In this document: positions 1-64,000 of the stretch, piece after piece
Position numbering within the stretch: position 1 is the first letter of the stretch
Layout: each line of letters begins with the position of its first letter
Notes under the pieces: model-generated
Databases searched by the model: none
What the model was told of the DNA's origin: nothing
The model's input: only the letters and a program-made list of their open reading frames with translations
Assembly (NCBI GenBank): GCA_009840525.1
Contig: VXNP01000125.1
Span: 1 to 64,000, forward strand
Direction of reading: 5' to 3'
Length of the DNA stretch: 64,000 nucleotides
DNA from: Gammaproteobacteria bacterium
Lineage (GTDB): Bacteria; Gemmatimonadota; Gemmatimonadetes; Longimicrobiales; Gaopeijiaceae
Translations under genes and position numbers: made by a program

Positions 1-1166
1 ACACCCCCCTCGCCCGCCCGGATGGGGTCGACGACGCCGCGTGGGCCCATGTGCGGGCCGCCTTCGACCTCGAAGCCGGCACCGCCTACATGAACAACGC
101 CGGCCTGGGCATGCCGCCCGGGAGCGTCGCGCGAGCGGTCGCCGACGGCTACCAGGCGGTTTCGCGCGAACCCCGGCGGGCCACGGGCGAACTGCGCGAA
201 CTCGTCGCCGGGCGGGTTCGTCCCGGGCTCGCGGCCTTTCTGGACGCCGACGAAGACGAGCTCTCCCTGACCCGCAACGCCACCGAGGCGCTCCACCTCA
301 GCGCCGCCGGCTTCGACCTGCGCCCGGGCGACGAAGTCGTCTTCACCACCCAGGAGCACCCGGCCGGCCGCCGCCCCTGGCAGCTGCGCGCGGCCCGCGA
401 CGGCATCGTGACCCGGGAGGTGTTCATCCCGAGCCCGCTTCCCGGGGCGGCAGAGGTCGTCGAGGCCTTCGAAGCCGCGCTCACTCCCCGCACGCGGGTG
501 ATCGCCTTCTGCCACGTGACGCGCGGCGGCCACCTCTATCCGGTCCGCAGGCTGGCGGCCCTCGCGCGCGACCGGGACATCCTCACCCACGTGGACGGCG
601 CCCAGGCGGTGGGCATGATTCCGGTCGACCTCCACGACCTGGGCTGCGACACCTATTCGGCCAGCCTGCACAAGTGGTTCCTGGGGCCTATGGGTACCGG
701 TTTCCTGTATGTGCGGGCGGGCGGGCGCGAGCGCATCCGCTCCGCCTTCGCCTACGACGCCACGCCCGAAAACCCCGCGTTCGAGCCTCCGGGCACCAAC
801 GATCTGCCGGTCCGCGCCGCCCTGGCCGCCTCCCTGGCGTTCATGGAACAGGTGGGCATCGACCGCGTCGAGGCCCGCACGCGCTTCCTCTCCGATTACC
901 TGAAAGAGCGTCTCGCCGGGATGCCGGGGGCTCGCCTCGTCAGCGGTGCAACCCCCGAGACCAGCGGTCCCGCGTCGACCATCTTCGAGATCGAGGGCGT
1001 CGACGCCGTCGCCTCGGTGCCGGTCATTGCCGAACGCGCCTCCATCCACATCGACGAACATCGCCGCGACGGCCACGAGGCCATTCGCGTCTCCACGCAC
1101 GTGTACAACACCACCGCGGAGATCGACCGCCTCATCGAAGCGCTCGCAGACCTGCGGCCGGCGTAG
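1..1166 (+). CDS. class V aminotransferase, PLP-dependent (5' end outside window)
   Basis: Fold-type I PLP enzyme of the class V aminotransferase / cysteine desulfurase-like group. The first complete codon in frame is at base 3. Visible features are the N-terminal substrate-loop region YMNNAGLGMPP, the conserved TRNATEALH block, DGAQAVG with the PLP-ring Asp, and the Schiff-base lysine in SLHKWFLGPMGTG. A GTG at 51 could start translation, but the frame is open to the window edge and the residues before it (DDAAWAHVRAAFDL) resemble the N-terminal part of this family, so I treat the gene as 5'-truncated by the window. The substrate cannot be told; the isopenicillin-N-epimerase-like subgroup is possible. 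The ABC-F gene follows after 35 bases. A second, divergent class V aminotransferase lies at 58174. Confidence 0.85.
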   Translation, partial: TPLARPDGVDDAAWAHVRAAFDLEAGTAYMNNAGLGMPPGSVARAVADGYQAVSREPRRATGELRELVAGRVRPGLAAFLDADEDELSLTRNATEALHLSAAGFDLRPGDEVVFTTQEHPAGRRPWQLRAARDGIVTREVFIPSPLPGAAEVVEAFEAALTPRTRVIAFCHVTRGGHLYPVRRLAALARDRDILTHVDGAQAVGMIPVDLHDLGCDTYSASLHKWFLGPMGTGFLYVRAGGRERIRSAFAYDATPENPAFEPPGTNDLPVRAALAASLAFMEQVGIDRVEARTRFLSDYLKERLAGMPGARLVSGATPETSGPASTIFEIEGVDAVASVPVIAERASIHIDEHRRDGHEAIRVSTHVYNTTAEIDRLIEALADLRPA

Positions 1167-1201
1167 CAGCCCACCTTGCTCAGGACGCATCCGTCCAGGC
1201 C

Positions 1202-3136
1202 GTGATCTCCACCACCGGCCTCGCCAAGTCCTTCGGCGATCGAACACTCTTCAGCAGTGTCGCGCTGCGCCTCCAGCCCGGCGAGCGCTACGGGCTCGTG
1301 GGCGCCAACGGATCGGGGAAAACGACTCTCCTCAACATCCTGAGCGGCGACGTGGAACCATCCGGAGGCTCGGTCTCCATCCCGCGCGGACTGCGCCTCG
1401 GGGTGCTTCGCCAGGATCAGTTCGCCTACGAGGAAGAAGAAATCCTCCGCGTCGCCATGCGCGGGAACCCGGTGCTCTGGGAGGCGCTGGCGGCCCGCGA
1501 GGCGCTGCTCGCGCACGTGCAGGCGGGCGGCGAATTCGATGCGGACCGCTTTTCACGCCTCGAGGAGGTCGTCGAGCGCCACGATGGCTACACCGCGGAA
1601 GCCAGAGCCGCCGCCATCCTCGAGGGACTTGGCCTTCCCGCCCCCTGCCACCGCGATCCTCTCTCCACGCTCTCCGGGGGATTCAGGCTGCGCGTACTCC
1701 TCGCCCAGGTGCTCGCCGGCGCCCCCGACGCACTCCTGCTCGACGAACCCACCAACCACCTCGACATCCTCTCCATCCGCTGGCTGGAGAAGTTCATGCG
1801 CGACTTCAAGGGTCCGCTGGTGGTCATCTCCCACGATCACCGCTTCCTCGACAACGTCGTCACCCACGTCCTTGACGTGGACTACGAGACCGTCCTCGCC
1901 TATCCGGGGAACTACAGCGCCTTTCAGAAGAGCAAGAGGGCCGAACACGAACGGCGCGAGAAGGAGATCGTTCGTCGCGACCGTGAGATCGCGCACCACC
2001 AGAAGTTCGTGGACCGCTTCCGCGCGAAGGCCAGCAAGGCCCGCCAGGCGCAGAGCAAGCTGAGGCTCATCGAGAAGAAGGCCGCGTCGCTCGACTCGCT
2101 CCCCGGCAGTTCCCGCCGCTATCCGGCATTTCGGTTCGAGCCGGTCCGGGCCAGCGGACGCGAAGTCTTCAAAGCCCGAGGAGTGTGCAAGTCCTTCGGC
2201 GACAACCAGGTGCTCCACGGCGTCGACTTCAGTGTCCGCCGCGGCGATCGCCTGGCCATCCTGGGCCCCAACGGCATCGGCAAGTCCACCCTGCTCAAGA
2301 TCGCGCTCGGCGAAATGCCCGCCGACGCAGGATCCGTGCGCTGGGGATACGAGACCCACGTCGGGTATTTCGCCCAGGACCACGAGGAACAGCTCGACGA
2401 ACCCCGTCGCACCGCGCAGGACTGGATCTGGGATGCCTGTCCGGGACGGGACATCGGCTACGTCCGCGCACAGATGGGCCTTGTGCTCTTCAGCGGAGAC
2501 GACGCCGCCAAGCCCCTCTCGGCGCTGTCGGGAGGAGAGGCCGCGCGCCTGGTGTTCTGCCGGCTGGCCATCCAGCAGCCTAACGTGCTGGTCCTCGACG
2601 AACCCACCAACCACCTCGACCTGGAGTCCATCGAGGCGCTGGTGGAAGCCCTGAAGCGATTCCCCGGCACGCTTATCTTCGTCTCCCACGACCGCTGGTT
2701 CGTCAGCCGGCTCGCGACCCGCATCCTCGAGATCACGCCGCGGGGCGTACGAGACTATCCCGGCACCTACGACGACTACATCCACGCCAGCGGGGACGAT
2801 CACCTGGATGTCGACACGGTGGTGCTCAAGGCTCGGCGGGAGAAGCGAAAAGACCGGGAAGCAGGCGCGCCGCCTTCCTGGAGGCAGCCCTCGAGCAAAC
2901 CCCGCGCGCCCGACCCCGCTACCGAAGCACGGCGGGACCGCGCGCTCGCCCGGCTCGAAGCCATCGAATCCCGGCTTGCCGAAATCGATGCGACCTTTTC
3001 CGACACCGCTTTCTACCAGGACTCCGATCCGGCGGGAATCCGCGAACTTCAGGCCGCGCGCGAACGGCTCGCCGCGCGAGCCGAGCGCCTCACGGAAGAG
3101 TGGATGGCCCTCGAAGAGGAAATGGAGGCGCGCTAA
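1202..3136 (+). CDS. ABC-F family ATPase (Uup/YheS type)
   Basis: Soluble tandem ABC ATPase without membrane segments. ABC-F proteins bind the ribosomal E site and relieve stalling. Domain 1 has Walker A GANGSGKTTLL, signature LSGGFRLRVLLAQ and Walker B LLLDEPTNHLD. A charged linker rich in K/R/E follows (about residues 240-300, the P-site tRNA interaction motif region). Domain 2 has Walker A GPNGIGKSTLL, signature LSGGEAARLVF and Walker B LVLDEPTNHLD. A C-terminal charged, coiled-coil-prone tail (about residues 545-644) is like Uup and YheS. The GTG at 1202 gives MISTTGLAKSFGD, the normal N-terminus of the family, and 644 aa. The open frame continues upstream to base 41, but that part is the shadow of the aminotransferase gene. 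Confidence 0.93.
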   Translation: MISTTGLAKSFGDRTLFSSVALRLQPGERYGLVGANGSGKTTLLNILSGDVEPSGGSVSIPRGLRLGVLRQDQFAYEEEEILRVAMRGNPVLWEALAAREALLAHVQAGGEFDADRFSRLEEVVERHDGYTAEARAAAILEGLGLPAPCHRDPLSTLSGGFRLRVLLAQVLAGAPDALLLDEPTNHLDILSIRWLEKFMRDFKGPLVVISHDHRFLDNVVTHVLDVDYETVLAYPGNYSAFQKSKRAEHERREKEIVRRDREIAHHQKFVDRFRAKASKARQAQSKLRLIEKKAASLDSLPGSSRRYPAFRFEPVRASGREVFKARGVCKSFGDNQVLHGVDFSVRRGDRLAILGPNGIGKSTLLKIALGEMPADAGSVRWGYETHVGYFAQDHEEQLDEPRRTAQDWIWDACPGRDIGYVRAQMGLVLFSGDDAAKPLSALSGGEAARLVFCRLAIQQPNVLVLDEPTNHLDLESIEALVEALKRFPGTLIFVSHDRWFVSRLATRILEITPRGVRDYPGTYDDYIHASGDDHLDVDTVVLKARREKRKDREAGAPPSWRQPSSKPRAPDPATEARRDRALARLEAIESRLAEIDATFSDTAFYQDSDPAGIRELQAARERLAARAERLTEEWMALEEEMEAR

Positions 3137-3293
3137 TGGCGAAGCCCGGGGCTTCGCTGTAGAATCAAGGCTGCGGGGTTGTCTCCGCCCGGCTTGGCGT
3201 GCGTCCCGCAGGGACGGGCCTGCGGGCGGAGGAGCTCGAGCATAAACGGACTCGCCATGGGCGCGGGTCAGTCAGAGAAGCGGGGACGAGGGC

Positions 3294-5831
3294 ATGAGAG
3301 TATTCGCATCGATCGCGGTGGTGGCGGGCATCGGGACGGCGGCTGCAGGCCCAGGCGATTCCGGAAGCGCCACCTCGACCTACCATCCCGGCAATGCGGA
3401 GTACGGAGTCGCCCGGATGTTGGCGGACGATGCGTCGGGCGCTGCCGGTCGCGCCCTCCCTCCGGCGGCGGCCGGCATCGCGTCCGGCGCCGCCGATCTG
3501 CCCGACGCCACCCTCACCGCAGTCGTTCAGCGCTACTGCCAGGTCTGCCACAACGACGCGCTGCTGACCGGCAACCTGTCCCTGGCCGGCTTCGACATCG
3601 ACGACCTGGCCGCGCGCGCCGTGACCGTGGAGAAGATGATCCTCAAGCTGCGCGCCGGGATGATGCCCCCGCCGGGGATGCCCCGCCCCGTCGGCGACAC
3701 CCTCGAGCTCCTGGTCACCACGCTCGAGGATCGCATGGACGCCGCGATCGCGGCCAACCCCAATCCCGGCGCCCGTTCCTTCCAGCGCCTGAACCGCGCG
3801 GAATACGAACGCTCGGTCAAGGACCTCCTCGATCTCGACATCGACGCGGGCGAATACCTCCCGCTCGACACCAAGAGCGCGAACTTCGACAACATCGCCG
3901 ACGCCCAGATGCTCTCGCCTACCCTGCTGGAGGCCTACCTGAACGGGGCCAGCGGCATCGCCAGGCTGGCGCTGGGCGACGCGGCCGCCACCGCGAGCGA
4001 GACCCAGTACCAGGTCTCCCGCTGGGCCTCGCAGACCGAACGGGTGGAAGGCGCCCCCTACGGCACCCGCGGCGGCATCAGCGTCGAGCACAACTTCCCG
4101 GCGGACGGCGCGTACGTGTTCCGGGTCTCGTTCCACCACGAAACCACCGGAACCCTCGTGGGCAACGGCCGCAACGCGCTGCTCACGGACGAATCACCCG
4201 AGCAGCTCGAGATCTCAATCGACGGCGAGCGGGTGGCGGTCCTCGAACTCGACCGCTGGATGCACGTCTCCGACCCGAACGGCGTCGAGATGCGCACGGA
4301 GCCGGTGTTCGTGCGCTCCGGCAACCACCGGGTGACCGCCGCCTTCCTGAAGTACGCGGAAGGCCCGGTCCAGGACCTGATCTCCCCCCACGACTGGTCG
4401 CTCGCGAGCACGGCCATCGCCGGCACCTACGGCCTGCTGGCGCTGCCGCATCTGCGCGACCTGGTCATCGGTGGCCCCTTCAACCCCACCGGGGTGTCGG
4501 AGACCGCCAGCCGCCGGGCCATCTTCACCTGCCGGCCCACGGAGCCCTCGGAGGAAACCGCCTGCGCGACCGAGATCATCTCCCGGCTTGGGCAGAAGGC
4601 GTTCCGCCGACCGCTGGTCGATGAGGACATGATCGCGCTGATGGCGTTCTTCCGCACCGGCGCCGAGGAGGGCGGCTTCGAGGCGGGCATCGGCACGGCG
4701 CTGGAGGCCATCCTCGCGAGCCCGCACTTCGTCTTCCGGTTTGAAGAGCCGCCCTCGAGCACGCGCGCCGACGGAGGCTACCGGATCCGCGACATCGACC
4801 TCGCCGCGCGCCTGTCGTTCTTCCTGTGGGGCACCGCGCCCGACGAGGAGCTGATGCAGGAGGCCGTGGAGGGCCGGCTGTCGGATCCGACTGTGCTCGA
4901 CGCCCAGGTGACGCGCATGCTGGCCGACCCGCGCGCCGAGGCGCTGGGAACGCGCTTCGCCGCCCAGTGGCTGCGCCTGCAGGACCTTGAGAAGATCAAC
5001 CCCAACGTTCGCCTGCAGCCCGACTTCTACCAGCAGTTGCGCGAGTCGATGTACCGCGAGACCGAACTGTTCTTCTACAACCTGGTTCGGGAGGACCGCA
5101 GCGTCTTCGACCTCTACAGCGCGGACTACACCTTCGTGGACGAACGGCTGGCGCGGCACTACGGCATCCCGGATGTGGCAGGCGATCATTTCCGCCGGGT
5201 TGAGTACCCGGACGAAAACCGGCGCGGGCTGTTCGGCCACGGCAGCATTCTGACGCTCACCTCGCACGCCGGGCGCACCTCGCCGGTGCTGCGGGGCAAA
5301 TGGGTCATGGAGGTGCTTCTCGGCACCCCGCCGCCACCTCCGCCGCCGGGCGTGCCCGACCTCGAGGAAACCGAGGAATCGGCGGACGGGCGAATGCTGA
5401 CCACCCGCGAGCGCATGGCGATGCATGCCGCCAACCCGGTGTGCAACGCCTGCCACCAGTTCATGGACCCCATCGGACTCGCTCTCGACAACTTCGGGGT
5501 GTCCGGGAAGTGGCGCATTCGAGAGAACGGCATGCCGCTCGACACCCGGGGCACGTTCTACGACACGACGCCGGTCTCGACTCCGGCCGAGCTGCGGCAG
5601 GCACTACTCAAGCGCCCGGATCCCCTGATTCGCACCTTCACCGCCAACCTCATGGCCTACGCGCTGGGACGGCGGGTGGAGTACTACGATCAGCCGCGCA
5701 TTCGGGCCATCGTACGCGAAGCCGAGCAACAGGATTACCGCATCTCGGCGTTCATCCGGGGCGTCATCGAAAGCGATGCCTTCCAGATGAGCGGGCCCGA
5801 GCCCGCAGTCGCGGAGAGCCAAGGAAACTGA
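3294..5831 (+). CDS. DUF1592/DUF1588-family diheme cytochrome, cassette 1
   Basis: Exported 845-aa haem protein, first gene of cassette 1. The N-terminus (MRVFASIAVVAGIGTAAAG) is a signal peptide. Haem site 1 is CQVCH near residue 82, haem site 2 CNACH near residue 717. Between them the family blocks run in order: DUF1587-like RLNRAEYERSVKDLLDLD (about 165-185), a beta-rich stretch (about 250-360), DUF1595-like AFRRP (about 435), DUF1592-like SPHFVFRFEEPP to FFLWG (about 478-515), DUF1588-like SPVLRGKWVMEVLLG with a seven-Pro run (about 670-690), and DUF1585-like C-terminus. These domain names describe families without proven function, common in Planctomycetes, Acidobacteria and related phyla. 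The DUF1552 gene follows after 24 bases. The ATG at 3294 is preceded by a GAGG-like ribosome site and gives the signal peptide. Confidence 0.9.
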   Translation: MRVFASIAVVAGIGTAAAGPGDSGSATSTYHPGNAEYGVARMLADDASGAAGRALPPAAAGIASGAADLPDATLTAVVQRYCQVCHNDALLTGNLSLAGFDIDDLAARAVTVEKMILKLRAGMMPPPGMPRPVGDTLELLVTTLEDRMDAAIAANPNPGARSFQRLNRAEYERSVKDLLDLDIDAGEYLPLDTKSANFDNIADAQMLSPTLLEAYLNGASGIARLALGDAAATASETQYQVSRWASQTERVEGAPYGTRGGISVEHNFPADGAYVFRVSFHHETTGTLVGNGRNALLTDESPEQLEISIDGERVAVLELDRWMHVSDPNGVEMRTEPVFVRSGNHRVTAAFLKYAEGPVQDLISPHDWSLASTAIAGTYGLLALPHLRDLVIGGPFNPTGVSETASRRAIFTCRPTEPSEETACATEIISRLGQKAFRRPLVDEDMIALMAFFRTGAEEGGFEAGIGTALEAILASPHFVFRFEEPPSSTRADGGYRIRDIDLAARLSFFLWGTAPDEELMQEAVEGRLSDPTVLDAQVTRMLADPRAEALGTRFAAQWLRLQDLEKINPNVRLQPDFYQQLRESMYRETELFFYNLVREDRSVFDLYSADYTFVDERLARHYGIPDVAGDHFRRVEYPDENRRGLFGHGSILTLTSHAGRTSPVLRGKWVMEVLLGTPPPPPPPGVPDLEETEESADGRMLTTRERMAMHAANPVCNACHQFMDPIGLALDNFGVSGKWRIRENGMPLDTRGTFYDTTPVSTPAELRQALLKRPDPLIRTFTANLMAYALGRRVEYYDQPRIRAIVREAEQQDYRISAFIRGVIESDAFQMSGPEPAVAESQGN

Positions 5832-5855
5832 AACGCCATTCCAGTGGAGACATCG

Positions 5856-7274
5856 ATGCACTTCATCACCGGAAAGCACATCCCCCGGCGCACCTTTCTG
5901 CGGGGCATGGGCGCCACCGTCGCGCTGCCCATGCTCGACGCCATGATCCCGGCGGGCCGCACCTGGTCGCGGGCGGCACGCAACGAAGATCCCACCCGGC
6001 TCATCGCCATCGAGATCGTCCACGGATCGGCCGGCGCCAACGAGTGGGGCGCCACCCAGAACCTCTGGTCGCCCGCCGCCACCGGTAGCGACTTCGACCT
6101 GGGTCCCAGTTCGCTCGCCCCGCTGGAGCGCTATCGCGACTACCTCACCATCTTCAGCAACACCGACGTCGCGAACGCCGAGGCCTACCAGCCCAAGGAG
6201 ATCGGCGGCGACCACTTCCGGTCGAGCGCCGTCTTCCTCACGCAGGCCCATCCCAAGCAGACCGAGGCCTCGGACGTCTACGTCGGCACCTCGCTCGACC
6301 AGCTGCACGCGCAGCGCTTCGGGCAGGACACGCCCATACCGTCCATGCAGCTCTGCATCGAGAACGTGGATCAGGCCGGCGGGTGCGCGTACGGCTACGC
6401 CTGCGTCTACACCGACACCATAAGCTGGGCCTCCCCCACCGAGCCGCTGCCGATGATCCGCGATCCGCGCATCGCCTTCGACCAGCTCTTCGGCGCGGGC
6501 GGAACCGCGGAGGAGCGCGCCGCCCGGCGCCGCACCAGCCGCAGCATCCTCGACTGGATCGCCCGCGACGTGGCCAGGTTGAAGCAGGAGCTCCGGCCCT
6601 CGGACCGGCAGCGCATCGACCAGTACCTGGAGAACGTGCGCGAGATCGAGCGCCGCATCGAGCGCATCGAGGCACACAACACGAGCGGAGAGGCGAGGGA
6701 GCTCCCCGAAGCCCCCGCCGGGGTCCCGGACTCTTTCACCGAGCACGTCGAGACGATGTTCGACCTGCAGGCGCTGGCCTTCGCCTCCGACATGACGCGT
6801 GTCTTCTCCTTCAAGCTGGGAAGGGACGCCTCTTCCCGGGTCTATCCCGAGAGCGGCACCGACAAGCCCTTCCATCCGGCGTCGCACCACGGCGGAAACC
6901 CGCAGGGGGTGCTCGACTTCGCCACGATCAACAAGTACCACGTCAGCATGCTGCCCTACCTCATGGACCGCCTGCGCGAGAACATGGAGGGCGACACGCA
7001 TCTGCTCGACAAGACCATGATCATCTACGGCTCACCAATGGCCGACGGGAACCTGCACAACCACCGCAGATGCCCGCTGATCACCCTGGGCGGGTCCCAC
7101 GGCAAGGTCCAGGGCAACCTCCATCTCAAGGCTCCCGACGGTACGCCCATGGCGAACGTCATGCTGAGCCTGCTGCACGCCCTCGGCCACGACGACATGA
7201 CCAGCTTCGGCGACAGCACCAGCGCGTTCCCCCTAGGGATGCCGGGCGTGCTGGCCGCACAAAGCAGCTCTTGA
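5856..7274 (+). CDS. DUF1552 Tat-exported protein, cassette 1
   Basis: 472-aa DUF1552 protein. The N-terminus MHFITGKHIPRRTFLRG carries a twin-arginine-like motif followed by the moderately hydrophobic ATVALPMLDAMIPAG, so export by Tat is likely. His/Asp-rich blocks conserved in all four copies here are GGDHFRSS (about 115), SHHGGN (about 345) and YGSPMADGNLHNHRRCP (about 390-406); the last resembles metal-site regions of the DUF1501/DUF1552 and alkaline-phosphatase-like group. The enzymatic role is unknown. I chose the ATG at 5856, not the GTG at 5844, because the other three paralogues start at the equivalent residue. It lies 24 bases after the diheme gene and 51 before the ankyrin gene. 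Confidence 0.88.
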   Translation: MHFITGKHIPRRTFLRGMGATVALPMLDAMIPAGRTWSRAARNEDPTRLIAIEIVHGSAGANEWGATQNLWSPAATGSDFDLGPSSLAPLERYRDYLTIFSNTDVANAEAYQPKEIGGDHFRSSAVFLTQAHPKQTEASDVYVGTSLDQLHAQRFGQDTPIPSMQLCIENVDQAGGCAYGYACVYTDTISWASPTEPLPMIRDPRIAFDQLFGAGGTAEERAARRRTSRSILDWIARDVARLKQELRPSDRQRIDQYLENVREIERRIERIEAHNTSGEARELPEAPAGVPDSFTEHVETMFDLQALAFASDMTRVFSFKLGRDASSRVYPESGTDKPFHPASHHGGNPQGVLDFATINKYHVSMLPYLMDRLRENMEGDTHLLDKTMIIYGSPMADGNLHNHRRCPLITLGGSHGKVQGNLHLKAPDGTPMANVMLSLLHALGHDDMTSFGDSTSAFPLGMPGVLAAQSSS

Positions 7275-7325
7275 AGGCACGGAGCGTTTCCTGAGAACGA
7301 GCGCATTCCGATGGAGAGGAAGGCG

Positions 7326-9086
7326 ATGAAAAAGCTTCCGCGCACGATTGCCACGCTGCTTCTGACCCTCGTGGTCCTGGCCGCCGCGCCGCCTCCGGAC
7401 TCCCCGGTCGCGGACGCCGCCATGCGCGGCGACCTGGATGCGGTGCGCTCGCTGATCAACCAGGGTGCAGACGTCAACGGCGCCCAGGGCGATGGCATGA
7501 CCGCGCTGCACTGGGCGGCCGAGAACGGGAGCGCCGCCACCGCCGAACTGCTGCTCAGCGCCGGAGCGAACCTGTCCGCGGTCACCCGGCTGGGCGGCTA
7601 CACCCCGCTGCACCTGGCCGCCAAGGCCGGAAGCGCGGAGGTCGTGCGCGCGTTCCTCGCGGCGGGAGCGAACCCGCGCGCCGCCACCACCACCGGAGGC
7701 GCCACCGCGCTGCACTTCGCCGCCGCCGCCGGCAGCGGTGAAGCCGTGAAGGCGCTGATCGACCACGGCGCAGACCCGAACGCGGTGGAATCCGCCTGGG
7801 CGCAGACGCCCCTCATGTTCGCGGCGGCGTCCGACCGCGCGGGAGCGATCCACGCCCTCGTGGACGGCGGGGCGGATCCCTCCATCACCGCCCGCGTGAT
7901 CGACATCGCGGCGCGTGACGGGGAAGACCGCGAGGCGCAGCGCCGCCGCGACGAACGGGTGGAGGCGCTCCAGCAGCTGCAGGGCGGGACCGGTGGCGGA
8001 CGCCCTGCCCAGGCCCAGCCCGAACCCACGGTCAGCACCCTTCTGAACCCGGACGAGCCCCCGCCGTCGCTGGCGCGCGACCGCGACCGGACGGTGCCCC
8101 AGCCGCTCTCCCACGCGGACCTGGTCGGCCACTACGGCGGGCTTACCGCGCTCCTGATGGCCGTGCGCGACGGCCGGCGCGCTGCCGCCGAGGCGCTCCT
8201 CGACCGTGGCGCCGACATCAACCGGGTGAGCGCCGGAGACCGTACCAGCCCGCTCCTCATGGCCACCCTGAACGGCCACTTCGACCTTGCTCGGGTCCTT
8301 TTCGACCGCGGCGCCGACATCACCCTGGCGAGCGACGCCGGGGCGACCCCCCTGTACGGGGTGCTCAACACCCAGTGGATCCCCAAGTCACGGCATCCGC
8401 AGCCGACCGACTACACCCAGCAGGAGACCACCTACCTGGAGTTGATTGAGATCTTCCTCGAGGCCGGCGCGGACCCCAACGTGCGCCTCCACAAGACCCT
8501 GTGGTACACGGAGTTCGGACGCAGCTTCCTGAGCGTCGACCGCATGGGCGCAACGCCCTTCTGGCGCGCCGCGTTCGCGCTGGACGTCACGGCGATGAAG
8601 CTGCTGGTCGCGCACGGGGCCGATCCCCACATCCCCACGGTAAACGCCCCCCGCCGCTTCCGCCGCGCCGGCCGTGCCGACATGTCCGGGCTGCCCCCCG
8701 TCCCGATCGGCGGACCAGGTTCCTGGCCCATCCACGCGGCGTCGGGCATCACCTACGGCGAAGGCTTCGCCGCCAACGTCCACCGCCACGTACCCGAGGC
8801 GTGGGTTCCCGCGGTACGCTATCTGGTCGAGGAACTGGGCGCCGACGTAAACGCGCGCGACCGCAACGGCTACACCGCCGTGCACCACGCCGCCGCCCGG
8901 GGAGACAACGAGCTGATCCTCTACCTGGTCAGCCAAGGCGCCGACGTCACCGCCGTGAGCCGAAGCGGCCAGACCACCGCCGACATGGCGAACGGTCCGG
9001 TACAGCGCATCCTGCCCTTCCCGAGCACGGTCGAACTCCTTGAGTCGCTCGGATCCCACAACAACAACAACTGTGTAGCCTGCTGA
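7326..9086 (+). CDS. secreted ankyrin-repeat protein with terminal CxxC, cassette 1
   Basis: 586-aa protein with a signal peptide (MKKLPRTIATLLLTLVVLAA) and ankyrin repeats in two blocks. Five repeats lie at about residues 28-195, with hallmarks such as GMTALHWAAENG and TPLHLAAKAGS. A variable linker (about 196-262) is followed by further repeats. The later block has an unusual conserved insertion with FWRA, GGPGSWPIHAASG and the HRHVPEAW motif (HxHxPxxW). The protein ends LESLGSHNNNNCVAC-stop. The ATG at 7326 is preferred over 7311 because AGGAAGG sits just upstream and a clean signal peptide results. Ankyrin repeats bind proteins; the partner is presumably a cassette product, which is inference. 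Function unknown. Confidence 0.88.
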   Translation: MKKLPRTIATLLLTLVVLAAAPPPDSPVADAAMRGDLDAVRSLINQGADVNGAQGDGMTALHWAAENGSAATAELLLSAGANLSAVTRLGGYTPLHLAAKAGSAEVVRAFLAAGANPRAATTTGGATALHFAAAAGSGEAVKALIDHGADPNAVESAWAQTPLMFAAASDRAGAIHALVDGGADPSITARVIDIAARDGEDREAQRRRDERVEALQQLQGGTGGGRPAQAQPEPTVSTLLNPDEPPPSLARDRDRTVPQPLSHADLVGHYGGLTALLMAVRDGRRAAAEALLDRGADINRVSAGDRTSPLLMATLNGHFDLARVLFDRGADITLASDAGATPLYGVLNTQWIPKSRHPQPTDYTQQETTYLELIEIFLEAGADPNVRLHKTLWYTEFGRSFLSVDRMGATPFWRAAFALDVTAMKLLVAHGADPHIPTVNAPRRFRRAGRADMSGLPPVPIGGPGSWPIHAASGITYGEGFAANVHRHVPEAWVPAVRYLVEELGADVNARDRNGYTAVHHAAARGDNELILYLVSQGADVTAVSRSGQTTADMANGPVQRILPFPSTVELLESLGSHNNNNCVAC

Positions 9087-9139
9087 CCCGGGAGCCCCGC
9101 CCAGGAGTTCTCCCGCGGATGGTGGGAGGGAGAAAACGA

Positions 9140-9649
9140 ATGACTGCAACCACGTGTGTCCTGCGCCGGTGCCGCAATCTCACGGGCATGTCGGTGCTTC
9201 TTCTCGCCGTCGGAGGATGCTTTTCCTACTCGACGGTGCCGCTGGAGACGATCGCCCCCGACCAGCAGGCGCGCTTTATCCTCGACCAGGAAGCCTTTGG
9301 ACGAGTGATGAACCAGGCAGCCATGGAGGGGTTTCCGGTCCAGATGATGAACCTGTCCGGCAACCGCATCAGCGGCCGGGTGGCCGGCATTTCCGCCGAA
9401 AACGTCACCATCCAGTTGCGCGGCGCCGGCGCGTCGGTGTTGAGCACCCAGGTGGCGACCAGCGCGATTCAGGAGGCGGCGATCCGGGAATTCGACCGCA
9501 CCAACACCATCATCACACTCGGCGCGAGCCTGGGCGTGGCTGCCCTCATGATCCAGGGGGGTGTGTTTCCGGGCGGCACGCAAGGCACCGGTGACGTGGA
9601 TCCGGAAAACATGATCGGCTTGCGCCTTTTTTCCATTTCCGTGCCCTGA
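9140..9649 (+). CDS. small lipoprotein upstream of SusC (type A)
   Basis: 169-aa predicted lipoprotein: hydrophobic leader MSVLLLAVGGC gives a lipobox, then CFSYSTVPLETIAPDQQARF. The middle contains a GNRISGRVAGISAENVTIQL segment, and the end has FDRTNT followed by a hydrophobic stretch (TLGASLGVAALMIQGG). The same architecture (C-F-x-Y after the lipobox, beta-rich middle, polar turn, hydrophobic helix near the C-terminus) occurs in the lipoprotein at 56557-57072, which also sits just upstream of a SusC/SusD pair. The start at 9140 is preceded by GGGAGGGAG; 9119 is a weaker option. No known function; recurring in Gemmatimonadota-like genomes by my recollection. Confidence 0.75.
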   Translation: MTATTCVLRRCRNLTGMSVLLLAVGGCFSYSTVPLETIAPDQQARFILDQEAFGRVMNQAAMEGFPVQMMNLSGNRISGRVAGISAENVTIQLRGAGASVLSTQVATSAIQEAAIREFDRTNTIITLGASLGVAALMIQGGVFPGGTQGTGDVDPENMIGLRLFSISVP

Positions 9650-9900
9650 CGACGAACCGCAGTCTGGCCACCAGGCGTTGTTTCTCGCCCGGCGGGCCGC
9701 GCAACGAGACGACAGGCAACGAAACTGTCACCCCTTGCGCGTCGCGCGAACGGGCTTCATTCTGATCGGGTTGCGCCCGGACGCCGGGCAGGGCTGTCTG
9801 TGCTATACGGGCACAGGCTCACGCGCTGGCCGGTTCCGGAGGGGGCGGAGGGGATTGTAAACCGGTGGCAGGAACGCCACCCCAGAGGAAGGAGAGTGTT

Positions 9901-12900
9901 ATGAGAGTCATCCGGCTACTAACCCTTACTCTGCTGCTCGGGGCCACGTCGTGGTCGTTCGCGGAGGCTCAGGTGCCCGCGAACAACGATGTCGGCGTCC
10001 AGGCGGTGGACCGGGCCGCCAGGTCTCTTGGCGACGCCCTGGGCATCCGCGTGACGGACGCGACCCCCATCGTGGGTTCGCTGACCGGACTGGTGACCGA
10101 CGCCGGCTCCGGTCGTCCGCTGTCCGCGGCCCAGGTGTTCATCGAGGGCACCGGCCTCGGCGGCCTGACCAACGCCTCCGGACGTTATCTCATCATCAAC
10201 GTCCCGGCAGGCACCCACACGCTGCGTGTCGAGCTCATCGGCTACACCGCCGCGTCGCAGGAAGTCACCGTCGCCGACGACCAGGCGACAACGGCCGACT
10301 TCGGGCTGAACGAGGAAGTCATCGACTTCGACGAGATCGTCGTCACGGGCACCGCGGGCCAGGCTCGCCGCCGTGAAGTCGGCAACGCGATCGAGCAGAT
10401 CAACATCGCCGAGGTCGCCGAGCCCGTGAACGATGTCGGAGCCCTGCTCCAGGCCCGCGTCCCGGGCGCCCGCATTCAGTTCGGTTCGGGCAACTCCGGC
10501 TCCGGGGTCGACATCCGCCTGCGCGGGAACGTGAGCACCGCGCTCAGCAACCAGCCGATCATCTACATCGACGGCATGCGTGCCAAGAGCGAGCCTACCT
10601 CCAGCGAGAACGGAGCGGAGGACCCCTACAGCCCCCTCGCCGACATCAACCCGGACGACATCGACCGCATCGAGGTCATCAAGGGCCCTGCGGCAACCAC
10701 TCTGTACGGTACCGAGGCGGCGGCCGGAGTCATCCAGATCTTCACCAAGCAGGGCGGCCAGGGCGCTCCGCAGTGGACCGCGGAAGTGCAGCAGGGATTC
10801 TCCTACTTCCGTCCCTTCGGCACTGACGAAGTGCCCCACATGTTCCTCCACCCGGTCTTCCAGAACGGCCACCGCCAGCGCTACTCCATGCAGGTCCGGG
10901 GCGGCACCGGCGACGTCGGGTATTTCGTGTCGGCCGCCTGGAACGACAATCTCGGAGCGGTGGAGACGGACTCCGAGACGAAGCTGAACCTCCGTGCGAA
11001 CACGACCTTCCGTCCCCACGAGGACGTGCTGATTCAGTTCAACAACACGTTGGCGCGGACGGATCTGACGCAGGCGCAGATGGGGAACTCCGTCACCTCC
11101 ATCATGATGACCGCCATCCGAGGGCCGAGAAGCTACATGCCCGGCTTCTCGAATACCGGGCGCGATTACGAGACGCTTAGTCTCCTGCTGAGCGAGGACT
11201 ACAGGAACCAGATCACGCGAGCGGTCAGCGGGCTTACGGTCAACTACACACCGGGCGCTGACTTCACCCACCGTCTCACGCTCGGCTACGACTACTCCCA
11301 GGACGACCACTTCAACGATCAGCAGCACTGCTGGCTTTGCCCCATCGGTCGCTACGGCGATTTCTCCGATTACATCCAGGGCGGAGAGCAGCGCCGCGGC
11401 ATGTCTCAGAACACAGTGGTCAGCTTCGACTACATCGGGACATGGGGCTTCGAGCTGGCCAGCAACATCCGGAGCACTCTGTCGTTCGGAGCACAGGGCG
11501 TCGAGAACGAGATCGAGAACTCCGAGTACGTGGTTCGCCACTACCCGGGCCCCGGCGAATTCACCCTGCAGACGGGTGCAACCAGGCAGGATGTCGACCA
11601 CAACCGCCTCCGCGTCATCACGGGCGGCTTCTTCATGCAGGACCAGATCGGCATCTCCGACAAGTACTTCCTGACGGTCGGTGCCCGCGTTGACGGAAAC
11701 AGCGCTTTCGGTGAGCAGGTCGGTTTCGCGCTCCTCGGCGATGACTTCCGCTTCGACGTCTACCCGAAGATCAGCGGTTCCTACGTTATCTCCGATGAGG
11801 AGTTCTGGCCCGAAACGCTCGGCCAGGTGAAGCTCCGTGGCGCCTACGGCCTCGCAGGCCGGGCGCCCGGCGCGTTCGACAAGGTGCGCACCTGGAGTCC
11901 CGTCGGGATGGGACCGGGCGGCCAGGCCTACTACCCTTCAAACCGCGGCAACGACGCACTCGGCCCCGAGAGGACCATCGAGTACGAGTTCGGGATGGAC
12001 GGCGCGTGGTTGGACGGACGCTTCAACGCCGAAGTCACGTATTATCACCAGACCACCACCGACGCTCTCTTCCGCGTGGCAAGTCCTGCGAGCGAAGGTG
12101 GCTGGGGCTCCCAGCTCCAGAACGTCGGTGAGTTCGAGAACAAGGGAATCGAAATCCAGACCAACACGACCCTCCTCGACACGCGTTCGCTGCGTTGGGA
12201 CCTCGGATTGGGACTCGCCACCAACCACAGCAAGGTGCTGGATCTCGGCGCTGCGTCGCAGTTTTACGTCGGTGAGTATGGCTGGGTCAGAATGGGCTGC
12301 GGCCCGAACGAGGACGAGGGATGCCCGGTGCCGATCATCTACGGCCAGCGCGTCATGAACCACAACGACCTGGCGGATCCGATCTATTCAGACGGGCGCG
12401 TCAATTACGGTCCGGCTAATCCACCCTACATGTTTACGGGGAGCATGTCCTTCGACCTTCCGGGCGGGTTGAATCTCTCCGCCCGCGGCGAGTACCTGCG
12501 AGGAGGATGGATCTCCAACTACTTCGAGACCGGCGCCACCTGGCGCACCATCTCTCATCCGAAATGCTACGATGCGTACCGCAAGGTGGATCCCAACTGG
12601 ACAAACGGCGGCGAGTACGGAGAGGCCCCGCCTCCCCAGGCGCCCGCAACCCGTCCCGCCGACATGTACGCTTGGGAAGTGGCACAGTGCTTCGGTCTGG
12701 CCACCAACGAGCACGGTGTTTCGGAATCGGACTTCGCCGAGCTGCGCGACGTCACGCTCTCGATTCCGGTCTCGAACCTGCTTCCGTCGCTCACGACCTG
12801 GGCCAGCCGGGCCGACCTCGTCATTTCCGGACGCAACGTCGCGTTCTGGACCCACAAGAACCTGGTGACGGGGCATCCCGAGCAGAACGAGAACTCGATC

Positions 12901-13005
12901 GGCACAACGGAATCGGGTGAGTTCCGGCACGACCTGGTGAAGGGCATTGACGAGACGCTTCCACCGGTCTCCTACTTCACGGTTTCCCTGCGCGCGATCT
13001 TCTAG
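9901..13005 (+). CDS. SusC/RagA-family TonB-linked outer-membrane receptor 1
   Basis: 1034-aa SusC-like receptor. Signal peptide MRVIRLLTLTLLLGATSWSF(A), then a carboxypeptidase-regulatory-like domain (GSLTGLVTDAGSGRPLSAAQ to YTAASQEVTV, about 60-135). The plug domain follows (about 150-285), with IIYIDGMRAKSEP and IDRIEVIKGPAATTLYGTEA. The 22-strand barrel ends in an aromatic C-terminus (FTVSLRAIF). SusC proteins form a lid-and-barrel importer with SusD for oligosaccharides or peptides. The start at 9901 has GAGGAAGGAGAG upstream; the longer frame from 9865 lacks a site. SusD follows after 117 bases, with a hairpin in between. Substrate not predictable. Confidence 0.93.
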   Translation: MRVIRLLTLTLLLGATSWSFAEAQVPANNDVGVQAVDRAARSLGDALGIRVTDATPIVGSLTGLVTDAGSGRPLSAAQVFIEGTGLGGLTNASGRYLIINVPAGTHTLRVELIGYTAASQEVTVADDQATTADFGLNEEVIDFDEIVVTGTAGQARRREVGNAIEQINIAEVAEPVNDVGALLQARVPGARIQFGSGNSGSGVDIRLRGNVSTALSNQPIIYIDGMRAKSEPTSSENGAEDPYSPLADINPDDIDRIEVIKGPAATTLYGTEAAAGVIQIFTKQGGQGAPQWTAEVQQGFSYFRPFGTDEVPHMFLHPVFQNGHRQRYSMQVRGGTGDVGYFVSAAWNDNLGAVETDSETKLNLRANTTFRPHEDVLIQFNNTLARTDLTQAQMGNSVTSIMMTAIRGPRSYMPGFSNTGRDYETLSLLLSEDYRNQITRAVSGLTVNYTPGADFTHRLTLGYDYSQDDHFNDQQHCWLCPIGRYGDFSDYIQGGEQRRGMSQNTVVSFDYIGTWGFELASNIRSTLSFGAQGVENEIENSEYVVRHYPGPGEFTLQTGATRQDVDHNRLRVITGGFFMQDQIGISDKYFLTVGARVDGNSAFGEQVGFALLGDDFRFDVYPKISGSYVISDEEFWPETLGQVKLRGAYGLAGRAPGAFDKVRTWSPVGMGPGGQAYYPSNRGNDALGPERTIEYEFGMDGAWLDGRFNAEVTYYHQTTTDALFRVASPASEGGWGSQLQNVGEFENKGIEIQTNTTLLDTRSLRWDLGLGLATNHSKVLDLGAASQFYVGEYGWVRMGCGPNEDEGCPVPIIYGQRVMNHNDLADPIYSDGRVNYGPANPPYMFTGSMSFDLPGGLNLSARGEYLRGGWISNYFETGATWRTISHPKCYDAYRKVDPNWTNGGEYGEAPPPQAPATRPADMYAWEVAQCFGLATNEHGVSESDFAELRDVTLSIPVSNLLPSLTTWASRADLVISGRNVAFWTHKNLVTGHPEQNENSIGTTESGEFRHDLVKGIDETLPPVSYFTVSLRAIF

Positions 13006-13023
13006 AACGCGTTCCAGCGGCGT

Positions 13024-13056
13024 CCGGGCTCTCCGCTTCGGCGGTTGCGAGCCCGG
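13024..13056 (+). promoter_or_regulatory. intercistronic hairpin between SusC and SusD
   Basis: Perfect 8-bp stem CCGGGCTC (13024-13031) / GAGCCCGG (13049-13056), with an inner CCGC-TTCG-GCGG UUCG-type hairpin. It sits in the 117-base gap between the two genes and has no T run. It could stabilise the upstream message or set the SusC:SusD ratio; that is inference. Confidence 0.4.
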
Positions 13057-13122
13057 CGCCGCGGGAAGGCGGATGCGCAAGGAAGGAAGCAAGATTCCGG
13101 AATCAAGGAGGAGTATACGACG

Positions 13123-14769
13123 ATGAATGCGAAACTATTCATGAAGAGAATCATGGCGACTGGCGCGCTCGCCGGTGTCCTTTCTCTCGCCGCGTGCGAC
13201 CTGGCGGTCACGAACCCCGGTCCGGTGCAGGACGCGACACTCAACCTCGAAGGCGCGTACCAGGGGATTGTGAACGGCGCGATTCGGAGTGTCCAGGAGG
13301 GATTCGACCAGTACGCGCTCCTGGGTGGGTCCATCGTGCACGATCTCATGCCGAGCGGGCACACCGGCGCCGCGGGCGTGCAGGTGGTCGAGGAAATCGC
13401 CGTCCTTACCGCCGAGAACAATGGAGCCGCCGGTGACTGGGGATCCCTCCACCGAGGTCGATGGATCGCCGAGGAGGCGATTCGCCGATTCACGGATCCC
13501 GAGGCCGAGACCCCCGGGTCACCCAGTTTGATCGCCCAGGCGCACTTCTGGGCCGGTGCCGCGACAAGATACCTGGGCGAGAATGCCTGCACGTTCGTTG
13601 TTGATGGTAGTGCGCCGGAGCCCAAGCTGGCGCATTTCGACTACGCGATCAACCACTTCGATCAAGCGGTCTCGATCGGTGGCTCCGCCGGCGAGAGCAC
13701 GCTCGTGACTGCGGCCGTCGGCATGCGGGCAGCGGCGAAGTTGTTCAAGGGCGACTATAGCGGCGCCGCCGCCGATGCGAACCAGGTGCCGTTTGAGTTC
13801 GTCTTCCGGACGAACTACACGGGGTTCGGGGGCGAGTACTACGTGCTGTACGGTCACGTCCTGTCCGAGGGCTTCCAATCCCTCTCGTATTGGGGCACTC
13901 CGGCCGGCGAACACTTCCTGCAGACGGGCGATTCGCGGGTTGCGTTCGGTTACGACAACGGGTCCCGGGAGGTCCGAGAGGGTTTGAGCCACTCCGACCG
14001 GGCCCAGAATCACCCGGCTCGCCCCACCTGGACGGCTCTGGTCCCCATGTTCTATCCCCTCAAGGGGATCGCGCCGCGTGACCCGGCTCGCGAGTTTCTC
14101 TTCTTCGAGCCCGACCGTGCCCAGCAGCGAGAGACATTGCAGCTCGATCTGGTCGACGGCCGCGAAATGGAACTGATCAAAGCCGAAGTCGAGCTGCGCA
14201 ACGGAAACTGGCAGGCCGCCATGGCGCTCATCAACAACGTGCGCACGACTTCGCCGGTCTATCCGATCGACATGACCGACCCGAACAAGTTCGACCTCAA
14301 GCTGCATCCGGCGGAGCAGACGGACTGGGACGCCAACCCGGATATGGCCGCCTACTTCAATCAATTCGACTACGAGCTGAAGGACTTCACCGAAGGCGCG
14401 ATGATGGAGCCGATGGGCAACATGATGCTGGGTGACCGCATGATGAAGGCTGTCGAAGCCAGCAGCATGGAAGAGGCGTGGACCGCGCTCAAGTTCGAGC
14501 GGCTCATCGAGCTGACGCTGGAAGGCCGCCGTCTTGGCGATCGTTGGCGCTGGCGGAGCAACTCCGAGCCCGTGGCGCCCTCATCGGGGCCCGGAGGCGA
14601 AAACACGCCGGGCACCTATAACCGGTTGGAGTTCATTCCACCGTCGCATGCGGCGCGGTACAACGTGCCGACCGACCCGCTGAACCTGTGCTTCCCGCTT
14701 CCTGTGTCGGAGAACGACACCAACCAGAACGTTCCCGAGGACTACAGGGACTGGGTACCCAGGCCGTAG
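13123..14769 (+). CDS. SusD/RagB-family outer-membrane lipoprotein 1
   Basis: 548-aa SusD-like substrate-binding lipoprotein and partner of the SusC at 9901. The leader ends LSLAAC, a lipobox, followed by DLAVTNPGPVQDA, typical of this family. TPR-like helical repeats fill the middle. The C-terminal signature AWTALKFERLIELTLEGRRL(GDRWRW) is the usual SusD motif around residue 470. A strong AAGGAGGAG ribosome site lies about 8 bases before the ATG at 13123. A terminator hairpin follows 32 bases after the stop. The paralogue at 51960 is shorter (456 aa) and divergent. Confidence 0.92.
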   Translation: MNAKLFMKRIMATGALAGVLSLAACDLAVTNPGPVQDATLNLEGAYQGIVNGAIRSVQEGFDQYALLGGSIVHDLMPSGHTGAAGVQVVEEIAVLTAENNGAAGDWGSLHRGRWIAEEAIRRFTDPEAETPGSPSLIAQAHFWAGAATRYLGENACTFVVDGSAPEPKLAHFDYAINHFDQAVSIGGSAGESTLVTAAVGMRAAAKLFKGDYSGAAADANQVPFEFVFRTNYTGFGGEYYVLYGHVLSEGFQSLSYWGTPAGEHFLQTGDSRVAFGYDNGSREVREGLSHSDRAQNHPARPTWTALVPMFYPLKGIAPRDPAREFLFFEPDRAQQRETLQLDLVDGREMELIKAEVELRNGNWQAAMALINNVRTTSPVYPIDMTDPNKFDLKLHPAEQTDWDANPDMAAYFNQFDYELKDFTEGAMMEPMGNMMLGDRMMKAVEASSMEEAWTALKFERLIELTLEGRRLGDRWRWRSNSEPVAPSSGPGGENTPGTYNRLEFIPPSHAARYNVPTDPLNLCFPLPVSENDTNQNVPEDYRDWVPRP

Positions 14770-14801
14770 GCTGAGCAGACGCCGCTCTTCGGCGCAAAAC
14801 C

Positions 14802-14844
14802 AACCGGGGGAGGGTGTTTCGGCACCCTCTCCCGGTTGTTTGTT
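14802..14844 (+). terminator. rho-independent-like terminator after SusD 1
   Basis: Stem AACCGGGGGAGGGTG (14802-14816) pairs with CACCCTCTCCCGGTT (14823-14837) with one mismatch, loop TTTCGG, followed by the T-rich GTTTGTT. It closes the lipoprotein-SusC-SusD unit. Confidence 0.75.
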
Positions 14845-15021
14845 ACCAGCCTCAAGCCTGACACCGTCCTGGAAACGAACCGCCGGTTCTCAGGGTATTC
14901 CATGAACCTCGGGGTCGTCCCGGTTTACTGCCCCCACGGTCGTGATGTTGGTCAGCCGTAGTTGGTGTCGACCTCGCCGGAGCGACGCCCGCATCCGGCA
15001 GGTTTCGCGAAGGAGAACCCG

Positions 15022-15750
15022 ATGAACCGTCTGTCGATTCCGTTTTCTTCGGCAGCGATCGCGCTGCTGGCCGCTGCATCGCCGGTGCTGGGCCAGGAGG
15101 GCGGCTCCATCGTGGGCGAGGTGGTGGACAACGTCACGATGAAGCCCGTCATGGGCGCCACCGTCACGGTGGTGAGCCACGAGCTCACCGGTGTCACCAA
15201 CGAGGACGGTCATTTCTCCCTGCGCGACGTGCCGCCCGGCAACATCTCCGTCAGGGTCGAACAGCTCGGCTATATCGCCATCGTGGGCGAAGTGGAGGTC
15301 CGCGCGAACGACGTGACCTTCGTACAGTTTCCGCTTTCTCCCATGGCCTTCCTGCTGGACGAACTGCGCGTCGTCGCAGACCGGCCCGAAGAGGAGGTGC
15401 AGGACGGCGGGATTTTCACGGAGATCATTCCCGACGACTCGGATTCAGCGCGCAATGCCCTGGAGTTGCTCACCGCCCGGGTCCCCTCGCTTTCGGTACG
15501 CACGGATGCAATGGGCGGCGCTACGCGCAGCGAGATACGCATCCGCGGTAACGCTTCCGTCTCGCAGAGTAACATGCCTTCGATCTACATCGACGGCGCG
15601 AGAGCGGATATCGTGTACCTGGAGGACCTCTCCGCGACCGAGGTACGCAGGATTCGCGTGTTGCGCGGCCCCTCCGCCGCGTCGCTCTACCCCGACGCGG
15701 CCAACGGCGTCATCCTGGTCGAGACGTGGCGGTCCCGCGGTGGAGCCTGA
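15022..15750 (+). CDS. barrel-less TonB plug-domain protein with carboxypeptidase-regulatory domain
   Basis: 242-aa exported protein. Signal peptide MNRLSIPFSSAAIALLAAASP, a carboxypeptidase-regulatory-like domain (about 24-105: GSIVGEVVDNVTMKPVMGAT, RVEQLGYIAIVGE), then a plug domain (about 115-238) with SIYIDGARADIVYLEDLSA and VRRIRVLRGPSAASLYPDAA. It stops right after the plug (VILVETWRSRGGA) with no beta barrel. A full TonB receptor would continue for 500 or more residues. No barrel-coding sequence follows before the convergent gene at 15802, so this is not a simple frameshift. AAGGAG lies before the ATG at 15022. Two other plug-only proteins occur in the window (25827, 62078). Confidence 0.8.
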   Translation: MNRLSIPFSSAAIALLAAASPVLGQEGGSIVGEVVDNVTMKPVMGATVTVVSHELTGVTNEDGHFSLRDVPPGNISVRVEQLGYIAIVGEVEVRANDVTFVQFPLSPMAFLLDELRVVADRPEEEVQDGGIFTEIIPDDSDSARNALELLTARVPSLSVRTDAMGGATRSEIRIRGNASVSQSNMPSIYIDGARADIVYLEDLSATEVRRIRVLRGPSAASLYPDAANGVILVETWRSRGGA

Positions 15751-15801
15751 TAGGGGATTCCTGAAGCGATCCACGCCCGACCAACTGCGCGACCGCGTGG
15801 C

Positions 15802-16197
15802 TCAGTCCTGGCCCCCGCCGGTCAGGAGCCCCTTGATGAACGCCACGTCCTCGCCGGTCTTGGCGACCCTGGCCTCCAGGAGGTCGATGCGCGCGCCGTG
15901 GGCGTCGATTTTCGCATCTATGTGCCCCTTGAACGCGGCGAGATCCTCCCGGAGACCTGCGATCGCCTCTCGGTTCCCGGCGATCCTCTCTCGGTTCCCG
16001 GCGATCCCCTCTCGGTTCTCCGCGATCTCGGCACCCAACTCCTTGCGGACCGTTTGGATTTCGGTGCGGATGCCGGCGTGGGCCTCGCGGTTCTCCTTCC
16101 GCATGGCGCTCGACACGCGCCACCCGAAGGCCATCGCAGTGACCACGGCCGCCAGGACCGTGCCCATCGCCATGTAGAGCTGCCACATCTCGTCCAT
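15802..16197 (-). CDS. small membrane-anchored coiled-coil protein
   Basis: 131-aa protein with one N-terminal transmembrane helix (about residues 4-27, LYMAMGTVLAAVVTAMAFGW) and a long charged coiled coil (about 33-120). The coil includes three near-identical 7-residue units of the type REGIAGN/RERIAGN/REAIAGL, encoded by a 21-bp tandem repeat. It resembles small DUF1640/XhlA-like or periplasmic coiled-coil anchors. The ATG at 16197 follows AGAGAGAAGG; the upstream extension of the frame is Arg/Pro/His-rich and unlikely to be coding. Convergent with the plug-only gene. Function unknown. Confidence 0.7.
   Translation of the reverse strand: MDEMWQLYMAMGTVLAAVVTAMAFGWRVSSAMRKENREAHAGIRTEIQTVRKELGAEIAENREGIAGNRERIAGNREAIAGLREDLAAFKGHIDAKIDAHGARIDLLEARVAKTGEDVAFIKGLLTGGGQD
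15959..16021. repeat. 3 x 21-bp in-frame tandem repeat in coiled-coil gene
   Basis: Units 15959-15979, 15980-16000 and 16001-16021 share GCGATC..CTCTCGGTT. Each encodes seven residues (two heptad turns' worth of positions) of the coiled coil. The copy number may vary between strains. Confidence 0.75.
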
Positions 16198-16379
16198 CGT
16201 CCTTCTCTCTTGCTCGGCTCGCGGTTGCGGGAGATGAAGGGTCGCGCGGGAGCCTGGGCGATGGAATGACGGGTTGGGACCTTGGGCGCGCCGCGCCGGG
16301 CGCGGCCCGTGATGGACGGTTGGCTCGTGGTCCGCAGGAGTGTTCGCGCCGTACCCGGCAGTTGGGACGACGGTTCCGC

Positions 16380-19300
16380 TCACCCGTCGGAAATCAGCGG
16401 TGACAGGTTGCTCGCCAGCAGGCGCCGGTTGAAGTCCGCGATCTCCCCCTCGAACAGCTCGTTCACCTGAGTTCGGTACTCCAACACCTCCGCATTCAGC
16501 AGCCGCTGGACTTCACCCGCCTGATCCGTCGGGGAGAAGTCACCGTTCATGATGGCCCCGGCCAGGTAGCGCAGTTCCTCGGCCAGCTTGGGCGCCCAGC
16601 GCACACCGTCCTGCCCCGTGCCCGTGGTGATCAGGCGCACCAGTTCGTCCTCGACCGCGATGAGGTTCTCGTCCAGCTCGGCCGCCGCGGCGAGGATCTC
16701 GTCCGCCCCGCCCCGGTCCTCCAGCACGGCCTGGAGGTCGTAGAGCTGGCGCCGCACCCACTCGATGCGGTTCACCATCGACGTCACCTCGGCGTAGTCG
16801 GCGCGGATGTCCGAGAACATCGCCAACTGCGCCCGGATGTCCGCCTCGGTCCCGCTGGAATTGGGGTCCTTGTGCACGCGCAGCTCCTGCGACTGGCTCG
16901 GCTGCCCATCCACGTCGAGGGTCACAGTGTAGGTGCCGGGCGGCACGAGCATCGAGAGCCCCTGTCCGCCGGAGCGCGTCCGGTCGTCGCCCAGCTCGAC
17001 CCAGTCGGCGTAGAGCGGTTTTGTCCGGAACAGGATCTCAGGTGACGGTTCGTCACGCAGATCCCACCACACCCGGTTGATCCCCGCCTCCCGCGGACCC
17101 TCGAGCGAACGCACCGGGTTCCCGGCCGCATCGGCGATGTGGATCATCGCCCCGCCCGCGCTGCCGTCGCCCAGCCAGTAGTTGATCGAAGCGCCGTAGG
17201 GTGGGTTGTCGCCATCGGACTGGTCGTTAGGCATGGAGCGCGCGGCCGTGATGGCGCGGAAGCGGTAGGCATCGCGCGGGGCGAACAAGTGCGCTGCCGA
17301 CCCCGCGACCTCGGCGCTCAACTGTTGCAGAGGCGTGATGTCGTCCAGGATCCAGAAGCCACGCCCGTAGGTCCCCACCACCAGGTCGTTGAAGTGCTTC
17401 TGCACCTCGATCCCGTACATTGGCGACACCGGCATGTTGTTCATCAGCGGCTGCCAGTTATCCCCGTCGTCGAACGAGACGTAGAGGACATTCTCGGTGC
17501 CCAGATACAGGAGCCCCGGGCGCACCGGGTCCTCGTGGATGTCGCGCGTGTAGCTGAGCGGACTGTCGGCGATCCCCTCGACGATCTTTTCGAAGCTCTC
17601 GCCGTAGTCGCCGGTGCGGTATACGTGGGGCTCGAAGTTGCCCTGCTGGTGGTGCTCGATCGCGAAATAGGCCTTCCCGGCCTCGTACGCTGACGCGTGA
17701 ATCCCGCGCACGACGCCGTCAGGCGGCAGGTCGGGGATGTTGCCGGTCACGTCGTTCCAGGTTCCGCCCCCGTCCCGCGTGACGTGCACGAGCCCGTCGT
17801 TGGACCCGGCCCACATCACGTTCGCGTCGAGGGGGGACTCGGCGAAGGCGTAGATCACGCAGCAGAACTCCACCCCGATGTTGTCCGGCGTGAGCCCGCC
17901 GGAGATCCCCATGCGCGACTCGTCGTTGGTGGTCAGGTCGGGGCTGATGATCTCCCAGCCCTGGCCGCCGTTGGTGGTCCGGTGCACGTGCTGGCTGGTG
18001 ACGAAGATGGTGTTGCGGTCGTGAGCGGAGACATGCAGGGGAAAGGTCCACTGGAAGCGGAAGCGCACCCCGCTGGCCGGATGGCCGCTGGCCAGTTCGG
18101 GCCACACCTCGACATCCCGGAACTGGCGGTTGCGGGCGTCCCAGCGCACCACCACACCGCCCCGCGCACCCGATCCCGACGCGCTCGACCACACGATGTT
18201 CGGATCCTCGGGATCCGGGGTCGCAAACCCGCTCTCACCCCCGCCCACGGTGACCCACTCCGACCGCGAAATCGGCCCGCCGATGCCGCCGAAGCCACCG
18301 GTGCGGCTGTTGCTGGGCCCGCGGAAAGAGGGCCCGTCCTGGCGGTTGCCGAGCACGTTGTAGGGAATCGCGTTGTCCACCGTCACATGGTACATCTGCC
18401 CGATGGGCAACTCCGTGGCGTGCCACGACATGCCCCGGTTCATGGAGACCGACACGTTCTGGTCGTTGCCGACGATCATGCGGTCCCCGTTCAGCGGATC
18501 GATCCACATGTCGTGGTAGTCGCCCCCGGGTCTCTGCCGGCCCTGGTGGTTGACGTAGGTCGCGCCCCCGTCCAGGGAGCGGGACAGTCCCGAGGTCTGG
18601 AAGTAGACTTCATCCGGGTCGTCGGGGCTGACGAAGCAGTTGTTGTAGTACGCAGTGCGCCCGCCCAGATCGCGGGAGTGGTTCATCAGCTCCCACGTGG
18701 AGCCCCCGTCGAGCGAACGCCAGAACTCCCCGCTCTCGGTCTCGCGCCCGTGCCAGGGCACCCCGTCGCCGGTCTCGATCAGCGCGTATACCCGGTTGGG
18801 ATCGGCCGGGGTCAGACAGAGGTCGGTCTTCCCCACCGGCAGCAGCGGCAGCCCGTTGCCCTCGAGCTTCCTCCACGTGTCGCCGCCGTCCTCCGAAAGG
18901 TAGATGCCGCTGCCCTCTCCCCCGCTCTCCCGTCCCCAGGTGTGCACCTCCACGGTCCACATCCCGGCGAACAGCCGGCGCGGGTTGGAGGGATCCATTT
19001 CGATGCTCGAAGCCCCCGTGTTCTCGTCCACGAAGAGCACGTGCTCCCAGCTCTCGCCGCCGTCCGTGGTGCGGAAAACGCCGCGCGCCTGCTGCGGCCC
19101 GTGGGCGTGGCCCAGCGCACCCACGTATACGATGCCCGGATCGTGGGGATGGACGACGATGCGCGACATGCGCGTCGGCCCTCCCTCGCCGAGCCCCATG
19201 TGGCGCCAGGTCCTGCCGGCGTCGGTGGACTTGTAGACGCCGGTGCCGAGCGAGACGTTGGAGCGAATGTGGGGCTCACCCGTCCCGGCCCACACGATCG

Positions 19301-19613
19301 ACGGATCCGAGGGCGCCACCGCCAGCGCGCCTACCGAATGATCCGTCAGGTCATCGAAGACGGGCTCCCAGAACTCGCCGCCGTCGCTGGTCTTCCAGAT
19401 CCCGCCGGAGGCGGCCCCCGCGTAGTAGGTCAGTGGATCTCCGGCAACTCCGGCCACCGCCGCGAGGCGGTTGCCGACCGGTCCGATGTGTCGGTAGCGA
19501 AGCTGCTGGTAGGCCTCCGGGGCGATCTGCTGCGCCCCGCTCGCGCTCGCGAGAGCGAGGATCGCCGCTACCAGGGGAAGCAAGCGCCATGTGGTTCTCA
19601 GGACCGTGTTCAT
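16380..19613 (-). CDS. sortilin/VPS10-like BNR-repeat exoprotein
   Basis: 1077-aa secreted protein. Signal peptide MNTVLRTTWRLLPLVAAILA(LASASGAQ), then many Asp-box (BNR) units, for example KTSDGGEFW, KSTDAGRTW, RTTDGGESW, LSEDGGDTW and RSLDGGSTW, which form beta-propeller blades over about residues 40-700. The C-terminal third has an Ig/fibronectin-like stretch and a helical segment. It matches the bacterial glycosyl-hydrolase/VPS10-sortilin-like exoprotein family common in Gemmatimonadota and Acidobacteriota; hydrolase activity is not established. The start at 19613 is chosen because GAGGAG lies 6 bases upstream, whereas at 19619 it would abut the ATG. Divergent from cassette 2. Confidence 0.85.
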   Translation of the reverse strand: MNTVLRTTWRLLPLVAAILALASASGAQQIAPEAYQQLRYRHIGPVGNRLAAVAGVAGDPLTYYAGAASGGIWKTSDGGEFWEPVFDDLTDHSVGALAVAPSDPSIVWAGTGEPHIRSNVSLGTGVYKSTDAGRTWRHMGLGEGGPTRMSRIVVHPHDPGIVYVGALGHAHGPQQARGVFRTTDGGESWEHVLFVDENTGASSIEMDPSNPRRLFAGMWTVEVHTWGRESGGEGSGIYLSEDGGDTWRKLEGNGLPLLPVGKTDLCLTPADPNRVYALIETGDGVPWHGRETESGEFWRSLDGGSTWELMNHSRDLGGRTAYYNNCFVSPDDPDEVYFQTSGLSRSLDGGATYVNHQGRQRPGGDYHDMWIDPLNGDRMIVGNDQNVSVSMNRGMSWHATELPIGQMYHVTVDNAIPYNVLGNRQDGPSFRGPSNSRTGGFGGIGGPISRSEWVTVGGGESGFATPDPEDPNIVWSSASGSGARGGVVVRWDARNRQFRDVEVWPELASGHPASGVRFRFQWTFPLHVSAHDRNTIFVTSQHVHRTTNGGQGWEIISPDLTTNDESRMGISGGLTPDNIGVEFCCVIYAFAESPLDANVMWAGSNDGLVHVTRDGGGTWNDVTGNIPDLPPDGVVRGIHASAYEAGKAYFAIEHHQQGNFEPHVYRTGDYGESFEKIVEGIADSPLSYTRDIHEDPVRPGLLYLGTENVLYVSFDDGDNWQPLMNNMPVSPMYGIEVQKHFNDLVVGTYGRGFWILDDITPLQQLSAEVAGSAAHLFAPRDAYRFRAITAARSMPNDQSDGDNPPYGASINYWLGDGSAGGAMIHIADAAGNPVRSLEGPREAGINRVWWDLRDEPSPEILFRTKPLYADWVELGDDRTRSGGQGLSMLVPPGTYTVTLDVDGQPSQSQELRVHKDPNSSGTEADIRAQLAMFSDIRADYAEVTSMVNRIEWVRRQLYDLQAVLEDRGGADEILAAAAELDENLIAVEDELVRLITTGTGQDGVRWAPKLAEELRYLAGAIMNGDFSPTDQAGEVQRLLNAEVLEYRTQVNELFEGEIADFNRRLLASNLSPLISDG

Positions 19614-19956
19614 CGTCATCTCCTCGGTGTGTGACGGGTGCCTGTCAGCACCATACGGCTCTCGCTTTTCGCCTCGCAAGCGAGCCCGAAACCATGGCCA
19701 TCGAGCATGGTGAAGCATGCTTGCCGCAACTGCCGGGTCACATTATTCTGACAGACTAGTTGAAGTGTCTCCGCGATCCACGGACGCGAGCCCTCGGGAT
19801 CAACGTTTTCCGTGGGTCGGGGGTCATTCAGGGCACGGGAGGGGTCGGTTGCGTCTGGCGTATGCGTCCGGACGCCACAACCGGGTTCCCCGCCCGCGGG
19901 CGGCGGTTTCAGGCGATCACAGGTTGGTTCGCAAGACAAGGACGGGAGCACCGGAT
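19614..19956. other. 343-base divergent intergenic region
   Basis: Separates the BNR gene (minus) from cassette 2 (plus) and must hold both promoters. An AT-richer patch CATTATTCTGACAGACTAG occurs at about 19741-19759. I could not fit a -35/-10 pair with normal spacing, and I see no gene, tRNA or clear operator. Confidence 0.5.
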
Positions 19957-22398
19957 ATGAAGATCCTCAACCCTGGCGCTTTGCTGGTCGGAGGCCTCCT
20001 GGTGACGGGTGTCGGGATCGGCACGAGTTCGGGCCCCATCGCACCCGACGGGAAGGCTCTTCCCCCGGCGGATGCGGTGCACGCCGCGTCCGTACCCACG
20101 GAGGAGCTGACCACGGTCGTGCGCACCTACTGCCAGGTCTGCCACAACGATGCACTGCTGACCGGCAACGTCTCGTTCGCCGAATTCACCGTCGAGGGCG
20201 CGTCCGACAATGCTCAGCTCGCAGAACGCATGATCCGCAAGCTGCGGGCGGGCATGATGCCGCCTCCGGGCATGCCCAGGCCGGAGCCCGAGGTCCTGCT
20301 TTCGCTTGTCGAGACGCTCGAGAAGAACGTGGACGACGCCTACCGGCGCCACCCCAATCCGGGTATCCGAACCTTCCAGCGCCTCAACCGTGCCGAGTAT
20401 TCGGCGGCCATCCGCGAACTGCTGGGAATCGAGGTCGATGCGGGCGTCTGGCTTCCCCTCGACCAGATGAGCGAGAACTTCGACAACATCGCCGACGTCC
20501 AGGCACTCACACCAACCCACCTCGACGCCTACCTCAACGCCGCCAGCGAAGTGAGCCGCCTGGCGGTCGGAAGCCCCAACGTCGATCCCACCGACGCCAC
20601 CTACAACACCTCGCCCTACGGCTCGCAGCACGCCTGGGAGTACGTGGAGGGCGCGCCCTACGGCACCCGCGGCGGCATCGTGGTCACCCACGATTTCCCG
20701 GCCGACGGCGAATACATCCTCACCCCGGTGATCGAGGGCGGGCGCAGCGCCCGCTACGAGGACGTGGACATCTCCATCGAGGGAGAGCCCATCGCCCTCC
20801 TGGCGGCCGGCCCGTTCCCGCGCGGAGGCGCCGACTTCCGCGGCGGCTCGCCCATCAAGACCAACCCGACGTTCATCCGCGCCGGACAGCGCAGCGTGTC
20901 CGCCGCGTTCGTCCGTCGCATCGACGGTCCCTACGACGACCTGATCAAGCCGCCGGAATGGTCCCTGGCCGGCGGAGCCGGAGGAAGCCCTGGACAGACC
21001 ACCCTGCCGCACCTGAAGAGCCTCATCATCAGCGGCCCCTACAACGTCACCAGCGTTTCCGAGACGGAGGCGCGCCGCCGCATCTTCAGCTGTCGGCCCA
21101 CCACCCCCGAGGGAGAGCGCCCCTGCGCCGAGCAGATCATCGACCAGATCGGAAGCGCTGCCTACAGGCGTCCCCTGGACGAGCGCGACATGGCCGGGCT
21201 GATGGCGTTCTACGACGACGGCGCCGGTGACTCCGGCTTCGAGACGGGAGTGCGTCGGGCGCTCCAGGCCATCCTGGCGAGCCCCCACTTCATCTTCCGC
21301 ATCGAGAGGCAGCCGGAGGACATCAAGGCGGGCGAGCGCTACGAGATCAGCGACCTGGCTCTGGCGACCCGGATGGCCGCCTTCCTCTGGGGCACCCAGC
21401 CCGACGCCGAGCTCATCGACCTCGCCGAGCGCGGAAGGCTCCAGAACGACAGGGAGCTGGAAAGGCAGACCCGGCGAATGCTGGCCGATCCCAGAGCCGA
21501 GGCGCTCGGACCGCGCTTCGCCGCCCAGTGGTTCCGGCTGCAGGACCTCGACAAGGTGCACCCGGACTCCTACTGGTTCCCGAACTACAGCCAGCAGCTG
21601 GCCGACGCCATGCGCACCGAGACCGAGATGTTCTTCAACAGCCTCGTGCGCGACGACCGTAGCGTTCTGGATCTCTATACCGCCGACTACACCTACGTGA
21701 ACGAACGGCTGGCCAGACATTACGGCATTCCCGGCGTACTCGGCGACGAGTTCCGACGTGTGCAGTACCCCGACAGCCGTCGCGGCGGCGTCATGGGACA
21801 GGGATCCATCCTCGTCCTCACCTCGATGGGCACGCGTACCTCTCCGGTACTCCGCGGGAAGTGGGTGATGGAGGTGCTGCTTGGCACGCCCCCACCTCCG
21901 CCCCCGCCCGACGTACCGGCGCTTGAGGAGACGGAGGGGGCCACGGACGGACGCTTCCTGACAACGCGGGAGCGCATGGAGATCCACCGGGCCAATCCCA
22001 CCTGCCACGCCTGCCATCAGTTCATGGATCCGATCGGGCTCGCACTCGACAACTTCGATGTGACCGGGAAGTGGCGCATCCGTGAGAACAACATGGCGCT
22101 CGACACCCGCGGCAACCTCTACGACGGCACGCCGTTGACTGCGCCCGAAGACCTCCGGGACGCGCTCATGCAACGGCCCATTCCGCTGGTGCGGACATTC
22201 ACCACCAACCTTCTGGCGTATGCCCTGGGCCGGCGCGTAGAATACCACGATCAGCCCACCGTGCGCGCGATCGCGCGGGAAGGCGAAGAGAACGACTACC
22301 GCATCTCCTCCTTCATCACCAGCGTGATCCAGAGCGATCCGTTCCGGATGAGGATGGCGGACGTGGTGGCCGAAGAAGAGATGGAGAGCGAACGCTAA
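19957..22398 (+). CDS. DUF1592/DUF1588-family diheme cytochrome, cassette 2
   Basis: 813-aa paralogue of the protein at 3294. Signal peptide MKILNPGALLVGGLLVTGVG; haem sites CQVCH near residue 62 and CHACH near residue 685. DUF1587-like RLNRAEYSAAIRELLGIE, DUF1595-like AYRRP, DUF1592-like SPHFIFRIE, DUF1588-like SPVLRGKWVMEVLLG with a Pro run, and MDPIGLALDNFD are all intact. The central beta-rich region (about 245-350) is the most divergent among the four copies: it has PFPRGGADFRGG and lacks the LDxWMHxSDP segment of copies 1 and 4. The longer frame upstream of 19957 has no signal peptide and is rejected. DUF1552 follows after 71 bases. Confidence 0.9.
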   Translation: MKILNPGALLVGGLLVTGVGIGTSSGPIAPDGKALPPADAVHAASVPTEELTTVVRTYCQVCHNDALLTGNVSFAEFTVEGASDNAQLAERMIRKLRAGMMPPPGMPRPEPEVLLSLVETLEKNVDDAYRRHPNPGIRTFQRLNRAEYSAAIRELLGIEVDAGVWLPLDQMSENFDNIADVQALTPTHLDAYLNAASEVSRLAVGSPNVDPTDATYNTSPYGSQHAWEYVEGAPYGTRGGIVVTHDFPADGEYILTPVIEGGRSARYEDVDISIEGEPIALLAAGPFPRGGADFRGGSPIKTNPTFIRAGQRSVSAAFVRRIDGPYDDLIKPPEWSLAGGAGGSPGQTTLPHLKSLIISGPYNVTSVSETEARRRIFSCRPTTPEGERPCAEQIIDQIGSAAYRRPLDERDMAGLMAFYDDGAGDSGFETGVRRALQAILASPHFIFRIERQPEDIKAGERYEISDLALATRMAAFLWGTQPDAELIDLAERGRLQNDRELERQTRRMLADPRAEALGPRFAAQWFRLQDLDKVHPDSYWFPNYSQQLADAMRTETEMFFNSLVRDDRSVLDLYTADYTYVNERLARHYGIPGVLGDEFRRVQYPDSRRGGVMGQGSILVLTSMGTRTSPVLRGKWVMEVLLGTPPPPPPPDVPALEETEGATDGRFLTTRERMEIHRANPTCHACHQFMDPIGLALDNFDVTGKWRIRENNMALDTRGNLYDGTPLTAPEDLRDALMQRPIPLVRTFTTNLLAYALGRRVEYHDQPTVRAIAREGEENDYRISSFITSVIQSDPFRMRMADVVAEEEMESER

Positions 22399-22469
22399 CA
22401 GAAGCGCCTTCCCGACGGATCGGCGCATGATGGAAACCGGGTCGTATTACCTGCTTCAGGAGAGTTGAA

Positions 22470-23900
22470 ATGCAATTCATCACCGGCAAGCACATCGCCC
22501 GCCGCACCTTCCTGCGGGGGATGGGCGCAACAGTGGCACTTCCGCTGCTCGACTCCATGCTCCCCGCGGCGAACCCGTGGGCGGCTCGGAAGCTGGCGGA
22601 AGGGAAAACGCGTCTCCTCGCGATCGAGGTGGTGCACGGAGCTGCCGGCAGCGTCGAATGGGGCGCCAAGCAATTCCTCTGGGAGCCGGAGAAGACCGGG
22701 CGCGACTTCGAGCTCGCAGCCCAGAGCGCGCTGACTCCGCTCGAGGAATGGCGCCGCTATATGACCATCGTCAGCAACACCGACGTACGCATGGCGGAGG
22801 CCTTCACGGGCCCCGAGATCGGCGGCGACCACTTCCGCTCCAGCGCCACCTTCCTGACGCAGGCGCATCCGAAGCAGACCCAGAGTTCCGACCTCTACGT
22901 CGGCACCTCGCTCGACCAGATGTTCGCCGAGCGCTTCGGACAGGAGACGCCGCTCCCCTCCATGCAGCTCTGCATCGAGGATCTCGACCAGGCCGGCGGC
23001 TGCACGTACAACTACTCGTGCGCCTACACCGACTCGATCAGCTGGGCTTCGCCGAGCGAGCCGCTGCCGATGATCCGCGACCCGCGCACCGCCTTCGACC
23101 TCCTCTTCGGTGCCGGCGGCACCCCGGAGGAGCGCCAGGCGCGCCGCCGCGAGAACGCGAGCATCCTCGACTGGATCGTGGGCGAGGTCGCCTACCTGAG
23201 GCGCGAACTGGGCGCAACCGACCGCCGACGCATGGACCAGTATCTGGACAACGTGCGCGAGATCGAGCGCCGCATTCAGATGGTCGAGGCTCAGAACTCG
23301 AGCGGCGAGCAGCGCGAGCTGCCCGAGGCTCCCGCGGGCGTCCCGGACTCCTTCACCGAGCACATGCAGATGATGTTCGACCTGCAGGTGCTCGCGCTGC
23401 AGTCCGACATGACGCGCGTCTTCTCCTTCAAGACAGGCCGTGACGCGTCCAACCGGATCTATCCGGAGAGCGGCACCGACAGCCCGTTCCACCCGACATC
23501 GCACCATGGCAACAACGAGGAGACGATCCTCGACTTCAACACCATCAACCGGTTCTACGTGGGCTTGCTGCCGTACCTCCTGGAGAAACTGCACAACAGC
23601 CAGGACGGCGACTCGAGCCTGCTCGACCAGACCATGATCATCTACGGGTCGCCCATGGGAGACCCGAACATCCACAACCACCGCCGGTGCCCGCTGTTGC
23701 TGCTGGGCGGCGCGAACGGCCAGCTCGCCGGCAACATGCACCTGAAGGCGCCGGATGGAACCCCGATGGCCAACGTCTTCCTGAACGTCATGCACAAGCT
23801 CGGCTTCGACGAAATGTCCAGCTTCGGCGACAGCACGGGCGAGTTCAACGTGCCGAGTTCGGTGTTGACCGCGGTCGAAGAGGCAAGTCAGTCACGCTAA
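22470..23900 (+). CDS. DUF1552 Tat-exported protein, cassette 2
   Basis: 476-aa DUF1552 paralogue. Tat-like start MQFITGKHIARRTFLRGMG, then ATVALPLLDSMLPAA. Conserved blocks are GGDHFRSSATFLTQAHPKQT, SHHGNN and YGSPMGDPNIHNHRRCP. It differs from copies 1 and 4 at the last block (MGDPN for MADGN), a change shared with copy 3. The ATG at 22470 follows AGGAGAG. The ankyrin gene starts 16 bases after the stop, so the two are tightly coupled. Confidence 0.88.
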   Translation: MQFITGKHIARRTFLRGMGATVALPLLDSMLPAANPWAARKLAEGKTRLLAIEVVHGAAGSVEWGAKQFLWEPEKTGRDFELAAQSALTPLEEWRRYMTIVSNTDVRMAEAFTGPEIGGDHFRSSATFLTQAHPKQTQSSDLYVGTSLDQMFAERFGQETPLPSMQLCIEDLDQAGGCTYNYSCAYTDSISWASPSEPLPMIRDPRTAFDLLFGAGGTPEERQARRRENASILDWIVGEVAYLRRELGATDRRRMDQYLDNVREIERRIQMVEAQNSSGEQRELPEAPAGVPDSFTEHMQMMFDLQVLALQSDMTRVFSFKTGRDASNRIYPESGTDSPFHPTSHHGNNEETILDFNTINRFYVGLLPYLLEKLHNSQDGDSSLLDQTMIIYGSPMGDPNIHNHRRCPLLLLGGANGQLAGNMHLKAPDGTPMANVFLNVMHKLGFDEMSSFGDSTGEFNVPSSVLTAVEEASQSR

Positions 23901-23916
23901 GCCGGGGACGGTCAGC

Positions 23917-25710
23917 ATGAAGAAGAGATTGCACGTAAACGCGCTGGCGGCGCTCGCCGTCAGCATGCTGCTCACATCCGCGGCCGCGCCGGATTCGCCA
24001 CTGGCGGATGCCGCCATGAAGGGTGATGCGACGGCGGTGCGAACCCTGCTGGCGGGCGGAGCGGACGTCAACGCCGCGCGCGGCGACGGCATGACCGCCC
24101 TCCATTGGGCAGCCGAGACCGGCAATGCCGAAATCACCGAGATTCTGGTGAGTGCCGGAGCGATCCTCGAGGTCACTACCCGGCTGGGCGCCTATACGCC
24201 TCTCCACGTAGCCGGCAGGAAGGGAGCTGCCGGGGTCATTCGCGTACTGCTGGACGCCGGTGCGGACCCGGGCACTGTGGCGGCCACGGGCTCCACGCCT
24301 CTCCACCTGGTGGCGGGCGCGGGCAGTGCCTTGGGCGCGAAGCATCTGGTGGACGCCGGCGCAGAGGTCAACGCGCGGGCGGGCGATGCCCAGCAGACGC
24401 CCCTGATGTTCGCGGCGGCCGCCGACCGTGCGGATGTCGTGACGCTTCTCTTGCAGAGAGGGGCGGACCCCAACGTCACGACCACCCTCATGGAAGCCGC
24501 GACTCGCAGCGAGGTGGACAACTACGCGAGCGAACGCATGCAGGAAGTGCTCGATGCCTTCAAGGGTGACGGCAACGAGCTGCCGACGCCGGCTCAGATC
24601 CAGGCCGCCCTGGAGGTCGCGCGCGCCGTGCAGCGCGCCGGCGTGGTCCCCGAGGAGGAAGAAGAGGAGGACGAGGACGACCCAAGGGCCTTCTTCCGGC
24701 AGCCTCCCGACGAGAAATGGGGGAGCCTGACCGCGCTGCACCACGCGGCGCGCGAGGGAGCCATTGATGCAGCCATGGCGTTGCTCGACGGCGGCGCCGA
24801 CATCGACTTCGTTACCGAGTCCGACAATACCAGCCCGCTCACAATGGCGGTCATCAACGGCCGTTTCGACCTGGCGATGAAGCTGCTGGAACGTGGTGCG
24901 GATCCCAACCTGGCCACCGTCGACGGCGTGGCGCCCCTCTACGCCGCCTTCAACGTCCAGTGGTCGCCCCGGTCACGCTATCCGCAGCCTCGCGCCCACG
25001 AGCAGCAGGAAACCGTCTATCTCGACCTCGCGATGGCGCTGCTCGACGCCGGCGCCGAAGTGAACCACCAGGTGACCAAGAACTTCTGGTACTTTACCTA
25101 CAGCGGGTGCGGGAACGGCAACTGCGGGCTTGAGAACCAGGACGGCGTGACACCCTTCTGGCGCGCCTCAAGGGCTCTCGACCTCGATGGCATGAAGCTG
25201 CTGCGCTCATGGGGCGCGGACTGGAACATCGCTACCGCCAAGCAGCCCGAGCGCCGCCGGGGCCGCAACCCGCGCACTGGCGACACCGAGGATGAGGAAC
25301 AGGTCGATCCTTCAGGCCTGCCGCCGGTCCCGGTGGGAGGCCCGGCCGTGTACCCCATTCACGCCGCCTCGGGCGTCGGCTACGGCCAGGGCTTCGCCGG
25401 CAACGCCCACACCCACATCCCCGGCAACTGGATTGCCGCGGTCGAGTACCTCCTCGAACTCGGGGCCGACGTCAACCAGCGGGACGCCAACGGCTACACC
25501 CCGCTGCACCACGCGGCCGCGCGCGGAGACACCGAGATGATCCAGTGGCTGGTGGATCGCGGCGCCGACGTGATGGTGGTGAGCCGCCGGGGTCAGACCA
25601 CGGTCGACATGGCCAACGGTCCGGTCTCGCGCGTGACCCCGTATCCGGAGGCGATCGCGCTACTGGAGAACATGGGCGCGGTCAACAACCACAACTGCAT
25701 CTCCTGCTAG
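23917..25710 (+). CDS. secreted ankyrin-repeat protein with terminal CxxC, cassette 2
   Basis: 597-aa ankyrin protein. Signal peptide MKKRLHVNALAALAVSMLLT, mature start DSPLADAAMKGD as in the other copies. N-terminal ankyrin block to about 190, then a strongly acidic linker (EEEEEEDEDD, about 246-255), then the second block. It lacks the aromatic LWYT of the other copies and has FWYFTYSGCGNGNCGL instead, with two extra cysteines. The HxHxPxxW motif is present as HTHIPGNW. The C-terminus is LENMGAVNNHNCISC-stop. A hairpin 50 bases downstream probably ends the transcript. Confidence 0.88.
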   Translation: MKKRLHVNALAALAVSMLLTSAAAPDSPLADAAMKGDATAVRTLLAGGADVNAARGDGMTALHWAAETGNAEITEILVSAGAILEVTTRLGAYTPLHVAGRKGAAGVIRVLLDAGADPGTVAATGSTPLHLVAGAGSALGAKHLVDAGAEVNARAGDAQQTPLMFAAAADRADVVTLLLQRGADPNVTTTLMEAATRSEVDNYASERMQEVLDAFKGDGNELPTPAQIQAALEVARAVQRAGVVPEEEEEEDEDDPRAFFRQPPDEKWGSLTALHHAAREGAIDAAMALLDGGADIDFVTESDNTSPLTMAVINGRFDLAMKLLERGADPNLATVDGVAPLYAAFNVQWSPRSRYPQPRAHEQQETVYLDLAMALLDAGAEVNHQVTKNFWYFTYSGCGNGNCGLENQDGVTPFWRASRALDLDGMKLLRSWGADWNIATAKQPERRRGRNPRTGDTEDEEQVDPSGLPPVPVGGPAVYPIHAASGVGYGQGFAGNAHTHIPGNWIAAVEYLLELGADVNQRDANGYTPLHHAAARGDTEMIQWLVDRGADVMVVSRRGQTTVDMANGPVSRVTPYPEAIALLENMGAVNNHNCISC

Positions 25711-25760
25711 GAGAGAAGCGTAGAGGCGATCTTCGCACCCCCCTTTAGGGCCGGAGCAGC

Positions 25761-25796
25761 GAAACGCCCGCCACGGTTTCTCGTGGCGGGCGTTTC
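25761..25796. terminator. hairpin between convergent genes
   Basis: Perfect 15-bp stem GAAACGCCCGCCACG (25761-25775) / CGTGGCGGGCGTTTC (25782-25796) with a 6-base loop. No long T run follows on either strand, but the position between the cassette 2 end and the convergent lipoprotein gene suggests a bidirectional stop. Confidence 0.65.
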
Positions 25797-25826
25797 GCGT
25801 GCGTGGGTTCGGTTCGGGGTTGCCCC

Positions 25827-26369
25827 TCAGCCTCCGCCGCCTCTCATGGTCGTAACCTCGATCAGCCCGTTGGGGAACCCCGTTCCCCAGCGCATGGTGG
25901 CGTCGGCGGCGCTGTGGAAGCGAACAGCCTGGACCTGGTCGGGGCGTAGCGAATCCAGGATTCCCCAGTCCTGTGGAGCTCCGCCATCCAGAACAACGGG
26001 CACCCGGCGGTCACCCCCGAACTCGATGCTCGGCGCGCCGCGCACGTTCATCCAGCGGGGGCGCAGTTGGCGGATCGCGTCGGCGAGCATCATGGTGGCG
26101 TAGGGCGCGAGTTCCTCGGCAACGATCACATTCGGGTCGCGCCGGACATTGCGGTCGCACAGGTGGTCGAGTTCCTCCGCCGAGAGGACGCTGACGTCCG
26201 GCGCGTCGGCCGCGGGACCGCCGTCCGCACACACCTGCGCCAACTGGTCGCCCGTAAGAGTCTCGCGCAATTGGCGCACGGCCGGGGTGTCGCCGGGCGT
26301 GCTGACGCATCCCTGGGCGAGCATGATGATCGCCATCGCCATCACGAGTTTCGCTCCGGTTCGTCGCAT
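25827..26369 (-). CDS. lipoprotein with TonB-plug-like C-terminus
   Basis: 180-aa predicted lipoprotein (leader MRRTGAKLVMAMAIIMLAQG, lipobox Cys next). The C-terminal half (about 105-175) reads as a plug half-domain: RVPVVLDGGAPQDWGILDSL, RPDQVQAVRFHSAADATMRW, then GTGFPNGLIEVTT. These correspond to the IYIDG, VEVLKGPSAA and YGSRAANGVILVTT elements of TonB receptors, but no barrel is present. The ATG at 26369 has GGAGG at 8 bases. Function unknown; see the other plug-only proteins at 15022 and 62078. Confidence 0.72.
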   Translation of the reverse strand: MRRTGAKLVMAMAIIMLAQGCVSTPGDTPAVRQLRETLTGDQLAQVCADGGPAADAPDVSVLSAEELDHLCDRNVRRDPNVIVAEELAPYATMMLADAIRQLRPRWMNVRGAPSIEFGGDRRVPVVLDGGAPQDWGILDSLRPDQVQAVRFHSAADATMRWGTGFPNGLIEVTTMRGGGG

Positions 26370-26543
26370 GGTGCTTGCCTCCGTCATGGTGTTCAGGTAC
26401 ATGGGTCCATCATTCGCGAGATGCGCGCGAGAAAACAAGCCCATGCGGCCGCCCGAGCGGGCGTGCCGCCTCTCGTACTACCGATGCGCCCGGGTCAGAG
26501 GTCCGCGCGCACCCGAACTGTCACGCCGATTGCCGGAGGGGGG

Positions 26544-27014
26544 TTATCCCGTGGGGCGCGCCCTGAATGGGCGGTGGCAGCCGCCGCAGGTGCGGCCCAG
26601 GCCCGCGGCCGCGTCGCCGACAGCGGTCATGTCGCCCGCACGAGCCGCGTCCGCCAGCGCGCCTGCGGCGCTCTGGAAGGCGGAGAGAGCCTCTCCGAAT
26701 CCGTCGGCGTCGTTCCAGATGTCCGGTAGCGCGCGCGAGCCGTCGCCGTGGGATCCCTCGGGGAAGATGTCCGATGCCATCACCGACAACTGCTGCAGCG
26801 TGAGCGCGTGCCCGAGGACATGCGCCTCATGGGGCACGTCCTCGTTCAGGATGGCTGTCAGGGCGCCCCGGTGCGCGTTCAGGCTGCCCATGATGGTCTG
26901 GCGGTACTCCATTGCCGGGGTTGGGTCCTGGGCGGTCGCAGTGGCGGGGGCGAGCCCGGCGATGATGCAAGCGGCGAGAGCGGTGCGGGTTACGACTGTG
27001 TACGAGCGGGCCAC
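26544..27014 (-). CDS. cytochrome c' (class II c-type cytochrome)
   Basis: 156-aa periplasmic protein with signal peptide MARSYTVVTRTALAACIIAG(LAPATATA). It is predicted as a four-helix bundle, with the single haem motif CGGCH near the C-terminus (about 143-147), where cytochromes c' carry it. Spacing and length match the family. Cytochromes c' bind NO and CO and may protect against nitrosative stress; electron-transfer use is also possible. GTG start with GGAGGAGG upstream. It lies between the plug lipoprotein and the thioredoxin-like gene, all on the minus strand. Confidence 0.85.
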   Translation of the reverse strand: MARSYTVVTRTALAACIIAGLAPATATAQDPTPAMEYRQTIMGSLNAHRGALTAILNEDVPHEAHVLGHALTLQQLSVMASDIFPEGSHGDGSRALPDIWNDADGFGEALSAFQSAAGALADAARAGDMTAVGDAAAGLGRTCGGCHRPFRARPTG

Positions 27015-27301
27015 GGCGTTTCCTCCTCCCCGAGAATGAGGCCCGGCGGCACCCGTGAAGTGACCATCCGAGCGGGTTCTAACTGCAATTGCTACGAACC
27101 CCTAGATAGAGCGCTCGGGGGCGGCAGCGCAAGGGAGGGTGGCGACGGGCAATGGGGAGACTGTGGGCGCGCGCGGGAACGGAGGTTGGCGCCCCGCGAA
27201 GCATGACGACAGCGCAATCGGACGGGCCGGGGTTGGCAATGGTGCAGCCGTCCCTCCGGCCCGCCCTGTTCAGAGGCTGTGCGGGTGTCGGTCGGTCCGG
27301 G

Positions 27302-28006
27302 CTATCGGTCCATGTCCGACGCCTCATCGGTCGCCGCCATGGTTCCGTCCAGGTATCCGCCGAAGGTTTCGTCGAACGCTCCCGGGAAGAACTCGCCGGT
27401 CACGATCGAAGCCCGGGTGGGGTCGCCGTCCACCACCACGATGTTGAGGGGCGTGCCCCACTTGCGCGGATCGAGGAGCGCCTTGCGCATGCGGAAGTGG
27501 GCGGTCGTGACGCGCACCAGGTCCTCGTTGTCGGGGTCCGGATTGGGGCTTCCCAGGATGACGGGATACTCAATGCCGAACTCGTCGACGTATTCGTCCA
27601 CAACGTCCGGGTGGGAGTATTCGCTGCGCCCGATGATCATCAGACCTTCGTCCCCGTGCGCGCCATACTTGGCCACCAGGTCGGGAGCCTCGTACCGGCA
27701 GTTGGCACACCACTCGGCGAAATAGGTCAGCAGGGTGACCCTGTTGCCGCGCACCACTTGCTCAAGGTCGATCTCGGCTCCGTCCCTCGAGATGCCGGAG
27801 AAGTCACGGCGGAGAACTTCCCAGGGCACCAGTCTGTCCCCGCCCGCGCCGGCTACCTCCGCGGTCAGGTCGATGGCAACCACCGGGGAGTATTCGTGCG
27901 GGTGGGGCGCCGCCGCTTCCTCCGCGGGAGCAGCCGGGTTCATCACCAGCCAGCCGCCGCCGGCCAGTACCAGCAGCGCTACCGCTGAAACGATCCATCT
28001 CGTCAT
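27302..28006 (-). CDS. TlpA/ResA-like exported thioredoxin-fold protein
   Basis: 234-aa protein with an N-terminal membrane anchor or signal (WIVSAVALLVLAGGGWLVM) and a thioredoxin fold. The active site AEWCANCRYEAP (CxxC) lies at about residue 99-102 and the cis-Pro region is GTPLNIVVVDG. TlpA/ResA proteins reduce apocytochrome CxxCH thiols or envelope disulfides, which suits the many c-type cytochromes here; that link is inference. ATG at 28006 with GGAGG upstream. A terminator-like hairpin lies 55 bases before the start codon on the same strand. Confidence 0.85.
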   Translation of the reverse strand: MTRWIVSAVALLVLAGGGWLVMNPAAPAEEAAAPHPHEYSPVVAIDLTAEVAGAGGDRLVPWEVLRRDFSGISRDGAEIDLEQVVRGNRVTLLTYFAEWCANCRYEAPDLVAKYGAHGDEGLMIIGRSEYSHPDVVDEYVDEFGIEYPVILGSPNPDPDNEDLVRVTTAHFRMRKALLDPRKWGTPLNIVVVDGDPTRASIVTGEFFPGAFDETFGGYLDGTMAATDEASDMDR

Positions 28007-28060
28007 CGGAATCTTCCTCCATCAGGGGATTGCCTGAAACCGTTCTCGGCAAGGGGATAA

Positions 28061-28094
28061 CAAAAACGCCCGCCAGCCGGGTCGCTGGTCGGGC
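28061..28094 (-). terminator. minus-strand terminator-like hairpin in the leader of the TlpA-like gene
   Basis: On the minus strand GCCCGACCAGC (28094-28084) pairs with GCTGGCGGGC (28077-28068) with one bulge, then GTTTTTGTT. It has the form of an intrinsic terminator but lies upstream of the gene it precedes, so it may be an attenuator or end a short upstream transcript. Confidence 0.5.
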
Positions 28095-28373
28095 CTCCGA
28101 GCATCCTCTGGTGATTCTTGAGGGAGCTACATGGGTCGGCCCGCCCAACCCCGCATCGGGACGCAACATGGACACGAGCAGGCCTCGACGACGGACTGCT
28201 GCCCGCCGTGGCGGCGCGTATCTTCGTTGTGGGTCCGGATTGCGTACATTGCGAACCGGGGTTCGTCAGCGGGAATACTCGGCCAACTTCGGAGAATCCA
28301 AAATGAACCTGAACCGGGGATCGCGCAACGGCGGTTCCGGGAGGGTCGGGCACCCCAACACGGGAATACCTTC
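28095..28373. other. divergent intergenic region
   Basis: About 280 bases between the TlpA-like leader and the TonB receptor start. Short open frames exist on both strands but have non-coding composition. No tRNA or convincing promoter pair was recognised. Confidence 0.4.
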
Positions 28374-30794
28374 TTGAAGCGACAGATCGCGACCGCCAAC
28401 AGTGTCTCGGCGGCGAGTCCCCGCTCCCCTGACGGCCCGGCCCGTCGCCGGCCCCCGTGCTCGCGGGGACGCATCCACGGACTGCTGCCAGTCTTCAGCC
28501 TGCTTCCCGGGGTACTCACCGCGCAGACCGGCGGCGTGGAAGGCCGGGTCGTCGATTCCGATGGTCCCCCGGTCTTCGCCGCCAATATCCTGCTCGCACC
28601 CCCGGAAGCGCCGGACGGAATCGAGCGTATCGCTGAATCGGACCGCTTCGGCTACTACCGGATCGAGAGCCTGCTGCCCGGGCGCTACCTGCTCCGCGTC
28701 GAGCGAATTGGATATGGAGAGGTCGTCCAGCCCATCGAGATCGTCGCTGATCGGCGCATCGAGGTCGACGTGACGCTCACCGCCACCCCCGTGGTGCTCG
28801 AAGGCGTATCCATCAGTACGGCGGAAACCCGCGAGCGCAGCCGCTTCCTGGAGACCGCAGGCGTGACCGTCCGCGAGATCTCGCAGGCGGAACTTCGCCT
28901 CGTTCCCGGGCTCGCGGAAGCGGATCCCATCCGGGCGGTCGAGGTGCTGCCCGGGGTGGTGTCCACCTCCGACTTCACAGCGTCCTTCAACGTGCGCGGC
29001 GGCTCCGCGGATCAGAACCTGATCCTGCTGGACGGCGTGCCCATCTTCAACCCGTTCCACCTGGGCGGCATCTTCTCGGTCTTCAACGCCGACATGGTGG
29101 GGCGGGTCGAGCTGAGCTCGGGTGGCTTCCCCGCCGAACACGGCGGCCGGGTGTCGTCGCTGCTGCTCGTCGAAAGCGATCCCGGGACCGACGACTTCAA
29201 CGTCCGCGGGGGCGTATCGCTGCTTGCCGCGCGCGCGGCTCTCGGAGGCAGGGCGCCGGCGGTGGTGGAGCGGACGCTCGGGCTTCAGCGCCTCAAGTGG
29301 CGGGCGTCCGGCCGGCGCTCCTGGTTCGACCAGCTGCCGAGGTCGGTCCCCTACCACCTGACGGACTTCCAGGGCGTGGTGGAGGGGTGGACGCCCGGCG
29401 GAAGCCGCATCCTGATCACAGCCTACACGGGCGACGACGTCTTCAACCTGACCGAGGTCGACGAGGACGATGAAGACGGCTTTCCCCTGCGTGCGGCCTG
29501 GGAATGGGGCAACGACCTCATCGGCATGCGCTGGACCATGCCTCGCCGCGACGGAGGCGCCCTCGATGTGCGGGCAGGCTACACCCGCTTCAACTCCGCG
29601 CTGGCCTTCCCCGATTTCTCGGATACGGAGTTCAGCAGCGGCATCTCGCAGCTTTCGCTGGGCGCCGAACTGGAACATGCTCTGGGTCGGCGCTGGACGC
29701 TCAAGAGCGGGATCTCGGCGGACCGGATGACGCACCTCAATCTGGTCCGGGCGGGGGGCACGCAATTCGCCGACAATTCGGGCGAAGGATGGCTCGGCGG
29801 CGTCTTCGCGCATGCCGAGTGGAGGGGCGGGCTGGCCTGGCTGGTCGAAACGGGGCTGCGGGCGGACCGCTGGGCACCCTCCCTGGGCAGTCCCATCAAC
29901 CAGCTTGCCCCGAGGATCGCGGTAAAGCGGTTCTTCCGGGGCGGCGACCTCGCGGTGAAGGCCGCGGCGGGGCGTTTCACTCAGTTCCTGCACTCGGCGC
30001 GGGACGACGAGGTGCCCATCGGCATCGATGTATGGGTACTCACCGGGCACCTTGCGCCTCACATCGCCTCCGACCAGGTGCAGGTGGGGGTCGACGCATA
30101 CTTCCCGGGAGGGTGGTTTGCGTCGCTGGAGACATACGAGCGGTTGTTCGACGGCGTCACCACCTTCAATCCGGTCGACGACCCGAACCGCGGCGACGAC
30201 GACCTGTTGCCCGGCAGCGGCCGGTCGCGCGGGATCGACTTTTTCGTGCGCAAGACAGGTGAGGGCGTGACCGGATGGGTGTCCGCTTCGTGGCTCCGCG
30301 CCACCCGCACTTTCCCGAACTTCCTGAGCGGCCGGACCCCGCCGCCCGACCATACCTACCCCCCCATCTTCGACCGCCGGCTGGACCTGGACGTGGTCCT
30401 GCGGATTCCCATGCCGGCGGGCCTGCGCGGCGGGCTGCGGTGGAACCTGGGAACCGGGTTGCCCTACACCCGTCCGTTGGCCTCCTTCGTGTACTTCTCG
30501 CCGCAGAACGTCTCGGGTGGGCGCCTCACCATGCAGGAAGACGAAGCCAACGCCATGTTGCTCGGCTCCCGCAACGGCAACCGCTACCCGGCGTATCACC
30601 GCCTCGACCTGAGCATGCGCAGAACCTTCACCTTCGGCTGGGGAACGCTCACGCCCCATCTGGACGTGCTCAACGTCTACAACCGCAGGAACGTGCTCTT
30701 CTATTTCTTCGACTATTCTGCGGCAACGGCGACCCGCTCCGGCCTGTCGATGTTCCCCATTCTGCCCACGGTGGGGGTGGAGGTGACGTTCTGA
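28374..30794 (+). CDS. TonB-dependent receptor with carboxypeptidase-regulatory domain
   Basis: About 806-aa outer-membrane receptor. A hydrophobic leader (LLPVFSLLPGVLTAQ) precedes a carboxypeptidase-regulatory domain (GGVEGRVVDSDGPPVFAANI to VERIGYGEVVQP). The plug has FNVRGGSADQNLILLDGVPI and VGRVELSSGGFPAEHGGRVS, and the barrel ends MFPILPTVGVEVTF. It belongs to the receptor type that travels with DUF4249 lipoproteins rather than with SusD, and the next gene (TGATG overlap) fits that. The start is uncertain: TTG at 28374 is the nearest start codon before the leader; an ATG at 28131 would add an implausible Arg/Pro-rich segment. Ligand unknown. Confidence 0.82.
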   Translation: MKRQIATANSVSAASPRSPDGPARRRPPCSRGRIHGLLPVFSLLPGVLTAQTGGVEGRVVDSDGPPVFAANILLAPPEAPDGIERIAESDRFGYYRIESLLPGRYLLRVERIGYGEVVQPIEIVADRRIEVDVTLTATPVVLEGVSISTAETRERSRFLETAGVTVREISQAELRLVPGLAEADPIRAVEVLPGVVSTSDFTASFNVRGGSADQNLILLDGVPIFNPFHLGGIFSVFNADMVGRVELSSGGFPAEHGGRVSSLLLVESDPGTDDFNVRGGVSLLAARAALGGRAPAVVERTLGLQRLKWRASGRRSWFDQLPRSVPYHLTDFQGVVEGWTPGGSRILITAYTGDDVFNLTEVDEDDEDGFPLRAAWEWGNDLIGMRWTMPRRDGGALDVRAGYTRFNSALAFPDFSDTEFSSGISQLSLGAELEHALGRRWTLKSGISADRMTHLNLVRAGGTQFADNSGEGWLGGVFAHAEWRGGLAWLVETGLRADRWAPSLGSPINQLAPRIAVKRFFRGGDLAVKAAAGRFTQFLHSARDDEVPIGIDVWVLTGHLAPHIASDQVQVGVDAYFPGGWFASLETYERLFDGVTTFNPVDDPNRGDDDLLPGSGRSRGIDFFVRKTGEGVTGWVSASWLRATRTFPNFLSGRTPPPDHTYPPIFDRRLDLDVVLRIPMPAGLRGGLRWNLGTGLPYTRPLASFVYFSPQNVSGGRLTMQEDEANAMLLGSRNGNRYPAYHRLDLSMRRTFTFGWGTLTPHLDVLNVYNRRNVLFYFFDYSAATATRSGLSMFPILPTVGVEVTF

Positions 30795-31744
30795 TGGGTC
30801 GCGGCTTCGGCACCACCTGCGCACTGACGGCACTGCTGGCGTCGGTCCCGGCGTGCGAACTGCAGGAGATCACCGTCGCGCAGTCCGAGGACGTGGTTGT
30901 CGCCGAGGTGTATCTCTCCTCCGATGTCGACGGTATCTCCGCCAGTGCGTGGATCCATCGCACGCTGGGAAGTGCCGGCTCGTCGCGGGAGCTGTCCTCC
31001 GCGGACGTGTTTCTGCGCGCGGAGTCCCGCGCCTCCATAGTTCGCCTCCGTCCGGCGGAGGCTTCCTTCTGTGCCGGCGACGAGCTGCCGGAGGACTTCC
31101 CGGGATCGTGCTATTTCGCGCAACCGCTCGACCCCCGCTACTTCGGTCCCGGTTCCTTCGTGGAAACGATCATTCGTCTGCCCGACGGAGGCCGCATCAC
31201 GGGGCAGACGCGGGTACCGGGCCCCTACCAACTCCGGACCCCGCGCATCAATCGCCGCCGGAAATGCTCTCTGGAGCCGGCCCAACGCCTCACTGTGGAA
31301 TGGACCCGCGCCGAAGGCGCGTGGGCCTACATTTCCGAGACGCAGATCATCAACCTCACCGCAGCGCTCGAGGACACGAACATCGAAGTGGAGGAAGACC
31401 CGCTGCTCCTGGTGGGGCTGTCGGTATCGGAAGCGGATACCACGATCGTATTCCCTTCGGAGTTCGGCCTGTTCGATCGTCCCAACCTGGGGCGTGATCT
31501 GGCATTGGTCCTGCAGGAGGGACTACCTTTCGGAACGCAGGCGGAAGTGGTGGTCGCCGCCGCCGACCGCAACTACGTCAACTGGGTACGGCGCGGCGCC
31601 TTCAACCCGTCGGGCATCGTTCGCGTTCCCAGCCTCCACGGGGACGGCACGGGTGTCTTCGGGTCGGTCGTGCGTAAGCGCTTCACGGTCGATGCAGGTC
31701 TGGACCTGCCCAAACCGGGACCCTGTGAGCCCGCGGAACCGTAG
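30794..31744 (+). CDS. DUF4249-like lipoprotein
   Basis: 316-aa exported protein with leader MGRGFGTTCALTALLASVPA and a Cys in lipobox-like position (VPAC). The mature part is beta-rich with VVAEVYLSSDVDG, a YFGPGSFVETIIRLPDGGRI block and IINLTAALEDTNIEVEED. Domain size and coupling to the upstream receptor resemble DUF4249 proteins, which pair with TonB receptors in Bacteroidota. Its start overlaps the receptor stop (TGATG), implying translational coupling. MsrP follows after 69 bases. The family assignment is tentative. Confidence 0.62.
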   Translation: MGRGFGTTCALTALLASVPACELQEITVAQSEDVVVAEVYLSSDVDGISASAWIHRTLGSAGSSRELSSADVFLRAESRASIVRLRPAEASFCAGDELPEDFPGSCYFAQPLDPRYFGPGSFVETIIRLPDGGRITGQTRVPGPYQLRTPRINRRRKCSLEPAQRLTVEWTRAEGAWAYISETQIINLTAALEDTNIEVEEDPLLLVGLSVSEADTTIVFPSEFGLFDRPNLGRDLALVLQEGLPFGTQAEVVVAAADRNYVNWVRRGAFNPSGIVRVPSLHGDGTGVFGSVVRKRFTVDAGLDLPKPGPCEPAEP

Positions 31745-31813
31745 AACGGTGACGGGTGGGACATCATTTACATCCCGCTGCCCTGTCCGCAACGAGAGGT
31801 ACGAGAGAAGAAG

Positions 31814-32923
31814 ATGGCGAACATCATCATTCCGCCCGGGTGGCGAATCCCGGAATCCGAGGCAACGCCCCACGGGGTGTATCTGCGGCGTCGGGAATTC
31901 GTGCGCACACTGGGTCTCGGGGTGGCCGCGCTGGGGTCCGCCGCGTGCGGCTCCAGGTTCATCGCGAACGAAGAAGATCCCGTCGAGCCGGATCCGCCGC
32001 CGGATCCCACGGATCCCACCCAACCCGTAACCCCGCCGGATGCGAACGCCGCCACGTGCGACGACGATCCGCCGAGAGACCCGCTGCATACCATCTGCGC
32101 TTCTCCCAACACCGACCTGTATCCGCCCGAACGGAACATCAGGTATGATGTTGGCTCACGGGCGATCACCGATCGCAGGGTCACGTCGACGTACAACAAC
32201 TACTACGAGTTCACGACGACCAAGACGAGCGTGTGGCGACTGACGGGACCGTTCCGGATGCGCCCCTGGACGGTGACCTTCTCCGGGCTCTGCAACGCTC
32301 CGGGCACCTGGGACGTCGACGCGCTCGAGGCCAGATTCGGGATCGAGGAGAGGCTCTACCGGTTGCGGTGCGTGGAGGCGTGGTCGATCACGGTTCCCTG
32401 GATCGGCTATCCGCTGAGCAAGCTGATCGAGCTGGCCGAACCCCAGTCTTCCGCGCGGTACGTCGCCTTCCGCAGCTTCCACCGGCCCGAGCAGGCGCGC
32501 GGACAGGAGAGCGGCTCGCTGTGGCCTTGGCCCTACTACGAAGGCTTGCGGCTGGACGAAGCCATGAACGAGCTCGCCTTCGTGGTCACGGGCGCCTACG
32601 GCGAGCCCCTGCCCAAACAGAACGGAGCTCCGCTGCGGCTCGCGCTTCCGTGGAAGTACGGTTTCAAGAGCATTAAGGGCATCCTCGAAATCGAATTCAC
32701 CGACACCATTCCGCCCACTTTCTGGTCGGACTATGCGGCGAACGAGTACGGGTTCTATTCGAACGTCAACCCGGACGTGCCCCATCCGCGCTGGTCGCAG
32801 GCCGAGGAAAGGCAGTTATATGCCACCACGGGCGGTGAGCAGCAACCAACACTGCTCTTCAATGGGTACAGCGAGTTCGTCGGCGACCTGTACGACCCGG
32901 AACTTCTGACCTATCTGAGCTGA
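31814..32923 (+). CDS. msrP: MsrP-like molybdopterin protein-methionine-sulfoxide reductase
   Basis: 369-aa catalytic subunit of the periplasmic methionine sulfoxide reductase (YedY/MsrP), which repairs oxidised Met in envelope proteins with a Mo-molybdopterin cofactor. Matches include NNYYEFTTTK, the Mo-ligand Cys in RLRCVEAWSITVPWIGYPL, EGLRLDEAMNELAF, QNGAPLRLALPWKYGFKSIK and EYGFYSNVNPDVPHPRWSQA. The N-terminus has a Tat motif (RRREFVRTLGLG) and then GSAACG, a possible lipoprotein site, followed by a Pro/Asp-rich tether (about 57-85), unlike the soluble E. coli protein. No MsrQ haem-membrane partner is adjacent. It appears to be co-transcribed with the TonB receptor and the DUF4249-like gene. 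Confidence 0.92.
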   Translation: MANIIIPPGWRIPESEATPHGVYLRRREFVRTLGLGVAALGSAACGSRFIANEEDPVEPDPPPDPTDPTQPVTPPDANAATCDDDPPRDPLHTICASPNTDLYPPERNIRYDVGSRAITDRRVTSTYNNYYEFTTTKTSVWRLTGPFRMRPWTVTFSGLCNAPGTWDVDALEARFGIEERLYRLRCVEAWSITVPWIGYPLSKLIELAEPQSSARYVAFRSFHRPEQARGQESGSLWPWPYYEGLRLDEAMNELAFVVTGAYGEPLPKQNGAPLRLALPWKYGFKSIKGILEIEFTDTIPPTFWSDYAANEYGFYSNVNPDVPHPRWSQAEERQLYATTGGEQQPTLLFNGYSEFVGDLYDPELLTYLS

Positions 32924-32936
32924 CTTGGCGGCCAGC

Positions 32937-33794
32937 CTAGATCGAAAGGCGGGTGAAGTAGCCGACCACGATTTCGGGGCCGGTGGCGAGGTTCTGACCC
33001 GACAGGGGCAGCCGGGAACCCAGTTCCACCTGCCCGGGACCCGCGGTCACCAGCAGCGAGGGGTATAGCCGCACCATCTCGCGCTTCAGTCCCGCTCCCC
33101 CAAGTCCCGGGGCCGTGAACGCCCCACCGTACCACCCCTCGAACTGGATCTTGAAGCCAAGCGGCTCCCCGCCGCCGCCCAGGCTCACGTTGAAGAAGCG
33201 CTCGTTGCCGAAGTCGCCTCCGTCCTCCTTCGCCTCGCGCCACCGGTATCCGGCCCACGCCTGCAGGTAGAAGGGCCGGGGCCAGAAGGAGTGCCCCACC
33301 TCCCCCATCACTTCCCAGTCGCGCTGCCCGTCTCCCAGGGGGATGATATCGGTGCCGGAATCGAAATCGGTCGGAAGCTTGGTGCCTGCGCGGATCGCGA
33401 AGGGGAAGTCGCTGCCCAGAAGCCGCAGCGGAGCCGTGCGCACGAACACGCGGGTATCGCCGAACCCCCACGAAGTGCGGGTGCCTACGAGGTCGGCGAA
33501 CTCGAGGCGGTGGTAGGACGGCTGCACCCAGATGTCCACCCCGGGGGCGATTCCCATCGCGAGAGTCAGGAAGGAGGATGCGGTCTGCGCGTGACCGTCC
33601 AGAAGGATGCTGCGGACTTCGCCCGTGGGGCTGAATTCCTCGCGGGTGTCGAGATAGTACATGGCGAACGAGGCCCACCCCTGGCGCTCGGGTTCGATCC
33701 ACTGCCCGTATCCCGGCGACGCCAGGAGCGAGAGCGAAAGCACCGTCAGAGCGAGTCGGCGATGGAGGACCTGGGCGTGTCTCGATTGGGTCAT
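32937..33794 (-). CDS. predicted outer-membrane beta-barrel protein A
   Basis: 285-aa exported protein with a signal peptide (LALTVLSLSLLASPGYG) and alternating beta strands to a C-terminal VVGYFTRLSI. It shares with its neighbour (33922) the pattern WxEPxxxGW...YLDTRE/HLDTRD, IIPLGDGQRDWE, GHSFxPxPxYxxAWxGxRWRE and a C-terminal GYFxRL. Both resemble the phenol-MetA-type / transporter-like porin group. It is third in a minus-strand set after the PKD-like lipoprotein and its paralogue, with a 127-base gap. Function unknown. Confidence 0.72.
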   Translation of the reverse strand: MTQSRHAQVLHRRLALTVLSLSLLASPGYGQWIEPERQGWASFAMYYLDTREEFSPTGEVRSILLDGHAQTASSFLTLAMGIAPGVDIWVQPSYHRLEFADLVGTRTSWGFGDTRVFVRTAPLRLLGSDFPFAIRAGTKLPTDFDSGTDIIPLGDGQRDWEVMGEVGHSFWPRPFYLQAWAGYRWREAKEDGGDFGNERFFNVSLGGGGEPLGFKIQFEGWYGGAFTAPGLGGAGLKREMVRLYPSLLVTAGPGQVELGSRLPLSGQNLATGPEIVVGYFTRLSI

Positions 33795-33921
33795 GGCGTA
33801 TCGTGCGACGCAGTATCAGGAGTGGATGGCTCGACCAGGTCGTGCGTTCCCGGATGAACGGTCGCCGACACCTGGTCTGCCGCCAAGCGGGGGCACAATC
33901 CGTGCCACGGTCCATATCGGG

Positions 33922-34824
33922 TCACGCTTCCGGCCCCAACCTTACAAAATAGCCGATTACCAGCGTGTTGCCAGCGGGCAGGTTGGTACCGCGCAGAGGA
34001 ATCTGGACTCCGGCCCTGGCCGAGCCAGCCCCCAGCCTGTAGCTGAGGGAGGGCGTGAGGCGCAGCATGGAGCGGGATGCCGTCGCGACCCGGAGCCCTT
34101 CGATGACCGGAACGCCTCCGTCCCAGCCCTCGGCGATGAAGCTCGTCCCCAGCCGCCCGAATTCGATCCCCCCGGAAAGCAGGAAAAACACTTCGTCGCC
34201 GAAATCCCTCCGCGACTCCAGGTTCTCCTCCCGCCACCGGTTGCCGATCCACGCGCTCACATATGCGGGCACGGGGTAGAAGGAGTGGCCCAGTTCGAGG
34301 ACCAGCTCCCAGTCTCTCTGTCCGTCCCCAAGCGGAATGATCTCCGCGTCCACGGCGAAATCACCCACGGGCACCTTCGCCCCGCCCCGGATCGCCAGCG
34401 GAAACCCGCTGCCCAGATAGCGGCCGGGCTGAACGCGCAGGTAGAAGCGCGTGTCGCCGATGCCCGTGCGCAGTCGGTCGCCGCCCAGGTCGTCGAACCG
34501 GAGCCGCTGGAAGGGCACCTGCACCCACGCGTCCAGACCGGGAACCAGCCCCAGCGCGACCGTAGCGAACACGGACGTGCTTACGGCGTGCGCCTCTGTG
34601 AAAGGGTCGAAGGCCCGGATGTCACCGTCCGAGTGGAAGGCGTCTCGCGTGTCCAGGTGAAACACCGAGACGTCCATCCAGCCGCGGCCGGGCGGCTCGA
34701 CCCACTGGGCGACCGCCTCCGGGGCGCTCGCCGGCAGGGCCGTGGCCGTCACGCAGGCCGCGACGAACAAGTTCCGCCGGGCCCGGGAACGGGAGTCAGG
34801 GGGTGTGCGAGGGCGGTTGCACAT
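33922..34824 (-). CDS. predicted outer-membrane beta-barrel protein B
   Basis: 300-aa paralogue of the protein at 32937. Signal sequence RNLFVAACVTATALPASAP, then WVEPPGRGWMDVSVFHLDTRD, IIPLGDGQRDWELVLELGHS and a C-terminal VIGYFVRLGPEA. The ATG at 34824 overlaps the stop of the upstream lipoprotein gene (TGATG), which fixes the start and implies coupled translation. Likely a porin-like envelope protein; ligand unknown. Confidence 0.75.
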   Translation of the reverse strand: MCNRPRTPPDSRSRARRNLFVAACVTATALPASAPEAVAQWVEPPGRGWMDVSVFHLDTRDAFHSDGDIRAFDPFTEAHAVSTSVFATVALGLVPGLDAWVQVPFQRLRFDDLGGDRLRTGIGDTRFYLRVQPGRYLGSGFPLAIRGGAKVPVGDFAVDAEIIPLGDGQRDWELVLELGHSFYPVPAYVSAWIGNRWREENLESRRDFGDEVFFLLSGGIEFGRLGTSFIAEGWDGGVPVIEGLRVATASRSMLRLTPSLSYRLGAGSARAGVQIPLRGTNLPAGNTLVIGYFVRLGPEA

Positions 34825-35204
34825 CACGAGCCGCTGATCATCACCGTCACCGTGGCGGATTGCGAGTCTCCCGCCACCGTGGACACCGTCGCGCGCGCGA
34901 CGTAGGTGCCCGGCTCCTCGTAGGCGTAGTCGAAATGCCCGGCCTGCGAGTTGATGTTGACGGGTGCGCCGCCGGTGTAGAGGAACGGGATGGTCTCCAG
35001 GTCGCCCGTGCCGTATTCCACCACGGTCTGGGACAGGTTTGTACCCCGCGACTCGTAGCGGAAGCGGATCTCCTGGCCCACGGCCGCGCTCTCCTGGCTC
35101 GCGGTCAGGGTGACCGTCAGCGGCTGTGGCTCCAGGGGCGGGTTGAGGCACGAGACGAGGAGAAGCGCACACGCGCACGATTTGCGAACGAATTGGCTGA
35201 ACAT
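34824..35204 (-). CDS. small PKD/Ig-like lipoprotein
   Basis: 126-aa predicted lipoprotein: leader KSCACALLLVSC gives a lipobox (LVSC). The mature part is one beta-sandwich domain of PKD type, with VGQEIRFRYESRG, FDYAYEEPGTYVARATVSTV and a final VTVMISGS. First gene of the minus-strand set with the two barrel proteins, so it may be their surface partner. Divergent from cassette 3; the 184-base gap holds a palindrome (35291-35308). Confidence 0.72.
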   Translation of the reverse strand: MFSQFVRKSCACALLLVSCLNPPLEPQPLTVTLTASQESAAVGQEIRFRYESRGTNLSQTVVEYGTGDLETIPFLYTGGAPVNINSQAGHFDYAYEEPGTYVARATVSTVAGDSQSATVTVMISGS

Positions 35205-35290
35205 CCTGAACCCGCCTCTCTGTTTTCCGGCCCGCGCGTGGTGGCGAACCCACCTGTGGAAACCTATGTTAGTCGTAGGAAATTGTCTGC

Positions 35291-35308
35291 ATCTCAGACG
35301 TGTGAGAT
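35291..35308. promoter_or_regulatory. palindromic candidate operator in divergent promoter region
   Basis: ATCTCA-GACGTG-TGAGAT, two perfect 6-bp arms around a 6-base centre, midway between the divergent starts at 35204 and 35389. The form suits a dimeric regulator; no regulator gene is nearby. Confidence 0.35.
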
Positions 35309-35388
35309 CAGGCCGGTCCCACCGGGTGGCTTGCGCAGTCCGGGCGGGCCGGAATGGTGGCGCACGTCCGCGATCCGGAGGTCACGGA

Positions 35389-37815
35389 ATGAATGCACTC
35401 TCTGGCGCCACGGCCGTCCTGGGCGTCGTCCTGATGGTCGGGGCGAGCGGAAGCGGCTTGTTCACGGACGCCCCTCCCGCTCCGCCACCTCCCGCGGACC
35501 ACGCGGCCGCGGCTCCCGACCTACCCGCCGCCACCCTCACCGAGGTTGTGGCCCGGTACTGCCAGGTCTGCCACAACGACGCCCTCCTGACCGGCAACAT
35601 GACCCTGTCGGGCTTCCAGGTGGAAGCGGCCGCGCAGAACGCCGAGACCGCAGAGCGCATGATCCGCAAGCTGCGTGCCGGCATGATGCCCCCGCCCGGG
35701 ATGCCCCGTCCCGCCGGCGACACCCTGCTGGCCCTGGCCGAGACGCTCGAGAACACCATAGACGATGCCGCACGCCGCAATCCCAACCCCGGAGGGCGCA
35801 CCTTCCAGCGCCTCAACCGGGCGGAATACGCGCAGTCGGTGAAGGACCTGCTCGGCCTCGACGTCGACGCCGGCGAGTACCTTCCCCTGGACACCAAGAG
35901 CGCCAACTTCGACAACATCGCCGACGTGCAGATGCTCTCGCCGACGCTGCTTGAGGCGTACCTCAACGCCGCCAGCGAGATCAGCCGCCTGGCGATCGGG
36001 GACCGCGAAGCCTCGCCGCGCGAGGTGGCCTACAAGGTCGAGAAGCGCGCGTCGCAGCTCGTCCACGTGGAGGGCACGCCATACGGGTCGCGGGGCGGTA
36101 TCGCCATCAACCATACCTTCCCGGCGGACGGGGAGTACGTGTTCTGGATGCAGTTCCACGGCGTGGGCGGCAGGGCGGCCGGCGAGAGGATCGAGGTCTC
36201 CTTCGACGGCGAGCGGGTGGCCCTCCTGGACGTGAACCTGCGCGGCGGGACGGAGAACGAGCAGCAGGGCCGGGAGATGGTCACCGACCCCATCTTCGTG
36301 CGCGCCGGCCCCCGTCAGGTGTCCGCCGCCTTCGTGAGGACCTTCGAGGGGCCGGTGGAGGAAGTGCGCGCACCGCTCGGCCGCGCCGTCAACAGCGGAT
36401 GGCCCGACCTGGCGCTCACAACGGTGCCGCACCTGCGCGAGTTCGCGGTGCGTGGCCCCAACAACGTTACGGGCGTATCGGAGACGCCCAGCCGGCAGAA
36501 GATCTTCAGTTGCCGACCGACCTCTCCCGAAGAGGCACCCACGTGCGCCCACAGCATCTTCTCGCGCCTGGCAACGGAGGCCTACCGGCGGCCCGCCACC
36601 GACAGCGACATCGCGGACCTGATGGCCTTCTACGAGATCGGAGCCGATGAGGGAGGCTTCGAACGCGGCATTCGGTTTGCGCTGCAGGCACTCCTGGCCA
36701 GCCCGCACTTCGTCTTCCGCTTCGAGGAACCGCCCTCGGGCACCCGCGCCGGAGAGCAATACGAGCTCGACGGAGCCGCCGTCGCCTCGCGGCTGTCCTT
36801 CTTCCTCTGGGGCTCTCCTCCGGATGAAGAGTTGATGGAGGCGGCGCGCCGCGGGAGGCTGGACGACGCAGACGAGCTCGAGCGGCAGGTGCTGCGAATG
36901 CTGGCGGATCCCCGCTCCGAAGCGCTGTCGACCCGCTTCGCGGCGCAGTGGCTGCGGCTGCAGGACCTGGATAAGGTGGCACCGGACATCTACACCTTCC
37001 CCTATTTCGACCTGACGCTGTCCGACGCGATGAGGCGCGAGACCGAGCTCTTCTTCCAGAATCTCGTGCAGGAAGACCGCAGCCTGCTCGAAATCCTCAC
37101 CGCGGACTACACTTTCGTGAACGAGCGGCTCGCCGCCCATTACGGCATCCCCGGCGTCGCGGGCAACGGCTTCCGGCGCGTCGCGTACCCGGACGACCGC
37201 CGCAGCGGGCTCCTCGGACAGGGCAGCATCCTCATGCTCACCTCGATGGCGAACCGCACGTCGCCCGTGCTGCGCGGCAAGTGGGTCATGGAAGTGCTTC
37301 TGGACTCCCCGCCCCCCCCGCCGCCGCCGGACGTCCCGGCGCTGGAGGCCACCGAGGGCACGGAGGAGGGCAAGGTCCTGACGACGCGCGAGCGCATGGA
37401 GAAGCACAGGGCCAGCCCGGTGTGCCAGGCCTGTCACCAGTTCATGGATCCCATCGGCCTGGCGCTGGACAACTTCGACGTGACCGGGGAGTGGCGGGTG
37501 CGCGAGTACGGCATGCCGCTCGACACCCGGGGAACCTTCTACGACGGAACCACCGTGGCGAGCCCTGGCGACCTGCGCGACGTGCTCCTCAAGCGCCCCG
37601 TCCCGATCGTGCGCGCCTTTGCCAAGAACCTGATGGCGTACGCGCTCGGGCGCCGCGTGATGCACTACGATCAGCCTGCGATCCGCGAGATCACGCGCGA
37701 TGCGGAGGCCAACGACTACCGGATGTCGTCGTTCATACTGGGCGTGGTCCAGAGCGACGCATTCTCCATGAAGCGTACGGATGCACTCCTCACGGAGGAG
37801 ACGTCATCCAACTGA
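35389..37815 (+). CDS. DUF1592/DUF1588-family diheme cytochrome, cassette 3
   Basis: 808-aa paralogue. Signal peptide MNALSGATAVLGVVLMVGAS, then a Pro/Ala-rich spacer (APPAPPPPAD). Haem sites CQVCH near residue 60 and CQACH near residue 680. All family blocks are present (RLNRAEYAQSVKDLLGLD, AYRRP, SPHFVFRFEEPP, SPVLRGKWVMEVLL, seven-Pro run, MDPIGLALDNFD). The central region differs from the others (FHGVGGRAAGERIEVSFDG, NLRGGTENEQQ). The start at 35389 is the first with a signal peptide; the frame upstream is antisense to the lipoprotein gene. First gene of a six-gene run to 46930. Confidence 0.9.
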   Translation: MNALSGATAVLGVVLMVGASGSGLFTDAPPAPPPPADHAAAAPDLPAATLTEVVARYCQVCHNDALLTGNMTLSGFQVEAAAQNAETAERMIRKLRAGMMPPPGMPRPAGDTLLALAETLENTIDDAARRNPNPGGRTFQRLNRAEYAQSVKDLLGLDVDAGEYLPLDTKSANFDNIADVQMLSPTLLEAYLNAASEISRLAIGDREASPREVAYKVEKRASQLVHVEGTPYGSRGGIAINHTFPADGEYVFWMQFHGVGGRAAGERIEVSFDGERVALLDVNLRGGTENEQQGREMVTDPIFVRAGPRQVSAAFVRTFEGPVEEVRAPLGRAVNSGWPDLALTTVPHLREFAVRGPNNVTGVSETPSRQKIFSCRPTSPEEAPTCAHSIFSRLATEAYRRPATDSDIADLMAFYEIGADEGGFERGIRFALQALLASPHFVFRFEEPPSGTRAGEQYELDGAAVASRLSFFLWGSPPDEELMEAARRGRLDDADELERQVLRMLADPRSEALSTRFAAQWLRLQDLDKVAPDIYTFPYFDLTLSDAMRRETELFFQNLVQEDRSLLEILTADYTFVNERLAAHYGIPGVAGNGFRRVAYPDDRRSGLLGQGSILMLTSMANRTSPVLRGKWVMEVLLDSPPPPPPPDVPALEATEGTEEGKVLTTRERMEKHRASPVCQACHQFMDPIGLALDNFDVTGEWRVREYGMPLDTRGTFYDGTTVASPGDLRDVLLKRPVPIVRAFAKNLMAYALGRRVMHYDQPAIREITRDAEANDYRMSSFILGVVQSDAFSMKRTDALLTEETSSN

Positions 37816-37846
37816 AGAAGGGCTGAACGTCCTGGGAGGCGAATCG

Positions 37847-39274
37847 ATGAACTTCCTCACCGGCAAACACATCCACAGGCGTACCTTCCTGCGCGGGATG
37901 GGCGGATCCCTCGCGCTTCCCTTCCTTGACGCCATGGTGCCCGCGGGCACGGGATGGGCCCGGGCCTCGGCCGACCTGGAGCAGACCCGCTTCATCGCCA
38001 TCGAGATCGTGCACGGGGCCTCCGGGTGCACGGAGTGGGGCGCGACCCAGAACCTGTGGTCACCCGCGAAGACCGGCCGCGACTTCGACCTGAGCCCCAC
38101 GGCCATGAAGTCGCTCGCACCCTTCCAGGACTACCTCACCATCGTGAGCAACACGGACGTGCGCATGGCGGACGCCTACACCGCGCCCGAGATCGGCGGC
38201 GACCACTTCCGCTCGAGCGCGACCTTTCTCACCCAGGCGCACGCGAAGCAGACCGAGGGATCGGACGTCTTCGTGGGGACCTCGATGGATCAGCTGTACG
38301 CGCAGCGCTTCGGCCAGGAGACGCCGATTCCGTCGATGCAGCTCTGTATCGAGAACGTGGATCAGGCGGGCGGATGCGCCTACGGCTACGCCTGCGTGTA
38401 CACCGACACCCTGAGCTGGGCCTCCCCCACCGAGCCGCTGCCGATGATCCGCGACCCGCGGGTCGCCTTCGACATGCTCTTCGGAGCGGGCGGCACCCCC
38501 GAGGCGCGCGCCGAGCGGCGCCGGGCCAACCGCAGCATCCTGGACTGGATCGCGGGCGAGGTGGCCGAGTTGAGGATGGTGCTGGCCGGAGAGGACCGGG
38601 TGCGGCTGGAGCAGTACCTGGACAACGTGCGCGAGCTTGAGCGGCGCATTCAGATGATCGAGGAGCAGAACGCGAGCGGCGCAGAGCGCGCCCTGCCGGA
38701 AGCCCCGGCGGGCGTCCCCGACTCCTTCACCGAGCATCTGCAGCTCATGTTCGACCTGCAGGTGCTGGCCTTCCAGACCGATATGACCCGGGTCTTCACC
38801 CTCAAGCTGTCGCGCGACGCGACCAACCGGGTGTATCCCGAGAGCGGGCTGGATCTGCCGTTCCACCCCACGTCGCACCATGGCAACAACCACGAGGAGA
38901 TCCTCAAGTTCCAGCAGTTCAACGAGTTCTTCACGGGTCAGACGCTGTACCTGCTGGAGAAGCTGAGCGAGTCGATGGACGGGGACGCGAGCCTGCTCGA
39001 CCGCAGCATGGTGCTGTACGGATCGCCCATGGGCGACCCCAACGTCCACAACCACCGGCGGGTGCCCATGTTCCTCGCCGGCAAGGCCAACGGCCAGCTC
39101 GAGGGCAACCTGCACCTGCACGCGCCCGACGACACGCCCATGGCCAACGTGATGCTCACCATGCTGCACAAGCTGGGGCTGGACGACCTGGAGGACTTCG
39201 GGGACAGCACCGGCGAGTTCGCGCTGTCGCTGCCTGCCGTGGCGGCCGCCGACGCAAGCAGCTCCAGCCGATAG
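37847..39274 (+). CDS. DUF1552 Tat-exported protein, cassette 3
   Basis: 475-aa DUF1552 paralogue: Tat-like MNFLTGKHIHRRTFLRGMG, GGDHFRSSATFLTQAHAKQT, SHHGNN and YGSPMGDPNVHNHRRVP. The Cys of RRCP in the other copies is Val here, so that Cys is not essential. ATG at 37847 with GGGAGG upstream; the frame extension to 37781 overlaps the preceding gene and is rejected. 31 bases after the diheme gene, 65 before the ankyrin gene. Confidence 0.88.
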   Translation: MNFLTGKHIHRRTFLRGMGGSLALPFLDAMVPAGTGWARASADLEQTRFIAIEIVHGASGCTEWGATQNLWSPAKTGRDFDLSPTAMKSLAPFQDYLTIVSNTDVRMADAYTAPEIGGDHFRSSATFLTQAHAKQTEGSDVFVGTSMDQLYAQRFGQETPIPSMQLCIENVDQAGGCAYGYACVYTDTLSWASPTEPLPMIRDPRVAFDMLFGAGGTPEARAERRRANRSILDWIAGEVAELRMVLAGEDRVRLEQYLDNVRELERRIQMIEEQNASGAERALPEAPAGVPDSFTEHLQLMFDLQVLAFQTDMTRVFTLKLSRDATNRVYPESGLDLPFHPTSHHGNNHEEILKFQQFNEFFTGQTLYLLEKLSESMDGDASLLDRSMVLYGSPMGDPNVHNHRRVPMFLAGKANGQLEGNLHLHAPDDTPMANVMLTMLHKLGLDDLEDFGDSTGEFALSLPAVAAADASSSSR

Positions 39275-39339
39275 GCGAGCGCGAGGGCGATCGCTGAAGC
39301 TCACGAATTCGAGGATATGACGCGCACACTGGAGAGCAG

Positions 39340-41103
39340 ATGAGAGAGATGATGCGCGAAAAGGGAATGAGGGCGGGAGCGGGGAGAACGGATGTCCGAA
39401 GGCCCGCGGCGCTCTTGGCCGCCCTGGTCCTGACGCTCCTGGTCTCGGCGGCGACGCCGCCGGACTCGCCGGTCGCGGATGCGGCCATGCGCGGCGATCA
39501 CCAGTCGGTGCGCGCGCTGCTCCAGCAGGGGGCGGACGTCAACGCCGCCCAGGGCGACGGCATGACCGCGCTCCACTGGGCGGCCGACCGCGGCGACCTG
39601 GAGATGGCACGCATGCTCGTCTACGCGGGCGCCGGCCTGGAGGCGGTGACCCGCATGGCCGAATACACGCCCCTGCACCTGGCCAGCCGGGCCGGCCACG
39701 GGGCGGTGGTGCGCGCGCTGCTGGAGGCGGGGAGCGACCCGGCGGCACTTACCGGCAGCGGCGGTGCGACCCCCCTGCACCTCGCGGCCGCCGCGGGCGA
39801 TGCGAAAGCGGTCGCCGCGCTGATCGAGCACGGCGCCGACGTGGACGGTCGCGAGGAGAGGGCCGGCCAGACGCCGCTCATCTTCGCCGCGGCGCAGGAC
39901 CGGGTCGAGGCGATCCGGGCGCTGCTCGCCGGCGGGGCCGATCCCGCGCTCACCACCACGGTGGTGGACATGGTCGAGCTGGAGGAGTCACTTCGTGGCG
40001 GCGAACAGGACCGAGTGCGCCAGCAGATCAACGCCCAACTCGCCGCCAGGGCGGCGCAGGAACAGAAGGAAGAGGGCGAAGAGGAAGAGAAGCCGGCCGA
40101 GGCGCCCAAGCCCCTCTCCATGGGGCAGCAGGTCGGGCACATGGGCGGCATGACCGCCCTGCTGCACGCGGCGCGTCAGGGTCACGCGGGGGCCGTCGAG
40201 GCGCTCCTCGACGCCGGCGCCGATATCGATCAGGTCAGCGCGGACGGGACCACGCCGATCTTCATCGCCGCCCTGAACGGCCACTTCGACATGGTCCTCG
40301 CGCTGCTGGACCGCGGCGCCGACCCGAACCTGGCCAACCACGCCAACGGGACGCCCCTCTTTGCCACCATCAATCAGCAGTGGATCCCCAAAACCGGGTA
40401 CGCCCAGCCCAACGTTCACCTCCAGCAGAACGCCACCCATATGGAGGTCATGGAGGCGCTCCTGCGGGCGGGGGCCGACCCGAACGCGCGACTCTCCAAG
40501 CGGCTCTGGTTCACCCAGTACGGCGGGAGCATCCTGAGCGTCAACATGATGGGGGCCACGCCCTTCTGGCGCGCCTCCTACGCGGCCGACGTCGCAGCGA
40601 TGAAGCTGCTGGTGGCATACGGCGCCGACCATCGCGTTCCAACGCAGAGGCCGCCTCCGCGCCGCCGCATCGCCTGGGACGAGGATCCGGGCGCGGACAA
40701 GTCGGGGATTCCCGCAGTACCGGTCGGAGGCCCGGGGATCTATCCCATTCACGCCGCCTCAGGCGTCGGCTATGGGCAGGGGTTCGCGGCCAACGCCCAC
40801 CGCCACGCGCCGGACGGCTGGATGCCCGCGATGCGCTACCTGGTGGACGAGCTGGGAGCGGACGTCAACATGCGTGACCACGACGCCTACAACGCGCTGC
40901 ATCACGCCGCCTCCCGGGGAGACACGGAGATGATCCGCTTCCTGGTGGAGCGTGGCGGGGACGTGATGGCCATCAGCCGCATCGGCCAGACGACCGCCGA
41001 CATGGCCAACGGGCCCTACCAGCGCACTACGCCCTACCCGGATGCGATCGCGCTGCTGGAGTCGTTCGGTTCCCTGAACAACAACAACTGCCAGTCCTGC
41101 TGA
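39340..41103 (+). CDS. secreted ankyrin-repeat protein with terminal CxxC, cassette 3
   Basis: 587-aa ankyrin protein with a longer n-region before the signal core (AALLAALVLTLLVSAA) and mature start DSPVADAAMRGD. Ankyrin blocks are split by an acidic linker (KEEGEEEEKPAEAP, about 247-260). The second block carries FWRASYA, GGPGIYPIHAASGVGYGQGF and the motif HRHAPDGW. C-terminus LESFGSLNNNNCQSC-stop. An internal ATG at 39367 is an alternative start. The next cassette begins 31 bases after the stop. Confidence 0.88.
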   Translation: MREMMREKGMRAGAGRTDVRRPAALLAALVLTLLVSAATPPDSPVADAAMRGDHQSVRALLQQGADVNAAQGDGMTALHWAADRGDLEMARMLVYAGAGLEAVTRMAEYTPLHLASRAGHGAVVRALLEAGSDPAALTGSGGATPLHLAAAAGDAKAVAALIEHGADVDGREERAGQTPLIFAAAQDRVEAIRALLAGGADPALTTTVVDMVELEESLRGGEQDRVRQQINAQLAARAAQEQKEEGEEEEKPAEAPKPLSMGQQVGHMGGMTALLHAARQGHAGAVEALLDAGADIDQVSADGTTPIFIAALNGHFDMVLALLDRGADPNLANHANGTPLFATINQQWIPKTGYAQPNVHLQQNATHMEVMEALLRAGADPNARLSKRLWFTQYGGSILSVNMMGATPFWRASYAADVAAMKLLVAYGADHRVPTQRPPPRRRIAWDEDPGADKSGIPAVPVGGPGIYPIHAASGVGYGQGFAANAHRHAPDGWMPAMRYLVDELGADVNMRDHDAYNALHHAASRGDTEMIRFLVERGGDVMAISRIGQTTADMANGPYQRTTPYPDAIALLESFGSLNNNNCQSC

Positions 41104-41134
41104 AGACGCGGCGGCATCCAACGGGCGGAGCACG

Positions 41135-43624
41135 GTGAAGAACGTCACGACTGTCGGACTGCTGGGCCTGATATCGGTTGTACTGGGAGCCTTCGGGGAT
41201 CTCGACACGGTCACCGGGGTCGGTCTGGCCTCGGGCCGGGCCGTGTTGGACGGAGCTTCCCACGCGCCGGTTTCGGACGTCGCCCACACCCCCATCGCGC
41301 CGGCCACCCTCACCGCCGTGGTGCAGCGCTACTGCCAGGTGTGCCACAACGACGCACTCCTGACGGGCAACCTCTCGCTCGCCGGATTCGACGTGGAACA
41401 GGCGCCGTCGCGGCCAGAGACCGCGGAGAAGATGATCCTCAAGCTGCGTGCCGGGATGATGCCGCCCCCCGGGATGCCCCGGCCCGCCGGCGACACCCTC
41501 GTGGCGCTGGTGGAGGAGCTGGAAGGGAGGATGGACGCGGCCGCGCGCGAGGCGCCCAACCCCGGCGGACGCACCTTCCAGCGGCTCAACCAGGCCGAGT
41601 ACGCGAGGTCGATAGAGGACCTCCTGAACCTGCGCATCGACGCTGGCGACTATCTGCCGCCCGATACCAAGAGCGCGAACTTCGACAACATCTCCGAGGC
41701 GCAGCTGCTCTCGCCCACGCTCCTCGACGCGTACATGAACGCGGCCAACCAGATCAGCCGCCTGGCCATCGGCAACCCCGGCGCCCAGCCTGCCGAGCGG
41801 ACCTACACGGTCTCGGGCTACGTCTCCCAGAACGAGCGGGTGCCCGGGGCGCCCTACGGCACGCGCGGCGGCGTGAGCGTGGTCCACCACTTCCCCGCGG
41901 ACGGCACCTACCAGTTCCGCATCGTTTTCGAGCACACCACCACGGGGGAGGGCTTCTTCGGCCAGATCGCCCGCTTCGAGCAGCTCGAGGTCTCGATCAA
42001 CGGCGAGCGGGTGGCGCTGCTGGACGTGGACCAGTGGATGCACATCTCCGATCCGGAAGGCATCTCCATGCGCACCGATCCGGTCTTTGTGCGCGCCGGG
42101 CCGCAGCGGGTGACCGCGGCCTTCGTCAAGCGCACCGAGGGACCGGTGGAAGACCTCATGTCGCCCCACGAATGGTCGCTGGCGGACCGGCACACGGGCA
42201 TCAGCGGCTACGGGCTGACGCTGCTTCCCCACCTTCGGGACCTGGTGATCGGCGGGCCCATCGACGCGTCCGGCGTCTCGGAGACCCCGAGCCGTCAACG
42301 GATCTTCACCTGCCGCCCGGAGTCGGCGCACGAGAGCGAGAGCTGCGCGCGCAGCATCCTGACGGAGCTTGCCGGCAAGGCGTATCGCAGGCCTCTGCTC
42401 GAGCGCGACATCGCGCCGCTCATGGCCTTCTACCGCACCGGAGAGGCGGAGGCGGGCTTCGAGGCGGGCATCGGGACCGCCCTGACGGCCATCCTGGCGA
42501 GCCCGCACTTCGTGTTCCGGATGGAGGAGGCGCCGGCCGACATCCAGCCGGGCGAGACCTTCCGGATCGGCGACGTCGATCTGGCGTCGCGGCTTTCCTT
42601 CTTCCTCTGGGGGACGCCCCCGGACGACGAGCTGATGTCGCTGGCTCGGGAAGGCGCGCTTGCCCGGGAGGACGTCCTGGAGGCGCAGGTTCGGCGCATG
42701 TTGGCCGATCCGCGAGCGGCTTCGCTGGGACCCCGGTTCGCAGGCCAGTGGCTGCGCCTGCAGGATCTGGAGCTGGTTCGTCCGGATCAGTTCTGGTTTC
42801 CCGACTACGACCAGCAGCTCGCCGACGCCATGCTGCGCGAAACCGAGCTGTTCTTCAACCACCTGGTCGAGGCAGACAGGAACGTTCTCGACCTGTACGA
42901 CGCCGACTACACCTTCGCGAACGAGCGCCTGGCGCGGCACTACGGCATTCCCGGAGTGCTGGGCAGCCAGTTCCGGCAGGTGGCCTATCCCGGCGCCGAG
43001 CGGCGGGGCGTGCTGGGTCACGGGAGCATCCTCACCCTCACCTCGGTGGCCAACCGGACCTCGCCCGTGTTGCGCGGCAAGTGGGTCATGGAAGTCCTAC
43101 TGGGGACGCCTCCGCCCCCTCCGCCACCGGGCATCCCGGACCTTGAGGAAACCGAGGACTCGGAGGGCGGACGCATGCTCACCACCCGGGAGCGCATGGA
43201 GAAGCACCGCGCCAACCCGGTGTGCAACGCCTGCCACCAGTTCATGGATCCCATCGGGCTTGCGCTGGACAACTTCGACGTGACCGGGAAGTGGCGCATC
43301 CGCGAGCACGGCATGCCGCTCGACACGCGGGGCACCTTCTACGACGGCAGCACGGTCGCGAGCCCGGCCGACCTGCGCGAGGCGCTCCTGCGGCGGCCGG
43401 AACCGCTCATTCGCACGTTCACGGCGAACCTGATGACCTACGCGCTGGGCCGTCGGACCGAGTACTACGATCAGCCCGCCATCCGCGCCATCGTGGCGGA
43501 GGCGGCGGAAGATGACTACAGGATGTCGTCGTTCATCGCGGGCGTGGTGAAGAGCGACGCCTTCAGATCCAAGAGGGTACCCGAGGCGCTGGCGGAGAGC
43601 GCCCCGCAGCCGCCCGACCGGTAG
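41135..43624 (+). CDS. DUF1592/DUF1588-family diheme cytochrome, cassette 4
   Basis: 829-aa paralogue, GTG start with GGAG upstream. Signal peptide MKNVTTVGLLGLISVVLGAF. Haem sites CQVCH near residue 68 and CNACH near residue 699. Family blocks intact (RLNQAEYARSIEDLLNLR, AYRRP, SPHFVFRMEE, SPVLRGKWVMEVLLG, seven-Pro run). The central region is closest to copy 1 (LDVDQWMHISDPEG against LELDRWMHVSDPNG), so copies 1 and 4 look like the nearer pair. It follows the cassette 3 ankyrin gene by only 31 bases. Confidence 0.9.
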   Translation: MKNVTTVGLLGLISVVLGAFGDLDTVTGVGLASGRAVLDGASHAPVSDVAHTPIAPATLTAVVQRYCQVCHNDALLTGNLSLAGFDVEQAPSRPETAEKMILKLRAGMMPPPGMPRPAGDTLVALVEELEGRMDAAAREAPNPGGRTFQRLNQAEYARSIEDLLNLRIDAGDYLPPDTKSANFDNISEAQLLSPTLLDAYMNAANQISRLAIGNPGAQPAERTYTVSGYVSQNERVPGAPYGTRGGVSVVHHFPADGTYQFRIVFEHTTTGEGFFGQIARFEQLEVSINGERVALLDVDQWMHISDPEGISMRTDPVFVRAGPQRVTAAFVKRTEGPVEDLMSPHEWSLADRHTGISGYGLTLLPHLRDLVIGGPIDASGVSETPSRQRIFTCRPESAHESESCARSILTELAGKAYRRPLLERDIAPLMAFYRTGEAEAGFEAGIGTALTAILASPHFVFRMEEAPADIQPGETFRIGDVDLASRLSFFLWGTPPDDELMSLAREGALAREDVLEAQVRRMLADPRAASLGPRFAGQWLRLQDLELVRPDQFWFPDYDQQLADAMLRETELFFNHLVEADRNVLDLYDADYTFANERLARHYGIPGVLGSQFRQVAYPGAERRGVLGHGSILTLTSVANRTSPVLRGKWVMEVLLGTPPPPPPPGIPDLEETEDSEGGRMLTTRERMEKHRANPVCNACHQFMDPIGLALDNFDVTGKWRIREHGMPLDTRGTFYDGSTVASPADLREALLRRPEPLIRTFTANLMTYALGRRTEYYDQPAIRAIVAEAAEDDYRMSSFIAGVVKSDAFRSKRVPEALAESAPQPPDR

Positions 43625-43706
43625 GCGCGCCGGCGGCCGGGAACCGAAGACGAACCCGGCCGCCCCGCCATCCCGAGCGGCGACGAACCATCCGAGGAGA
43701 GTGGAG

Positions 43707-45140
43707 ATGCACTTCATCACCGGGACACACATCCCCCGCCGTACCTTCCTGCGCGGAGCCGGCGCGACCGTTGCCCTGCCCTTCCTGGACGCCATGGTCC
43801 CGGCGGGGAGCGTCTGGTCACGCCGCGCGGCGGCCGAACCCGCCACCCGCCTGGTTGCCATCGAGATGGTGCACGGAGCGGCAGGCTGCAACGAGTGGGG
43901 CGCCACCCAATACCTGTGGTCTCCCGAGGCGACCGGCCGCAACTTCGACCTCTCCCCCAGTTCGCTGCTTCCGCTCGAGCCTTACCGCGACCGCCTCACC
44001 ATCATCAGCAACACGGACGTGAGGATGGCCGAGGCCAGGATGCCCCACGAGATCGGCGGCGATCACTTCCGTTCGAGCGCCGTCTTCCTCACCCAGGCCC
44101 ATCCGAGGCAGACGCGGGGTTCGGACGTGTTCGCGGGCACCTCGATGGATCAGGTGCACGCGCAGCGCTTCGGGCAGGACACGCCGATCCCGTCGATGCA
44201 GCTCTGCATCGAGAACGTGGACCAGTCGGGGGGCTGCGCATACGGCTACTCCTGCGTCTACACCGACACCATCAGCTGGGCTTCGTCCACCGAACCGCTT
44301 CCCATGATCCGCGACCCGCGGGTAGCGTTCGAGATGTTGTTCGGGGCCGGAGGCACGCCCGAGGAACGCGCCGCCCGCAGACGGACCGACGGGAGCATTC
44401 TCGACTGGATCGCCGGGGAGGTCGCGTATCTCAGGCGAGCGCTCGCGCAGGACGACCAGCAGCGCCTGGATCGCTACCTGGAGAACGTCCGCGAGCTGGA
44501 GCGGAGAATCGAGGGCATCGAGAACCGCAACACCAGCGGAGAGCCGCGCGAGTTGCCCGAGGCGCCGGCCGGAGTCCCGGACTCCTTCACCGAGCACATG
44601 CAGCTCATGTTCGACATCCAGGTGCTGGCCTTCGCATCCGACGTCACGCGCGTGTTCTCCTTCAAGACGGGCCGTGACGCGTCTTCGCGGGTCTACACCG
44701 AGAGCGGCATCGACAAGGCCTTCCACCCGGCCTCGCATCACGGGGGCAACGAGGAGGCGATTCTCGACTTCGCCCGCATCAACACCTTCCAGGCGGGGCA
44801 GCTTCCGTATCTCCTGCAGAAGCTGGAGGAGACGACGGAGGGCGACGCCACGCTGCTCGACAAGACCATGGTCATCTACGGCTCGCCGATGGCGGACGGG
44901 AACCTGCACAACCATCGCCGCTGTCCGCTCATCGTGCTGGGCGGCGCGAACGGGCGCCATGAAGGCGGGCTGCACCTGAAGGCTCCCGACGGCACCCCGA
45001 TGGCCAACGTGATGTTGAGCATGCTGCACTCCCTGGGACACGACGACAGGGACAGCTTCGGTGACAGCACGGGCGAGTTCCGGTTGAGCTACCCGGCAAT
45101 GGCCGCCGAGGCTGCCGGCCGATCCAACCAGGGCCGCTGA
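43707..45140 (+). CDS. DUF1552 Tat-exported protein, cassette 4
   Basis: 477-aa DUF1552 paralogue: MHFITGTHIPRRTFLRGAG, GGDHFRSSAVFLTQAHPRQT, SHHGGN and YGSPMADGNLHNHRRCP, all nearest to copy 1. ATG at 43707 rather than GTG at 43701, by comparison with the paralogues. 82 bases after the diheme gene. Its stop overlaps the ankyrin start by one base (TGATG). Confidence 0.88.
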   Translation: MHFITGTHIPRRTFLRGAGATVALPFLDAMVPAGSVWSRRAAAEPATRLVAIEMVHGAAGCNEWGATQYLWSPEATGRNFDLSPSSLLPLEPYRDRLTIISNTDVRMAEARMPHEIGGDHFRSSAVFLTQAHPRQTRGSDVFAGTSMDQVHAQRFGQDTPIPSMQLCIENVDQSGGCAYGYSCVYTDTISWASSTEPLPMIRDPRVAFEMLFGAGGTPEERAARRRTDGSILDWIAGEVAYLRRALAQDDQQRLDRYLENVRELERRIEGIENRNTSGEPRELPEAPAGVPDSFTEHMQLMFDIQVLAFASDVTRVFSFKTGRDASSRVYTESGIDKAFHPASHHGGNEEAILDFARINTFQAGQLPYLLQKLEETTEGDATLLDKTMVIYGSPMADGNLHNHRRCPLIVLGGANGRHEGGLHLKAPDGTPMANVMLSMLHSLGHDDRDSFGDSTGEFRLSYPAMAAEAAGRSNQGR

Positions 45141-46930
45141 TGCGGTCGGGACGGACGGTGTCCCGGGGGAGACGCGGCTTCCGGCTGAGCGCGGGAGCTG
45201 TCGCGCTTCTGCTGTGGACCGCCGCCGTCGACTCGCCGGTGGCGGACGCGGCCATGAGGGGAGACGCCGACGCCGTGGAGGCACTGATCGCCCAGGGCGC
45301 CGATGTGAACCTCCCCCAGGGCGACGGCATGACCGCGCTGCACTGGGCCTCGGAGCGGGCCGACGCCGCCCTGTTGCGCGTCCTGTTGGACGCCGGGGCC
45401 ACCGTCGACGCCGTCACCCGTATCGGTGACTACACCCCGCTGCACCTCGCCGCCAAAGCGGGGAGCGCCGACGCCGTGGAGGCACTGCTGGAAGCGGGGA
45501 GCGACCCCCTTGCGGTGACCGCGACCGGTGCCGTGGCGGCCATGCACTTCGCGGCCGGAGCCGGCAGCGCGGATGCGGTGGCCGCCCTCGCCCGCCATGG
45601 CGCCGAAGTCGATGCCCGCGAGTCGGAGCGGGCACAGACGCCGCTCATGTTCGCCGCAGCCAACGACCGGGTGGAGGCGGTGCGGGCTTTGTTGGCGGAG
45701 GGGGCCGACCTGACGCTCCGCACCCGGGTCGTGGACATCGTGGACCTCGCCGCCGTGGACCGGGAGGCGGGGGAGGCGCGGGACGCAGTGCTGGAGGGGT
45801 TCCGCGCACAGGCCGAGGACCCGCGCTCCTGGCGGCCCACGCCCGAGCAGGTGCAGGCCGCGGTACGGGCCGGCCATGAGGTACAGGCCTCCCGGTCGCG
45901 GGCCGCATCCGAACAGGAAGAGGGGGAAGTAGCCCCGGACGCCTTCCCCGGATACACGGGGCTGGTGGGCGCCCAGGGCGGGATGACGGCGCTCCTGCAC
46001 GCGGTTCGCGAGGGGCATGTGGAGACGGTCCTGGCGCTGCTGGACGCAGGCGCGGACATCAACGGCGCGAGCGGCGGCGACCACACCAGCCCGCTGCTCA
46101 TGGCAACCATCAACGGTCATTTTGACCTGGCCATGACTCTCCTCGGCCGGGGAGCCGATCCGCGCACAGCGAGCGACGCCGGGGCGACCCCGCTTTACGC
46201 CACCATAAACGCCTACTGGGTCCCGAAGTCGCGCTATCCCCAGCAACAGGCCTATCAGCAGCAGCAGACGACCTACCTGGAGCTGATGGAAGCGCTGCTG
46301 GAAGGCGGCGCCGACCCCAACGCGCGTCTGACCCGGCACCTGTGGTACATGTCCTACACCTTCGACCTGTTGCGGGTGGACACCCAGGGCGCCACCCCCT
46401 TCTGGCGCGCCGCCTACGGGACCGACGTGGAGGCCATGAAGCTGCTCGTGGCGTACGGCGCCGATCCTTCCATACCGACCATGAAGCCGCCCGAGCGGCG
46501 CAGGGGCGGTGCGGACGCCGAGGATCCGTCCGGGTTACCGTCGGTGCCGGTGGGAGGCCCCGGGGTGTACCCGATTCACGCCGCCTCGGGCGTGGGCTAC
46601 GGAGAGGGATTTGCGGGCAATTCCCACCGGCACGCTCCCGACGGCTGGCTGCCCTCCGTGAGGTATCTTGTGGAGGAGCTCGGGGTCGACATCAACGCGC
46701 GCGACCACAACGGATACAACGCCCTGCATCATGCTGCCTCGCGCGGCGATGTGGAGATGATCCGCTACCTGGCGGAGCGTGGGACGGACGTATTGGCGGT
46801 CAGCCGGAGAGGGCAGACGACGGCCGATATGGCAAACGGCCCGTATCAGCGCACCCAGCCCTTTCCGGACGCGCTGGAACTGCTCGAGAGCCTGGGGGCG
46901 CACAACAACGACAACTGCGTGTCCTGCTGA
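45140..46930 (+). CDS. secreted ankyrin-repeat protein with terminal CxxC, cassette 4
   Basis: 596-aa ankyrin protein. Arg-rich n-region, signal core AGAVALLLWTAA, mature start DSPVADAAMRGD. Two ankyrin blocks with an acidic linker between (SEQEEGEVAPD). The second block has LWYMSYTFDLL, FWRAAYG, GGPGVYPIHAASGVGYGEGF and HRHAPDGW. C-terminus LESLGAHNNDNCVSC-stop. The start is fixed by the TGATG overlap with the DUF1552 gene. Only 25 bases separate it from the convergent DUF4168-like gene. Confidence 0.88.
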   Translation: MRSGRTVSRGRRGFRLSAGAVALLLWTAAVDSPVADAAMRGDADAVEALIAQGADVNLPQGDGMTALHWASERADAALLRVLLDAGATVDAVTRIGDYTPLHLAAKAGSADAVEALLEAGSDPLAVTATGAVAAMHFAAGAGSADAVAALARHGAEVDARESERAQTPLMFAAANDRVEAVRALLAEGADLTLRTRVVDIVDLAAVDREAGEARDAVLEGFRAQAEDPRSWRPTPEQVQAAVRAGHEVQASRSRAASEQEEGEVAPDAFPGYTGLVGAQGGMTALLHAVREGHVETVLALLDAGADINGASGGDHTSPLLMATINGHFDLAMTLLGRGADPRTASDAGATPLYATINAYWVPKSRYPQQQAYQQQQTTYLELMEALLEGGADPNARLTRHLWYMSYTFDLLRVDTQGATPFWRAAYGTDVEAMKLLVAYGADPSIPTMKPPERRRGGADAEDPSGLPSVPVGGPGVYPIHAASGVGYGEGFAGNSHRHAPDGWLPSVRYLVEELGVDINARDHNGYNALHHAASRGDVEMIRYLAERGTDVLAVSRRGQTTADMANGPYQRTQPFPDALELLESLGAHNNDNCVSC

Positions 46931-46955
46931 CCGGTTTCCCGGCCATCCCTGACGA

Positions 46956-47336
46956 TCAGGCCCCGCCCATCTCCTCCAGCAGCCGCTCGAACTCTTCGCG
47001 CCGCTCCTGGTCCAGGCTGACCTCAAGGGTGAAGAGCTGGTATTCCTCCTCGGACATCCCGTGGGTCTCGTAGATCTCGGCGAGCCGCTGGTCCATCTCG
47101 GAGCGCAGTTCCTCCTTGCCGGGATCGTCGTGGACCACGGCGATCGCCTGGTTGAACTCCTCGCGGGCTTCAACCACCTCGATATGCACCTGGACGAAGA
47201 GCAGGAACCTCTCGTCGCTCGCACTCTCTGCCGGCGCCTCCTCCTGCTGGCCCTGTAGCGTCGAGGGCCCGAGGATGAACAGAGAGGCAAGCGCCAGCAG
47301 ACCACCCGGAATCGTGAGCCTCGGGGCCTTTCTCAT
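46956..47336 (-). CDS. DUF4168-like small exported protein
   Basis: 126-aa protein: signal peptide LTIPGGLLALASLFILGPST and a Glu/Gln-rich helical mature part (FLLFVQVHIEVVEAREEFNQ, then MSEEEYQLFTLEVSLDQERR) with the pattern of DUF4168, a small periplasmic helical domain of unknown function. ATG at 47336 with AAGGAGAG upstream. A promoter with direct repeats lies at 47445-47474. Confidence 0.7.
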   Translation of the reverse strand: MRKAPRLTIPGGLLALASLFILGPSTLQGQQEEAPAESASDERFLLFVQVHIEVVEAREEFNQAIAVVHDDPGKEELRSEMDQRLAEIYETHGMSEEEYQLFTLEVSLDQERREEFERLLEEMGGA

Positions 47337-47444
47337 CGCAGATACTCTCCTTCCGGCTACGCCTTCGTTCAGGCACGGATACGTGCCAAGCGGGGTACGA
47401 CGCGACAAGGTTCTCAAGCCCTGCCGCCACGACCAACGTACTAT

Positions 47445-47474
47445 ATTATCTTGTCTGGACTTGTCCGGAAACAA
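47445..47474 (-). promoter_or_regulatory. sigma70-like promoter with 10-bp direct repeats
   Basis: On the minus strand TTGTTT - 18 bases - GATAAT, in the only clearly AT-rich patch of the neighbourhood. The spacer overlaps a direct repeat read on the plus strand as CTTGTCTGGA (47450-47459) and CTTGTCCGGA (47460-47469), a possible activator or repressor site. Confidence 0.4.
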
Positions 47475-47574
47475 GCCCCGGTTGCGTTGACCGGAGCGGA
47501 TGATGATCTTGGGGCCGGATCGTTCCGTGCACGGACAGTGATGCCGGCGATGGAGCAGCGATTGGAGTGAGGCG

Positions 47575-47826
47575 ATGCCCGTCTACGAGTACGTTTGCAA
47601 CGATTGCGCGCGGCAGTTCGAGGTTCTCCTTCTGAGGCAGGAGACAGCGGTCTGTCCCTCATGCGGGAGCGCCGACCTGAAGCGGCTGCTGTCCGCACCC
47701 AAGGTCAAGTCCTCGTCGACACATGACCTGGCGATGCGCGCCGCGAAGAAGCGTGACCAGGCCCAGGCTTGGGAGCGGGTGAACGAACAGCGCAAATACG
47801 AGGAGAGTCACGACCGGCACGGCTGA
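47575..47826 (+). CDS. FmdB-family zinc-ribbon protein
   Basis: 83-aa protein starting MPVYEYVCNDCARQFEVL, with CNDC and CPSC about 20 residues apart, which form the FmdB/CxxC zinc ribbon. A charged C-terminal tail (about 50-83) follows. FmdB proteins are proposed regulators, but the role is not settled. 67 bases before the small cytochrome gene and on the same strand. Confidence 0.88.
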   Translation: MPVYEYVCNDCARQFEVLLLRQETAVCPSCGSADLKRLLSAPKVKSSSTHDLAMRAAKKRDQAQAWERVNEQRKYEESHDRHG

Positions 47827-47893
47827 GCCTGCCCGGTCCGGGGCGCGAAGCGAGGGCCCCACGAGAGTTACCGTGAACCGAAGAGGAGTAAAG

Positions 47894-48295
47894 ATGATCG
47901 CGAATGGAAAATGGGGCCTCGTCGCCGTGGGCATGCTGGTGATGGCCGCTGCCGTGCCTGCCACGGATTCCGGCGTCCCGCAGGCTCTGCCGGACGGCGT
48001 GACCGAAGAAATGGTGGAAGAAGGCAGGGCACTCTTTGCGAGCGACGCGCTGTGCTTCACCTGCCACGCGACCGGTGAGGGAGTCCCGAACCTGGGACCC
48101 AACCTGACCGACGACACCTGGCTCAACATCGAGGATCCCACTTCCTATGACCAGTTTGTGGAGCTGATCAACACGGGGGTCCCGATGCCCAAGGAACACA
48201 TGATCCCCATGGTGCCGCGCGCGGGCAGCCCCATCAACGACGAGCAGGTCAGGGCCGTCGCGGCGTTCGTCTGGACGCTGGCGAACGGAAGCTAG
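47894..48295 (+). CDS. small class I c-type cytochrome
   Basis: 133-aa periplasmic cytochrome: signal peptide KWGLVAVGMLVMAAAVPA, haem site CFTCH at about residues 54-58, probable axial Met in a Met-rich stretch (MPKEHMIPMVP, about 97-107), and the C-terminal helix VRAVAAFVWTLANG. ATG at 47894 preferred over GTG 47873 because AGAGGAG sits before it. A plausible electron carrier for the envelope haem proteins here; this is inference. Confidence 0.88.
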   Translation: MIANGKWGLVAVGMLVMAAAVPATDSGVPQALPDGVTEEMVEEGRALFASDALCFTCHATGEGVPNLGPNLTDDTWLNIEDPTSYDQFVELINTGVPMPKEHMIPMVPRAGSPINDEQVRAVAAFVWTLANGS

Positions 48296-48315
48296 ACCAC
48301 AAACCCCTGCGCGCT

Positions 48316-48396
48316 CCGCGGGTACACACGCGACCCGCGGGAAGAAAAAGGCCCGCCGCCTCTTCAGCCTGGAAGGGGCGGCGGGCTTTCTCTGTT
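48316..48396 (+). terminator. terminator after small cytochrome gene
   Basis: A first hairpin CCGCGGGT/ACCCGCGG (48316-48323, 48333-48340) is followed by a perfect stem GCCCGCCGCC/GGCGGCGGGC (48351-48360, 48377-48386) and TTTCTCTGTT. The second is a good intrinsic terminator. Confidence 0.75.
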
Positions 48397-48458
48397 GCCC
48401 GGCGCGTGACCTGTGTCACCCGCTCGGGGTGCGGGCGTCAGCGAGTGAGGGTCGCGGG

Positions 48459-49112
48459 TCAGCCCCCCATCCCCTCGCCGCGCTTCATGAAGCCCATGTG
48501 GGCGTTGGCCTGCTCGAGGCCACCCTCGCCCTCCTGCCAGCCGATGCGCCCGTCGCCGTTGGCATCGAGGCCGGAGACGAGCTGGCCAGCCACTTCCGCC
48601 ATCTCCTCGACCAGAGGCGCGGCGGCATCGGCAGACTCGGCTTCCTGAATCTGGGCGGCCAGCTCAAGAATGCGGTCGGCTCGCGCCACCGTGTTGTTGG
48701 CGGAGGTCGAGACGTGGGTCGAGTGCGTGCGGATGTTGTCGGTCGCGCCCTCGGAGTCGGCAGCCATGGAGATGTGGCGGACAGCTCCCGACGCAGCCTG
48801 CTTCACGCCGTAGCCGGCGCCGGGGCCGTTCTCCACGACGGTGGGATCGACGGCGTGCTGGACGTGGCCCGTATGACGCTTCATGGCGTCGAGGTCGGTC
48901 AGGTCACGCGCCGCCAGGCCCGCGTGCATGGCCGCAACCTCGGCCTCGGCGATGGCGGCAGGAAGCAGTCCCATCCCGTCGGGCGTGCCGCGGAACCCGT
49001 CCGCGACGTGTCCCATGTGAGCGTGTGCGGGGCTGTCCTGGGCGGCCGCGTCCGTCGCGAAACCGACCACGGCGAGCGCCATCAGGGTGATGGTGAATGG
49101 GTGTGCGCGCAT
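48459..49112 (-). CDS. exported His-rich protein with EF-hand
   Basis: 217-aa protein with signal peptide PFTITLMALAVVGFATDAAA. The mature start is His/Met-rich (HAHMGHVADGF). A canonical EF-hand loop DANGDGRIGWQE lies at about 182-193, followed by a helix. The middle is helical with many His (KRHTGHVQHA, HSTHVSTSANN). Possibly Ca or transition-metal responsive; no family recognised beyond the EF-hand. ATG at 49112 follows GGAGG. The 178 bases upstream, to 49290, hold nothing I could identify. Confidence 0.7.
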   Translation of the reverse strand: MRAHPFTITLMALAVVGFATDAAAQDSPAHAHMGHVADGFRGTPDGMGLLPAAIAEAEVAAMHAGLAARDLTDLDAMKRHTGHVQHAVDPTVVENGPGAGYGVKQAASGAVRHISMAADSEGATDNIRTHSTHVSTSANNTVARADRILELAAQIQEAESADAAAPLVEEMAEVAGQLVSGLDANGDGRIGWQEGEGGLEQANAHMGFMKRGEGMGG

Positions 49113-49290
49113 GGAATACCTCCGTGAAGAATGAAGGGGATGAATCTTCTGGTGAACGTGTGAAAGACTACCTGAAACCGGCGGCTTTCCCCGACGATTC
49201 CCGTCGCCGGAGACACCTGCAGGAAAATTGCATGTCTAGGCGTTGACAGGCAAGCAAGGGGATGTTGATGCGGTGATGCCCTGTTCTTCG

Positions 49291-50595
49291 CTATTCGAGG
49301 ATCCCAGGCTTCGTGTCGCGCAGGATGGCGAGGATGGCTTCGCGGTCGCCCGCGGACAGATGCGCGAAATCCCGCCCGCCCTCCTCGCCCCGGAGGATGC
49401 CGAGGATACGCGCGTCGACGTAGGCGCGTGCCTGGTCCGGGAGGGCGTCGTATTCAGGCGAGTGGATCAGGTAGCTCAGCGGGTGGCGGAAGAGCCGGGT
49501 GCGGAGATCCAGGTCGCGGAGGGAGCGGCCCTGCGCGTCCTGGTGACCGCCGGCCGTGAAGTCGGCGGCGAAGGTCGAGGTGCCCTCGATGGGGTCCTCC
49601 AGACGCGGGGTGCCCACGAAGAACAGGGCGCGCACCAGCGACTCGCCGAGGCCCTCGACCAGCCGGGTGGTTCGCGGCGACATCTCGCCGGGCGGCAATC
49701 CCGCCTGCTCGTCGTCGTGAAGGCGGGTGCGGACACGGTATCCGACCAGGGTGATGAGGTTTTGCACGGTAGTCTGGTGCTCGGCGACCAGCAGGGCCAC
49801 GATGTCGCTGTGGGGGCCGAGGTAGGGCGTGAGGTCGATGAGCTCGCTGAGATCCGTGACGTTGCCGCCCGCGGTCAGGGAGTCGCCTCTGCGGCCGAGG
49901 GCGACATTCCCCATGTGGAGCTGGTCGCCGTGCGTGCCGGTGACGTACCAGCCGCCCCAGCGTTCCCGGATGGGGGTGGTGTCGGTGGTGACCTGCCACA
50001 GCTCGTGGGAGGCCAGCTGGCCGTTCTCGTCGGTCGGCCCGGATCCCATGATGTGCCGGGGCACCCCGCCTCCGGTGAGCGAGTAGGAGTCGTGGCACTG
50101 GAGGCAAAGGCCGGTCTGGCGGCGGATGCGGGGCCCGTCCTCCCCGTCCGGCTCCAGGTTGTAGAAGACCGGTCCCAGTTCGGGGTCCTGGGCGGAGATT
50201 TCGAGGCCGTCCGCCCCCGGCGTCCAGGCGACGTAGACGCGGTCGTTGAAGTAGATGGCGCGCGGGGTTTCGGGCCAGATGAGGCGCGCCAGCAGGCTGG
50301 TCTTGGAGAAGACCAGCATCTGGGAGGAGACGGGAATGCGGAGTTCGCGCAGGATCGCGGCCAGATAGGCGCTCGGGCCCTCGCGGTCGAGGGTCACTTC
50401 TCCGCTCTCCAGGCTGCGGGCGAGGACGGCCACCGGGTCGGTGGTCTCGCCGGTTGCATAGGGGATGGTGGGGTATTGGGTGTCGTAGGGAAGCTGCGGG
50501 GTGGTGAGGATCGGAACGGGGGCGGCGGAGGTGCCCATCGGGATGGCAAGGGCGAACAGGATCGCAGCCGTGGCCAGGAAGCGGACGGACCTCAT
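49291..50595 (-). CDS. exported protein with single CxxCH haem site
   Basis: 434-aa protein with signal peptide FLATAAILFALAIPMGTSAA. One haem motif CLQCH lies at about residue 162-166, followed by GGGVPRHIMGSG. The rest is mixed and not recognised (YFNDRVYVAWTPG, then EHQTTVQNLITLVGYRVRTR). Similar monoheme proteins of unknown function occur in Planctomycetes and Acidobacteria. The ATG overlaps the stop of the upstream amidohydrolase gene (ATGA), so the two are translationally coupled. Confidence 0.75.
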   Translation of the reverse strand: MRSVRFLATAAILFALAIPMGTSAAPVPILTTPQLPYDTQYPTIPYATGETTDPVAVLARSLESGEVTLDREGPSAYLAAILRELRIPVSSQMLVFSKTSLLARLIWPETPRAIYFNDRVYVAWTPGADGLEISAQDPELGPVFYNLEPDGEDGPRIRRQTGLCLQCHDSYSLTGGGVPRHIMGSGPTDENGQLASHELWQVTTDTTPIRERWGGWYVTGTHGDQLHMGNVALGRRGDSLTAGGNVTDLSELIDLTPYLGPHSDIVALLVAEHQTTVQNLITLVGYRVRTRLHDDEQAGLPPGEMSPRTTRLVEGLGESLVRALFFVGTPRLEDPIEGTSTFAADFTAGGHQDAQGRSLRDLDLRTRLFRHPLSYLIHSPEYDALPDQARAYVDARILGILRGEEGGRDFAHLSAGDREAILAILRDTKPGILE

Positions 50596-51842
50596 CGCGT
50601 GATCGCGCCGTAGGGCCGCCCGGCCCGCATGGCCGCGTACGGCACCAGGCGCCGTGAGGCCGTCCTGCGCTTGCCCCCCGAGTCCACCAGCTCGTAGTCG
50701 CCCTCCACCATCTGGAAGACCGAGAGATCCGCCACGGCGCCCTCGCGCAGAGTGCCCAGTTCCTGTCCGAAGTCGAAGATGCCCGCGGGGGTGGAGGTGG
50801 CGCAGCGGATCACGTCCTCCAGCGACATGCCCATGTGCAGGAACTTGGTCAGGGTGGTGGGCAGGCCGAACACCGGGCCGAGCGCGTTGCCACGATGCAC
50901 GTCGCTGGAGATGGCGGCGAGCCGGATGCCCTGGCCGAGGGCGCGCTCGGCGACGTCGAAATCCAGGTTTCCGCGGCCGTGGCCGATGTCGAGGTGGATG
51001 CCCCGCTCAACGGCCTCCAGCACCTCCCGGTAGACGTTGCCGGCATCGTCGAGGATGCTCCTGGTGCGCCGCAGAGCGTGGGTCACCACGTCACCAGGGC
51101 GGAGCATCTCCAGGATGCGTGGGAGGGGAGAGGTTTGTCCGCCGATGTGCACCATGATGGGTACGCCGGCGCCCTCCGCGGCCAACCTGGTGAGGCGCAT
51201 GACCTCGAGGTCGTCGCCGCCCGGTATCCCGGCCAGCATGCGCACCTTGAGGCCCACGATCACGTCCCGGTTGGCCTCCACGGTCGCGACGATGGCGTCC
51301 GGGTCGATGTACGCGAGGTCGGCCAGTTCGTTGGAGATGGTCATGCCCGGGCTGGACACGTTGAGGAGGGCGAACACGCGCGTTCGCGCGGGCGCCGCCA
51401 CGTAGGTCCTGAAACCCGGGAAGGTGGTGGCGCCCGACGAGCCGGCGTCGACAACGGTGGTGACCCCCTTGGCGATCCCCACCACGTCCGGCTCGATGGA
51501 GACGCCCGAGACTCCGTCGTAGACGTGCGTATGGATGTCGATCAGGCCCGGAGTGACGATCATCCCGTGCGCGCGCACCACCTGGCGGCCTTCGCTCTCG
51601 GCGATGCGCTCGGCCACCTGCGCCACCCGCCCGGCGGTGATGCCGATGTCGCGCCGCGCGTCGATCCCCTCGGCCGGGTCGATCAGCCGGCCACCTACCA
51701 CCACCGTGTCGAACCGGCGTTCCTGCCACGGCCGCAGCGGGAACGGAAGCGCCAGCGCGAGTCCCGCGCTCGCGGCGCCGGCGACGAACCGGCGGCGCGT
51801 GAGCCCGGAACCGGGTGGAGATGGCGGCGGCGCGTTGATCAC
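50592..51842 (-). CDS. Tat-exported amidohydrolase/deacetylase-family metal hydrolase
   Basis: 416-aa amidohydrolase. Tat signal TRRRFVAGAASAGLALALPF, then the TIM-barrel core: HxH in PGLIDIHTHVYDG (about 99-101), a possible bridging Lys in VGLKVRM, His in IMVHIGG and in LDIGHG, and the terminal metal Asp in AISSDVH. This resembles the deacetylase/dihydroorotase-like branch (Atu3266-type). The substrate is not known and a periplasmic location is unusual for the branch. GTG start. The stop overlaps the next gene by four bases. Confidence 0.83.
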   Translation of the reverse strand: MINAPPPSPPGSGLTRRRFVAGAASAGLALALPFPLRPWQERRFDTVVVGGRLIDPAEGIDARRDIGITAGRVAQVAERIAESEGRQVVRAHGMIVTPGLIDIHTHVYDGVSGVSIEPDVVGIAKGVTTVVDAGSSGATTFPGFRTYVAAPARTRVFALLNVSSPGMTISNELADLAYIDPDAIVATVEANRDVIVGLKVRMLAGIPGGDDLEVMRLTRLAAEGAGVPIMVHIGGQTSPLPRILEMLRPGDVVTHALRRTRSILDDAGNVYREVLEAVERGIHLDIGHGRGNLDFDVAERALGQGIRLAAISSDVHRGNALGPVFGLPTTLTKFLHMGMSLEDVIRCATSTPAGIFDFGQELGTLREGAVADLSVFQMVEGDYELVDSGGKRRTASRRLVPYAAMRAGRPYGAITR

Positions 51843-51893
51843 TGCAGGGCCTCCCAGCTCAGTCGTCGGGACACAACCGGCAATATACGCGAA

Positions 51894-51929
51894 GCGGCTG
51901 CCGAAAGCCCGAAGGCTCCCGGCAGCCGC
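51894..51929 (-). terminator. hairpin after SusD 2
   Basis: Perfect 10-bp stem GCGGCTGCCG (51894-51903) / CGGCAGCCGC (51920-51929), extended imperfectly inwards, 30 bases beyond the SusD stop. No strong T run. Confidence 0.5.
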
Positions 51930-51959
51930 CGGTCCAGCCCTTGTCCCGTCAGCGACCGA

Positions 51960-53330
51960 TCAGCCGCCGATAGTGGGAATGTTGTCGTTACGCTCACGCT
52001 CCGAGTTGGGAACGTCGAAGCAGAGGCGCACCTGGCCGTTGATGATTGTCCCGCGCGGCGTATCGGGATCGTTGAACATCCTGGGTTCGACGGCCGCGAA
52101 GTCGGGGAGCTCGAGGTCACCCGGCGTGTTGTTCTCCTCCCAGCGGCGCTGATCGCCCAGCGTGCGGGCCTCCAGGAAGAGCTCGATCGCCCGCTCGCGC
52201 TTGAGGTACGTCCAGGCCCCTTCCAGGCTCATCGCATCCCGCGGCGCCAGCGGCGTGCCGCCCGCATGCAGCATGGTCTCGTCGGTGGTGTAGGTGGCCC
52301 GCAGGTTGTTGATGATGGTCATCGCCGCCTGCCAGTTGCCATTCGTCAACTGGGCCTCGGCTTCGATGAGCCGCATCTCCCGGCCGCTGGCGACGTTGTA
52401 CGAGTCGCTGGGATCGTCGTACTTGGTCTGGTTGAACCACGGCGTCTGCCCGTAGTCTCCCAGTGCGGCGTTCGACCACGGGTTCAGCGGGTCATCGAAC
52501 CATTCCGTGCGCGGGTCCCCGGTCTCCTGGTAGTAGCCGGACGCGCGATTGGCGCCGTCTGCGGCCGACGGGTCGAACTGCGGTCCGTAGTGGGTGTTCC
52601 ACATGGTGAAGGCCAGGTAGGGTTCCCTCGCGTTGGCCCACTGCGGAGTATTGCGCGTGGTTGCGACGGCGCCGTCCGACAGGACCACGTACTCGAAGCT
52701 GTTGGGGACGCCGCCCGCGTCCGCGGCCGCACCGCCCCAGTCACCCAGGAAGGCGCGCACCGACGCGCGGCCCGCCGTGGCCGCCATCCTCAGGGTTTCG
52801 TTGGGATTCAGGGCCAAGGCGGCGTTGAACTGCTCCTCGGCCCGCCTCAGGTAGTCCGACCCGGGGAGCAGCCCCGAACCGTTGATGACCGCCTCGCACC
52901 AGTTCTCGCCCAGAAGCCGGTTCGAGAACCCGGCCCAGACGTTGGCCTGCGCGACGACATCGGCATCGACGTCCTGGTCCGCAAACAGATCGAGGGCGGT
53001 CTCGGCGATGAAGCGGGCCTGCTGGGCGTCGTTGAAGTATCCGCCATATGAGCCCTGCTCGATGTGCCCGGCCTGGGCGACGACGCTGTGTCCATAGGCG
53101 CCGGTCTGACCCCCCGGCATGAGTTGCCGGGTCACGATTGCGCCCGTATACCCGATCCAGCCGATGGCCTCGTTGAGCCGGCGCTGGGAACCGTTGACCA
53201 GCCCTTCGCGGGACTCCTCCTCTACCAGGAACTCGTCCTGGATGGGGCCCGGGTTGATGACTTCGCAAGCGGCGATCCCGAACAGGGTCGCCACGAGGGT
53301 CGCACTTCTGATTGTGTTCTTCGCGTTCAT
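51960..53330 (-). CDS. SusD/RagB-family outer-membrane lipoprotein 2
   Basis: 456-aa SusD-like lipoprotein: leader RSATLVATLFGIAAC gives the lipobox, followed by EVINPGPIQDEF. SusD helical repeats, and the C-terminal signature AWTYLKRERAIELFLEARTL(GDQRRWEE). ATG at 53330 follows GGGAGGG. It begins 14 bases after the SusC stop, closer than in pair 1. The longer frame to 53630 is antisense-like overlap with SusC. Confidence 0.92.
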   Translation of the reverse strand: MNAKNTIRSATLVATLFGIAACEVINPGPIQDEFLVEEESREGLVNGSQRRLNEAIGWIGYTGAIVTRQLMPGGQTGAYGHSVVAQAGHIEQGSYGGYFNDAQQARFIAETALDLFADQDVDADVVAQANVWAGFSNRLLGENWCEAVINGSGLLPGSDYLRRAEEQFNAALALNPNETLRMAATAGRASVRAFLGDWGGAAADAGGVPNSFEYVVLSDGAVATTRNTPQWANAREPYLAFTMWNTHYGPQFDPSAADGANRASGYYQETGDPRTEWFDDPLNPWSNAALGDYGQTPWFNQTKYDDPSDSYNVASGREMRLIEAEAQLTNGNWQAAMTIINNLRATYTTDETMLHAGGTPLAPRDAMSLEGAWTYLKRERAIELFLEARTLGDQRRWEENNTPGDLELPDFAAVEPRMFNDPDTPRGTIINGQVRLCFDVPNSERERNDNIPTIGG

Positions 53331-53344
53331 GTTTTTCCCTCCCC

Positions 53345-56335
53345 TTAGAACGTGATCCGGAGGGACGCGTGCAGCGTGATCGGCGCCGGCACGGACTCTT
53401 CGAAGCCGTAGCCCCCCTGGGTCTGGTTGGCCGGGGGATCGGCGGTCAACTCGGGATCCATGAACGGCATCTCCGCCATCCAGAGGTAGGAGTTGCGCAG
53501 CGCGAGGGTGAAGGTGGCGTTGCTCACCCGCTCCGGCATGATCGCGTCCACGGGAATGGTGGCGGCGACGGAGCGCAGCTTGAAGAAGTCGCCCTTCCAC
53601 ATGTAGCCCTCGCCTTCCCTTCGGTTGCAACGGGCACGGTAGATGGCGGGCGTGTCGTCGCGGAGGTCAATGCCGCCGGCCCAGTCCGTGTACCAGGGGT
53701 AGCAAAGATGCGAGCGGACGCTCCGCGAGATGGACCAGACGGCCTCGTTCATGTAGAAGCCGCCTTTGAATTCACCGGCTGCGGAGAGGGTGATGTTGCC
53801 CGGCGTGCGCACCGCCAGATTCCCGTTGATGAAGGTGGTGGGCAGGTTGGGGCCGTAGTTGTGCCCGTGCACATCCTGACCGCCTGACGCGTTCGCCTGC
53901 ACCTCGGAGCATACCTCCGGGCCCGGGCAGTAGTCGGGGGCCGCGATCTCGTCCGGATTCTGCACCAGGTAATCGCGCATGTTGCGCACCGGACAGCCTT
54001 CGTCGCCGTTCGGTCCGCAGTCCATGCGGAGCGAGTTGGTCCAGGGAATGCCCAGTTCCAGCACCTTGGAGTTGTTGGTGGTCAGCGAGCCGCCGACGTC
54101 AACGCCCCAGGTCCGCGTGTCGAGCAGCGTGGCGCCCAACTCAAGCTCGATCCCCTGGTTCTGGATACTGCCGATGTTGGTGAGCTGGCTGTTGGTGAAG
54201 CCGTTGGAGGGAATCTGGGGAACGTTCAGGAGCGCGTCCCGGGTGACCTGACGGTAGAACGTGAAGATGGTCGTGAGGCGGTCGCCCAGCCACGACGCGT
54301 CGAACCCGGCCTCGATCTCCTCTGTCACCTCGGGTCCGACCTCGTCGTTGCCGACGTTGGCGGGCACGAACGCCGGCACGCCGGCCAGTCCCGCCGGATT
54401 CCAGGTGCGCACGGCGTCGAAGGCGCCGGGGGCGCGTCCCGACTGACCGAAGGCGGCGCGCAGCTTGAACTCGCCCAGATCCGGCCAGAAGGACTCATCC
54501 GAGATGATCCAGGATCCGCTCAGCTTCGGGTACACCTGCAGGCCGAAACCCTTGCCGAAGGCGCTGTTGCCGTCCACCCGCGTCCCCACGGTGATGAAGT
54601 AGCGGTCGGAGATGTCGAAGACGTTCTGAAAGAAGAAACCGGCGTTCCAGATCTTGGAACGGGTCTCGAACGCCTGGGTCTCGGCGGCGGAGTTCAGGGT
54701 CGGGTCCGCGGCGCCGGGGAAGTTCTCCCCGAACCCCTCGACGTTGCGGTCGTCGTCCCCGATGGCCTGCCCGCCCCAGGAGAAGCTCGAGCCGATCGAG
54801 CCGGTCAGGTCGAAGGTGTAGGTACCGACGTAGTCGAAGGAGAGTACGCGGTTCTGGAAGGTGTTGTTGAGAAGCGATCCGAGGGGCACCTGGCGCCACG
54901 CGTAGGGGCGCAGGTTGCGGTGCTCCCGGCTGGACCAGTCGTAACCGATCGTGAAGCGGTTGGTCATCCGGTCCAGAGGCTCGTAGGTGATGGTCGCGCC
55001 GGTGGTCAGCCGCTCGATGTCCTCGGCCAGATCCTGGTCCATCAACACGTTCAGCACTTCGGGGTCCCCGGTGCCGAAGTAGTTGCGCTCGGCCCGGAAG
55101 GCGTTGAGGGTGATGCCCTGGGCGTTGTTCTGCCCGGCGGTCATCGTGAGGGCGTTCCTGGCGTACGAGGTGTTCCACTGAACCGTGAGGTTGTTCGCCG
55201 GCGTGAAGGTGAAGTTCGCGCGCGTGTTGTACTTCCTCTGACTGTCGTTGGTCATGTAGCCCTGCTCGTCCAGGAACCCCCCGGACACGAAATACTGCAG
55301 GTCCTGCCGGCCGCCGCGCACGGAAAGCGAGTAGTCCGTGGTGAACGGCGAGCCCGGATGGTATTGGCCACACGAGAACGGCCCGGTGCAGAGCCAGGGC
55401 CCCATGTTGATGTAGGGATCGGCGTTGTCGACATCCACGCCGAACTTGCGGCTCCAGGCGCTTCCGGCCTTCACTTCGGCCGTCCACACGGGCGCCCCTG
55501 CGGCCCCTCTCCTGGTGAAGATCTGGATGACCCCCGCGGAGGCCTCGGTGCCATACAGCGTGGTGGCCGCCGAACCCTTGATGACCTCGATGCGCTCGAT
55601 GTCGGCCGGGTTGATGTTGTCGAGCGGGCTGACGGCGATGTTGCCGCTGCGCCCGCCCCGGCGGTCCGGCGGGTTCGCGTCGGGGAGCGGATCGCTGCGC
55701 ATGCGTACCCCGTCGATGTAGACCAGCGGGTGGTTGGAGAGCGACACGCTGCTCTGCCCGCGCAGGCGGATGATCTTCGCCTGGCCGATGCCACCGCCGC
55801 CGTAGACCTCCAGCCCGGGCGCCTGCGACTGCAGGAGATCGGAGACCAGGACCGGACGGTCGGGAACCTCGGCGACGTTGATCTGGGCGATGGTGTTGCC
55901 GATCTCGCGCTGGCGGGCGGCGCCTGCGGTGCCGGTCACGACGATCTCGTCGAGGCCGAGCGCCTCCTCGGTCAGGGTGAAATCCTGAACCACGGTCTCG
56001 CCGGCGGCGACGGTGATCTGCGCGATGCTCGAACCCAGGCCGATGCGCTCGGCGCGCATCTCGTAGGTGCCCGGCGGCACGTTCAGCAGAACGTAGCGCC
56101 CGTTACCGCGGGTCAGGGTTCCGATGCCGGCGTCGGTCAGGAACACCTGGACCTCGCCGAGGGCCGCGCCGGAACCTTCTTCGGTGACCTGGCCAGTGAC
56201 GCGGCCAGGCTCCTGCGCCGCCGCGGGAAGCGCCGAGATCAGCCCCCCGGCCACGAGCAGCATGGCCGGAAGTGCGATCCGACGCCGACCTGGCGACCGG
56301 GCGGTGGTTGGGTTTGCGAACCTTCGATTCTTCAT
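53345..56335 (-). CDS. SusC/RagA-family TonB-linked outer-membrane receptor 2
   Basis: 996-aa SusC-like receptor. A signal peptide with an Arg-rich n-region (RRRIALPAMLLVAGGLISAL), a carboxypeptidase-regulatory domain (VTGQVTEEGSGAALGEVQVF to RAERIGLG), a plug (PLVYIDGVRMRSDP, IERIEVIKGSAATTLYGTEA) and the barrel to a C-terminal LHASLRITF. The ATG at 56335 has GGAGG at 5 bases. It forms an operon with SusD 2. The lipoprotein at 56557 lies 221 bases upstream on the same strand, as in pair 1. Confidence 0.93.
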   Translation of the reverse strand: MKNRRFANPTTARSPGRRRIALPAMLLVAGGLISALPAAAQEPGRVTGQVTEEGSGAALGEVQVFLTDAGIGTLTRGNGRYVLLNVPPGTYEMRAERIGLGSSIAQITVAAGETVVQDFTLTEEALGLDEIVVTGTAGAARQREIGNTIAQINVAEVPDRPVLVSDLLQSQAPGLEVYGGGGIGQAKIIRLRGQSSVSLSNHPLVYIDGVRMRSDPLPDANPPDRRGGRSGNIAVSPLDNINPADIERIEVIKGSAATTLYGTEASAGVIQIFTRRGAAGAPVWTAEVKAGSAWSRKFGVDVDNADPYINMGPWLCTGPFSCGQYHPGSPFTTDYSLSVRGGRQDLQYFVSGGFLDEQGYMTNDSQRKYNTRANFTFTPANNLTVQWNTSYARNALTMTAGQNNAQGITLNAFRAERNYFGTGDPEVLNVLMDQDLAEDIERLTTGATITYEPLDRMTNRFTIGYDWSSREHRNLRPYAWRQVPLGSLLNNTFQNRVLSFDYVGTYTFDLTGSIGSSFSWGGQAIGDDDRNVEGFGENFPGAADPTLNSAAETQAFETRSKIWNAGFFFQNVFDISDRYFITVGTRVDGNSAFGKGFGLQVYPKLSGSWIISDESFWPDLGEFKLRAAFGQSGRAPGAFDAVRTWNPAGLAGVPAFVPANVGNDEVGPEVTEEIEAGFDASWLGDRLTTIFTFYRQVTRDALLNVPQIPSNGFTNSQLTNIGSIQNQGIELELGATLLDTRTWGVDVGGSLTTNNSKVLELGIPWTNSLRMDCGPNGDEGCPVRNMRDYLVQNPDEIAAPDYCPGPEVCSEVQANASGGQDVHGHNYGPNLPTTFINGNLAVRTPGNITLSAAGEFKGGFYMNEAVWSISRSVRSHLCYPWYTDWAGGIDLRDDTPAIYRARCNRREGEGYMWKGDFFKLRSVAATIPVDAIMPERVSNATFTLALRNSYLWMAEMPFMDPELTADPPANQTQGGYGFEESVPAPITLHASLRITF

Positions 56336-56556
56336 AACGGCCTCCGATGAAGGGAACAGTCGTTGGGCAGAGCCGCCTCTCGGCGTATGCTCACGCGCCG
56401 CAACGGCGTGCGTGCACAGCACCGTAGGTGGACGGGGCCGACGGACGCTTGGCTACAACCTAGCAGAGTAGGCGCGAGCGCCCCCTGACGTCAAGCCGCT
56501 GCAACGCCTCCGTGCCCCCCGGCACCGGCCGGCTGCGCCGCGGGACGAGGCCCTCG

Positions 56557-57072
56557 TCAGTGCCCGAAGCGAAGGATGATAACCGGGCGGCGGCGGTCTT
56601 CCACCGGGTCGACGGGTTGGACGACCGAATCCGGTTGACGGGCGTCGTTCAGGATGAAAACGATGAGCCCGGTGATGACGGCCGCGGTCCCCCCGACCAG
56701 CAGGCCCGTTTTCGCGCGGCTGAGCTCCTGGCGTTCGATCTGGACGATCTCGCCCGCCGGAACCCGGATATCCTGCCCCAACTGCGAGCTGTGGAACCCC
56801 ACCTGCCGCCGAACCGTGGGGATGCGCACATAAAAGTCGGCGTCGGTCCGGCGCACGAACTCACCGGAGAGCACGGGCTCGAACAAAGTGTTCAGCGCAT
56901 CCTCGTTGCCGGCCTCGTTTATCGCATCCACGCCCGCGCGCGTAAGGAACAGCCGCACCGATTCGCCGGGCGGCACCGCTCCGATCTCGGTGGGCACGTA
57001 GTTGAAGCAGCCCGTGGTGGTGGAGAGCACCAGGACGGCGGCGAAGTGTCGGAGGTAGTGACTCGGCTTCAT
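56557..57072 (-). CDS. small lipoprotein upstream of SusC (type B)
   Basis: 171-aa lipoprotein: leader FAAVLVLSTTTGC, then CFNYVPTEIGAVPPGESVRL, a beta-rich middle (VRRTDADFYVRIPTV, GQDIRVPAGEIVQIE), a turn SRAKT and a hydrophobic helix (GLLVGGTAAVITGLIVFIL), ending in a Pro/Arg-rich tail. Same plan as the lipoprotein at 9140. A TTG at 57081 is an alternative start. Function unknown; probable envelope partner of the SusC/SusD system by position. Confidence 0.72.
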   Translation of the reverse strand: MKPSHYLRHFAAVLVLSTTTGCFNYVPTEIGAVPPGESVRLFLTRAGVDAINEAGNEDALNTLFEPVLSGEFVRRTDADFYVRIPTVRRQVGFHSSQLGQDIRVPAGEIVQIERQELSRAKTGLLVGGTAAVITGLIVFILNDARQPDSVVQPVDPVEDRRRPVIILRFGH

Positions 57073-57199
57073 CGGCAGCAACTGATTGAGGTTCTCCCAA
57101 CACTAATCCTGTCACCGTTGGGTCGGCAACGATGGATCCGCCACCGTAGCGCCGCGCAACCGGCGTTGACGCCCCGGACCGGGGCGCCGACAATCCACC

Positions 57200-58177
57200 A
57201 TGCCATCGCTCCAGGAACTCCTCGTCGCCTCCAGCCGCACCTTCGCGGTGGGCATCCGCATCCTCCCCGAGCCGCTGAGGACCGAAGTCACCGTTGCCTA
57301 TCTCCTCCTGCGGGTTGCCGACTACCTGGAAGACAACCGCGAGCTTGGTGGTGACGAGAAGGTAGCGTTGCTGAGGAAGTGGCAGGACGTACTCGCGGGA
57401 GACGGGGGGCGGCAGGCGTTGATCGAGCGTCTGCGGGAAGCCCGCGAGGAGACCCCGGACGCGCTCGTGGCGCGTCACTCGGCGCCGGTCCTCGCCGGAC
57501 TCGACGGGCTGGCGGCGCCCGCGAAGGAAATCCTCATCCGTCGCGTGGGCGAATCGAGCGCCGGGATGGCGCGGTGGACGGAGCGCGGATCCCGCTTCGA
57601 GACGGAAGCCGATCTCGACGACTACATGCACGAGGTGGCCGGGCGGGTGGGTCATCTCCTCACCGAGCTGTTCACGTTGCGGCTTCCAGGGACGCGGAAC
57701 GCACGCAAGCGCATGATGCCGCTTGGGCGCGAGTTCGGGTTGGCGCTTCAAACGGTAAACGTCATCCGCGGGCTGCACGAAGACCGGGATCGCGGGTGGG
57801 TCTATGTGCCCGCCGCATTCGTGGCCGATCCGCGCATTCACCCGAGCCAGCTCTTCGACCCCGCCAACCTGGACGCAGCCATGGCTGTGCTCGCGCGGCT
57901 GGTCACAAAGGCCGACGGGCACCTGGCCGCGGCCCGGGCCTACATCCGGCTCATCCCGAGACGCTACCACCGGGTGCGGCTGTTCTGCCTGCTGCCGTTG
58001 CTTTTCGCAGTGCGCACGCTGGCCATCAGCCGGGCCAACCCGGACGTTCTCAGGCGGGAGACCAAGATGACGCGGCGGGAAGTGAGGGCCATCACGCGCC
58101 GGGCCATGGTGCTGGGTTTCTCGAATGGGTGGGTCGAACGTTACTGCACGCGACTCGCAACCGCCCCGACCCCATGA
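57200..58177 (+). CDS. squalene/phytoene-synthase-like protein
   Basis: 325-aa all-helical trans-isoprenyl diphosphate synthase of the head-to-head type. The first Asp-rich motif is DYLED (VADYLEDN, about residue 40). The second region reads QTVNVIRGLHEDRDRGWVYV: the usual first Asp of DxxED is Gly here, though E and D follow. Otherwise length and helices fit squalene or phytoene synthases, which condense two prenyl diphosphates. Product not predictable; reduced activity or a changed metal site is possible. Its stop overlaps the aminotransferase start (ATGA), so they are coupled. Confidence 0.82.
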   Translation: MPSLQELLVASSRTFAVGIRILPEPLRTEVTVAYLLLRVADYLEDNRELGGDEKVALLRKWQDVLAGDGGRQALIERLREAREETPDALVARHSAPVLAGLDGLAAPAKEILIRRVGESSAGMARWTERGSRFETEADLDDYMHEVAGRVGHLLTELFTLRLPGTRNARKRMMPLGREFGLALQTVNVIRGLHEDRDRGWVYVPAAFVADPRIHPSQLFDPANLDAAMAVLARLVTKADGHLAAARAYIRLIPRRYHRVRLFCLLPLLFAVRTLAISRANPDVLRRETKMTRREVRAITRRAMVLGFSNGWVERYCTRLATAPTP

Positions 58178-59325
58178 CATCTCTTGCGTCCTTCCGCGAC
58201 GAGTTCCCGGTCTCCCGCACCCACATCTTCCTGAATCATGCGGGCGTCGCGCCCACCTCGACGCGCGTCGTGCGGGCAGTGAACGGCTTCATGGAGTCGA
58301 TCGCGCGCGAGGGCCGGCCCGACTTCGACGCCTGGGAGTCGGTGGCGCAGCGCTGCCGGGAACGGTTCGCGCGCCTGATCGGGTGCGAGGCGGACGAGGT
58401 CGCGTTCGTGCGCAACACCTCGCACGGGCTGTCGCTGCTCGCGTCCGGGCTGGACTGGCGGCCGGGCGACCGGGTCGCGGCGGCGGCATCGGTGGAGTAC
58501 CCGTCCAACGTCTACCCCTGGATGGACCTCGACCAACGCGGAATCGCGGCGCTCGACGTGATGCCCGTGGACGGCGCCGGGACCGTGACGGTGGAGACCG
58601 CGGAACGGGCGCTCGGTCCCGACACCCGTGTATTGGCGGTCAGTTCGGCCCAGTACGCGACGGGCGCGATCACCGACCTGGCCGGGTTGGGGCGGCTGTG
58701 CCGGGAACGCGGGGTGCTCCTTTGCGTCGACGGCATCCAGACGGTGGGCGCCCTGCCCATCGACGTGCGGGAGGCCGGGGTCCACTTCCTGTCCGCGGAC
58801 AGCCACAAGTGGATGCTCGGCATGATGGGCATCGGCGCGGTGTTCGTGGACCGTTCGGTGGTCGGGCGCATTCATCCGCCGCTGCTCGGCTGGCGCAGCA
58901 CGACCGACGCCTTCAACTTCGACAGGGTACACTTCGAGCTTCTGGACCACGCGGGGCGCTACGAGGAGGGAAGCCTCGCGTACCCGCTCATCGCCGGCTT
59001 CGGCGCCGCCCTTGAGCTGCTCGAGCAAGCCGGGATCTCGGCCATCGCCAAGCATGTGTGCGCGCTGGTAGCCGATCTCGGGGAGCGCCTGGACCGGCTC
59101 GGCTGCATTACCACGCCCGACGCCGGGATCCGGCGCCACATTCTGACCTTCCGCCACCCCGATCTCGACGACGAGACGCTGCTCGCGGGACTCGAGCGAG
59201 CCGGCGTGGTCGCGTCGCTCCGGCGGGCGCGCATCCGGGTGGCGCCGCATCTTTACAACACCCATGAAGAGATGGGACGCGTGGCGGACGCGGTGAGCGC
59301 GCTGCTCCCCGCGAACGTCAGGTAG
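58174..59325 (+). CDS. class V aminotransferase, PLP-dependent
   Basis: 383-aa fold-type I PLP enzyme. FLNHAGVAPTS near the N-terminus, FVRNTSHGLSLLASGL, DGIQTVGALPID with the PLP Asp, and the PLP lysine in SADSHKWMLGMMGIG (about residue 212). It differs from the aminotransferase at the left edge of the window in the N-terminus (no W..V.AAF extension). The ATG at 58174 overlaps the prenyl synthase stop by four bases, suggesting joint action in a lipid or terpenoid pathway. Substrate unknown. Confidence 0.88.
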   Translation: MTSLASFRDEFPVSRTHIFLNHAGVAPTSTRVVRAVNGFMESIAREGRPDFDAWESVAQRCRERFARLIGCEADEVAFVRNTSHGLSLLASGLDWRPGDRVAAAASVEYPSNVYPWMDLDQRGIAALDVMPVDGAGTVTVETAERALGPDTRVLAVSSAQYATGAITDLAGLGRLCRERGVLLCVDGIQTVGALPIDVREAGVHFLSADSHKWMLGMMGIGAVFVDRSVVGRIHPPLLGWRSTTDAFNFDRVHFELLDHAGRYEEGSLAYPLIAGFGAALELLEQAGISAIAKHVCALVADLGERLDRLGCITTPDAGIRRHILTFRHPDLDDETLLAGLERAGVVASLRRARIRVAPHLYNTHEEMGRVADAVSALLPANVR

Positions 59326-59418
59326 CCCTGGACAGGAAGAAAGCACGTCGAAGCCGGGACGAGGACCGAAGCAAAGAAGAGTATTGCAGGGAGAACGAGC
59401 CCTGGGGAGGACCGAACC

Positions 59419-62067
59419 ATGAGGAGAATGGGGATGAGACAAGCGACGACCACGCCGGTCTCGGCGATGACAAGGAAGTGGACAGACCTGGGCATTGCGC
59501 TTGGGCTGACCCTGCTCACGACCGCGCTGGCATCGAGCACGGCGGCTGCGCAGAACCGCCAGGGCGACGACCCGCTGCCCACCATCGAAGACAGAACCGC
59601 CTCGATGGAGTTCATGGATGGCTTCCTGCCCATGTACTGGGACGATGCCGGCGGCAGGATCTGGCTGGAAATCGCGCAGTGGGACACCGACGTGCTGCAC
59701 GCCTCCGGGATCGGGGCGGGCCTCGGGTCGAACGACATCGGCATCGACCGCGGACAGTTGGCCGGCTCTCGCGTGGTGCGCTTCCATCGCGTCGGCCCCA
59801 AGGTCCTGATGATCCAGCCCAACTACCGCTTCCGCGCATCCAGTGACAACGCCGCCGAGCGGAAAGCGGTGGAGGACGCCTTCGCGCCCTCGACGCTGTG
59901 GGGCTTCGACGCCGCGGCCCGGACGGACGACCGCGTGCTGATCGACTTCACCCCATTCCTGCTTCAGGACATAGCCGGCTTCGCCGGACGCCTGAGGCCG
60001 GGCACCTACCGGCTGGACCAGAGCCGGAGCTCGGTATACCTGCCGATGGTGATGAACTTCCCCGAGAACACCGAGATGGAGGCATCGCTGACCTTCGTGC
60101 GCCAGGACGGAGGGATGGCCGGCGGCCGCTTCGGAGGTGGAGGCGGTGGCGCCTTCGAAGGGGTCGGAAACGTCGCGGCCAACGCGGGGGCGGCCACGGT
60201 GCGCATGCACCATTCCTTCATCCAGCTACCCGAACTGGGCGAGTACACGCCCCGCGCACACGATTCCCGCTCCGGCTACGGCGGCATGTCATTCCAGGAC
60301 TACTCCGCAGCGCTGGACGAGCCTATGACCCAGCGCTTCATCCGACGGCATCGCCTGGAGAAGCGGGATCCGAACGCGGCCATGAGCGAGCCCGTGGAGC
60401 CCCTCGTCTACTACCTGGATCCGGGGACTCCGGAGCCCATCCGCTCCGCCTTGCTGGACGGCGCGCGGTGGTGGAATCAGGCCTTCGAGGCAGCCGGCTT
60501 CATCGACGCCTTCCGGGTCGAGATCCGGCCCGAGGACGTGAGTAGCCACGACGTCCGCTACAACGTCATCAACTGGGTCCACCGGTCGACCCGGGGCTGG
60601 AGCACGGGTGGGTCGATCACCGATCCGCGCACGGGCGAGATCCTGAAGGGGAACGTCACGCTGGGCTCGCTGCGGGTGCGCCAGGACTACATGATCGCCG
60701 AGGGGCTGCTGGCACCCTACGAGAACGGCGATGAAGAGGCGGCGGAGCTCTCCGAGTGGGCGCTGGCACGCATCCGGCAGCTTTCAGCGCACGAAGTGGG
60801 ACACACGCTGGGTCTGGCCCACAACTACTACGACAGCGATGTCGGACGCATTTCGGTGATGGACTACCCCCACCCGCTGATCACTTGGGACGGCACCGAG
60901 TTCGACTACTCGGAGGTCTACGACATCGACATCGGGGAGTGGGACAAGATCTCGATTCAGTATGGGTACTCCGTCTTCCCTCCGGAGGCCGACGAAGCGG
61001 CGGAGCTGGACCGGATCCTTGACGAAGCCTGGGAGCAGGACATCCGCTACTTCACAAACCAGGACGTCTCGGCGCACGCGCGTGCGGACCAGTGGTCCAA
61101 CGGGACCGACGCCGGAGCCGAGCTCGACCGAATGCTCGACGTGCGGCGCGCGGCCATGGACCGCTTCGGCGAGCGCGTGATCCGCAAGGGGACGCCGATG
61201 GCGCAGATGGAGGAGGTGCTGGTGCCCCTCTACATGCACCACCGCTACCAGGTTGCTGCCGCCGCGTCCGTGTTGGGAGGCATGCACTACACCTACGCCA
61301 CACGGGGCGACGGGCTGGAGCCGGTGCGACCGGCGTCGGCGGGCGAGCAGAAGCGGGCGCTCGACGCGCTGGTGCGGTCGGTGCAGCCGGCCGAACTGGC
61401 CATCCCGGTGAAGGTACTGGACCGGTTGCCGCCCCGGCCCTCCGGCTACGGCCGCACCCGCGAGCTCTTCCCGCGCTACACGGGGCTGATGTTCGACGCG
61501 GTGTCGCCGGCGGTGGTGGCGAGCGCCCATGTGGTGGGCGAGGTGCTGGAACCCAGCCGGGCGGCGCGCCTGCTGGAGCAAAACGCGCTCGACGCGTCGC
61601 TGCCCGGGCTTGGCGACGTCATCGGCGCGCTCACGGCGGTGGGCGACCCGAAGGCGGCCGACTCGCCCTACGAGGCGGAGGTGCGGCGGGCCATCGGCCG
61701 GGTGGTCGCGGACGGTCTCATGAGCCTGGCCGGCGAGGCCGCCATGCCGCAGGTGAGGGCGGTCGCGGCCCAGCATCTGGCGTGGCTCGGGGATGCGGCC
61801 GAGGGTCGGTCGATGGGCGACGACCACAACGCCGCCCACTTCGGGCTGCTGGCGCGCGACATCCGGCGCTTCGCGGAGCGGCCGCACGAGCCCTGGGCGC
61901 CACTGGTGACGCCCGATGCGCCTCCTGGAGCCCCCATCGGCAGCGCGCCCATGGACTGGACCGGGTTCGGGACGGGGCTCGGGGGCACCCTCGTGGCTCG
62001 GGCGGGGCTGGCGGACCTGACCTGGCTGGAGAAGCTGGTGCCGTTCTGCGCCTACGAGCAGTGGTGA
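59419..62067 (+). CDS. zinc metalloprotease, DUF5117/DUF4953 type
   Basis: 882-aa exported protein with signal peptide GIALGLTLLTTALASSTAAA. N-terminal DUF5117-like domain (about 60-330; YYLDPGTPEP closes it). A Gly-rich insertion (RFGGGGGGAF) lies at about 236-245. The metzincin zinc site HEVGHTLGLAH is at about 458-468, with a downstream VMDYPHP Met-turn. The C-terminal DUF4953-like helical part runs to about 800. The set matches zinc-dependent metalloproteases common in Bacteroidota and Gemmatimonadota. GGGAGG precedes the ATG at 59419. Substrate unknown. Confidence 0.88.
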   Translation: MRRMGMRQATTTPVSAMTRKWTDLGIALGLTLLTTALASSTAAAQNRQGDDPLPTIEDRTASMEFMDGFLPMYWDDAGGRIWLEIAQWDTDVLHASGIGAGLGSNDIGIDRGQLAGSRVVRFHRVGPKVLMIQPNYRFRASSDNAAERKAVEDAFAPSTLWGFDAAARTDDRVLIDFTPFLLQDIAGFAGRLRPGTYRLDQSRSSVYLPMVMNFPENTEMEASLTFVRQDGGMAGGRFGGGGGGAFEGVGNVAANAGAATVRMHHSFIQLPELGEYTPRAHDSRSGYGGMSFQDYSAALDEPMTQRFIRRHRLEKRDPNAAMSEPVEPLVYYLDPGTPEPIRSALLDGARWWNQAFEAAGFIDAFRVEIRPEDVSSHDVRYNVINWVHRSTRGWSTGGSITDPRTGEILKGNVTLGSLRVRQDYMIAEGLLAPYENGDEEAAELSEWALARIRQLSAHEVGHTLGLAHNYYDSDVGRISVMDYPHPLITWDGTEFDYSEVYDIDIGEWDKISIQYGYSVFPPEADEAAELDRILDEAWEQDIRYFTNQDVSAHARADQWSNGTDAGAELDRMLDVRRAAMDRFGERVIRKGTPMAQMEEVLVPLYMHHRYQVAAAASVLGGMHYTYATRGDGLEPVRPASAGEQKRALDALVRSVQPAELAIPVKVLDRLPPRPSGYGRTRELFPRYTGLMFDAVSPAVVASAHVVGEVLEPSRAARLLEQNALDASLPGLGDVIGALTAVGDPKAADSPYEAEVRRAIGRVVADGLMSLAGEAAMPQVRAVAAQHLAWLGDAAEGRSMGDDHNAAHFGLLARDIRRFAERPHEPWAPLVTPDAPPGAPIGSAPMDWTGFGTGLGGTLVARAGLADLTWLEKLVPFCAYEQW

Positions 62068-62077
62068 GGGGGTCGGC

Positions 62078-63370
62078 TCAGCGCAGTACGCGGAAGATGC
62101 GGTCCGCGAGCGTCGTCATGAGCGGCGTGCCGACTGCCAGCAGGACGATCCCCGCGGTCTCTGCGGCGCCGGACTCGTTGCTCCTGCCCTCGATGAGCAG
62201 GAGGTAGCCGGCGGTCGCCGCCATGGCGCTTCCAAGCGCGGCAGGGAGAAAGCGTCCCTTGGAGCGGTCGGTCTGACCGGCCCACCCGGCCGAGTAGCCT
62301 CCGGCCGCGCTGGGCAGCGCCAGCGCCAGGATGCCCGTGCCCGTCGTCAGGATGCCGGTGCAGCGCGGACGCAGGCCCCCGAGGCCGGTATCGATTTCAA
62401 GGCATCGGTTGGCCAGACCGAGCCCGAGTGCCAATCCGACCGCGTTCCCCACGAAGGAGCTGGCGAAGACCCGCTCCCATCCGTAACGCTCCCCCTCCAG
62501 GGACCAGTCGAAGCCGGTAACCAGGTTATCGGAAGCGGCCTCGCGTTGACGCTGCGGACCGGTCTTGGTCTCCACCAGCAGGGCGCCCCCTCCCGCAGCC
62601 ATGCCGAACCGCGTCGACGCCTGCAGGGGCGACAGCAACTCCACGCGCGCTATGTCCTCGAGAGGCATCGAGAAGTAGAGCAGCGACGGCACCGCCGCCC
62701 TGACTCCGTCCACGTAGATGGACACGTCGTTGCATCCACCCTGAGCCGACGTGGAGCGGTACTCGACGCAGGACCCGGTTCTGCTCGAGCGCACCCTCAA
62801 GCCCGGCAGGTGCTGCGAGAGCACGTCCGACAGGGCGAGCCCGCGTCGGGCTGCCTCGCTGAGCTGCGCCGGGCCGACCTCGTTCATGGAATGGCCAGTG
62901 GAGATCCTCCTCTGTTCCAGCTCGGTAACCGCCTCCACGACGAGAGGCTCGAGTTCGATGGTTCGCGGCGCAAGGCGCACGTCGAGGCGCAGATCCTCGC
63001 CCGGATTCACCGCGATTTCGCGCGACTGGTCGCCAAAGGCCAGATGCTCCACCACCAGGATGTGCGCCCCCTCCGGGACCACTTCGAAGCGGAACATTCC
63101 GGCTGCGTCGGTCACGGTGGAGAGGCCGAGGTCGTGAAGGCGCACGACGACATCGGGGATAGGCCGGGAATTCTCATGCTCGAGCACGCGGCCGGTCAGA
63201 GTCCCGGTTTGCTGGGCCGCAACTGGGGTCGCGGACACCAGCGTCAGGACGCACAGCAGGGCCACGAACGAGGTCGCTGGGGCACACCTCGCGAGCGCGC
63301 GCCACACCGCAACCGAGAGTCCCGGATGTGCGTCGGTTGGCGCCGGTAGGACCGGCCGGAGGGAAGTCAT
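62078..63370 (-). CDS. plug-domain protein with membrane C-terminus instead of barrel
   Basis: 430-aa protein. Signal sequence (TSFVALLCVLTLVSATPVAA), carboxypeptidase-regulatory domain (GTLTGRVLEHENSRPIPDVV to VVEHLAFGDQSREI) and a plug domain (about 155-270) with VSIYVDGVRA, IARVELLSPLQASTRFGMAA and ALLVETKTG. Instead of a barrel it ends in about 140 residues with four Gly/Ala/Leu-rich hydrophobic stretches (for example GNAVGLALGLGLA and GYLLLIEG). Two Cys in the plug (SCVEYRSTSAQGGC) may pair. ATG at 63370; a TTG at 63400 is possible. Function unknown. Confidence 0.75.
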   Translation of the reverse strand: MTSLRPVLPAPTDAHPGLSVAVWRALARCAPATSFVALLCVLTLVSATPVAAQQTGTLTGRVLEHENSRPIPDVVVRLHDLGLSTVTDAAGMFRFEVVPEGAHILVVEHLAFGDQSREIAVNPGEDLRLDVRLAPRTIELEPLVVEAVTELEQRRISTGHSMNEVGPAQLSEAARRGLALSDVLSQHLPGLRVRSSRTGSCVEYRSTSAQGGCNDVSIYVDGVRAAVPSLLYFSMPLEDIARVELLSPLQASTRFGMAAGGGALLVETKTGPQRQREAASDNLVTGFDWSLEGERYGWERVFASSFVGNAVGLALGLGLANRCLEIDTGLGGLRPRCTGILTTGTGILALALPSAAGGYSAGWAGQTDRSKGRFLPAALGSAMAATAGYLLLIEGRSNESGAAETAGIVLLAVGTPLMTTLADRIFRVLR

Positions 63371-63490
63371 GCGCGAGCCTGTCGGGGAAGAGCGTGCCAA
63401 ATCAAAAATACCCTGAGCCGATCCGGCGCGTTCCGATACCGGGCTGGGCCCGGGGGTGCCTCCAAAACTAGCGCGGGCGCACCTCCGACG

Positions 63491-64000
63491 CTAACGCCGC
63501 GGTGCCGGCGACGGCCCGATGTCCACCCGGATGTCGCGCCACTTGCCCTGCCGATAGCGCGCCACGCTCAGGATGCAGCGGGCGGCGTGTCCCAGCAGAA
63601 TCGCGGTCCAGACGTCGGTGGGTTCAAGACCGCGCAGCTGCTGCAGGATCGCCAGCAGGCCGAGGGGAATCACGACCTGGGAGATGATGGAAATGAACAG
63701 CGGACTCCGCGTGTCGCCGCTCCCCTGCAGTCCCCCGGTGTAGGTAAGCGCGACGGTCACGAAGAGCCCCGAGACGCTCAGGAAGGCAAGCAGTTGGACT
63801 CCCAGGCCGGCCACCCGGGGATCCTCCATGCCGAAGATGGAGAGCAGGGCCTCGGGGACGAGCAGAAACATGGCCCCCACGGCGATGGCGACCCCCAGGC
63901 CGATGCGCGCCGCGACCCGCACCCCCTTGACGGCCCGTTCCGGATGTCCCGCTCCCAGATTCTGTCCGACGACCGCCCCCGTGGCGCCCATCAGACCCAG
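63491..64000 (-). CDS. MATE-family efflux transporter, C-terminal part (5' end outside window)
   Basis: The frame is open to the right edge, so only the last 170 or so residues are visible. MGATGAVVGQNLGAGHPERA is the typical MATE loop after TM7. Membrane helices follow (GLGVAIAVGAMFLLVPEALL, LAFLSVSGLFVTVALTYTGG, SIISQVVIPLGLLAILQQL), and GGLQGSGDTRSP is the usual MATE motif. Na+/H+-driven multidrug or metabolite export; substrate unknown. The 120 bases to the plug gene hold nothing recognised. Confidence 0.85.
   Translation of the reverse strand: MGLMGATGAVVGQNLGAGHPERAVKGVRVAARIGLGVAIAVGAMFLLVPEALLSIFGMEDPRVAGLGVQLLAFLSVSGLFVTVALTYTGGLQGSGDTRSPLFISIISQVVIPLGLLAILQQLRGLEPTDVWTAILLGHAARCILSVARYRQGKWRDIRVDIGPSPAPRR

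Follow-up and report, generated by a model that had tools for sequence, protein, structure and literature searches.

The gene described here lies on the minus strand of the window, by which we mean the whole stretch of 64,000 nucleotides that was analysed. It encodes a protein with the front half of a SusC/RagA receptor and a predicted helical membrane tail. The features of the gene and the nearest receptor locus are listed below.

62078..63370, minus strand: whole gene, 430 amino acids, ATG start, TGA stop, open reading frame without interruption
63212..63370, minus strand: signal peptide, residues 1-53, ending in VAA with cleavage before Q; cleavage site inferred from the motif
62936..63202, minus strand: CarboxypepD_reg-like domain (SusC-type N-terminal extension), residues 57-145; Pfam PF13715/PF13620 above cut-off
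62930..62959, minus strand: altered TonB box, residues 138-147, IELEPLVVEA; from motif counts in the family and in barrel receptors
62582..62890, minus strand: TonB-receptor plug domain, residues 161-263; Pfam PF07715 above cut-off
62732..62770, minus strand: plug Cys pair C201...C213, around the loop where ordinary plugs carry RIRG...P; from comparison of family plugs
62081..62518, minus strand: C-terminal membrane tail, residues 285-430 (146 residues); helical in AlphaFold2 models, no Pfam match above cut-off
62402..62479, minus strand: tail helix 1, residues 298-323, in both AlphaFold2 models
62360..62404, minus strand: tail hairpin between C323 and C337, two short strands in the tail-alone model
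62276..62356, minus strand: tail helix 2, residues 339-365 in the mature-protein model, 339-364 in the tail-alone model
62180..62251, minus strand: tail helix 3, residues 374-397, in both AlphaFold2 models
62096..62170, minus strand: tail helix 4, residues 401-425 in the mature-protein model, 401-429 in the tail-alone model
53345..56422, minus strand: SusC-like receptor with plug and barrel near the gene, by Pfam; SusD at 51960-53630

The coordinates 62078-63370 in the earlier note were correct. They enclose an unbroken reading frame whose ATG occupies an alignment position common to all nine same-genus orthologues. G+C at codon positions 1, 2 and 3 was 0.71, 0.46 and 0.84 in the plug part and 0.67, 0.59 and 0.86 in the tail. 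Against the nine orthologues, dN/dS was 0.06-0.11 for the CarboxypepD_reg-like domain plus plug and 0.05-0.19 for the tail. Invariant residues are present in a 17-sequence alignment of the family, and a full-length paralogue in the same genome is 40% identical over residues 33-427. The earlier note had named a frameshift as a possible source of the unusual architecture. Because codon bias is kept through both halves, the tail is under purifying selection and the plug-tail unit is conserved (the tail is found in 39 of 395 genomes of the phylum, see below), a frameshifted or chimeric reading frame is ruled out. The window gene is genuine, intact and under purifying selection.

The front half has the parts of SusC/RagA receptors (TIGR04056; PDB 9gbc, 8aa4, 5t3r and 6sli), namely signal peptide, CarboxypepD_reg-like extension and plug, in the same order. 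PF13715 scored 49.7 bits against a cut-off of 32.2, and PF07715 scored 29.7 bits (E 9.6e-7, cut-off 23.9). Foldseek matches include the NTE of a SusC (9hfj), and a sequence profile matches 9gbc over the front half at E 3e-20. TIGR04056 gave only 57.3 bits on the protein, below its curated cut-off of 368.25. A hydrophobic core ahead of the CarboxypepD_reg-like domain was present in 60 of 62 distinct family members, with an AxA-Q-like cleavage site in 44 of the 62, which suggests that the signal peptide exports the protein. Unlike SusC/RagA receptors, however, family members are without a barrel and the canonical TonB box, and they carry a plug Cys pair and a helical tail.

To describe the TonB box, we compared segments between the CarboxypepD_reg-like domain and the plug. 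The canonical D[EAQ]xxV[TV]G box was found in 0/55 family segments and in 16/16 barrel receptors, the latter being distinct tail-less CarboxypepD_reg-plug frames of more than 600 aa from the collected loci. In contrast, P[LVIF]x[VIL]E stood in the box position in 43/55 family segments and in none of the 16 receptors. In a study of Bacteroides thetaiotaomicron, deletion or mutation of the VDEVVV box of a SusC caused growth defects like those of SusD loss, and a functional need for the DEVVVTG-type TonB box is shown for Bt1763 (PMC7782687). The altered box suggests that the family is uncoupled from the usual TonB drive, and its members are probably not TonB-driven in the usual way.

The Cys pair that the earlier note had seen in the plug, C201/C213, proved to be a family trait. 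Exactly two Cys are present in 66 of 67 distinct family plugs, and the single exception is a plug cut by a contig end. Among 39 further plug rows from this genome, which include domain fragments, none has a pair at equivalent positions; an RIRG motif is found there instead. The two Cys probably form a disulfide that would steady a plug with no surrounding barrel.

The tail contains hydrophobic stretches at about 301-324, 337-358, 374-395 and 400-426, which are the four C-terminal segments of the earlier note. AlphaFold2 folds them as helices and not as strands. The mature protein was modelled with 23 sequences (mean pLDDT 77.8, pTM 0.37) and the tail alone gave pLDDT 75.9 and pTM 0.65, so that confidence in the tail helices is moderate. 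Both models have four long helices, and the tail-alone model places a short hairpin, flanked by C323/C337, between helices 1 and 2. This second Cys pair, absent from the earlier note, is present in 37/37 tails thinned at 80% identity. The placement of the tail against the plug is not predicted, given the low pTM of the whole model. A small beta barrel, the other alternative raised in the earlier note, finds no support in the helical models, and no barrel family matched the window protein or its tail among Pfam and curated profiles.

Residues 285-430 matched nothing above cut-off in Pfam. Kinship with TctB (PF07331) was rejected, as the whole protein scored 11.6 bits and the tail 14.1 against a cut-off of 29.1. 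Compared with PDB sequences, the tail had a sole match to a designed repeat protein (E 0.21), which we took as chance. Foldseek with the tail model returned nothing at E≤0.001 (best 0.89), and this negative result does not establish that the fold is new. The best structural match was the four-helix membrane domain of Pyrococcus dolichyl-phosphate mannose synthase (5mlz; VIA-align Z 6.3, a value common for helical bundles, rmsd 4.2, 117 aligned). However, identity is only 9%, and the GtrA/DPMS-type domain family gives the tail no Pfam match.

We searched for the family in related genomes. Matches at E≤1e-30 were found in 21 of 59 relatives, including 11/11 of its own genus with the window genome counted, and most genomes of the genus have two copies each. 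A tail-only profile detected the tail in 39 of 395 sampled Gemmatimonadota genomes, of which 38 belong to the same taxonomic family and one to a different family of that class. The earlier note had proposed a homologue search restricted to the full-length architecture. We collected 107 tail-bearing frames from overlapping or redundant loci. A plug match was present in 105 of these, and the other two were cut by a locus or contig end; the tail is thus paired with a plug in every complete frame examined, and no tail without a plug was found among these frames. A weak partial tail match (E 6e-4) occurs in the genome G155, within a 485-aa frame without plug or CarboxypepD_reg-like domain. The plug and tail trees agree (r 0.78, 66 members, 0 of 1000 permutations), although shared descent alone would give the same result. 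A front-half pattern search of the whole contig collection gave 22 loci that extend into the tail and three more with the front part only (L116-L118). All 22 are titled Gemmatimonadetes, BD2-11 or Gammaproteobacteria, and the close copies are metagenome-assembled genomes. In the sampled Gemmatimonadota the tail was seen only with plugs, and the two travel together. Three of the copies (L095, L096 and L101), which are 92-95% identical and titled Gammaproteobacteria, have matches and neighbours that group with Gemmatimonadota and are probably mislabelled bins.

To examine the topology of the tail, we counted charges in a set of 37 tails, thinned at 80% identity. Of these, 32 have more K+R in loop 2 plus the C-terminus than in loops 1 and 3 combined, 3 have equal numbers and 2 have fewer. 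The mean net charge was +2.9 for loop 2 plus the C-terminus and -1.7 for loop 1 plus loop 3. Inner-membrane proteins keep positively charged loops off the periplasmic side (the positive-inside rule). With an exported plug, four spans would put loop 2 and the C-terminus in the periplasm, against this rule, and would also put the conserved hairpin Cys (C323/C337) in the reducing cytoplasm. A simple four-span inner-membrane topology is therefore contradicted by the tail charges, and the tail would have to insert with three spans or lie in a different membrane. Judged from the sequences, a three-span model in which only helices 2-4 cross the membrane would fit export, charges and Cys together. The plug, the Cys hairpin and loop 3 would then be periplasmic, and loop 2 and the C-terminus cytoplasmic. 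However, the mean KD of helix segments 1-4 is 1.51, 1.13, 1.25 and 1.88, and that helix 1 is not the least hydrophobic counts against this model. The inner membrane is the most likely place for the tail. Of the inner-membrane helices described in the earlier note, the multi-helix tail joined to the plug stands and is conserved as a unit, but their inner-membrane placement is opposed by the charges if all four span.

The window copy lies outside any SusCD operon. Its nearest SusC is 5.7 kb away, with SusD beyond that SusC. One neighbour is a DUF5117/DUF4953 Met-zincin by Pfam, and the other we take to be MATE-like from its sequence. We predicted neighbour genes by codon bias in 27 regions around family genes. 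A SusD-like gene (Pfam, E≤0.001) was found within about 8 kb in 8 of 23 testable regions, whereas 0.92 such regions would be expected (P about 1e-6). With the Pfam cut-off as the criterion, six regions remain and P is about 2e-4. The expected figure was calculated from SusD counts per genome with rounded genome sizes, and since the regions are related, these P values are too small and only indicative. Four of the 27 regions were left out, L157 and L112 because their genomes have no SusD count and L094 and L097 because they are almost identical to the window copy, of which they are orthologues. No SusD cluster member was seen in these four regions. L142 (SusD at E 0.0088) and L152 (no Pfam match, clustered with SusD by BLAST) were counted as negative. 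At the remaining 15 loci, SusD was absent from this range of about 8 kb.

In L141, L149, L154, L156 and L158, the family gene adjoins the receptor gene and SusD on one strand, in some with a small lipoprotein gene between them. A different conserved context was seen in L148, L150, L153 and L155, where a gene with PD40 and BNR propeller repeats adjoins the family gene. In G031 (L145:7992-10175), plug and tail share one reading frame with a BNR-type propeller, and the CarboxypepD_reg-like domain is absent. The window itself has two small lipoprotein-like genes, at 9119-9649 (plus strand) and 56557-57081 (minus strand), with CFxYxP after the signal, ahead of SusC-like genes. Neither has a Pfam match, and the second clusters with genes that flank family members. 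We set the small lipoprotein aside as a partner of the family, since a similar-looking one precedes the SusC at 9865 and the gene may belong to SusC loci generally.

Parts of this architecture have precedents in the same genome. Barrel-less CarboxypepD_reg-plug proteins have a SusC-type front half that ends at the plug, beside SusCD; compared with the family, they lack the membrane tail and the plug Cys pair. An example in the window is 14962-15750 (plus strand), a 262-aa protein with no barrel or tail encoded directly after SusC (9865-13005) and SusD (13045-14769). Another barrel-less protein of this kind, of 355 aa (L162:1542-2606, C36), has an end that by eye resembles a second copy of the last motif of the plug. 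The same genome also encodes a Peptidase_M56 (BlaR1-type) protein with a C-terminal plug (L161:384-1847). As in the family, its plug is joined to several hydrophobic segments; the M56 helices and peptidase come first and the plug last, however, and it has no CarboxypepD_reg-like domain. PF05569 (Peptidase_M56), which is found on this protein, had no match on the window protein up to E 10. The next gene (L161:1873-2382, C108) encodes a 170-aa lipoprotein-like protein that is mostly plug.

The earlier note did not recognise the combination of plug and membrane helices, and we found no described protein with a plug and a helical tail. The literature search covered mostly open-access papers and is weak evidence of absence. 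However, the combination is less isolated than it appeared: the same genome already offers the general kind, both in its barrel-less plugs and in a multi-span protein that carries a plug. What is new is that the helices follow the plug, together with the tail family itself, the changed TonB box and the two Cys pairs.

We are close to certain of the architecture of the family and of the selection on it, and we think it likely that the protein is held in a membrane and faces the periplasm. The family probably does something other than transport. The reading that we prefer, with about even confidence, is that its members are barrel-less, TonB-uncoupled pseudo-receptors of Gemmatimonadota, held in a membrane and acting alongside SusCD-type uptake loci. 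The signal peptide would export the protein, and a C201-C213 disulfide would staple the plug so that it could fold without a barrel. The tail would anchor the protein, most likely in the inner membrane, which helices 2-4 would cross, and helix 1 and the Cys hairpin would stay on the periplasmic side. The periplasmic front half could then dock onto SusC-type receptors or cargo as an adaptor or regulator that is not pulled by TonB, in SusCD-type uptake or a neighbouring step. That the family is an accessory of SusCD-type uptake is plausible but falls somewhat short of even odds, and the docking role of the front half is speculative. It is equally a long shot that the front half of a receptor now serves as an interaction module in the periplasm, anchored perhaps by helices in the outer membrane or by an odd number of spans in the inner, and links SusCD-type uptake to a membrane step performed by no known Sus component.

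Among the alternatives, the protein might be a sensor or signal transducer, whose plug-bearing front half would read the condition of a receptor or ligand in the periplasm and whose helices would relay it across the inner membrane, like BlaR1-type M56 proteins. The Peptidase_M56 protein, in which membrane helices precede the plug, shows that plugs occur on multi-span proteins, and the propeller that replaces the CarboxypepD_reg-like domain in G031 also favours this idea. However, Pfam and curated profile scans of the window protein found no peptidase, kinase, DNA-binding or anti-sigma domain, its loops of about 10-20 residues leave no obvious cytoplasmic domain, and no recurrent regulator was present among the named clusters of neighbour genes, which are selected clusters only. 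We consider a signalling role unlikely.

More improbable again is a tail that crosses the outer membrane, which would expose the Cys hairpin on the cell surface and leave the plug, loop 2 and the C-terminus on the periplasmic side. Every Cys pair would in that case lie in an oxidising compartment, and the charge rule of the inner membrane would not apply. The tail helices are also only moderately hydrophobic, with KD peaks of 1.35-1.69 compared with 2.0-2.5 in three of the four peaks of the neighbouring MATE-like fragment. In the same comparison, however, an M56 protein and a rhomboid gave peaks of 1.05-1.8, so that peaks of this height would also suit an inner-membrane protein. The rarity of helical outer-membrane spans, of which Wza is an example, also counts against the idea.

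We regard it as very unlikely that the anchored plug acts in trans to close or regulate the barrel of a partner receptor. Receptors and family genes do adjoin in several loci, but the neighbouring receptors that we scanned (L154, the two in the window and L103) all carry their own plug, which counts against a plug supplied in trans to barrels that lack one. The family is also missing the RIRG motif that ordinary plugs have, and TonB could not pull the family plug. Least credible of all is a decaying receptor remnant without function: barrel and TonB box are lost, but the low dN/dS of both halves, the invariant residues and the two copies in most genomes of the genus argue strongly against decay.

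SusC receptors have an N-terminal extension of undefined function, and in B. thetaiotaomicron its removal stopped growth on levan (PMC7782687). The family keeps this extension and the plug without a barrel or TonB box. It is thus a natural separation of modules and offers a way to test the roles of extension and plug apart from transport. The annotation 'TonB-dependent receptor plug' in Gemmatimonadota includes proteins that cannot be transporters, which matters when uptake systems are tallied in these mostly uncultured bacteria.

Elsewhere in the window, four similar proteins with an RRTFLRG-type start are encoded on the plus strand at 5844, 22470, 37781 and 43701. Each sits between one larger neighbour and one neighbour of about 590 aa, apparently as a three-gene cassette repeated four times.
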